Assembly (NCBI GenBank): GCA_016201205.1
Contig: JACQDF010000358.1
Coordinates: 1-35,724 of the forward strand
Length of the DNA stretch: 35,724 bases
Origin: Acidobacteriota bacterium
GTDB lineage: Bacteria > Acidobacteriota > Terriglobia > Bryobacterales > Bryobacteraceae
Direction: 5' to 3'
Shown: positions 1 through 35,724 of the stretch, in pieces
How the letters are laid out: each line of letters starts with the position of its first letter
Numbering within the stretch: position 1 is the stretch's first letter
Made by a program: the position numbers and the translations under genes
The notes under the pieces: generated by a model
Databases searched by the model: none
What the model was told of the DNA's origin: nothing
The model's input: only the letters and a program-made list of their open reading frames with translations

Positions 1-2
1 CG

Positions 3-98
3 GTGAGCAATCGCGCGATTCATGCCGAGATGGTGGCGTTGTTCGGCGATATCTTCGCCAACCGGCTCCGCTGGCCGCTGCCGCAGATCAGCGAGTAG
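3..98 (+). CDS. C-terminal fragment of an unidentified protein (runs off the left edge)
   Basis: An open frame enters from the left edge and ends at a TAG at 96-98, giving about 31 residues that finish in PLPQISE. The composition looks protein-like (RAIHAEMVALFGDIFANRL), with an amphipathic helix, but I do not recognise the family. It converges on the thioesterase gene; the roughly 100 bases between them hold nothing I can name. Confidence 0.4.
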   Translation: MSNRAIHAEMVALFGDIFANRLRWPLPQISE

Positions 99-196
99 CA
101 AAGCCGCTGGGGCCATTGTGTTTCGCCATTTCGAGCGGCTGGCGAGGGCCAACAGCTTTGGCCACCTGGCATTCGAATCGCATTGCGAAAGACTTT

Positions 197-679
197 TCAA
201 GCGCCGCTCTGCCGCTCTCCAATCCCGATCCCAAACTCCTTCCAGTATTTTTCCGGCAGCCGTGCCGGCTTCAGGTCCGGCCCGCAGAAGACATGCTTGG
301 TGGAGCCGGAGACGAGCATCCGGCCCTCGGCCGACAGCATCTGGTAGCCGAACACGACCATGCGGGGATGCGCCTTCTCGAGCCACGTGCGCACCACCAC
401 TTCCTCGTCGTAGCGCGCTGGCCCGTGGTAGCGGCAATTGGCTTCGGCCACGGTGAGCAGAACACGGTCTTCCGCCTCCATCTCGCGGTAGCGCACGCCG
501 CGCGAGCGGCAGAATTCGACCCGCCCGATTTCCATCCACACCAGATAGTTGGAGTAATAGACAATCCCCATCTGGTCGGTCTCGGCGTAGCGGACGCGCA
601 ATCGCGTCTCGTGAGCTTCTACAGGTACGGGCCTATTTTCCAGGGGACAAACTCCTTGTGCCCAAGCCGCTCGCTGCAC
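197..679 (-). CDS. Acyl-CoA thioesterase, 4HBT/YbgC-like hotdog fold
   Basis: A single-domain hotdog thioesterase that should hydrolyse acyl-CoA (or acyl-ACP) thioesters in the cytoplasm. The diagnostic block RVRYAETDQMGIVYYSNY is followed by a helix (WMEIGRVEF); the Asp in ETDQMG (residue 35 of the longest frame) is the catalytic acid of the family. Length is normal for YbgC/FadM-like enzymes. The start is uncertain. The longest frame opens at a GTG (679) that overlaps the end of the upstream dehydratase by 61 bases. A TTG at 601 would give a 17-base gap. A CTG at 643 has a well-placed AAGGAG eight bases before it. Same strand as, and directly downstream of, the UxaA-like gene, so probably co-transcribed. 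The physiological substrate cannot be read from sequence. Confidence 0.85.
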   Translation of the reverse strand: MQRAAWAQGVCPLENRPVPVEAHETRLRVRYAETDQMGIVYYSNYLVWMEIGRVEFCRSRGVRYREMEAEDRVLLTVAEANCRYHGPARYDEEVVVRTWLEKAHPRMVVFGYQMLSAEGRMLVSGSTKHVFCGPDLKPARLPEKYWKEFGIGIGERQSGA

Positions 680-2157
680 GTGTTCTCACCGCCGGCCACC
701 CGCAGCACGAAGTCGAAGATCTCGCTGCCCACTTCTGCTACCGTCGCCGCACCGTCCGCGATGCGGCCGGCGTTGATGTCCATGTTGTCGCGCATCCGGT
801 GGAAGGTGGCATTGTTGGTCGCAATCTTGATCACGGGAATGGTGGGAAAGCCGATGGCGGAGCCGCGCCCTGTCGTGAACACGATCAGATTGCATCCTCC
901 GGCAGCCAGCCCGGTGAGCGAGACCGGATCGTACCCTGGCGTGTTCATGAAGACAAATCCCGGCGACGTGATCCGCTCGGCGTAATCGACCGCGTCCATC
1001 AGAGGCGAGCAGCCGGCCTTGGCGACCGCGCCCAGCGACTTTTCGAGGATGTTGGTGAGCCCGCCTTCTTTGTTCCCAGGCGAAGGATTGTCGTCGAAGC
1101 TCTCGCCAAACCGGCTCAAGTACGCCTTGTAAGAGCGCACGAAGTCGAGCAGTTTCCCGGCGACCGCGCGGTTGCGAGCCCGCTTCACCAGCAGATGCTC
1201 GGCGCCGAAGATCTCGGTGGTTTCCGCGAGGACGGCGGCTGCGCCGATCGCGGCCAGCATGTCGGAACACACACCTAACGCCGGATTGGCGGTGATGCCG
1301 GAAAACGAATCCGAGCCGCCGCAATTGAGCCCCACGACGAGTTTCGAGGCCGGCAGCTCGGTGCGCTTCTCGGCGGCGGCTCGCTCGATCATTCTGCCGA
1401 TTTCCTTCCGCACCGCTTCCACGGTGGCGCGCGTGCCGCCGCTGGTTTGCAGCGTGAAGCCCACCAGCCGCTCCGTGCGCGGCGCGTCCTGGCCCAGGTA
1501 ATGCTCGATCTGGTTCACTTCGCAGCCAAGGCCCAGAATCACCGCCGCGGAAACATTCGGATGATGCAACACTCCGGCCAGCGTGCGTTGCAATTGCAGC
1601 GTGTCCGGCCCGATGGCCATACCGCAGCCTTCTCCGTGAGGAAACGCGGCCACGCCATCGACGTTCGGCGGCAGCGTCTCTCCCTGGTAGCTGGCCGCGA
1701 TCAGCTCCGCTGTATGCGCAGCGCAATTGCTGGCCGCGACCACCGCGATGTAGTTGCGCGAGCCGGCGCGCCCGTCCTCGCGGGCATAACCCGGGAAGAC
1801 AGGCATGTGGGCGGGCGGCGGCGGATCGGGGATTTCCGCGAGTGGAAATTCGTAGTCGAAGTGCAGTTCCTCGAACGAGACATTGTGCGTGTGCACCCAG
1901 CGGCCCGGCTGGATCGCCATGCATGCCCGTCCCATATCCTGCCCGTACCGGATGATGCGGCCGCCTTCTGGGATCGGCTGAATCGCCACTTTGTGTCCCA
2001 TGGGCGCCGCGTCGAGCAATGTGATTTGCCTGCCCTCGACTTCGATGACCTGGCCGGCGGCGAGCGATGCCCGCGCGACTGCGATATTATCTTTCGGGTG
2101 CAGATGGATCACTGCATTTTGCGCCGTCGGCGGCGGGGCGATTTCGACGAGACCCAT
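619..2157 (-). CDS. uxaA: UxaA-family altronate dehydratase (full-length, SAF plus catalytic domain)
   Basis: A 512-residue two-domain sugar-acid dehydratase of the UxaA/GarD family. The N-terminal SAF domain (about residues 13-95) carries the metal-site motif HTHN at 89-92; the large UxaA domain (about 120-505) contains the conserved CGGSDSFSGITANPALG and GLGCEVNQIEHYLG blocks. Family enzymes dehydrate altronate or galactarate to 2-keto-3-deoxy acids with an iron or other divalent ion. Length matches the E. coli enzyme, which also keeps both domains on one chain. The exact substrate is inferred, since UxaA and GarD relatives are hard to tell apart. It starts 9 bases after the HIT-like gene stop, and its 3' end abuts or overlaps the thioesterase, suggesting one transcript. 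Confidence 0.9.
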   Translation of the reverse strand: MGLVEIAPPPTAQNAVIHLHPKDNIAVARASLAAGQVIEVEGRQITLLDAAPMGHKVAIQPIPEGGRIIRYGQDMGRACMAIQPGRWVHTHNVSFEELHFDYEFPLAEIPDPPPPAHMPVFPGYAREDGRAGSRNYIAVVAASNCAAHTAELIAASYQGETLPPNVDGVAAFPHGEGCGMAIGPDTLQLQRTLAGVLHHPNVSAAVILGLGCEVNQIEHYLGQDAPRTERLVGFTLQTSGGTRATVEAVRKEIGRMIERAAAEKRTELPASKLVVGLNCGGSDSFSGITANPALGVCSDMLAAIGAAAVLAETTEIFGAEHLLVKRARNRAVAGKLLDFVRSYKAYLSRFGESFDDNPSPGNKEGGLTNILEKSLGAVAKAGCSPLMDAVDYAERITSPGFVFMNTPGYDPVSLTGLAAGGCNLIVFTTGRGSAIGFPTIPVIKIATNNATFHRMRDNMDINAGRIADGAATVAEVGSEIFDFVLRVAGGENTCSERLGHKEFVPWKIGPYL

Positions 2158-2166
2158 GGATCTGAC

Positions 2167-2706
2167 TTACCTCATCAAGACAGTTTCAGTCGTTTGTTCC
2201 CCGAGATGCACGTGGAGTTTGTTCCCAGCCGGATGAACCCAGATCCCTTCATTTTCGGGTGCGGGAATCTGAGCCGGCCCGCTCACGGTGATGAAGTTGC
2301 GCGTCTCGACCATTCTCAGCAGCTTGCCCATGTGAATATGCGTATGGCACTGCGTTCGGACTTTTGGACCATTATAAGCAAGTCCCCATTCCTCGCCCCA
2401 CAATTCTTTGGCCTTGGCGATGGCGGCAGTCCACAACGCCGTGCGTTCATGGGCGGATAACTCATGCAGGTGGTGCTGGCCCGGCAAATGGCCGCTGGGC
2501 AGCGCCAGCCAGCGGTTCGGCTTGCGGGGGCTCGAGTCTTTCAGAAAAAACACACCGCGGGAAACTTGTTTTTCCGCCTCCGTACACAGGCTGCATTGCC
2601 GCGCTTCCAGAGTGGCGGGGTCGGCGGGATTGCATTCGCACACGGCCTGGCTGAATGCCGAAACTGCGAGCAAACACAGCGCCCCGACAGCGCCGCTGGC
2701 GTACAT
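2167..2706 (-). CDS. Secreted HIT-like protein with an N-terminal Cys cluster
   Basis: A 179-residue protein starting at the ATG at 2706, with a signal peptide (about residues 1-21, ending SAFSQA). The core carries HTHIH at residues 121-125, preceded by a strand-helix pattern (NRWLALPSGH, HELSAHERTALW) typical of the HIT fold; it most resembles exported CDP-diacylglycerol-pyrophosphatase-like HIT proteins. HIT enzymes cleave nucleotide phosphoanhydrides, so a periplasmic nucleotide-linked hydrolase is plausible, but the substrate is unknown. The mature N-terminus has four cysteines as CxC-x12-CxxC (C23, C25, C38, C41), a possible metal or disulfide knot. A TATAAT box lies only six bases before the ATG, so the transcript may be nearly leaderless. 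The next gene, uxaA, begins 9 bases downstream. Confidence 0.7.
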   Translation of the reverse strand: MYASGAVGALCLLAVSAFSQAVCECNPADPATLEARQCSLCTEAEKQVSRGVFFLKDSSPRKPNRWLALPSGHLPGQHHLHELSAHERTALWTAAIAKAKELWGEEWGLAYNGPKVRTQCHTHIHMGKLLRMVETRNFITVSGPAQIPAPENEGIWVHPAGNKLHVHLGEQTTETVLMR

Positions 2707-2712
2707 GAATTC

Positions 2713-2718
2713 ATTATA
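2713..2718 (-). promoter_or_regulatory. -10 box (TATAAT) of the HIT-like/uxaA transcript
   Basis: A perfect TATAAT on the minus strand, six bases from the ATG at 2706, with no convincing -35 at 16-18 bases. Transcription from here would begin at or next to the start codon. Confidence 0.45.
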
Positions 2719-2834
2719 GTGGCCCTGCCCGGAACCCTCCCCGAGGGCATGCCGCGCACCCCGCGTTTGCCAGAGCGTTCCATGCAAGTGTACGCTGGAG
2801 CTTGTCCGTCGCTCGACGCCAATCCGCAGCGGCA

Positions 2835-4244
2835 ATGCCTGGCTTTGCGAGGCTGGTCCTCGTCCTTCCGATTGTGTATGTTCTCTATTTCCATGGGCTC
2901 TCCAGCATCGGCTTGCTGGGGCCGGACGAGCCTCGTTACGCCTCCATCGGCCGTGAGATGGCTCAAAGCGGAGATTGGATCACCCCGCGGCTGTGGGGGG
3001 AGCCGTGGTTTGAAAAACCGGCGCTGCTGTACTGGATGATCGGAGCGGGCGACAAAGCCGGCTTGGGCGATGACCTTGGCCCAAGGCTGCCGGTGGCGCT
3101 CTGCGGGGTGCTGTTTCTTGCCGCCTATTATCTCCTGCTGCGCGAGCAGTGGGGAGATCAGGTGGCGGCTTTGTCTGCGGGCATCCTCGGCGCCAGCGTG
3201 GGCTGGATCGCCTATTCTCGAATCGCCGTCCCGGACATGCCGATGACCGCTCCCTTCGCTCTGTCGATGCTGCTGTGCTGTGAGTGGCTGCGCACCGGCA
3301 ACCCGCGCCGTCTGTTTTGGGCGGGCGCCTGTTTGGGGCTGGCCGTGCTGTCGAAGGGACTGGTGGCGCCGGTGCTCGCTTTGCCGCTGGTGTGGGCCGG
3401 ACGCAGGCGCATCCTCGATTTGTGGCGGGTGGCGCTTCCAGCCTTCCTGGTGGCCGCTCCATGGTATGTGTTGTGCACGCTGCGCAACGGCACGGAGTTT
3501 CTCAGCGAATTCTTCTGGAAACATCACGCTGCCCGCTTCACCGAGAGCGGCCTTCAACACCCACAGCCGTTCTGGTATTTCCTTCCCGTGCTGCTGGCCG
3601 GGCTGTTTCCCTGGACGCCGCTTCTGAGTTTGCTGCGCAAGCCGGATCAGGATCCCGTCCGGCGCTTTCTGTGGTTGTGGTTCCTGTTCGGTTTCGTGTT
3701 CTTTTCCGCTTCGGTAAACAAGCTGCCGGGCTATCTGCTGCCGCTGATGCCGGCCTTATGTGCGTTGATGGGATTCTCCATCGAGCAAAGCGCTTTCCTG
3801 AAAAGAGAGATTACGCTGGTGGTCGCCATCTGCGCGGCGCTGGTGGGCCTGGTGCCGGTGCTGGGCGAGCTGCTCCCCGGGGCCGTCAGTGAAGGCATCG
3901 GACGCGCCCAGGCTTACGTCGGCTTGTGGAGCGCGCTGCCCGTCATGATCGTGCTCGGCATCGGCGTAGCCATCGTCGAGCTGTGGAAAGGACGCGTCGT
4001 GGCCGTCGAGGTGGTGGCGCTGCTGGTGGCTGCCGGAGTGGCCAGTTTGCAGCTCCGCACCTTTCCCGCGCTCGAACAGCGAGCGTCCGCGCGCTCGGCC
4101 TGGAGAAGCGTCGCCGCGCGATCGACCGAAGTTTGTCTGGACGCTCCCCACCGCGCCTTTCGCTATGGGATGAATTACTACGCCCGGACGCCGCTTCCTG
4201 ATTGCGACCAACAGCCGAGGCCCCTCCGGCTGAAAAATCAGTAA
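2835..4244 (+). CDS. ArnT/PMT-like membrane glycosyltransferase (GT83 type)
   Basis: A polytopic inner-membrane protein of about 469 residues. The first periplasmic loop has the catalytic GPDEPRYASIGREM signature and the following WITPRLWGEPWFEKPALLYW block, both typical of ArnT and related dolichyl/undecaprenyl-phosphate-mannosyltransferase-like enzymes. These transfer a sugar from a polyprenyl-phosphate donor to lipid A, protein or another lipid on the periplasmic face. About ten hydrophobic segments follow, then a short periplasmic tail with FRYGMNYYARTPLPDC. ATG 2835 is preferred over a TTG at 2802. Its TAA (4242-4244) overlaps the stop of a truncated fabH copy on the other strand, as the lost original junction with fabH must have done. 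Acceptor unknown. Confidence 0.85.
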   Translation: MPGFARLVLVLPIVYVLYFHGLSSIGLLGPDEPRYASIGREMAQSGDWITPRLWGEPWFEKPALLYWMIGAGDKAGLGDDLGPRLPVALCGVLFLAAYYLLLREQWGDQVAALSAGILGASVGWIAYSRIAVPDMPMTAPFALSMLLCCEWLRTGNPRRLFWAGACLGLAVLSKGLVAPVLALPLVWAGRRRILDLWRVALPAFLVAAPWYVLCTLRNGTEFLSEFFWKHHAARFTESGLQHPQPFWYFLPVLLAGLFPWTPLLSLLRKPDQDPVRRFLWLWFLFGFVFFSASVNKLPGYLLPLMPALCALMGFSIEQSAFLKREITLVVAICAALVGLVPVLGELLPGAVSEGIGRAQAYVGLWSALPVMIVLGIGVAIVELWKGRVVAVEVVALLVAAGVASLQLRTFPALEQRASARSAWRSVAARSTEVCLDAPHRAFRYGMNYYARTPLPDCDQQPRPLRLKNQ

Positions 4245-4340
4245 GCCCACCGCCAAAGATTCGCACCGACGGTGAATCCCGCGTCTTCCCCCTCAGCCGC
4301 GGGCTCGATGAGGACCGCGCCCGCGCCATCTCCAAAAAGG
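4006..4340 (+). repeat. Mosaic repeat, copy 1 (arnT 3' end plus fabH 3' remnant)
   Basis: Three blocks recur downstream in the same orientation: 4006-4080 at 5650-5724 (two mismatches), 4188-4282 at 5725-5819 (one mismatch), and 4273-4340 at 6233-6300 (two mismatches). Copy 1 keeps the complete arnT end; the fabH side is internally deleted at a shared tgaatcccgc. Confidence 0.9.
4238..4340 (-). pseudogene. fabH 3' remnant with internal deletion
   Basis: Read on the minus strand in the fabH frame this gives LFGDGAGAVLIEPAAEGEDA, then GF joined directly to TVGANLWRWAY and a stop. In the intact fabH (5775-6767) the same two segments are separated by roughly 420 bases, each beginning with an AGF codon set (GCGGGATTCA). 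The deletion therefore looks like a recombination between short direct repeats. Upstream of 4340 the similarity to fabH stops. It is a leftover of a duplicated arnT-fabH junction and cannot encode a ketoacyl synthase. Confidence 0.85.
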
Positions 4341-4361
4341 AATGTCCGGTGCCCCCCGTGT

Positions 4362-5600
4362 CTATTTTCGTCTCAGCCACCCGCCCGGATTGAAAGTCAT
4401 GATAAACGCCTCCCGCGTCAAATCCTGCTCGAAATTCATGCCTTCGTGCTCGGCCAGAAATTTCTGCACCGCGGCGAGCGGACCGGGACCTGCGGCCGGT
4501 TGCGTGGGAATGCCATCAATGTGCGTGTCCTCCACGATTAGATAGGAATGAGGCGGAACCATCGGCGAATAAGCGTGCAGCTCATTCAGAACGTGTTGCA
4601 TGGAGTGATCCGAATCCAGCGTCACCACGACGCTGTGACCCCGGACCATCTTCGCGATCTCGGAAACAATCTTCGGATCGGTCGAGCTTCCGTGAAAGAA
4701 CGTGACGTACTTCTTCCACAGCGGATGCGTTGCCGCCGTCTTGGTTAAGTCCTGGATGTCCACGGTAATTACACGCGACTTCTCCAGTCCCATGCCCTTC
4801 AGTGTGTGCGCCCAGTACAGCGCTGAACCTCCGCGCCACGTTCCCGTCTCGATCACGAAGTCCGGCTGAAGCTGGTACAGAATCTCCTGCATCATCCAGA
4901 GATCCAGCGGATTCTTCTCGATCTCCGCGTTGTGAAACCACATGTGCCGCCAGACCGGGATGTCATGGAACAGCTTCATCAGTTCATGCTGCTTTTCCGG
5001 GGACATTTGCCGGTTGCGCTCCGCTAGCAGCTTTTGATAGCCAGCCCGTGCCATTCGCACCTGCATGGCCCGATCTACGATGTCTTCCTCGCGCGGCTTG
5101 AGGCTCACCCCAACCACGATCAGGCCGAGAGGACGACCGTCCGGGAAGTGGGCTGCCTGGTCGAGCGAGAACTCGATCTCCACCGGCTTTCGCAGCAGAG
5201 CTTTGTCTGGGATCGCGCGCCTGAAGGTAAATCGCCCCTCTTTCGAGTACTCGCCCTTGCCCACTTCGACACCGTTCACCTTGGCGCTCAACGTAACCGT
5301 CTTGACTTCGCTCAACAATTCGCTCGTCACCGTGAAGTCCAATATCAGGAACGTCTGCTGCTGCCATTCCGGCGCGTCCAGCGAAACGGCGAAATCCTTT
5401 CCAGTCCATTTCCATGCGGGTGTGCCTTCGTAGAAGCCCCGTCGCAGCCGCGGCTGAAGGTCGGGATCGGTGACCCCGATCTCCGTGACCGGCAGGTTCC
5501 GGTCTTGCGATGCGGCGCCCGGTTTGGCGGCCTCTTTGCGATGGCATGCGGTGAAGGCGGCCAGGACACAAAGGAAGAAACCCGTTACGCGTGTGAACAT
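4362..5600 (-). CDS. CmcI/cephalosporin-hydroxylase-family protein with exported N-terminal domain
   Basis: About 412 residues from the ATG at 5600 (a TTG at 5633 is an in-frame alternative). The C-terminal half has a Rossmann methyltransferase-like core of the CmcI family: VIETGTWRGGSALYWAH (SAM-type glycine motif), VITVDIQD, VVVTLDSDHSMQHVLNEL and SYLIVEDTHIDG, whose acidic residues bind metal in CmcI. Residues about 45-165 form an unrelated beta-rich domain. The N-terminus is hydrophobic and ends AAFTAC, a possible lipobox, so the protein may be exported. That is odd for a SAM-dependent enzyme. The gene sits alone between broken copies of arnT and fabH ends, consistent with insertion during a local duplication. 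The family name does not imply antibiotic synthesis; the substrate is unknown. Confidence 0.75.
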   Translation of the reverse strand: MFTRVTGFFLCVLAAFTACHRKEAAKPGAASQDRNLPVTEIGVTDPDLQPRLRRGFYEGTPAWKWTGKDFAVSLDAPEWQQQTFLILDFTVTSELLSEVKTVTLSAKVNGVEVGKGEYSKEGRFTFRRAIPDKALLRKPVEIEFSLDQAAHFPDGRPLGLIVVGVSLKPREEDIVDRAMQVRMARAGYQKLLAERNRQMSPEKQHELMKLFHDIPVWRHMWFHNAEIEKNPLDLWMMQEILYQLQPDFVIETGTWRGGSALYWAHTLKGMGLEKSRVITVDIQDLTKTAATHPLWKKYVTFFHGSSTDPKIVSEIAKMVRGHSVVVTLDSDHSMQHVLNELHAYSPMVPPHSYLIVEDTHIDGIPTQPAAGPGPLAAVQKFLAEHEGMNFEQDLTREAFIMTFNPGGWLRRK

Positions 5601-5649
5601 ATGTTCCCAAAGGGAGCGGTCGAAATCAGACAAGATTCTACCAGCCTAC

Positions 5650-5781
5650 TCGAGGTGGTGCCGGTGCTGGTGGCTGCCGGAGTGGCCAGTTTGCAGCTCC
5701 GCACCTTTCCCGCGCTCGAACAGCACGCCGCTTCCTGATTGCGACCAACAGCCGAGGCCCCTCCGGCTGAAAAATCAGTAA
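5650..5781 (+). pseudogene. arnT 3' remnant with a 107-base deletion
   Basis: The plus strand repeats the end of the ArnT-like gene: VLVAAGVASLQLRTFPALEQ, then, after loss of the 107 bases corresponding to 4081-4187, PLPDCDQQPRPLRLKNQ in another frame. The stop (5779-5781) overlaps the stop of intact fabH exactly as the 4244 stop overlaps the fabH remnant. Not a functional gene. Confidence 0.85.
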
Positions 5782-5819
5782 GCCCACCGCCAAAGATTCG
5801 CACCGACAGTGAATCCCGC
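5650..5819 (+). repeat. Mosaic repeat, copy 2 (arnT remnant plus start of fabH 3' end)
   Basis: Direct-orientation partner of 4006-4282, with the 107-base internal deletion. It continues into the intact fabH 3' end, where the third block (6233-6300) lies. Confidence 0.9.
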
Positions 5820-6767
5820 CCCGACCGCCGCGAACAATACCAGATCGCCTTTCTTGAGCTTGCCTTGGGTGATGGCATCCTGCGTGGCCAGCGGGATGGT
5901 GGCCGCCGTCGTGTTCCCGAAGCGGTCAATATTGATCAGCACGCGGTCGCACGGCAGGCCGAGACGCTCCGCTGCCGCCGTGATGATGCGACGGTTGGCC
6001 TGGTGCGGAATCAGCACGGCGACGTCTTGCACCTTCGTGCCCGTGCGCTCCAGCAGTTCGCGGCAGGCTTCGTGCATCTTGCGGACGGCGTACTTGAACA
6101 CCTGATGGCCGTCCTGGTGAACGTAGTGCAGCGCCTGGTCCACTGTATCGTGGGTCGCCGGCAGGCGGCTGCCTCCGGCCGGCATCTTCAGATAATCGCC
6201 GCCGGAGCCGTCAATCTCGTTCAGGAAACCGATGAATCCCGCGTCTTCCCCCTCAGCCGCGGGCTCGATGAGGACTGCGCCCGCGCCATCTCCAAACAGG
6301 ACGCAGGTTCCGCGATCTTTGTAATTGATGATGCGCGACATGGTGTCCGCGCCAATGATGAGCACCCGTTTGTGCGATCCGGAGGCCACCAGGTGCGCTC
6401 CCGTGGTGAGCCCGTAGACGAAGCCGGAGCATGCCGCCACCAAGTCGAATCCCCAGGCCCCCTTGGCCCCAAGCCGATCCTGCACCAGACAGGCAGTCGA
6501 CGGAAAGAACATGTCCGGAGTCACTGTGCAGACAATGATCGCGTCGATGGACGCCGGCTCGATTCCGCGCTGCGCCAGCGCTTCGCGAGCCGCTTCCACC
6601 GCCATGTCCGAGGTGGCGATTCCTTCGGGGGCGATATGGCGCTCGCGGATGCCTGTCCGCTCGATGATCCACTCATCCGATGTGTCCACCATTTGTTCGA
6701 GGTCGTGGTTGGTCAGCACGCCGGCCGGGACATGGCAGCCGAGTGCGGTGATCTTGGCTCTGGGCAA
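5775..6767 (-). CDS. fabH: 3-oxoacyl-ACP synthase III (KAS III)
   Basis: Condenses acetyl-CoA (or branched acyl-CoA) with malonyl-ACP to start fatty-acid synthesis. The catalytic triad is visible: Cys113 in VAACSGFVYGL, His255 in IPHQANRR and Asn285 in RFGNTTAAT (numbered from the TTG start); the TSDEWIIERTGIRERH block is also diagnostic. I prefer the TTG at 6767, which has AGGAGG seven bases upstream and gives 330 residues, over the ATG at 6797. No acpP, fabD or fabG neighbours are in view, so this is a stand-alone copy. Its 3' end lies in the duplicated region, and a truncated copy of that end is at 4238-4340. Confidence 0.95.
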   Translation of the reverse strand: MPRAKITALGCHVPAGVLTNHDLEQMVDTSDEWIIERTGIRERHIAPEGIATSDMAVEAAREALAQRGIEPASIDAIIVCTVTPDMFFPSTACLVQDRLGAKGAWGFDLVAACSGFVYGLTTGAHLVASGSHKRVLIIGADTMSRIINYKDRGTCVLFGDGAGAVLIEPAAEGEDAGFIGFLNEIDGSGGDYLKMPAGGSRLPATHDTVDQALHYVHQDGHQVFKYAVRKMHEACRELLERTGTKVQDVAVLIPHQANRRIITAAAERLGLPCDRVLINIDRFGNTTAATIPLATQDAITQGKLKKGDLVLFAAVGAGFTVGANLWRWAY

Positions 6768-6866
6768 GAAGGAGCCTCCTCGGATGGTTTGCTGCAATCC
6801 TCTATGGTAACGGATTAGGCTAGGATTTTATGGGCTTCTTGTCAGGCCGAGGACGGTGGTGGTGAA

Positions 6867-7595
6867 TTGGAAACCCGGGTGGAAGCCGTAGAGATCTACG
6901 CACGGGTCTTCGCCGCCCTTCGCCCGCGCACGCCCCTGCCGAAGATCGAGGTCGAATTCTGCCGTTTCGCCAATGTCAACAGTTTCATCGAATGGAAAAA
7001 CGGCCGTCTGAGCGCCCGTATTTCCGACCTCCTGGCCCAGGCGCCCGCAAGCGTACAGGAGGCGCTGGCGTATATTCTGCTTGGCAAGCTGCTCCACAGG
7101 CGCATCCCGAAGAGGCACCTGCACCGCTATCGCCTGTATCTGAACCGCCGCGACACAGTCCGCACCGCCGAGCAATTGAAGCGGGACCGCGGTCGCAAGT
7201 ACCTGCTGCCGGCGGAGGGCAACCACTATCCTCTCGTCGAGATCTTCGAAGACCTCAACTTCCGGCACTTCTTCGGGCTGATGGCAAGGCCGGAGATCGG
7301 CTGGAGCGTGCGGGCATCGCTCACGGTGCTGGGCCACTATGACTCCGCGCACCACGCGATCGTGATCAACAAGCTGCTGGACCGGGCCGATGTGCCGCCC
7401 TATGTCGTCGAGTACATCGTCTTCCACGAAATGCTGCACCTGCGGTATCCCGTCCAGCACCGGGGGGCGCGGCGATGCGTGCACACGCTGGAGTTCCGGC
7501 GTGTGGAAGAACAATACGAGCGTCTGGCCGAAGCCGAACTATGGATCAAACAAGTATGGCCAAGCCTGGCGCGCCGGGCTAAGGATAAGCCGTAA
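6867..7595 (+). CDS. SprT/WSS-like zinc metallopeptidase-type protein
   Basis: 242 residues from a TTG start preceded by GAGGA. HEMLH at 187-191 is a zincin motif, and His206 in HTLEF is a likely third zinc ligand, the arrangement seen in SprT-like and YgjP-like proteins. The N-terminal half is helical and basic (RRIPKRHLHRYRLYLNRR), suggesting nucleic-acid or protein contacts. No signal peptide, so cytoplasmic. It is divergent from fabH, with a 70-99 base gap depending on the fabH start. Family assignment rests on the motif spacing; whether it is an active protease is not shown. Confidence 0.75.
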   Translation: METRVEAVEIYARVFAALRPRTPLPKIEVEFCRFANVNSFIEWKNGRLSARISDLLAQAPASVQEALAYILLGKLLHRRIPKRHLHRYRLYLNRRDTVRTAEQLKRDRGRKYLLPAEGNHYPLVEIFEDLNFRHFFGLMARPEIGWSVRASLTVLGHYDSAHHAIVINKLLDRADVPPYVVEYIVFHEMLHLRYPVQHRGARRCVHTLEFRRVEEQYERLAEAELWIKQVWPSLARRAKDKP

Positions 7596-7658
7596 CCCGT
7601 TGGCCGCCGTTGGCCGCCGGTTGCGCCGGCACTCGTCAGGGGAAGTAAACTTGGTACA

Positions 7659-7859
7659 ATGAGCACAATTGAAGAGATCGAGGATGCTCTGCGCCGGCTT
7701 TCCTCCGGGGATCTCGCTGAATTTCGAACGTGGTTCGCCGAGTTTGACGGTGCCCGGTGGGACCGCCAGATTGAGGAAGATGTGGCCGCGGGTCGTCTCG
7801 ATGCGCTGGCAGATGAAGCCCTGAGCGACTTACGCGAGGGCCGCTGCACGGATCGGTGA
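7659..7859 (+). CDS. Antitoxin-like protein of a RelE/ParE-type module
   Basis: 66 residues, acidic and helical: STIEEIEDALRRLSSGDLAE, then WFAEFDGARWDRQIEEDVAAG and a short tail ending CTDR. This is the layout of a widespread small antitoxin family (EIE..IxxLp...WDxQIExDxxxGkLDaL) found directly upstream of RelE/ParE-like toxins. Its TGA overlaps the GTG of the next frame by two bases, typical of toxin-antitoxin pairs. A TACAAT box overlaps the start codon. The partner is truncated (see 7856-7951), so the antitoxin appears orphaned. Confidence 0.7.
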   Translation: MSTIEEIEDALRRLSSGDLAEFRTWFAEFDGARWDRQIEEDVAAGRLDALADEALSDLREGRCTDR

Positions 7860-7951
7860 AACACCGCGCCAACCCAAGGTTCTGGCGCTGCTATGGCCAG
7901 CTCCCGGAAGACGTCACGGGCCCTCGAGCAGCGCACGTCGCCCCTCACTGA
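7856..7951 (+). pseudogene. Truncated RelE/ParE-type toxin
   Basis: The GTG at 7856 overlaps the antitoxin stop and opens VKHRANPRFWRCYGQLPEDV, which fits the N-terminus of the RelE-like partner of this antitoxin family (K-H-R-x-x-x-x-F-W-x-C-Y-x-x-L-P). After that the sequence stops matching and ends at a TGA after 31 residues, against about 80-90 normally. The catalytic C-terminal half is missing. An overlapping frame (7893-8012, 39 residues, ending DAGNP) is open but unrecognised. The toxin is almost certainly inactive. Confidence 0.6.
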
Positions 7952-8038
7952 CGATGTGAAGAAATCCAGGGAACGTCTTGCGGCGGCGATAACAGACGCA
8001 GGGAATCCCTGACGGTCCCACTTAACGAATTAAGAGCC

Positions 8039-8581
8039 CTAAGCCATGGCTGGCTGAACGGCCAGCGGCGCTGACAACTGGCGAACTTGGCCACGTAAGG
8101 CTTCCACCGTTTCCACCAGCCCGCTGACGTCGATTGGCCTGATTCCCAGCCAGAAAAACGCCAGCCGCATCCTCACCTCGATCATCCGCAAAGTGAATTG
8201 AAACCGCTGCTCGAGCAGGACTTTTGCCACCTCACTGCGGTCGTGGTCCGCGTACAGGGTCAGTAGCCGCAAGGCGCGGTGCAGGTGGTCAAACTCCTTG
8301 GTAAGGCTTTCGAGGTAGCTCCGGAAGATGGCAATCCGTCGCGTGCGAAGCCGGGCGGCGATGTCAGGCCGGTACCCGGGCTGCGATGCCAGAAACTGAA
8401 AATCCATTTCCTTCAGCAGGCGCGTCATTGGCCGGTAGCGGAGGGGCGAGAACAGGGTCTCCGCCGGGGCCGGGGTGGCTGGGGATTGGGTCCCAAGCAG
8501 CTTGCGGAACTGATAGACCGCCAAGCCCATGAGGACCAATGCCAAGCCGCCTGCGACCAGGAAGACGGGTTCAAAAGACAT
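8039..8581 (-). CDS. Hypothetical single-pass membrane protein
   Basis: 180 residues from the ATG at 8581, with AAGGAG and GAAGG in front. One N-terminal transmembrane helix (VFLVAGGLALVLMGLAVYQF) is followed by a cytoplasmic helical domain rich in Arg and Leu (RLRTRRIAIFRSYLESLTKEFDHLHRALRLL), probably coiled. No family recognised; the style is common in Acidobacteriota. It follows the seven-helix protein at 8685-9470 on the same strand by about 100 bases and may share its transcript. Confidence 0.7.
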   Translation of the reverse strand: MSFEPVFLVAGGLALVLMGLAVYQFRKLLGTQSPATPAPAETLFSPLRYRPMTRLLKEMDFQFLASQPGYRPDIAARLRTRRIAIFRSYLESLTKEFDHLHRALRLLTLYADHDRSEVAKVLLEQRFQFTLRMIEVRMRLAFFWLGIRPIDVSGLVETVEALRGQVRQLSAPLAVQPAMA

Positions 8582-8684
8582 GGTTTGCCTTCTTGCTCCT
8601 TGCACCCAAGGATAGCCGACCACGACGCAGAATGCAACGGGAATTCGATAGGAATTTGGAACTATTTCCTCCGAAAGCCGGAGG

Positions 8685-9470
8685 CTATTCCCGGGCTGCC
8701 CGCGACAGCGCCGCGTTGACGCTCTTGAGCTGCCCGATCAGCCGGTTTTCTTCCGTCAGGTTCCAGCGGTGTCCTACGACCACCGTTTCACGTTCCCCCT
8801 CGGGCTTCAGACGCAGGATCCAGGCCGTCAGGCACACGCAGCCTAGAGTCAGGGCGGCAGTGGAAGTCGCCCGGTCCACCTGCCGCCCACTCAGATTTCT
8901 CACTAGCAAGACAAAAGCCTTGCTCAGGAAATATGCCGAGAAAACCAGCGAATGGACGGCCACGTTGCGCGGCAGCGCCACCGGAAACCAGACCAGGAAA
9001 GCGCCCATCATGAGGATCAGAAACACCAGCCCGGAGAGCACGCCGCGTTCCGCAATAAATGTTAATTGCAGCAAAGGAGATTTCTGCTGGATGTCCTGGT
9101 AGAACGACAGTTCCGGGTACAACGAGACAAACGCTCCTGCCAGCGCCAAAACCAGGGCGCCGGTCAGGACCCAGCGGGAAAAGAGTTGTATGCCGGGGTA
9201 TCTGGCGAGGACACGGGAATATGCCTCCAAAATCGTCAGCATATAGAGGAACCACAGGACAGGCTCAGTGGCCACAAAGACCCAGCCATAGCTGGTTGGA
9301 GACTTCACCATGGACATTACCACTGCCCTCAACACAACAAAGGCAAGGAGGGCTGTAAAGGAAGGGTAAGCTTTCGCTAACCCCAGCCACCAGAGGCGAA
9401 CGGCCAAGACTGCGGTCAGCGAGGACGCAATCAGAAAGAGGACGCCTTCCGTCGTCTGGAGAGGGGGCAT
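8685..9470 (-). CDS. Hypothetical polytopic membrane protein
   Basis: 261 residues with about seven predicted hydrophobic segments (for example GVLFLIASSLTAVLAVRLWW, VLTGALVLALAGAFVSLY, LVFLILMMGAFLVWFPVAL) and a polar C-terminal tail. No catalytic motif seen and no family recognised. It lies between a tiny secreted peptide gene and the single-pass protein, all on the minus strand. Confidence 0.7.
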   Translation of the reverse strand: MPPLQTTEGVLFLIASSLTAVLAVRLWWLGLAKAYPSFTALLAFVVLRAVVMSMVKSPTSYGWVFVATEPVLWFLYMLTILEAYSRVLARYPGIQLFSRWVLTGALVLALAGAFVSLYPELSFYQDIQQKSPLLQLTFIAERGVLSGLVFLILMMGAFLVWFPVALPRNVAVHSLVFSAYFLSKAFVLLVRNLSGRQVDRATSTAALTLGCVCLTAWILRLKPEGERETVVVGHRWNLTEENRLIGQLKSVNAALSRAARE

Positions 9471-9586
9471 GGAACTCTTCAGCCCTCACTTGAGGAGAAT
9501 GCCGGCCTATAAAGTGTAGCACCCAGGGGTGTACGGCGACACCGCCTGGGTGACAATCTCGATAAAAAGCTTATCGTCCTTTTTCT

Positions 9587-9715
9587 TCAGCGGCTGGCTA
9601 ATGTCAGCGCAGCGCCTTCGGGACAGGGCAGGCAGCTTGGCCACGGAATGTCGAGGGCGTTCAGCGCCGTCACGCTCAATGTCAGAATGGCCAACAGAAC
9701 AAATCTCTTCAGCAT
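9587..9715 (-). CDS. Small secreted peptide (42 residues)
   Basis: The ATG at 9715 has AGGAG correctly placed (gaccaggagcgacct before ATG). It encodes a clear signal peptide, MLKRFVLLAILTLSVTALNA, and a mature part of about 22 residues with a CxxC (PSCLPCPEG), ending at TGA 9587. After the stop a second frame reads KKKDDKLFIEIVTQAV, which also looks protein-like. The original protein may therefore have been longer and frameshifted. No homologue recognised. Confidence 0.4.
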   Translation of the reverse strand: MLKRFVLLAILTLSVTALNALDIPWPSCLPCPEGAALTLASR

Positions 9716-9919
9716 AGGTCGCTCCTGGTCTCAGATTCCGGGTCTACCGGGGGGGTCAGAGGAATCATAGTAGGGTGTGGAGGCCAAGTGGCAGCCGGCC
9801 GAAAAGTTTTCGAAATTCAGAACAGCCAGAAAACATGAGAGAGAAGGGAACCGCCGGAACCACTATTTATGGATGGGGCGTGTAGTACAATCAGGCGGTA
9901 GCGGGCAGGGCGCTTTCCA

Positions 9920-10387
9920 ATGGCCGAAAAGACCAGCAGGAGATTAGACCGGGGCGCCGCCGCCGACTTATGGCGCCATACCCTCGCCCAGATCCCCTCG
10001 GTGTTTGGCCGATTGGTGTACCTGGCCGCGCTCAGGGATTCCAATAGCGGCGCCTACGCTCACCACGGGCTGGCCGCTGTCTTTGGCGACGAGGAGGCCA
10101 GCCAGGCCATCCGGGAGAGCCATCAAGAGACATTCGGCGCATGGCTCGAGTTCGGGCTCGAGCAGCAAAAGGCCGACCTCGAGATCTACGTGGCGGGCCT
10201 CGAGCCGAGCCGAAAAAAAGTGGCCGAAACCTGGAGCAAGCTCGAACCCTACCGCAACCTTCCCCCCGATTCGGCTCGGCCTGTTGAAAAAGATCTCTTC
10301 CTGGCCGACCTGGAAGCGTTGCTCAGCCTGCTGCGGAACGAGCCCGACGCCGGCGCGCCTGCTCCAGACGCATCGCCACACCCGTGA
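9920..10387 (+). CDS. Hypothetical cytoplasmic protein
   Basis: 155 residues, soluble, helical, with no signal peptide or membrane segment. It includes LWRHTLAQIPSVFGRLVYLA and a helical middle rich in Glu and Leu. Common in style among Acidobacteriota but not a family I can name. A TACAAT box lies about 30 bases upstream, and an 18-base imperfect dyad (9806-9823) resembling the palindrome at 11226 lies further upstream. The 3' end overlaps the convergent XRE gene by 65 bases. Confidence 0.65.
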   Translation: MAEKTSRRLDRGAAADLWRHTLAQIPSVFGRLVYLAALRDSNSGAYAHHGLAAVFGDEEASQAIRESHQETFGAWLEFGLEQQKADLEIYVAGLEPSRKKVAETWSKLEPYRNLPPDSARPVEKDLFLADLEALLSLLRNEPDAGAPAPDASPHP

Positions 10388-11114
10388 CCTGGCCGATCAC
10401 CTCAATCTCTTCCGGATACTGGTAGAAGAGGGAATTGGCCATCGAGGCAGGGTGCGGCTGCAACACAAGCTGCGGCTCATTCAAATGCGCCCAGCCGCAG
10501 GCGTACCCGGTACGATGCTCGAAGAAGTAAATCGGCCGCTCGAACTCGGTGTTCCATCCCGTATTCACGATCTTGCGTTTGGTTTCATCGATCAGAATCA
10601 GCGACCCTGGCTGCAAGATCGGGTACATGAACCAGTCCTCGCTACCGATAAACGCGTAGCGGTGGTCCCTCAGGTCCAGCCCCTCCAGCAGCATCAAGGG
10701 GAGCTTGCCCCATCGCTGGATCATACGGCTCAGGTAGGTGGTTTTCCGCAGGTCGATTCCAGGATCCAGCGCCAGCGGCACTTGCACCGACCCATAGCCG
10801 TTGCTGGTGAAGCCGATCGGGTGGGTTCGCTCGATCTCGATCTGCGCGGCGTCTGCCGGCAGCTTTGACATGTCGACGCTATACCAGCTCATCACCTCAT
10901 ACGGATCCAGGCGGTAGATGGCACACAACGAATAGAGACGGTACAGGGTCGGAACGGTCCCTTTGTTCTCGATGTCGGCCAGGCGGCTCAGCCCAAGAAT
11001 GAATTCGCCGTTGTCGTGCCGCTCGGCGATGTGCACGCTGGCCTCCTCCACATCGCGGTAGCGGAGGTTCAGCCGCTCCCGAACCCGTTTCAGTTTCTGT
11101 CCTGCTTCCTCCAT
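10323..11114 (-). CDS. XRE-family regulator with S24/LexA-like C-terminal domain
   Basis: 263 residues. An N-terminal helix-turn-helix (about 5-75: KRVRERLNLRYRDVEEAS, then GLSRLADIENKGTVPTLYRL) has the XRE pattern with a recognition helix around SRLADIENKG. The C-terminal part (about 150-245: SEDWFMYPILQPGSLILIDE) is the beta-rich S24/LexA-like fold seen in CI- and LexA-type repressors. I do not see the full Ser/Lys autocleavage dyad with certainty. A perfect 16-bp palindrome lies in the divergent promoter region shared with ubiX, a reasonable operator candidate. It overlaps the convergent hypothetical gene by 65 bases. Confidence 0.8.
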   Translation of the reverse strand: MEEAGQKLKRVRERLNLRYRDVEEASVHIAERHDNGEFILGLSRLADIENKGTVPTLYRLYSLCAIYRLDPYEVMSWYSVDMSKLPADAAQIEIERTHPIGFTSNGYGSVQVPLALDPGIDLRKTTYLSRMIQRWGKLPLMLLEGLDLRDHRYAFIGSEDWFMYPILQPGSLILIDETKRKIVNTGWNTEFERPIYFFEHRTGYACGWAHLNEPQLVLQPHPASMANSLFYQYPEEIEVIGQVTGVAMRLEQARRRRARSAAG

Positions 11115-11225
11115 GGTATGATCGAAAGCCGTCCTTCGCCGGCGGCTGGTTCAAGGGTAAGTACAGTTTCCGTAAGGGATTATAGCGATCGTCCGGCGCC
11201 GAGGCAAGGGTTTTCGGACATCTTT

Positions 11226-11241
11226 GTTCTGAATTCAGAAC
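11226..11241. promoter_or_regulatory. Perfect palindrome GTTCTGAATTCAGAAC, candidate operator
   Basis: A 16-bp perfect inverted repeat, 25 bases before the ubiX start and 112 bases before the divergent XRE/S24-like gene. A looser 18-base version (GTTTTCGAAATTCAGAAC) is at 9806-9823 in front of the neighbouring hypothetical gene. Placement suggests a site for the adjacent regulator. Confidence 0.45.
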
Positions 11242-11265
11242 GAAATTCATGCCGGGAGGTCAGTT

Positions 11266-11838
11266 TTGATTATCATCGTCGGCATCTCGGGAGCCAGCGG
11301 CGCCATCTATGGCATCCGCCTGCTCGAGAAGCTTCGCGCTCGCCGGGACGTCGAAACCCACCTCATTCTCACTCGTTCTGCCGAGCGTACCGTCTGGCTC
11401 GAAACCGGCATGAAGCCCGCGGAAATCAAGAAGCTGGCCGACTTTCATTACCCCATCGAAGATATTGGCTGCCGGCTTGCCAGCGGTTCTTTTCTCACCG
11501 ACGCCATGGTCATCGCTCCGTGCTCCATTCACAGCATGTCCTCGATCGCGTATGGGATCAGCTCGAATCTGCTGATCCGGGCTGCCGATGTCACATTGAA
11601 AGAGAAACGGAGACTCATCCTGATGGTAAGGGAAACTCCACTTCACGCCGGCCACCTGCGCACCATGACCATTCTTGCCCGGATCGGAGCCATCATTGCC
11701 CCTCCCATGCCTGCTTTCTATACCAAGCCGCAAACCGTGATGGATTTCGTGGACGCCAGCGTGGATCGGGTCCTCGATTTACTCGGCTTGCCGGCGTCCG
11801 ATGCCAAACGGTGGCTCCCCGGAGGGTCCAAAGAATGA
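11266..11838 (+). CDS. ubiX: Flavin prenyltransferase UbiX
   Basis: 190 residues from a TTG with GGGAGGT in front. It joins dimethylallyl phosphate to FMN to make the prenylated flavin cofactor used by UbiD-type decarboxylases. Diagnostic blocks: the flavin-binding GISGASGAIYG at the N-terminus, APCSIHSMSSIAYGISSNLL in the middle, and RLILMVRETPLHAGHLRTM near the C-terminus. Length is standard. It overlaps pheA by 4 bases (ATGA), so the two are translationally coupled. No ubiD is present in the window, so the client decarboxylase must be elsewhere. Confidence 0.95.
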   Translation: MIIIVGISGASGAIYGIRLLEKLRARRDVETHLILTRSAERTVWLETGMKPAEIKKLADFHYPIEDIGCRLASGSFLTDAMVIAPCSIHSMSSIAYGISSNLLIRAADVTLKEKRRLILMVRETPLHAGHLRTMTILARIGAIIAPPMPAFYTKPQTVMDFVDASVDRVLDLLGLPASDAKRWLPGGSKE

Positions 11839-12674
11839 AAAAGAAAGTGGCCTTTCAAGGAGAGCCCGGCGCCTTCAGCCAGATCGCCGTGCGGCGGCTC
11901 GCCGGCAATCGCGCTCAAGCCGTTCCCTGCGAGCGCTTCGAGCAGGTGTTCCGCAGTCTCGATGAAAAGCAAGTCGATGCCGCCGTCATCCCGATCGAGA
12001 ACACATTACACGGCTCGGTACACGAAAACTACGATCATCTACTGCGTTTCGATCTCCGGATTCGCGGCGAGACCAGCGTCCGCATTGTTCACAATCTCAT
12101 TGCCGCGCAAGGCGTTCGCCTGCGCCAACTGCGGCGCGTGTTCTCGCATCCGGTGGCGCTGAATCAGTGCCTCGATTTCTTTGCTTCCAACCGGCATTTA
12201 GAAAAAATTCCTTTCTACGACACCGCCGGCAGCGTCAAGATGATCGTCTCCGAGAATCTCAAGGATGCCGGCGCCATCGCCTCTTCCATGGCCGCCGAGA
12301 TCTACGGAGCACGGATCCTGAAGAGATCCATCGAAGACGACCGGGAGAACTATACCCGCTTCTTTCTCCTGCAGCGTCCCGGCAGCAGATCGCTGGTCCC
12401 GCCGGGCGGCGAAATGAAGACTTCGCTTGTGTTCACAACTCGGAACACACCCGGCGCTTTGTTCCGGGCGCTCAGCGTCTTCGCTCTCCGCGACCTGAAC
12501 CTGGCCAAGATCGAATCGCGGCCCCTTCGCGGCAAGCCCTGGGAGTACCTGTTTTACGTGGATCTGCTCGCCGATTCGGCCGATCCCAGAACCCGGAAAG
12601 CCCTGGGACATCTCCAGGAACTCGCCGATTTCCTCAAGGTGCTGGGCTGCTATCCACGGGGAACAGCCTCTTGA
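11835..12674 (+). CDS. pheA: Prephenate dehydratase
   Basis: 279 residues, cytoplasmic; converts prephenate to phenylpyruvate in phenylalanine synthesis. The catalytic domain (1-185) holds VAFQGEPGAFSQIA, PIENTLHGSV and the active-site ENYTRFFLL (Thr174-Arg-Phe). A C-terminal ACT domain (about 196-270) holds TRNTPGALFRALSVFA and the ESRP motif that binds phenylalanine for feedback inhibition. There is no chorismate mutase domain, so it is the monofunctional type. GGAGGG lies 9 bases before the ATG, which overlaps the ubiX stop. Confidence 0.95.
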   Translation: MKKKVAFQGEPGAFSQIAVRRLAGNRAQAVPCERFEQVFRSLDEKQVDAAVIPIENTLHGSVHENYDHLLRFDLRIRGETSVRIVHNLIAAQGVRLRQLRRVFSHPVALNQCLDFFASNRHLEKIPFYDTAGSVKMIVSENLKDAGAIASSMAAEIYGARILKRSIEDDRENYTRFFLLQRPGSRSLVPPGGEMKTSLVFTTRNTPGALFRALSVFALRDLNLAKIESRPLRGKPWEYLFYVDLLADSADPRTRKALGHLQELADFLKVLGCYPRGTAS

Positions 12675-12682
12675 GGTAGCCC

Positions 12683-14358
12683 ATGGGTCTGCGGCCGGCT
12701 TTCGCTGTGTTGGTATTGCTCGCGGTTTTCCCCCGCGCCGCGGCGCAGCAAGCCGCCGATATCCCCGAGTGGGCGCAACAGGGAAAGTTCCGCTTCACAC
12801 GCCTCGACGGCGGCCCCATCGAGATTCTGAAGACAGCCCGCTCCGCCTGGGGCATGCACTTCTCCGCCCAGGAAAAGGAAGTACTCGGCAATCTCTACAC
12901 AAAATACGCCGATCGCATGATCGACCTGCTCGAGCAGGCGCACATCAACTACGTCTGGCTGACGTGGAGCGTCGGGTACTCCTGGCAGGATGAGGCCGGA
13001 CAGCGCGAGCAGGTGCGGCAGTTCATCGACAAGCTCCGCCGGCGGGGCATCCGCTCGGCAGCCTACGTCTGCGCCGTCAGCATGTTCTGGGAGAGCATGT
13101 TCCGCGACGAGCCGCGCTCGGTCCGCTGGATCACCTTCGATCCCGGCGGCGTGCCCTACCGCTACTCCGGCGGCCGGGACCCGCTGCGCTTCATCGCTGA
13201 TGTCTCCAATGCCGAATGGGTCGAACTCCAGAAGCGCCGTGTGGGCGCGGCCATCGACGCTGGATTCGAGTCACTGTTCTTCGACAACACCGCCGCTGTC
13301 GCCTGGAACACCGACGAGCAGATGGACGCGTTCATCGGCAAGATCCGGCGCTACATCCACGAAGAGCGGCGCTCCAACCTGCTGCTGTTCACCAACTATG
13401 GCCTGACGCCGCACCGCGCGGCGCTCAACCGCAACATGGATTGGGTGTTCGCGGAAGGCTGGCGCGAACCAGGGGTATGGGACAACGAGTGGAACGTGGG
13501 CAATATCCGCCGCACGAAGTACCTGCGCGGCCTGATCCCGGAATGGAAACCGCTCACCACCGAATACTCGATATTCCACTCCGGCAACCGCGCCACTACG
13601 TTCCTCGGGCCGCGTTCTCAGAAACTCGCGACGGCCGAGGCTGCCGCCTTTCACTCCGATTACTCCTGGGACATGGAAGGACCCTTCGATGCTGCGCTCA
13701 TGGCCGGCACGCCGGCGGCGATGGAGTCCTGGAAGGCGATCGGCCAGTACAGCCGGTTTCTGCGGGAGCATGAAGACATCTACTGGAAGGCGCGGCCGGT
13801 GTCTCCCATCGCCGTGGTGGGGCCGAGCGCCCACAACTCCTTCACCTGGGAGCGTGAAGAGTCGGGCATCTACGACCTGCTCGTGCGAAACAGCGTTCTG
13901 TTCGACATCCGCCCCGCCGGCCAGGTGGCTGGGTACGCGGCGGTGGTGACGCCCGCCCCGGGGACCCCGCCGGGTGAAATCCTCGCCCGCGTACGCGCCC
14001 TGGCTCCTGATGCGTTGTGGCTCACCGTCGAAGGCGCGCCCCACGTCGTCGGAAACGTCACCCGGCTGGGCTCCGGAAAAGGACTCGCCATCCATCTGCT
14101 CAACTACGATCCGCAGCCGGTTCGCGGTCTGAAGGTCCGATTGCGCCTGGACCACGAGTTCTCAGCGCTGGCCAATGCGACGCCGCGGCTGCTGTCGCCC
14201 GACGTTGTTTCCCCGCGGTCCCCGTCCGCGTCCGACGGACAGGACCGTCCGACGGACAGGACCGTCCGACGGACAGGACCGTCCGCCGGACAGGACCGGA
14301 ACTGGAGTTTTCCATCGACCAACTGGACGTCTACTCCGTCCTCATTCTGGAAAGGTAG
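12683..14358 (+). CDS. Secreted glycoside-hydrolase-like protein, frame broken near the 3' end by a 17-bp repeat
   Basis: The ATG at 12683 follows a GAGG and opens a signal peptide (MGLRPAFAVLVLLAVFPRAA AQ). The next 450 residues resemble TIM-barrel putative glycoside hydrolases (HINYVWLTWSVGYSW, then DAGFESLFFDNTAAVAW), with a beta-galactosidase-like C-terminal region. Near residue 515 the frame enters four copies of a 17-bp repeat. Because 68 is not a multiple of 3, it leaves the natural end, FSIDQLDVYSVLILER with TAG at 14356-14358, in another frame. As sequenced, the open frame runs on to 14944, antisense to the GH130 gene, and that extension is surely not native. With 0, 3 or 6 repeats the natural end would be in frame. 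Specific activity unknown; the gene follows pheA by 8 bases. Confidence 0.65.
14230..14297 (+). repeat. Four tandem copies of a 17-bp unit GTCCGACGGACAGGACC
   Basis: Units start at 14230, 14247, 14264 and 14281; the first three are identical and the fourth has one change (A to C). Each unit contains the near-palindrome GTCCGACGGAC. It sits inside the 3' end of the preceding gene. Confidence 0.95.
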
Positions 14359-14360
14359 GC

Positions 14361-14441
14361 CCATAGGAAGAACCTCGGGTGCGGAGACCCGCGGGCAGAT
14401 CCTCGGCGCCCAGGCGATTGGGAGTATACTCGCTGCTGGTC
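14361..14441 (+). repeat. Dispersed repeat, copy 1 (carries TATACT)
   Basis: The 30 bases at 14412-14441, with core GCGATTGGGAGTATACT, match 26077-26106 at 28 of 30 positions. The weaker motif CCATAGGAAGAACC at 14361 matches CCAAAGGAAAAACC at 26029 with similar spacing. It begins directly after the natural stop of the preceding gene. Function unknown; TATACT resembles a -10 box. Confidence 0.6.
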
Positions 14442-14500
14442 ACGCGGCCGCCGTTGGCGCAGTCGGGTGCGAGATGACCAGCGCCCTGAGACTGTCATCC

Positions 14501-15436
14501 TCAAACCGCCGACCTGCTGTGTTGAAGGCAGAGAGCCACCAGATCGGCTACAGTGGCCTCGCCCGCACACATTACTGTGTCCGCTCCGCCCCAATAAATC
14601 TTCACGGTTCCATCGGACTCGGGCACCGCGCCGCAGGTAAAGACCACGTTGTGGACATACCCGGTTATTTCCCAGGGGTCTTCCGGCTGCAGAATCCAGG
14701 AGTCGCTCACCCCTACGACTTTCGCCGGGTTGTGGAGATCATGCAGCGCAACTCCCAGACGATAGATCGATCCATCCATCGTTCGGAATACACCGTGGTA
14801 GATGGAAAGCCACCCCTGCTCCGTTTTTATCGGCGGGGCTCCGGGGCCAATCTTCATTTCATCCCAGTGATATGGTTCCGGCTTCATGACGAGCTGGGAC
14901 TCGCCCCAAAAGCGCAGGTCTGGAGAATAGGAAATCCAGATTGACCAGGGAGCAATTTCCGAATGGGGCCGGTCAAGCCGGGCATAGAGTCCCTCAAACT
15001 TCTCGGGAAAGATCACGGCATTCCGAGAGTCGGCCTGTGTGATAAGGGAGACTCGTTCTATCTGAACAAAGTCCTTCGTCCTGGCGAGAGCGATCCGCAC
15101 ACCATTTCGCGAGTAGGCGCTATAGGTGATGAGATACTCGCCTTCCACGCGCGTCACGCGTGGGTCTTCGACGCTGAATTCCTCGTAGGCTGCGAAAGGG
15201 CTGTCCCGTTCAGGCCGCAGAAAGGGCTCAGGATCGGCGATGAACCGGAATCCATCGACACTGCGTGCCAAACCGATGATCGACCGCCCCGTGCGCAAGT
15301 GGGATCGGAAGAGCATGATGTATTCGTTCCCATGCTTCACCACGGCCGCGTTGTGAACGGTTTCCACTGGGTAAGGGATCTCAGCCTTGGTAAGAATGGG
15401 GTTGTGCCGGTATCGCCGGATAATGTCGCGCTTCAT
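14501..15436 (-). CDS. GH130-family beta-mannoside phosphorylase/hydrolase
   Basis: 311 residues, cytoplasmic, a five-bladed propeller of the GH130 type. The FSVEDPRVTRV block carries the conserved Asp used as general acid in GH130. Blades such as WSIWISYSPDLRFWGES, IKTEQGWLSIYHGV and VVFTCGAVPESDGTVKIYWG are family-typical. Most GH130 members phosphorolyse beta-mannosyl links to give mannose-1-phosphate; some are hydrolases. Its start overlaps the GT4 gene stop by 4 bases, making it the last gene of a five-gene operon that encodes both glycosyltransferases and phosphorylases. The exact linkage is not readable from sequence. Confidence 0.85.
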   Translation of the reverse strand: MKRDIIRRYRHNPILTKAEIPYPVETVHNAAVVKHGNEYIMLFRSHLRTGRSIIGLARSVDGFRFIADPEPFLRPERDSPFAAYEEFSVEDPRVTRVEGEYLITYSAYSRNGVRIALARTKDFVQIERVSLITQADSRNAVIFPEKFEGLYARLDRPHSEIAPWSIWISYSPDLRFWGESQLVMKPEPYHWDEMKIGPGAPPIKTEQGWLSIYHGVFRTMDGSIYRLGVALHDLHNPAKVVGVSDSWILQPEDPWEITGYVHNVVFTCGAVPESDGTVKIYWGGADTVMCAGEATVADLVALCLQHSRSAV

Positions 15437-16473
15437 GATCTCCTCTGCGCTTCGAGGGCAAAAATTGTCTCGTAGACCCGCTCGTATCCCGCTACCATCG
15501 ACTCCACGGAAAAATATTGCTGGACGTGTTCACGGCAGGTAGTACGGTCGATTTCGGGAAGCCGATGCAGGGCCTGCACCGCTTCGTTCACTGTGGTGAC
15601 CAGGAATCCAGTCAGCCCGTCCTTGATTACTTCACCGCAGGAGCCGAGGTTCATCGCGATCACCGGCACGCCGGCGGCATTAGCCTCTGCCAGAACAAGT
15701 CCGAATCGTTCGGGGACGGTGTTCAAGTGCAGCAGTGCTCGCGCGCGGGCGAACAATTCGTTCTTACCCTGCACGTCTACTGGCCCGACGTAACGAATCT
15801 CACGATCGTCAAGGTAGGGTTCGACCTGCTTCCGAAAGTACTCCTTGTCTTGGATGATTCCCGCGATGAGCAGGGGTAGGCCACTCAGGCGCGCCACCGC
15901 GATCGCCAGATGGACACCCTTGTCTGGGTGAATCCGGCCGAGGAAGATCAAGTCATCACCGCGCGAATGTTGAAGCGGGTACAACGAGAGATCGATTCCG
16001 TTATACACGGTTGCGAGATAGTTGAGCCCCGGCACGCGATCGCAGTCGCTGACGGAAACGAAGTATCCGTCGCGATACTTCTGGTACACCGGCATGATTT
16101 TCGGAGAGGAGAACCCGTGGATCGTGGTCAGCACCGGGGTGCTTACCAGCCGCGTGTAAGTTAATGCCATGAAGTCGTAGTGGCTGTGGATCAGGTCAAA
16201 CTCGGCAGCGCGTTCGAACACTTCGGAGATGTGACGGTACTCGGCCACTTTAGGATCGACTGTGGAATCCTCTTCGTATCCCTTGTCAACGACAGCGTAT
16301 AGGCGCGCGCGAGTCACGGAGTCCGCGGTGGCGAACAGCGTCACATCCCAGCCGCGGGCGACAAGTCCTTCAGTGATGTTGCTTGCGACCGTCTCCCAGG
16401 CGCCGTAGTGACGCGGAGGCGTTCGCCAGGCGACCGGCGACAGGATAGCAACTCTTTTCTTGGGAATCGCCAT
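15433..16473 (-). CDS. GT4-family glycosyltransferase
   Basis: 346 residues, GT-B fold, using a nucleotide-sugar donor. The N-terminal domain has HYGAWETVASNITEGLVARG (acceptor-side Gly-rich loop) and FDLIHSHYDF. The donor-side domain has LIFLGRIHPDKGVHLAI and the retaining-enzyme E-x7-E block in ERFGLVLAEANAAGVPVIA. No membrane segment, so cytoplasmic or membrane-attached. It lies between two GH130 genes (5-base gap upstream, 4-base overlap downstream), which suggests it makes the glycan the phosphorylases degrade. Donor (possibly GDP-mannose) is inferred from context only. Confidence 0.85.
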   Translation of the reverse strand: MAIPKKRVAILSPVAWRTPPRHYGAWETVASNITEGLVARGWDVTLFATADSVTRARLYAVVDKGYEEDSTVDPKVAEYRHISEVFERAAEFDLIHSHYDFMALTYTRLVSTPVLTTIHGFSSPKIMPVYQKYRDGYFVSVSDCDRVPGLNYLATVYNGIDLSLYPLQHSRGDDLIFLGRIHPDKGVHLAIAVARLSGLPLLIAGIIQDKEYFRKQVEPYLDDREIRYVGPVDVQGKNELFARARALLHLNTVPERFGLVLAEANAAGVPVIAMNLGSCGEVIKDGLTGFLVTTVNEAVQALHRLPEIDRTTCREHVQQYFSVESMVAGYERVYETIFALEAQRRS

Positions 16474-16478
16474 GGTCT

Positions 16479-17960
16479 TCAGCCGTCTTCGGAATGCATG
16501 GCCGCCAGGACATCATCGACGGGGACCGTAGCGAAACCCGTGGCGTGATCGGCCAGACCGTAGGGAATGACCAGCTCCCCTTTGTGGAGCAGAGCGCCGC
16601 AAGTATAGACCACGTTCGGCACGTAGCCTTCCCGTTCGTTCTGATCCGGTTGGAGTAAGGGGGCGCGGAGGCGGCCGGTGACCTTGCTGGGATCATCGCG
16701 ATCCAACAGAAACGCGCCGATGCAGTATCTTCGCAAGGGGCCGACACCGTGGCTGAGCACCAGCCAGCCGGCGTCTGTCTCGATGGGAGATCCGCAGTTT
16801 CCAAGCTGGACCAACTCCCACGGGAAACTGGGCTTGAGGAGAATTTCGCGCTCATTCCAGAAGTGGACGTTGTCGGAGAACATAAGGTAAATGCTCTCGT
16901 TGTCCTGGCGCGAGAGCATGGCATAGAGACCGTTGATTTTGCGGGGAAAGATCGCCATGCCTTTGTTTTGGGCTGCAGGGCCGTTTAAGGTGATAAAGCG
17001 AAAGCGAAGAAAATCAGCCGTCTCCACAAGTTCCGGCATTACCACCTTGCCATCGAAGGCTGTGAATGTCGCGTAGTAGATGTGGCTGCCGTCGTCGTTC
17101 TGGAAACGGACGAACCGCGCGTCCTCGATGCCGTTGCGTTGCGAGGGCGTGGCCGGAAAAATGATGCGCTCAGAAAGCTGCTGCTCGGGCTGGAACTGGA
17201 CCTCGTAGTTCGCTCGGGCCACCATCCAAATCCCCTGAGCGGTGTTCTGATCTTCGTGCAGAATCCCCTCCGCCTGTCGCTCCTTGTCCACCTCCGCGTC
17301 GATGCTGCCCCGAAGCTCTTGCAATGAGAACGAATTGTCGAGCCTATTCATGACCCGCCGGGTGAATTCGCCGATCAACCCCAGTTCGAAAAGTTTCCGC
17401 GCAAACAACCCCTTCTCATACTCCGGGTTTGGGATTTGACGAGGCTCGGTGAGGAAACCTGCAGGGTCCAGTACTTCGATCCGATGATCAGGATGAATGA
17501 TACCGGTTCGAAAGGTGATGGAAGAAATGTGACCTTCCCCAGTGGCGCGCAGGCTGAGAATGAACCGCAGGGCGCCAGGCGGCAAGCCGGTTTGGTCGGT
17601 GTGCGGAACGATGGACGGATTGAAGAGGGCAGCAGATTCCAAGGAATACTCGGCCAGGAAATAGGCGCCGATCAAGAGTCGTCTTTGGTCGGAAACTTCC
17701 GCGTCCGTGAACAGCATCTCGCGGACTTGCTCAAACCGTTCCAGAAAACGCTTGTGGATCTGCTGGTGTCGCTGAGAGAACTCAGCGGAGATTTCATCCA
17801 GGAGGGGGCCGACCATTTCCTCCGGAAGTGACAGGATGCGGGCGATGATCCCGCCAACCCGTTGTGAATCTCCCGGATTGAATGGCCGTAAGAGGACGCG
17901 CGACTGATCCGGCTTGAGGACTGTGCTGGTGCGCCTGACGTGAATTGAGTTCGCGTTCAT
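16479..17960 (-). CDS. Long GH130-like protein with helical N-terminal extension
   Basis: 493 residues. About 1-190 is mostly helical (EEMVGPLLDEISAEFSQRHQ, RFLERFEQVREM). Residues about 200-490 form the GH130 propeller, with GIEDARFVRFQNDDGSHIYY in the place of the ED-P-R motif, IFPRKINGLYAMLSRQD, and VPNVVYTCGALLHKGELVIP. The motif reads ED-A-R rather than ED-P-R. The extended form matches a known GH130 subgroup that often sits with GT4 genes. Likely a cytoplasmic mannosyl phosphorylase. Gap to the next gene is 5 bases and to the upstream gene 9 bases. Confidence 0.85.
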   Translation of the reverse strand: MNANSIHVRRTSTVLKPDQSRVLLRPFNPGDSQRVGGIIARILSLPEEMVGPLLDEISAEFSQRHQQIHKRFLERFEQVREMLFTDAEVSDQRRLLIGAYFLAEYSLESAALFNPSIVPHTDQTGLPPGALRFILSLRATGEGHISSITFRTGIIHPDHRIEVLDPAGFLTEPRQIPNPEYEKGLFARKLFELGLIGEFTRRVMNRLDNSFSLQELRGSIDAEVDKERQAEGILHEDQNTAQGIWMVARANYEVQFQPEQQLSERIIFPATPSQRNGIEDARFVRFQNDDGSHIYYATFTAFDGKVVMPELVETADFLRFRFITLNGPAAQNKGMAIFPRKINGLYAMLSRQDNESIYLMFSDNVHFWNEREILLKPSFPWELVQLGNCGSPIETDAGWLVLSHGVGPLRRYCIGAFLLDRDDPSKVTGRLRAPLLQPDQNEREGYVPNVVYTCGALLHKGELVIPYGLADHATGFATVPVDDVLAAMHSEDG

Positions 17961-17969
17961 GGAGGGGAC

Positions 17970-20258
17970 TTACGCTCCGATGGCGATCGGCTCCTTAAAA
18001 CTCGTCACCATGTTTTGGGCCAGGCGCATCTCCGCTAACGAAAGCAGGAAGGCCAGTGTGGACTCCGCTCCCTGATTCGCATTGACCCGATCCACGTGCA
18101 ATCCATCGCCGCAGCCGCCGCTCTCGGGAGAGTAGAGTTCCAGACCAAGATCGTTCCAGCCAATGAACCAGTCAAAGGCTCGTTGAGCCTGCTCGTACCA
18201 CCAGACGTCCGAAGTGGCGCGATAGGCTTCCAGACAGGCGGAGACAGTTGCTTGCGCCTCAATGGGTTGCTGGTCAAAATTCGCGCGCAGGCCGTCGCGA
18301 CGGTAGAAACCATTGCTGCCAATCGGCCGAAAGTGATCTTTTTCAGAGACTTGCAACTCGGTCAGCCAGCGCAATGCCTGCACGCCCCGCTCAAAGACTG
18401 CCGGCTGTCCGGTCGCGTGTCCGCTCAAAATCAAGGCGTGTGCGAGCTTTGCGTTGTCGTACGATAGCTCCTCTTCAAACCAGCACCAGTCCAGCTTGGC
18501 GCTCCGCCGGAAAAGTTCCATTAGTCTGGATGTGAGCATCTCGCGGGTCTGATTGACAAGGCTGTCACCGCTTAGTCGGCGCAGGTATTCGTGGATGCCG
18601 ATCAGTCCGAATGCCCAAGCACGCGGCGACGTGAACTCCGTGAACGCCGGCAACGCGAGTGCAAAGAGTTGGCCCGCCATCATCTGGAAACCTCGGGATG
18701 GCGAACGTCCCACGCCTATGCCGAGGGCCCACAGCGCTCGCCCTTGGCAGTCCTCCGATCCGTGGTCATCGAGCCAGCGCCGGTCGAAACTCATGTGATT
18801 ATGAAAGCGCTTCGTGTTGGCGTCGAACGCGTGATGAAGAAAGGCGGCGCACGTGGTGGCTATGGTTCGCACCCGTTCCGACTCCTCTCCCAGTTCGCCG
18901 AGCAGGACCGCCAGAATAAAGGCACGCGCATTGTCGTCGGTACAATAACCCTCGGAAAAATTCGGCACGCTGAAAATCGCGTGTTGGAATACGCCGGTCG
19001 AATCGGTCATCCGCGAGAGGTGATTTAGCTTCAGCTCGGGTAGTTCCCGAGGCCTCTGGTCGAGTGTCTTCGTGACCAGAGATTTTCGCGAGAGCGCAGC
19101 CCCCTCCAGCCGCGATAGCTCAAACGAACGCATATAGAGCTGCGCGACGTTGCTCCAAATCATCTCGCGCCCAATCCTGTACGCATTCTTACGAATCGCA
19201 TGACGCCTTGTATCGTCCTTCAGCAAGCCGGTCACTTCCCGGGCGATCGCCTCCGAATCGCCGAATGGCACTAGCACTCCACGGTCCTCAGCCAAGAGTT
19301 CTGCTGCGTGCCAGTAAGGCGTCGAGACTACGGCTTTGCCAGCGCCAAAAGTATAGGCGAGCGTCCCCGACGTGATCTGCGCTTCGTTGAGATAAGGCGT
19401 TATATAAAGGTCAGCAGCGCCAATGAACTCTTTTAGATTTTCCAGATCGACGAACCGGTTGTAAAAGATGACGTTTTTCTCTACTTTGTTCTTCTTGGCA
19501 AGGATCTCGAGGCTCAGCCGGTAGGCTTCCCCATGTTCGCGCAGTTCGTTTGGATGCGTCGCACCCAGGACAATGTAAACAACATCAGGGAATTCAGCCA
19601 GAATACCTGGCAGCGCGTTGAGCACGCACTCGATTCCCTTGTTAGGCGAAAGCAGGCCGAACGTGAGCAGCACTACTTTCCCTTCGACGCCAAACTGATC
19701 TTTGAAGTACGTCGGATCGACGAATCCCACGTCTGGAATCCCATGCGCGATCAGATCGATCTTGGCCGGTGGCGCCTCATAAATGTCCTGGAGCATCTGC
19801 CGTCCGCGCTCAGTCATGACAACCACACGGGTCGAGAGCGAGATCAACTCCCGCATGACGCGGCGTTGGTCAGCCCTAGGTTCACGCAGAACGGTATGGA
19901 GCGTCGTGACAACGGGCATCCTTAATTCGCGCAGGAATGCCAGAATGTGACCGCCGGCAGGTCCACCGAAAATGCCGAACTCGTGCTGCAGGCAGACGAT
20001 GTCTACGTTGCTGATGTTGAGGAAATCCGCGGCGCGCAGGTATGACGACAAGTCCTGCTCTTCAATCTCGAAGCGCACAACCTCCGGGTATTCATAGCCG
20101 CCTTTGACGTCGTTGACCGAAACTGAAAAACACTGGCTCTGGGGATGCGCATTCGCGACGGCAGCAAGTAAGTCGGACGTGAACGTGGCGATCCCGCATT
20201 TGCGTGGCAAGTGGTCGCCGACGAACGCGATCTTGCGTATTCTAGAGGTTTCTTTCAT
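17970..20258 (-). CDS. GT4 glycosyltransferase fused to an alpha/alpha-barrel domain
   Basis: 762 residues with two domains. Residues about 1-395 are a GT-B GT4 transferase: GDHLPRKCGIATFTSDLLAA, VCLQHEFGIFGG, LLTFGLLSPNKGIECVLNAL, and TSGTLAYTFGAGKAVVSTPY near the donor site. Residues about 420-745 are a repeat of helical hairpins (GYCTDDNARAFILAVLLGEL, WFEEELSYDNAKLAHALILS, FDQQPIEAQATVSACLEAYR) resembling an (alpha/alpha)6 glycosidase or epimerase barrel. The pairing suggests synthesis and trimming in one polypeptide. The start lies 39 bases after the XRE gene stop, so the regulator and this gene are likely in one transcript. Product unknown; mannosyl transfer is inferred from the GH130 neighbours. 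Confidence 0.85.
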   Translation of the reverse strand: MKETSRIRKIAFVGDHLPRKCGIATFTSDLLAAVANAHPQSQCFSVSVNDVKGGYEYPEVVRFEIEEQDLSSYLRAADFLNISNVDIVCLQHEFGIFGGPAGGHILAFLRELRMPVVTTLHTVLREPRADQRRVMRELISLSTRVVVMTERGRQMLQDIYEAPPAKIDLIAHGIPDVGFVDPTYFKDQFGVEGKVVLLTFGLLSPNKGIECVLNALPGILAEFPDVVYIVLGATHPNELREHGEAYRLSLEILAKKNKVEKNVIFYNRFVDLENLKEFIGAADLYITPYLNEAQITSGTLAYTFGAGKAVVSTPYWHAAELLAEDRGVLVPFGDSEAIAREVTGLLKDDTRRHAIRKNAYRIGREMIWSNVAQLYMRSFELSRLEGAALSRKSLVTKTLDQRPRELPELKLNHLSRMTDSTGVFQHAIFSVPNFSEGYCTDDNARAFILAVLLGELGEESERVRTIATTCAAFLHHAFDANTKRFHNHMSFDRRWLDDHGSEDCQGRALWALGIGVGRSPSRGFQMMAGQLFALALPAFTEFTSPRAWAFGLIGIHEYLRRLSGDSLVNQTREMLTSRLMELFRRSAKLDWCWFEEELSYDNAKLAHALILSGHATGQPAVFERGVQALRWLTELQVSEKDHFRPIGSNGFYRRDGLRANFDQQPIEAQATVSACLEAYRATSDVWWYEQAQRAFDWFIGWNDLGLELYSPESGGCGDGLHVDRVNANQGAESTLAFLLSLAEMRLAQNMVTSFKEPIAIGA

Positions 20259-20297
20259 GAGTATTACCTTGGCCCGGACGGCTGGGCACTTCTTCGA

Positions 20298-21176
20298 TCA
20301 ATCTGACCCCATCGGTTGCTCCGAAGTCGGGAAATGAAGGGGATCCCTTAGATTTTGTAGTTCTCGGTAATAGTAGATGGGAGCGGGTCGCCTTCCCGTG
20401 AACTTCAACATCTTGAGAAACTCGATTTCCTCTTCGGTGGCATCACCGCTTAGGGATTTGTCCTTCAGGAACTGCTCAAAACCTGGTCCTATGGCCAAGG
20501 GTGGTTCAGGCGCTATTTCGACAAACTCAAATCGCTTCACGGCGCCTGGCGCCAGCCGGGGGTTAAGGACGATCTCGATGCCAAAAGTCTTAAGGTCGAT
20601 ATCCCAGGAGTCGATCATCGGATCGAGGAAGGAGACACAGCTTTCAATGGATACGCGGAAGACGTCGGTGTCCAGAAACTCGAGAATCGCGACTCGCATT
20701 TGCTCATAGCTCCGCCCGCTCAGTTGAGCGATCAAGCGGAGCCACTCTTCACTTCGCAATTCTTCCCTGGCAAGCCCTTGGGCCACATCCAGGATCGTCT
20801 GTGTGACGAGGCGCTCGAGTTCGCCGAACGTCTCCTTCTCGAATATCCGCCATACCTCTGCCCGCCGCTCCGGGTCGCACTTGCGGAGAATCAGCTCCCG
20901 GCACTCTTTGAAGAGGGGCGCTGGCGTCTCCGCGATTTTTTTCTTCAACTCCTGTTTGCGCTGAACGTCCGCCAGTCTCGAAAGCTCCTCGCTTGGGAGT
21001 CTCAAGAATTGGCCGATCTTCTCGTAGATGTCGGTGCGCCGGGACGCAGGAGGAGCTTTCTTCCGCGCCAGCAACTGCGAGATGTAGGATTCGGTGACTT
21101 GTGCGGCGGCGGCCAGATCCTTCTGATCAAGGCCTAGCTCGCTCAAACGCTGCCTTATCAATAGCGAAACGTCCAC
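20298..21176 (-). CDS. XRE-family regulator leading the GT4/GH130 operon
   Basis: 292 residues from the GTG at 21176, which has AGGAG five bases upstream (a longer frame opens at 21239). The N-terminal HTH (about residues 3-65) reads LLIRQRLSELGLDQKDLAAA followed by AQVTESYISQLLARKKAPPA, a textbook XRE helix-turn-helix with recognition helix ESYISQLLA. The remaining 220 residues are an unrecognised helical domain followed by a strand-rich tail (IEIVLNPRLAPGAVKRFEFV), a plausible sensor. It is the first gene of the minus-strand operon and divergent from the groESL operon, with two similar 20-bp dyads between them. It probably regulates both directions. Mechanism and ligand unknown. Confidence 0.8.
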   Translation of the reverse strand: MDVSLLIRQRLSELGLDQKDLAAAAQVTESYISQLLARKKAPPASRRTDIYEKIGQFLRLPSEELSRLADVQRKQELKKKIAETPAPLFKECRELILRKCDPERRAEVWRIFEKETFGELERLVTQTILDVAQGLAREELRSEEWLRLIAQLSGRSYEQMRVAILEFLDTDVFRVSIESCVSFLDPMIDSWDIDLKTFGIEIVLNPRLAPGAVKRFEFVEIAPEPPLAIGPGFEQFLKDKSLSGDATEEEIEFLKMLKFTGRRPAPIYYYRELQNLRDPLHFPTSEQPMGSD

Positions 21177-21198
21177 GTCCGCTCCTGGTCCAGCGAGT

Positions 21199-21218
21199 AT
21201 TAACTGATTCCGGTAAAC
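21199..21218. promoter_or_regulatory. Operator-like dyad O1 in front of the XRE gene
   Basis: ATTAACTGATTCCGGTAAAC, 14 of 20 positions identical to O2 (21264-21283), with the same ATTAAC, GAT and GGT anchors. It lies 22 bases upstream of the regulator's GTG, overlapping a possible minus-strand -10 (TAATAC), so it suits autoregulation. Confidence 0.5.
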
Positions 21219-21247
21219 AACCTGTCCCAAGTGTCGCACAAAAGCAC

Positions 21248-21276
21248 TTGACAGACAAGGATAATTAACCGATAAT
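21248..21276 (+). promoter_or_regulatory. Sigma-70 promoter of the groESL-containing operon
   Basis: TTGACA (21248-21253), a 17-base spacer, then GATAAT (21271-21276): one mismatch from consensus. It points at the small membrane protein gene at 21378, leaving a leader of about 95 bases. No CIRCE element was found near it. Confidence 0.75.
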
Positions 21277-21283
21277 GGTTAAT
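21264..21283. promoter_or_regulatory. Operator-like dyad O2 over the -10 box
   Basis: ATTAACC-GATAAT-GGTTAAT, a perfect 7-6-7 inverted repeat whose centre is the -10 box itself. A protein bound here would block the promoter. Related to O1, 65 bases away. Confidence 0.65.
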
Positions 21284-21377
21284 GCCTGGGCGATTCCGTC
21301 CACTCACGGGTCATCTGAACTAAGGCAGGCGATCTGTCCCTTCCTCTTAGGCACACTCGACAACCGAGGAGGTTGCC

Positions 21378-21617
21378 ATGTTCGATTCCCATCATAAGTC
21401 TACGGGAACCCAGTATACCATGACGGTCGCTTTGCTTATCGTGGCCTTCATCTTCAGTCCCGCCGTACTGATCTTGTCGCGCCCATTCGGGTATGTATCC
21501 GTTTCGCTGGCGCTTGCTTGCAGTGCGTTGTGCGTCGCCTTCGCCTGGGTTAACTGGAGGAAGTACTCGCAACTGACCATCCCTTCCCTCGAGACTCCGC
21601 ATGCGAGGTCGAAATGA
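21378..21617 (+). CDS. Small two-helix membrane protein
   Basis: 79 residues; GAGGAGG is ideally placed before the ATG. Two hydrophobic segments (TMTVALLIVAFIFSPAVLIL and YVSVSLALACSALCVAFAWV) are joined by a short loop, with a polar tail. First gene of the groESL-containing operon; its end overlaps the next start by 4 bases. No family recognised. Confidence 0.7.
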   Translation: MFDSHHKSTGTQYTMTVALLIVAFIFSPAVLILSRPFGYVSVSLALACSALCVAFAWVNWRKYSQLTIPSLETPHARSK

Positions 21618-22176
21618 TCCGGCCACGCGCATCCAAGGCGGCAATTGTGTTCGCGATACTTTGGACGTCGCTGCTCTCCGCCGCAGACTTCTCCAACTAT
21701 CGCGGGTTCCAGTTCGGCACGAATCTCGCTGCGGCCGCAAAGCAGGCGGGGATGAATCCGTCTGAGCAAGACCCGTCCGACAGCGGCCAGCGGTGATTCA
21801 GGAATTGGACTGGCGGCCCGGTTCCCCGTACCAGGCAGACGCCAAGAAAGTGGACCCAGTGAGGGAAGGGCTGTTGCGCTTCTACAACGGGGAGCTATTT
21901 CAGATTGTCACCACTTGTGACCGCCAGAAAGTCGAAGGGATAACCGAAGCGGACATGGTACAAGCCATGGTCGTGATGTTCCAAGCCTTCCAGGCGAGGT
22001 ATTACGTGGTCGCGGCCGTGTTCGGAGCGTTTGCGCTGTTTTACAACCCGGTGGCGCCCGCGTTCAGTTTTCCAGGCGACTGGCAACGCGCCGTGGTGTT
22101 GGCAAGCGCCATCCCGTTCGTCGCGTCACTCGCCTGGCGCAATGCGAGGAATGCGAGGACGGAACACAATGACTAA
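21614..22176 (+). pseudogene. Frameshifted paralogue of the 22169 protein, fused to a membrane segment
   Basis: Frame 1 (21614-21796) gives a signal peptide (AIVFAILWTSLLSAADF), then NYRGFQFGTNLAAAAKQAG, and stops at TGA. The next frame continues with VRQRPAVIQELDWRP and FYNGELFQIV. The two parts together align with residues about 30-130 of the intact neighbour (NFQLGTDLSTVVKQAG, RRPALIQELEW, FYDGELFRIV) if one base is restored near 21778. Beyond MVVMF the sequence departs from that family and encodes a two-helix membrane segment (YYVVAAVFGAFALFYNPVAP, then AVVLASAIPFVASLAW). It is therefore also a fusion. Either a pseudogene, a programmed frameshift, or a base-calling error. Confidence 0.7.
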
Positions 22177-22864
22177 GTTTCGAAGGACCATATCGAGACC
22201 GGCTCTCCCATTATTCCTGGTGTTCGGAGTGATGTCGGCAGCTACATCGGCAGCAGATCTTTCCAAGTACCGGAATTTCCAACTCGGAACGGACCTGTCG
22301 ACCGTCGTCAAACAGGCAGGCGCGAACCCGTCTCAAGCGAAGGTGATCCACCGCCGCCCGGCCCTCATCCAAGAGCTTGAATGGCGCCCTCAGCCTCTCG
22401 GTGCATCTTCCCAAACAGAACCGGCCAAAAACGTCGTCTTCAGCTTCTACGACGGCGAACTGTTTCGGATCGTAGTTGACTACGATCGGTACGAGACCGA
22501 GGGATTGACGGCTGACGACTTCGTCGACGCAATCTCGGCGATGTACGGACCTGCTGCAAAGCCCACGGCTCCGGTCAAGGTTGCGCCGGGAAGCTACGGC
22601 GATCAGGAAGAGATCCTCGCACAATGGCAGGATCCGCAGTACCGCTTCGACCTGATCCGATTCTCTTACGGGCCCAGTTTCCGGCTGATCGGTGTCCTGA
22701 CGAGACTCGAAGCGTCGGCCCAAGCAGCCACCCTCGAAGCGACGCGGCTCGACGACCAGGAAGCGCCGCAGAGGGATGCTGCCCGGATCGCCAATGAAGA
22801 GGAAGCGGCGAGAGCCAAGCTCGAAAAGGCGAGGCTTCTGAACAAGCCGAAGTTTCGACCATAA
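22169..22864 (+). CDS. Periplasmic protein of unknown function, Acidobacteriota type
   Basis: 231 residues from the ATG at 22169, which overlaps the preceding stop by 8 bases. Signal peptide ends near SAATSAAD. The middle (NFQLGTDLSTVVKQAG, FYDGELFRIVVDYDRYETEG) looks like a small beta-rich domain. The C-terminal third is a charged helix rich in Glu, Ala and Arg (DAARIANEEEAARAKLEKAR), probably coiled. No catalytic motif visible. A frameshifted relative lies directly upstream. Placement before groESL suggests an envelope or stress role, which is inference. Confidence 0.7.
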   Translation: MTKFRRTISRPALPLFLVFGVMSAATSAADLSKYRNFQLGTDLSTVVKQAGANPSQAKVIHRRPALIQELEWRPQPLGASSQTEPAKNVVFSFYDGELFRIVVDYDRYETEGLTADDFVDAISAMYGPAAKPTAPVKVAPGSYGDQEEILAQWQDPQYRFDLIRFSYGPSFRLIGVLTRLEASAQAATLEATRLDDQEAPQRDAARIANEEEAARAKLEKARLLNKPKFRP

Positions 22865-22875
22865 CGGCAACCCGG

Positions 22876-23264
22876 ATGGACAGTTTCATGACTCCAAACA
22901 TCGAAGCGTGGGAAGACGAGGGAGGAGCGGCGCCTGCACCGCCGGTCCCGGCGGCCTCGTTGAGCGGAACGGAAAGTCAGGTGGAGTGGGCAAGCCGCAT
23001 CAAGCGCCAGGTAAACGCCGAGTTCGACCGCGTGGCGGCGTCATTCCGATCGATTGCCGGCAAACAGGGCAATGGCGCGCGCGCCGATACGGAGGCCGTG
23101 ATCGCGATCCTCGAGGACAAGCGCGCTGACGTAATGAGCAGACAACAGGCCGGCTACTTCATTCACGACTGGCAGGAGATCAGCGATCAGGTGCGCCAGA
23201 TGATATTTCACGATCCCCGCTACCAGGCGATCAAGAGCAATCGTAAGCAGAGGCAAACAGCGTC

Positions 23265-23268
<4 letters not shown>
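22876..23268 (+). CDS. Hypothetical cytoplasmic protein upstream of groES
   Basis: 130 residues (an in-frame ATG at 22888 is an alternative start). The N-terminus is acidic and Pro/Ala-rich, then helical with [20 protein letters not shown] and [20 protein letters not shown]. No signal peptide. Overlaps the groES start by 4 bases (ATGA), so translation is coupled. No family recognised; a GroEL-dedicated partner is a guess from position only. Confidence 0.7.
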
Positions 23269-25195
<1,927 letters not shown>

Positions 25196-25235
25196 AGAAT
25201 CAGGTGCTTGCAAGGCGGCCGGGGAAAGGACACGG

Positions 25236-25466
25236 ATGAACAAAAGATTGCTGAAGCGACATAAGCGCCAGGTTTCGCGCGCCAAAGAACGGGTCAGGCT
25301 GTCGGAGCCCGACCTGCGAACACCGGAACAACTAACGGCAGCGCGGGAGGCGAGCCGCGCTGTTGCCGGCCGGCGCAGCGACCCCCGCGCACATTACTCC
25401 ACGCCGTCCCCAAATCGCTCCGGTCCTGCCGCCACCAGTGCGGTGAAAGCTGACGTAGGCTCATGA
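25236..25466 (+). CDS. Small basic protein downstream of groEL
   Basis: 76 residues starting MNKRLLKRHKRQVSRAKERV, strongly basic at the N-terminus and Ser/Pro-rich at the C-terminus, without a signal peptide. GGGGAAAGGA precedes the ATG and the gap to groEL is 40 bases, so it is likely the last gene of the operon. No family recognised; a nucleic-acid-binding role would be a guess from charge. Confidence 0.55.
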   Translation: MNKRLLKRHKRQVSRAKERVRLSEPDLRTPEQLTAAREASRAVAGRRSDPRAHYSTPSPNRSGPAATSAVKADVGS

Positions 25467-25636
25467 TCCACGCCTCGGATCGGTAAACCTCGATGCCTTG
25501 AAAATCCACGCCCGAGGGCTCACTAACGGAGAGCGTCCTCTCTCCATTTCAGGCTGAACCTACACAATAGCGCAAAGCAAACGACCCTGCGAATAGTAAT
25601 TAGTAACACCTCCAGATAACCTCAAGCTCGGAAGCC

Positions 25637-26059
25637 ATGACCCCCGTTGGTCCTTCATGCTACGAGATGCTACCAGATACCTGCTCCACTATAGCCACGT
25701 GGATGGCGATTCCCGCCTTGTACGTTGTCAGCCCGCAGGCGCACGCTGTGGCGACCGTTGCGCAGAACCGGTACAACTTCCTGGTAAACAAGGCGGAGTT
25801 TGACCCCGCCGAGGCCATCCCGTGCGTTGTTGCCGTCGCGATTGGCGACGTATTTGGACCGACGCCTTTCATTGACGGCGTCATGGATATTGATCCCAGC
25901 TACAACATTAGGAGAGGAGTTGACCTGGGACCAACAAGCCTTGAAGATCTACGAAGGCAGTACGGGTATGTTCCTGACCGCGAAGGGCATATCGAGCGGC
26001 GGGGAAACCGGCTTGAGGCAATGAGTTTCCAAAGGAAAAACCGTGCTCTCAACGGATGA
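25637..26059 (+). CDS. Doubtful hypothetical protein
   Basis: 140 residues without a convincing ribosome-binding site, signal peptide or known domain. The middle has protein-like composition (VVAVAIGDVFGPTPFIDGVM), and the C-terminus (FQRKNRALNG) is encoded inside the dispersed repeat. Could be the remains of a gene. Confidence 0.25.
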   Translation: MTPVGPSCYEMLPDTCSTIATWMAIPALYVVSPQAHAVATVAQNRYNFLVNKAEFDPAEAIPCVVAVAIGDVFGPTPFIDGVMDIDPSYNIRRGVDLGPTSLEDLRRQYGYVPDREGHIERRGNRLEAMSFQRKNRALNG

Positions 26060-26106
26060 ACAGACGGCCCCAACGGAGGCGATTGGGAGTATACTGGTTG
26101 CTGGTC
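26029..26106 (+). repeat. Dispersed repeat, copy 2 (carries TATACT)
   Basis: Partner of 14361-14441, same orientation. TATACT at 26090-26095 lies 136 bases before the TonB-receptor start and may be its -10 box; no clear -35 was seen. Confidence 0.6.
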
Positions 26107-26231
26107 GGGAAGGGAAAAATGGGAATCCTGGATGAAGTCTCGCCCCCGATCAACAGCGACCCGGCAGCGATGCGGCCAGCCGGCCATTGCGTTATGTGTC
26201 TTGTCTTTTTTCAAAGTCAGGAGGGAGTTGA

Positions 26232-29200
26232 ATGTCTTTTCAGTTGAGGTGCTCTCTTGCCATTTTGCTTCTGCTGGTATTCGTGCCTGCGGCCTGCTCG
26301 CAGGAAGTACGCGCCAGCATTACGGGTGTCGTCACCGACCCTAGCGGCGCTCCGATCGCGGGGGCGAAGGTGACGGCCACCAATAGCGCCACCAACGTGA
26401 CGGTGACAACGCAAACAAACGCGACTGGTAGCTATCAGACAGCGTTCCTGGCGCCCGGCAAGTGGGAGCTGATGGCGGAGGCCAGCGGGTTCAAGAAGCA
26501 CCTGCGTCCGGACATTCTTCTGCAGGCTCAGGACAGGGCACGCATTGACATCGCGCTGGAGGTCGGCGACGTGACCAGCAGCGTCACCGTGAACGCCGCC
26601 GTTTCGCAGTTGCAGACGGAAACCGCCACCCGTTCTCAGGTGCTCGCCAACGAAATCGTCGCCAACGTTCCCACCCAGGGTCGCAACCCGTTCCAGATCT
26701 CCTGGGCAGCGTCCGGGGTGATCAAGGGTTCAGCATGGCGCTACCTGCGGTCGTTCGACATCGCCGGCACAACCAGCATCTCCATCAACGGCGGCCGTGA
26801 AGGGCAAAACGAGGTCCTGCTGGACGGCATCAGCGACGTCCGCGCGGAGTGGACCGTGATCAGCATTCCAACCACCGAATCGCTGCAGGAATTCAAGGTG
26901 CAAACGAACACCTACGACGCCCAGTATGGACGCACTACCGGCGGCGTGATCACCATGGTCACCAAGGGCGGCGGCAACGATTTCCACGGCACGGCGTTCG
27001 AGTACTTCCAGAACGATCATCTGAACGCCAACCAGAGCGAGCTCAACCAGCCCCTGACCGCCGGCGGCGTATTCTACCCCAACGGCCGCAAGGGACCCAA
27101 CCACATCAACCAGTTCGGTATCCAGGCTTCCGGCCCGATCGTGATTCCGAAACTGATCAACACCAGGAACCGGGTGTTCTGGATGTTGTCTTACGAGGGC
27201 ATGCGCCAGCGTAGCGCAGACCCCGGCGTGACGACGTTCCCCATCATGGACATCCGCGGGGGCGACTTTACCAATCTGTTCAACGGCGCCGGCCAGCCCG
27301 TGCTGATCTATGACCCTTTCAGCACCAGGCCTGACGGCAGCCGTACACCCATCGCGGGCAACCGGATTCCGACCAGCCAGCTCGATCCGATCGCGGTGAA
27401 GTTGCTCTCGTTCTACCCTGCGCCTTCCAGCACCGGCATCGGACCCGCCCACGCCAACAACAACCCGTACCCCTCGATCTGGTTCAACGGCTTCGATCAG
27501 TTTGTGGGCCGCCTGGATACGGTGGTCAACTCGAGGAACAACGTCTTCTTCCGTTACAACGAGAACCCGTTCTGGGAGTTCCGCAACATAGTCTTCAGCC
27601 TGACCAGCCCGGCCGAGCCGACCGGCAACGCTCCTCTAATCCGCAACGGCCGCAACATCATGATGAACTGGACTTCCACCCTCTCTCCGACCATGACGTT
27701 CGACCTGCGCGTCGGGCTGAACCGCTGGGAAGATGCGGGCGGAAGCACGCTCGGCAAGGGATACGATCCCAAGCAGCTCGGCTTCTCTCCCACTCTGGTG
27801 GCCCAGTTCCCCGCCTACCAGTTCCCCAACATCCAGATTGAGGGTTACCAGGCCATCGGCTCGTCCGCCGTAAATCCGGGTACCCGCGACACGTATAGCG
27901 TGCAGCCCAACTTCAACAAGGTGATCGGCCGCCACTTCCTGAAGTTCGGGGCGGAGGGCCGGCGCTACAACAAGAATCTGGCGGCCGGGGGCTTCCCGTC
28001 CGGCCAATTCTCCTTCCGAAGGGATTGGACCCAGGCCAACGCCAGCAGGGCGGATGCCGTGTCCGGCAACGGCTTGGCCACCATGCTGATGGGCATTCCG
28101 AGCGGGGCCCTGGTGCAGTTGAACATCGACCCGGCTTACCATCACTTCTACTGGGCCGGCTTCCTCCAGGACGACTGGAAGGTCAACTCGAAGTTGACCA
28201 TGAACGTCGGCCTCCGCTGGGACGCGGAGTCGGCCAACATCGAGCGGTATAACCGCCAGATCAACGGTCTGGACTTCAACGCTGCCAGCCCCATCGCCAG
28301 CCGGGCAACCGGTCTGAACTTGAAGGGGGCGGTGTTGTTCTCCGGGCTCGACGGCCAGCCGCAGGCGCTGATGAACACTCCAAAGAAGCAGTTCCAGCCG
28401 CGCATCGGTCTGGCCTACAACCTCCGCAGTAAGTGGGTGCTCCGCGGCGGCTTCGGCATGTATTGGGCGGGCGAGGATGCGACCGGTTCCAGCAACGGTT
28501 TCAGCCGGCAGACCAACGCAGTCGTGTCCACCAACGGCCTGACGCCGCTTCCGGGCATGACCACGGCCAACCCGTTTGTGGGGCTTCCGGGCGGCAGGCT
28601 GCTCGCCCCCATCGGGAACAGCCTCGGCGCGGGCAGCTTCCTCGGCGAGGGCATCAGTGCCTTTTACCGGGATCGCGATCTGCCACGCTCGTACCAATGG
28701 TCCTTCGACATCCAGCGAGAACTGCCGGGGAGCATCCTGTTCGAGATCGGCTACGCCGGTAACGCCAACCGAAACCTTCCGACCGCCTACGGGCTGAACT
28801 ACATCCCGGCCAGCGAGATGGGGCGGCGCACTTCTGCCGGCGCGATCGACACCGCGTACTACACGGGTCAGGTTCCGAACCCCATGGCTGGCCTCATCCC
28901 CAACAACGGGGCCTTGAACGGTGCGACCATTCAGCGGCAAATCCTCTTTTATACCTATCCTCAGTTCAGTGGCGTGTCTATCTCGGATATCCCGATCGGC
29001 CACGCCCAGTACCACGGCATGAACGTCAAGATCACCAAGCGGTTCTCGCACGGCCTGAGCTTCCTGTCCAGTTACGGCATCCTCAAGAACCTGCGCCAGA
29101 CCCGCATCCTGTATCCGCAGGCGTTCGCCGGGCTCAACAACTTTGAGAACACTCCGCTGGTGAAGGAATCCGACCAGAACGTCGACGTACCGCGGAAGTT

Positions 29201-29726
29201 CGTCATCGCCGGGATCTACGAGTTGCCGTTCGGCAAGGGCCGGAAGTTCGGTTCCGGTGTGCCGGGAATCCTCAACCAGATCATCGGCGGCTGGCAGCTC
29301 AACTGGGACGTGACCTACCAAAGCGGCAATGTGGTGGACTACCCCAACGCGCTTCAGAACGCCCCGGGTAGCGCCAAGATCGAGAACCCGACCAACAAGC
29401 AGTGGTTCAACACCTCGCTGTGGAAGAAGCCGGACGGCACCCCGATTTCGCTGTCCGAGCCGTTCACTCTGCGCAATTTCCCGTTCCTGTTCAGCGACGT
29501 CCGCCGGCCCGGTTACCAGAACTGGGACGCGTCGCTGTCGAAGTACTTCCCCCTTCATGAAAACGTGAAGTTGCAGTTCCGCTTCGAGATGGTGAACATG
29601 CTGAACCATCCGTTCTACCAGAACCTGGCTTCGACGGACGTGACCAACGCCCTGTTTGGCCAGTTGAGCCCCGTGCAGGCCAACCTGCCGCGGTTCATCA
29701 AGCTGGCCATGCACCTGAACTGGTAG
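26232..29726 (+). CDS. Oar-like TonB-dependent outer-membrane receptor
   Basis: 1164 residues; GGAGGG sits before the ATG. Signal peptide (about 1-24), then a carboxypeptidase-regulatory-like beta-sandwich (about 27-110: ASITGVVTDPSGAPIAGAKV). A plug domain follows (about 120-260, with SISINGGREGQNEVLLDGIS), then a long beta-barrel whose chain ends in an aromatic residue (MHLNW), as outer-membrane proteins do. This architecture is the abundant Oar-like type of Acidobacteriota, thought to take up large ligands such as oligosaccharides or peptides with TonB energy. There is no SusD partner, usual for this group. Ligand unknown; the downstream amidohydrolase and transporter may handle the imported compound. 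Confidence 0.92.
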   Translation: MSFQLRCSLAILLLLVFVPAACSQEVRASITGVVTDPSGAPIAGAKVTATNSATNVTVTTQTNATGSYQTAFLAPGKWELMAEASGFKKHLRPDILLQAQDRARIDIALEVGDVTSSVTVNAAVSQLQTETATRSQVLANEIVANVPTQGRNPFQISWAASGVIKGSAWRYLRSFDIAGTTSISINGGREGQNEVLLDGISDVRAEWTVISIPTTESLQEFKVQTNTYDAQYGRTTGGVITMVTKGGGNDFHGTAFEYFQNDHLNANQSELNQPLTAGGVFYPNGRKGPNHINQFGIQASGPIVIPKLINTRNRVFWMLSYEGMRQRSADPGVTTFPIMDIRGGDFTNLFNGAGQPVLIYDPFSTRPDGSRTPIAGNRIPTSQLDPIAVKLLSFYPAPSSTGIGPAHANNNPYPSIWFNGFDQFVGRLDTVVNSRNNVFFRYNENPFWEFRNIVFSLTSPAEPTGNAPLIRNGRNIMMNWTSTLSPTMTFDLRVGLNRWEDAGGSTLGKGYDPKQLGFSPTLVAQFPAYQFPNIQIEGYQAIGSSAVNPGTRDTYSVQPNFNKVIGRHFLKFGAEGRRYNKNLAAGGFPSGQFSFRRDWTQANASRADAVSGNGLATMLMGIPSGALVQLNIDPAYHHFYWAGFLQDDWKVNSKLTMNVGLRWDAESANIERYNRQINGLDFNAASPIASRATGLNLKGAVLFSGLDGQPQALMNTPKKQFQPRIGLAYNLRSKWVLRGGFGMYWAGEDATGSSNGFSRQTNAVVSTNGLTPLPGMTTANPFVGLPGGRLLAPIGNSLGAGSFLGEGISAFYRDRDLPRSYQWSFDIQRELPGSILFEIGYAGNANRNLPTAYGLNYIPASEMGRRTSAGAIDTAYYTGQVPNPMAGLIPNNGALNGATIQRQILFYTYPQFSGVSISDIPIGHAQYHGMNVKITKRFSHGLSFLSSYGILKNLRQTRILYPQAFAGLNNFENTPLVKESDQNVDVPRKFVIAGIYELPFGKGRKFGSGVPGILNQIIGGWQLNWDVTYQSGNVVDYPNALQNAPGSAKIENPTNKQWFNTSLWKKPDGTPISLSEPFTLRNFPFLFSDVRRPGYQNWDASLSKYFPLHENVKLQFRFEMVNMLNHPFYQNLASTDVTNALFGQLSPVQANLPRFIKLAMHLNW

Positions 29727-29751
29727 TCCCTGGTACAATTCCTGTTCACCT

Positions 29752-30957
<1,206 letters not shown>

Positions 30958-30981
30958 GGGAGCGGTTGGAAAGGTTACTTA

Positions 30982-32451
30982 ATGACAGGCCCTAAGGCAG
31001 TGGGGTTTACGCCGTGGCAGATGGACGATCTGCCGCCGCCGCCTCCTTCCTTCGTCCAGCGATGGACATTGCTGATTGGGCCCGGCCTGCTGATGGTGGG
31101 CGCCAATATCGGCGGCGGCGAGTGGCTCTTCGGGCCGCTGGTGACAGCGCAATACGGCGGCCGGGTGATGTGGCTGGCCACTACGTCGATTTTTTTTCAG
31201 GTCTTCTACAACCTGGCGGTGATGCGCTATGCGCTTTTCTGCGGAGAAACCATCTTTGTCGGCTTCTTCCGCACCTGGCCCGGACCGCGCTTCTGGACTT
31301 TTCTCTACCTGATCTTCGACGTCGGCGGCATGTGGCCGTATCTCTCGTCGAACGCCGCCGTACCGCTGGCTTCGGTGATTCTCGGGCGCCTGCCGGCCGC
31401 GGCCGATGATTCACTCGTAAAGACCCTCAGCTACGTCATCTTCCTGACAGCGTTCGTGCCCCTCATCTTCGGCGGGAAGATTTACAACGCGCTCGAGAAA
31501 GTGATGGTGACCAAGCTGGCCCTGATTCTCTCGTTCCTGGGCTTCGTGGTGCTGGTGTTTGTGAAGCCTTCGACGTGGTGGGAAATCGGCTCGGGCCTGC
31601 TCCAGTTCGGCTCTCTTCCGCAGACCGAGTTCAACTGGGCGACGCTGGCGGCGTTTGCCGCCGTGGCCGGCGCCGGCGGGCTGACCAACAGCGCGTTTTC
31701 CAATTACGCCCGGGACAAAGGCTGGGGGATGGGTCCCAAAGTGGGCGCGATTCCGAGCGCCATCGGCGGCCGCACCATCCGCCTGTCGCACACGGGCAAG
31801 ACGTTCGAGCTCCATGAGGACAACTTGAGACGCTGGCGCGGCTGGCTGCGTCATATTCGCCGCGAGCAGTTGATCCTTTGGGCTCCGGGCTGCATTCTCG
31901 GAATGGCGTTGCCGGCGATGTTCTCTTACGAATTTGTGCGCGGCATCAAGAACGTCGATGGCAACGCCGTCGCCGCCATGTCCGCCAAGGCCATCAGCGA
32001 GCATCACGGCGCCGTCTTCTGGTATCTGACACTGCTGTGCGGCTTCCTGATCATGGCGCCGACGCAGGTGAGCCAGCTCGACAACCTCTGCCGGCGCTGG
32101 ACCGACGTCATCTGGATGGGCGTGAGCCGGCTTCAGAAAGTGGAGGGCAACAAGGTCAAGTACGTCTACTACACGATTCTGGCCGTGTATGGCGTATGGG
32201 GGCTCATTGCCCTGCGGGTGACGCCGGACCCGCTGGTGCTGGCGGTTGCCAGCGGCGTCATGATGAACATTGCGCTCGCGATCTCCGGCCTGCACACGTT
32301 GTATGTGGTGCTGGCGCTGCTGCCGCGGCCTCTGCGGCCGAACTGGTTTTCCTGCGCCGGGCTTGCCGGATGCTCGCTGTTCTATTTCGCCATTTCGGCG
32401 ATCGCCTTTTCGCAGCAGTGGCCGAAGGTGAGAGCGTGGCTGCTGCCATGA
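30982..32451 (+). CDS. Nramp-related membrane transporter with an altered binding motif
   Basis: 489 residues with about 11-12 hydrophobic segments and a LeuT-type layout. The first helix reads LIGPGLLMVGANIGGGEWLF: the GPG and spacing fit Nramp, but the metal-binding DPGN is replaced by ANIGGGE. The helix-6 MPH motif is also missing (GAGGLTNSAFSNYARDKG instead). Classical manganese/iron transport is therefore unlikely. GGAAAGG precedes the ATG. It follows the amidohydrolase by 24 bases, with the REP-like element ending just before, so co-transcription is plausible. Transported substrate unknown. Confidence 0.8.
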   Translation: MTGPKAVGFTPWQMDDLPPPPPSFVQRWTLLIGPGLLMVGANIGGGEWLFGPLVTAQYGGRVMWLATTSIFFQVFYNLAVMRYALFCGETIFVGFFRTWPGPRFWTFLYLIFDVGGMWPYLSSNAAVPLASVILGRLPAAADDSLVKTLSYVIFLTAFVPLIFGGKIYNALEKVMVTKLALILSFLGFVVLVFVKPSTWWEIGSGLLQFGSLPQTEFNWATLAAFAAVAGAGGLTNSAFSNYARDKGWGMGPKVGAIPSAIGGRTIRLSHTGKTFELHEDNLRRWRGWLRHIRREQLILWAPGCILGMALPAMFSYEFVRGIKNVDGNAVAAMSAKAISEHHGAVFWYLTLLCGFLIMAPTQVSQLDNLCRRWTDVIWMGVSRLQKVEGNKVKYVYYTILAVYGVWGLIALRVTPDPLVLAVASGVMMNIALAISGLHTLYVVLALLPRPLRPNWFSCAGLAGCSLFYFAISAIAFSQQWPKVRAWLLP

Positions 32452-32467
32452 TTTGGCGAAAGTTACT

Positions 32468-32499
32468 GAGCCGCGAGCGTAAAGCGAGCGGTCGCGCTC
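32468..32499 (+). repeat. REP-like element, short form
   Basis: GAGCCGCGAGCGTAAAGCGA followed by GCGGTCGCGCTC; related to the 30943-30968 element. Lies just after the transporter stop and is rich in GC inverted repeats. Confidence 0.5.
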
Positions 32500-32551
32500 C
32501 CCGGTTTTCCCGCACTTGACTTACCCGGCCGGCAGTGTCAAAGTGTACTCC

Positions 32552-33652
32552 ATGAACAAGCTGGGCTTCCGTATCGCTCTCTGCCTCGGCCTGCTGGCTC
32601 TCTTGCTGCTGCCGGCCACCGCGGCTAACCTCTCGAATTCACTCAAGACCGGAAAAGCGGAGCTGAAATCCGCTGGACCGCTGGCCTTCGGCCCTGAAGG
32701 AATCCTGTTTGTGGCGGATCCGGCGGCCGCTTCCATCTACGCCCTGGACACGGGCGATCAGAAAGCCGGGCAGCCCGCCGCCGAGGTCGAGGCAATCAAT
32801 GAGAAGGTGGCCGCGTTTCTCGGCACGACGCCGGACCAGATCCTGATCAATGACATGGCGGTGAATCCGGCGTCCAAGAAGGCGTACTTGTCGGTGTCGC
32901 GCGGACGCGGACCCGACGCCGCTGCCGTAATCCTCCGCGTCGACTCGAAAGGCAAGATCGAAGAGCTTTCGCTCGAATCGGTGAAGCACGCGAAAGTAGC
33001 GCTGCCCAACGCGCCCGCCGCGGACGCCAAGGACCGGCGCGGCCAAACTCTGCGCCAGGAGGCGATCACCGACATGGCGTTCATCGATGGCAAGCTGATT
33101 GTCGCAGGCCTCTCGAACGAGGAATTCGGCTCGAATCTGCGGGTGATCCCCTTCCCGTTCTCGAGTGTGGATAACGGCGCCGCGATCGAAATCTTCCACG
33201 GCTCGCACGGCCGTTTCGAAACCAACGCGCCGGTGCGCACGTTCGTGCCTTACTCGGTCGACAACAAGCCGCATGTTCTGGCCGCCTACACCTGCACGCC
33301 GCTGGTGAAGTTCCCGCTTTCGGACTTGAAGCCCGGCAAGAAGGTGCTCGGCGCCACCATCGCCGAACTGGGCAACCGCAACCGGCCGCTCGACATGATC
33401 GTCTACCGCAAGGGCTCCACCGACTACATTCTGCTCAACAATTCGAGCCGCGGCGTGATGAAGCTGTCCACGGAAAAAATCGAGAGGTACGCCGGCATTA
33501 CCAAACAAACCGAGGTCGCCGGCATGCCGTATGAGACGATCGCATCGCTCAAAGGGGTCGAGCACCTGGACAAGATCGACGATGCGCAGGCGCTGCTGCT
33601 GGTGCGCGGTGAATCCGGCGCGCTGGATCTGAAGCGCTTCGCCCTGCCGTAG
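32552..33652 (+). CDS. Secreted propeller-like protein
   Basis: 366 residues from the ATG at 32552 (an upstream frame opens at 32516). Signal peptide ends near LLPATAAN. Repeated strand patterns (GPLAFGPEGILFVADPAAAS, then MAVNPASKKAYLSVSRG, FIDGKLIVAGLSNEEFGSN, PLDMIVYRKGSTDYILLNNS) suggest a beta-propeller of NHL/PQQ type. No catalytic or heme motif seen. A CACTTGAC/GTCAAAGTG inverted repeat lies just upstream. Followed by the Ig-like gene after 8 bases. Role unknown, presumably periplasmic binding. Confidence 0.7.
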   Translation: MNKLGFRIALCLGLLALLLLPATAANLSNSLKTGKAELKSAGPLAFGPEGILFVADPAAASIYALDTGDQKAGQPAAEVEAINEKVAAFLGTTPDQILINDMAVNPASKKAYLSVSRGRGPDAAAVILRVDSKGKIEELSLESVKHAKVALPNAPAADAKDRRGQTLRQEAITDMAFIDGKLIVAGLSNEEFGSNLRVIPFPFSSVDNGAAIEIFHGSHGRFETNAPVRTFVPYSVDNKPHVLAAYTCTPLVKFPLSDLKPGKKVLGATIAELGNRNRPLDMIVYRKGSTDYILLNNSSRGVMKLSTEKIERYAGITKQTEVAGMPYETIASLKGVEHLDKIDDAQALLLVRGESGALDLKRFALP

Positions 33653-33660
33653 CAAATACA

Positions 33661-34704
33661 GTGATTCCTCAGTTGATCGCGCTCAGTCTGTGGCTGAGCG
33701 CGATTTCCATTTCTCTGAACAACGGTGCATTTGAAGTGAGTGGAATCTCCCCGCTGCCGGCGGGAGATCCGGCGGAGTTGTTTGTGGTCGCTGTCGATGG
33801 CAAAGCGGATCTCCCCCCGCTTGCCGGAACGTATGAAGTTCAGGGGGATTCGGTGCGCTTCCGCCCCCGCTTTCCATTGACGCCAGGCGTGCGATACCGG
33901 GCGGAATGGCGGCCGTCGGGAACCAGCCGCAGATTCGAGATTCCGAAGCCTGCCGTCAAGCCGACCGCGCGCGTCGAGCGCGTGTATCCCACCTCCGATA
34001 CGCTGCCCGAAAATCAGCTCAAGCTCTACATCCACTTCTCCGCCCCCATGAGCCGGGCCGAAGCCTGGCGCCGCGTGCATCTTCTCGATGACGCCGGCAA
34101 AGAGGTGAGCCTGCCTTTCCTCGAAATCGACGAGGAACTCTGGGATCCGGAAGGACGCCGCCTCACGGTGCTGTTCGATCCCGGCCGCATCAAGCGCGGG
34201 CTGGTCCCGCATAACGAAGTTGGGCCGCCGCTGGTGGCCGGCCGGGCGTATCAGCTCGTCATTGACCGCGAGTGGCAGGATGCCGGCGGAACCCCGATGG
34301 TGGAAGAATTCCGCAAGAGCTTCCGCGTGAAGGAAGCGGATCGCACACCGCCGACACCCGGCAACTGGAAGCTGCACGCGCCTCGCGCACGCTCCTCGGA
34401 ATCCCTCCAGGTGGACTTCCCTGAGCCGCTGGATTCGGCGCTGCTCGAACGCCTGCTGTGGGTGGAGACGGCGAAGGGCGCGAAAGTCGAGGGCGTCATC
34501 ACAGTCGCCCGGAACGAGACACGCTGGCTGTTTGCGCCGGCGATTCCCTGGCTGCCGGGCAACTATGTCCTCAAGGTGGGCACGGTGCTCGAAGATCTGG
34601 CGGGCAACCGCATCGACCGGCCATTCGATGTTGATACGTTCGACCGCGTCGAGATGCGCCTCACTGTGAAGACGCGCCAGTTGCCGTTCCGGATCGCGCC
34701 TTGA
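33661..34704 (+). CDS. Exported Ig-like (Big_5-type) protein
   Basis: 347 residues from a GTG, with a short hydrophobic leader (LIALSLWLSAISISLNN). At least three strand-rich repeats resemble bacterial Ig-like domains of the SbsA type: VERVYPTSDTLPENQLKLYI, HFSAPMSRAEAW, and SLQVDFPEPLDSALLERLLW with a final LPGNYVLKVGTVLEDLAGNR. Such domains are structural or binding modules. The 3' end overlaps the convergent CxxCH gene by 44 bases. Eight bases behind the propeller gene, so the two are probably expressed together. Confidence 0.75.
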   Translation: MIPQLIALSLWLSAISISLNNGAFEVSGISPLPAGDPAELFVVAVDGKADLPPLAGTYEVQGDSVRFRPRFPLTPGVRYRAEWRPSGTSRRFEIPKPAVKPTARVERVYPTSDTLPENQLKLYIHFSAPMSRAEAWRRVHLLDDAGKEVSLPFLEIDEELWDPEGRRLTVLFDPGRIKRGLVPHNEVGPPLVAGRAYQLVIDREWQDAGGTPMVEEFRKSFRVKEADRTPPTPGNWKLHAPRARSSESLQVDFPEPLDSALLERLLWVETAKGAKVEGVITVARNETRWLFAPAIPWLPGNYVLKVGTVLEDLAGNRIDRPFDVDTFDRVEMRLTVKTRQLPFRIAP

Positions 34705-35521
34705 TCAGCGCCAGCACCGCCCAGCCCGTCGTCGAGACGTGCTGCGCGTAACTGACGCCGCCACTGGGCCGCGTGGTGGCCGGCCACCCCCCACTCGCCA
34801 GTTGTGCCCGCCCAAGCCATTCGGCGCCGCGCTCGACCGCTTTCTTTGCCGCCGCGTGATCCGCCAGAGCCAGCATCGCGATCGCCGTGTCAAACGCCTC
34901 GACGGGCGAATTCGGATACGGGCCCCAGCCGCCGTCCCGCGTCTGTGATTTCAGCAGCGCTTGGACGCCATCCACCGCGCCCACTCCCATCACCACGGCG
35001 GCGACATCCACGGTGGCCACCGGCCGCAGCCGCCGCAACCAGGCCTCGGCGCGCTGAATCGCCTCCTTGGTACGCGCCGAACTCGCTACCCTGAGCACAC
35101 GCAGCGCCGCATAGGTGCTCAGTGGAGTGCCATAGGTGGCCGGAGAGCCTGCCGCTGCATCCTGCTCGAGGGGCCATGACCCGTCCGCGCTTTGCAGCTT
35201 CACCAGGGAATCCGCCGCCAGGCGAAGCGCGGCCCGGTCATTCACATCCGCCAGCGCAAGGGAAAACTGGATTCGAGCCAGATTCTTGTCGCGATATGCT
35301 GCATCGGCCTGCTGCTTGTCCCACGCCGCCGGCTGCGTCAGCCAGCGCACCGTGTCCGCCAGCGCCCTCTCCGGTACGCGATAGCCGGCGCGCCGCGCAG
35401 CCAGCAGCGCGCGGAACGCGTCGCCGTTGTTGTGGCAGGAATAGCAGCCGTTGTTCGCCTTCCAGGCAGGCACCTCCTGCGATAAGTACGAGACCGCCGC
35501 CGCCAGGACAGCCCATTGCAT
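34661..35521 (-). CDS. CxxCH protein with prenyltransferase/squalene-cyclase-like repeats
   Basis: 286 residues. A single heme-c-type motif, CYSCH at residues 26-30, is followed by alpha-hairpin repeats with QW-like signatures (LVKLQSADGSWPLEQ, LLKSQTRDGGWGPYPNSP, RAQLASGGWPATTRPSGG), as in squalene-cyclase-like alpha/alpha barrels. No DxDD-type cyclase motif is seen, so the barrel is probably a binding or scaffolding fold. The N-terminus (MQWAVLAAAVSYLSQEV) is short for a signal peptide; its start overlaps nothing but comes directly after the stop of a truncated gene. The relation between the heme and the barrel is unknown. Confidence 0.75.
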   Translation of the reverse strand: MQWAVLAAAVSYLSQEVPAWKANNGCYSCHNNGDAFRALLAARRAGYRVPERALADTVRWLTQPAAWDKQQADAAYRDKNLARIQFSLALADVNDRAALRLAADSLVKLQSADGSWPLEQDAAAGSPATYGTPLSTYAALRVLRVASSARTKEAIQRAEAWLRRLRPVATVDVAAVVMGVGAVDGVQALLKSQTRDGGWGPYPNSPVEAFDTAIAMLALADHAAAKKAVERGAEWLGRAQLASGGWPATTRPSGGVSYAQHVSTTGWAVLALIKARSGTATGASSQ

Positions 35522-35522
35522 A

Positions 35523-35573
35523 TCAGGTGAAAAACTTATCGTAGCTCACCGTCGCCGGGTGGATCTTGAATAG
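35523..35573 (-). pseudogene. C-terminal remnant of an upstream gene
   Basis: Sixteen codons reading LFKIHPATVSYDKFFT and a TGA just before the ATG of the CxxCH gene. They look like the natural end of an operon partner, and upstream the frame runs into a stop where the IS-like sequence begins. Probably truncated by the insertion. Confidence 0.4.
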
Positions 35574-35620
35574 GCGCTAGCTAAGTCGTCTGATTCAGAA
35601 TTACGGTGACGTATTTTCGG

Positions 35621-35724
35621 TCAGGCTGCCGGAGCCAAGCGTTTGGCATTGATCTTGGCCAGGAGAACGTGTAGATCGCTACGTGTGAAGGTCCATTTGA
35701 AAGGAGACGCCGTCCGCTCATAGC
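35621..35724 (-). CDS. IS630-type transposase, C-terminal fragment (runs off the right edge)
   Basis: The last 33 codons of a minus-strand gene: YERTASPFKWTFTRSDLHV, then LLAKINAKRLAPAA and TGA. The PFKWTFTR-x-DL pattern is typical of the end of IS630-family DDE transposases. The 45 or so bases between its stop and 35573 should hold the element end, but the terminal repeat cannot be confirmed with one end in view. Confidence 0.65.
   Translation of the reverse strand, partial: YERTASPFKWTFTRSDLHVLLAKINAKRLAPAA

Follow-up and report, generated by a model that had tools for sequence, protein, structure and literature searches.

How did a single gene come to lie between two copies of the junction of two other genes? 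The question is raised by a 35,724-base stretch of DNA (hereafter the window) from an Acidobacteriota bacterium, in which a CmcI-like gene separates two copies of the convergent ends of an arnT-like gene and fabH. The reading that we favour, at a probability of roughly 0.7, is that this one gene arrived on a foreign fragment, whose joining into the arnT-fabH junction left 759 bases of the target on both sides. The same type of scar recurs in the genome, mostly around toxin-antitoxin genes, which points to repeated entry of small genes without an ordinary transposon.

Both target genes are intact. The arnT-like glycosyltransferase gene (2802-4244, forward strand) aligns over about its full length with relatives and has no internal stop, and fabH (5775-6797, reverse strand) encodes a beta-ketoacyl-ACP synthase III. 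The duplicated unit consists of the last 239 bases of the former and the last 527 of the latter, 7 of them overlapping. An earlier note on this DNA had claimed that the two 3′ ends occur twice in the same orientation, and we located three direct repeat pairs that bear this out: D2 (4006-4080 in the intact arnT, forward strand, with 5650-5724; 73/75 bases identical), D1, which spans the ends of both genes (4188-4282 with 5725-5819; 94/95), and D3 (6230-6301 in the intact fabH, reverse strand, with 4270-4341; 69/72). The flanking repeats are pieces of the two target genes, each present in two copies in the sampled sequence. As also described there, copy 1 joins the intact arnT to a fabH remnant (4238-4341, reverse strand), copy 2 joins the intact fabH to an arnT remnant (5650-5781, forward strand), and the stop codons overlap identically at 4238-4244 and 5775-5781. 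The supposed duplication of the convergent pair holds for the junction but not for the pair as a whole, of which only the 3′ parts are doubled, and the name arnT itself calls for correction: the product is a PMT-family protein that scores 162.3 bits against a cut-off of 567 for the ArnT equivalog (PRK13279).

Loss of sequence from the redundant copies after duplication, another of the earlier proposals, is supported. The fabH remnant lacks 410 bases matching 5820-6229, and the loss occurred at a shared 10-base direct repeat, TGAATCCCGC (reverse complement GCGGGATTCA), which now marks the deletion joint at 4273-4282; the arnT remnant lacks 107 bases matching 4081-4187, and unlike the larger loss it shows no microhomology at the joint. 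Elsewhere the copies differ from their partners at 5 of 229 aligned bases (4017, 4020, 4271, 4316 and 4337). A sixth listed mismatch, at 4272, is not a real difference and arises because two of the repeats overlap where the deletion was joined. Recombination in silico between 4188-4282 and 5725-5819 restores both proteins unchanged, which supports the clean excision predicted for the 95-base repeat, whereas recombination through either of the other two pairs breaks arnT or fabH.

The insert of 1308 bases (4342-5649) ends precisely where the duplicated unit ends, with 4341 equivalent to 6301 on the fabH side and 5650 equivalent to 4006 on the arnT side. Since it lies exactly on the novel joint, duplication and insertion are most simply one event, and the separate, later capture of the CmcI-like gene that had been suggested finds no support. 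The insert appears compositionally foreign, with a GC content of 0.583 against 0.628 in the flanks (3 kb on each side) and a GC3 in its gene of 0.61 against 0.77 and 0.79 in the two target genes and 0.68-0.80 in the nine neighbouring genes measured. The CmcI-like gene (4362-5600, reverse strand) encodes 412 amino acids from the ATG at 5600, its longest reading frame begins with a TTG at 5633, and it nearly fills the insert. The C-terminal domain of its product belongs to the CmcI/rhamnosyl O-methyltransferase family (RMNT_CmcI, PF04989; PDB 2BM8) with 174.1 bits against a cut-off of 23.2; the protein differs from that family in an additional N-terminal part with a lipoprotein-like leader, the signal peptide being read by eye. 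Against the rhamnosyl O-methyltransferase equivalog (NF045824) it scores 144.4 bits, below the cut-off of 400, and it matches CmcI structures weakly (E 0.006).

Relatives offer few counterparts of this arrangement. The CmcI-like protein has a full-length relative in one of 11 other congeners (G005, 61%), where neither an arnT nor a fabH match lies in the 11.5 kb sampled. Adjacency of arnT and fabH, which the earlier note proposed to look for in relatives, was found in G008, with no CmcI-like gene between them, but not in the 10 other congeners: in eight of the 11 the two orthologs are on separate contigs, in G005 fabH was not found, and in G010 neither ortholog was found. The arnT-like protein of G008 is 53% identical to that of the window, and this genome is too divergent to provide an empty allele. 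The order arnT, CmcI-like gene, fabH without repeats was also considered and rejected, as it was not seen in any of the relatives' loci examined.

Similar structures are found elsewhere in the same genome. Under our main rule (88% identity, 40 bases, gap of 150-4,000 bases), 894,841 sampled non-N bases hold 14 loci with 21 direct pairs and no inverted pair, and repeats of such length and identity are therefore beyond chance. The thresholds were initially 90% and 50 bases and were relaxed later, after inspection of the data, and contig L163 was removed prior to the count. The window and contigs L105-L107 had been sampled for other reasons and the other contigs by number alone; the latter by themselves hold 12 loci in 804,325 bases. 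Inverted pairs number four at 88% identity and 50 bases with no gap limit, separated by 9.5-11.4 kb, and one inside the gap limit at 78% identity. Relatives, whose fragments were picked around particular genes, gave two loci in 1,214,125 bases under the main rule (G028, 0 in 400,000; G019, 1 in 399,602; genus fragments, 1 in 288,982; family fragments, 0 in 125,541). At 78% identity the density of direct-repeat loci per Mb is 17.9 here against 15.0 in G028, 10.0 in G019, 10.4 in genus fragments and 0 in family fragments. The excess over relatives is confined to high-identity repeats and largely vanishes at 78%, and thus concerns recent repeats; the recent origin proposed for the window's duplication is likewise supported.

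Sequence divergence between the paired copies is about 1-12% across the 14 loci. In the sampled genome sequence 19 of 20 repeat units match solely their own two copies, the remaining one having a third, weaker match of 43 bases nearby, and a dispersed repeat family was rejected on these grounds. Single repeats are 42-224 bases long and the span, with the part absent from one copy included, reaches about 1.1 kb at L149; the duplications are thus long and of variable length. An insert exactly on the novel joint is seen also at the simply bracketed L105, L111, L128, L131, L159 (twice), L170 and L172. Two loci are more complex: at L129 a stretch of 1,024 bases interrupts the right copy, and at L173 one of 43 bases does. 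The shortest insert measures 481 bases, and 12 of the 14 have a GC content below that of their flanks.

Ten of the 14 inserts match a toxin or antitoxin family (one below cut-off). Seven of 19 toxin-family hits in the sampled genome fall within bracketed inserts, spread over six of them, where 0.43 are expected and none of 20,000 random placements reached seven; the four toxin families were selected after inspection of the inserts, and a PemK at L173, outside the genome-wide toxin list, is excluded from the seven. Weak cases are L170 (PIN, 22.1 bits against a cut-off of 23.6, in an apparently truncated frame), L146 (Zeta, 26.3 against 22.3), L108 (Fic, a family known outside toxin-antitoxin pairs too) and L111 (a ParE match with an in-frame stop). 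No toxin family is recorded for the inserts of the window, L105 (counted without a protein scan), L128 (a single FAD-oxidase C-terminal match among the three proteins scanned) and the first of L159 (two small proteins scanned, no family match). PIN and HicA matches are far fewer in G019 and G028, and none falls within their sampled stretches, which therefore provide no control for the bracketing of toxin genes.

Several other histories could leave a gene between repeats. In a two-step account, which we consider unlikely though not negligible, the junction first underwent simple tandem duplication, the gene was captured between the two copies afterwards, and decay came last. Tandem duplications are common in bacteria and deletion decay is evident in the remnants, but there is no reason why insertions that came later and independently should strike the novel joint repeatedly, as they must have done both in the window and at the loci with simple brackets. 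An assembly artefact, in which variants from co-existing strains were joined, is unlikely. The bracketed loci contain no runs of N, and assembly gaps there were accordingly rejected; none of the 21 pairs measured shares an exact match of more than 108 bases, less than the 140 bases by which the ends of contig L163 overlap, an overlap that suggests an assembly word length of about 141. A false join would demand a common word at every insert-repeat joint, the copies are not identical, and toxin enrichment would not be predicted, even if the genome, in 392 contigs, is a draft whose contamination is estimated at 2% and the high-identity excess is specific to this genome, as that of an artefact would be.

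We regard as improbable the integration, by a single homologous crossover, of a circular molecule that carried the CmcI-like gene beside a related arnT-fabH segment. Each of 14 targets would require a circle with a matching host segment, and the inserts go down to 481 bases; a plasmid donor was rejected, as a tblastn search of 72,556 plasmid records with the CmcI-like protein matched 59, none covering 80% of the query and all below 60% identity, the five best listed reaching 60% coverage at 32% identity. Such integration does yield the same flanking direct repeats with cargo between, and could explain the few differences between copies. The usual transposon or integron-like element, to which single-gene inserts at many sites might be credited, is very improbable and was rejected. 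The window insert, almost all of it CmcI-like gene, contains no transposase or integrase, none of the 14 inserts has terminal inverted repeats (the longest word common to both ends is 5-8 bases, against shuffle means of 5.3-6.2), no end motif is present in more than 2 of 28 insert ends, and duplications of about 42-1,100 bases contrast with the short, fixed ones of a classical transposon. One insert, that of L172, appears, as read by eye, to hold a serine-recombinase fragment.

If, as we favour, a one-gene fragment was joined into the junction in one step, this short foreign DNA was most likely captured while a broken or stalled replication fork was being repaired. One sister would have been broken within fabH and the other within arnT, and the fragment would have bridged the left arm of the first and the right arm of the second, through either Ku-type end-joining (a Ku gene is present in the genome) or template switching. 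The event would have been tolerated since one arnT and one fabH remained intact. The redundant copies would then have lost 410 and 107 bases in deletions that could be later and unrelated, and as such losses shorten the repeats, exact excision should become rarer. Elsewhere in the genome this process seems to be at work too, with toxin-antitoxin families dominating the inserts, most likely because cells that lose a module by repeat recombination are killed or arrested, so that addictive inserts would survive and others be lost. The CmcI-like gene is not an addiction module, and addiction therefore leaves its retention unexplained.

The closest known process is insertion with long target duplication, described from strain comparison for restriction-modification genes of Helicobacter (Nobusato, Uchiyama, Ohashi and Kobayashi 2000, Gene 259:99; PMC1643837, PMC3874152, PMC3031569), with duplications on the order of 100 bp (PMC3874152). 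In the passages of these reports drawn on here, as in our genome, a gene unit lies between long, variable target copies with no known mobile element. Our case, read from one genome rather than from close strain pairs, most likely comes from another phylum and differs in its mostly toxin-antitoxin inserts, spans of up to about 1.1 kb and internal deletions in one copy. A toxin-antitoxin pair beside MaOC1 in Microcystis aeruginosa PCC 7806 is likewise a small module flanked by long direct repeats, of 152 bp, but those are identical and contain an inverted repeat, and the part of that report describing them claims no target duplication (PMC7935541).

The scars themselves, readable at the seven toxin hits, are testable, as they record the target, the limits of the insert and stages from intact to eroded. 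To our knowledge, how chromosomal toxin-antitoxin modules move without a transposon, phage or integron carrier is an open question. One tentative and somewhat doubtful answer is that in this lineage naked modules, with occasional passengers such as the CmcI-like gene, may invade the chromosome by themselves through long target duplication. With its target in duplicate, the host could keep all its genes; the repeats would permit the insert to drop out, so that addictive modules would be filtered in; and microhomology deletions in the spare copy would then lock them in place. If true, this would be an element-free route for the spread of such genes, and the genome offers a simple test of whether addiction guards an insert against deletion via its own flanking repeats.

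Three direct repeat pairs were located in the window, which is contig 137 of 392 in a 7.0 Mb draft genome (94.3% complete), and they bear out the duplicated arnT and fabH ends described in an earlier note: a 75-base pair (4006-4080 and 5650-5724), a 95-base pair (4188-4282 and 5725-5819) and a 72-base pair (4270-4341 and 6230-6301). Compared with the ancestral arnT-fabH junction, the left part passes from intact arnT to fabH, where 410 bases are missing at a common 10-base word, and 72 further fabH bases follow before the 1,308-base insert begins. To the right of the insert, arnT resumes 239 bases before its end, 107 bases are skipped and intact fabH follows; the duplicated unit is 759 bases. 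The copies truly differ at 5 of 229 aligned bases and the congeners' arnT-like proteins reach no more than 53-58% identity to that of the window, thus the event is recent, as had been proposed, relative to the split from the congeners. The window feature is genuine and well preserved, and belongs to an insertion type already known, that with long target duplication. On its own it would be a minor finding; what makes it useful is that following it up uncovered further scars of the kind in the sampled part of the genome, most of them around toxin-antitoxin families.

It had also been claimed that recombination between the 95-base repeats would remove the gene cleanly, and an in silico crossover there indeed takes out 1,537 bases and leaves both encoded proteins with their full, unaltered sequence. 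Exchange between the 75-base repeats would disrupt arnT, and between the 72-base repeats fabH, so that of three loss routes only that via the 95-base pair is harmless. The suggested look in relatives for arnT adjoining fabH found it in one of 11 congeners (G008), where the genes lie about 120 bases apart with no CmcI-like gene between them; in eight the orthologs are on different contigs. The ortholog search gave no fabH match in G005, and weaker paralogs only for both genes in G010.

We then consider the rest of the genome, sampled as 70 stretches, mostly up to 20 kb from the start of each of contigs 1-68, plus the window (913,495 bases, including 18,654 N, all in eight short contigs reading N throughout). 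With repeats of at least 88% identity over at least 40 bases, separated by 150-4,000 bases, and with contig L163 dropped, this sample holds 14 loci, together comprising 21 direct pairs, and inverted pairs are absent; 19 of 20 repeat units match just their own two copies. Under the same rule, the single-contig comparison genome G028 has no locus in 400,000 bases (and three inverted pairs), the two-contig G019 has one in 399,602, and fragments chosen around arnT, fabH and CmcI-like genes have one in 288,982 bases for the genus and none in 125,541 for the family (14 versus 2 loci, binomial test, p about 0.0003). Of these two loci in relatives, one (L037) has a protein that gave no Pfam match, and the other (L199) was judged by eye alone. 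At 78% identity the rates are 17.9 loci per Mb here versus 15.0 in G028, 10.0 in G019, 10.4 in the genus fragments and 0 in the family fragments, which counts against the recurrence reading and confines the excess to high-identity repeats; the lower-identity ones are taken, as a class rather than case by case, to be older or paralogous. In G028, long repeats in both direct and inverted orientation cluster at 10600-19900 of L194 and may be insertion sequences.

The bracketed loci are unlikely to be assembly artefacts: no N occurs at them, their copies differ by about 1-12%, and the contents of the inserts are not what an assembler would choose. No exact repeat among the 21 measured pairs exceeds 108 bases, against a 140-base end overlap in L163, which is consistent with assembly words of about 141. 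Longer exact repeats of younger insertions would break contigs, so the locus count may be low. L163 itself is a 3,390-base contig with identical ends (1-140 and 3251-3390), probably either a small circular element or a circularised contig.

A toxin or antitoxin family match was found in 10 of the 14 inserts: Fic (L108, contig 1), Phd with ParE and PemK (L111, contig 4), HicA and HicB (L129, contig 22), PemK (L131, contig 24, and L173, contig 67), Zeta (L146, contig 39), PIN with a MazE-like antitoxin (L149, contig 42), PIN (second insert of L159, contig 52), PIN below cut-off (L170, contig 64) and BrnA (L172, contig 66). These ten loci share the anatomy of the window, each with its own direct repeats. 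The four without a match are the window, the first insert of L159, L105 (16220-17086) and L128 (14239-16555), the last with a FAD-oxidase C-terminal fragment. Starting instead from the genes, the whole genome lists 40 PIN, 10 PemK, 15 ParE and 23 HicA matches, 88 in total, of which 19 fall in sampled sequence and seven of these, in six inserts, are bracketed; 0.43 were expected, and none of 20,000 random placements reached seven. Flanks of the 19 form two classes, strong repeats or none, with one exception beside a HicA gene (75% over 77 bases, 50.9 bits) that may be chance, 9 of 400 random positions reaching 50 bits. Several of the 12 unbracketed matches have little flanking sequence, being close to the end of a contig. 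G019 has 9 PIN and 3 HicA matches and G028 has 9 and 1, compared with 40 and 23 here.

Some restriction-modification systems insert with long, variable target duplications on the order of 100 bp (Mruk and Kobayashi, PMC3874152), which the available text of that paper does not extend to toxin-antitoxin genes. Within the portions available, PMC2654758 draws a parallel with restriction-modification systems and cites the original long-target-duplication paper for it, PMC4978471 has one Helicobacter restriction-modification cluster with a direct repeat on its flanks, and PMC7935541 has a single toxin-antitoxin pair with a 152-bp direct repeat on either side. The main text of the Solibacter genome paper (PMC3174227), as available, contains neither "toxin" nor "direct repeat". 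Titles and abstract openings of open-licence papers, among the matches listed, describe no toxin-antitoxin insertion with target duplication and no earlier scar set of this kind, which is weak evidence of absence.

At simply bracketed loci the insert sits at the duplication joint, the repeats are target sequence of varying length, and the inserts have no common ends. Insert and duplication could arise in one step if two sister arms were broken at different points and joined with a foreign piece caught between; template switching at a fork would be an alternative route to the same outcome. The window's genome has a Ku gene, and conventional end-joining is enriched in Acidobacteria, according to the accessible part of PMC7719229, among whose references is Dupuy 2019, by its title a work on acquisition of heterologous DNA. 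We infer that the toxin-antitoxin excess is best read as survival, an argument carried over from restriction-modification genes: the repeats would allow loss, and losing an addictive pair would be punished.

Left copies lack sequence kept in the right copy at the window, L108 and L149, with short repeated words at the joints of 10 (window), about 8 (L108) and about 6 bases (L149), the last two imperfect. L129 has an 8-base word at its joint, and its right side may instead have gained sequence; the right copy of L146 is 80 bases shorter. A frame of at least 100 residues with coding-like composition covers one copy or both at L105, L108, L128, L129, L131, L146, L149, L159 and L170, and the same search gave none over the repeats of L111, L172 and L173. 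The intact right copy of L149 reads, by our own reading, as the start of uvrA.

The sole gene of the window's insert, CmcI-like (4362-5600, minus strand, from ATG; Pfam RMNT_CmcI domain, 174 bits), looks acquired. Its GC3 of 0.61 is below that of both target genes (0.77 and 0.79) and of seven other neighbours (0.68-0.80). A full-length relative of its product occurs in one of 11 other congeners (G005, 61%), with no arnT or fabH match in the 11.5 kb examined around it, and a Bryobacterales MAG carries a 56% relative, which weakly supports placing the host, probably an acidobacterium, in the Bryobacterales, given that the gene looks acquired. An extra N-terminal part precedes the CmcI-like domain, and the protein's leader, judged by eye, reads as a lipoprotein signal; the G005 leader resembles it, and that of the MAG relative is hydrophobic. 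The family uses cytoplasmic cofactors, therefore such a leader is odd for it. Matches in the genus to approximately residues 20-180 are mostly small separate proteins (encoded on stretches L033, L034, L058-L065 and others). Elsewhere in the window, a small frame at 7659-7859, antitoxin-like by eye, adjoins a YgjP-like gene.
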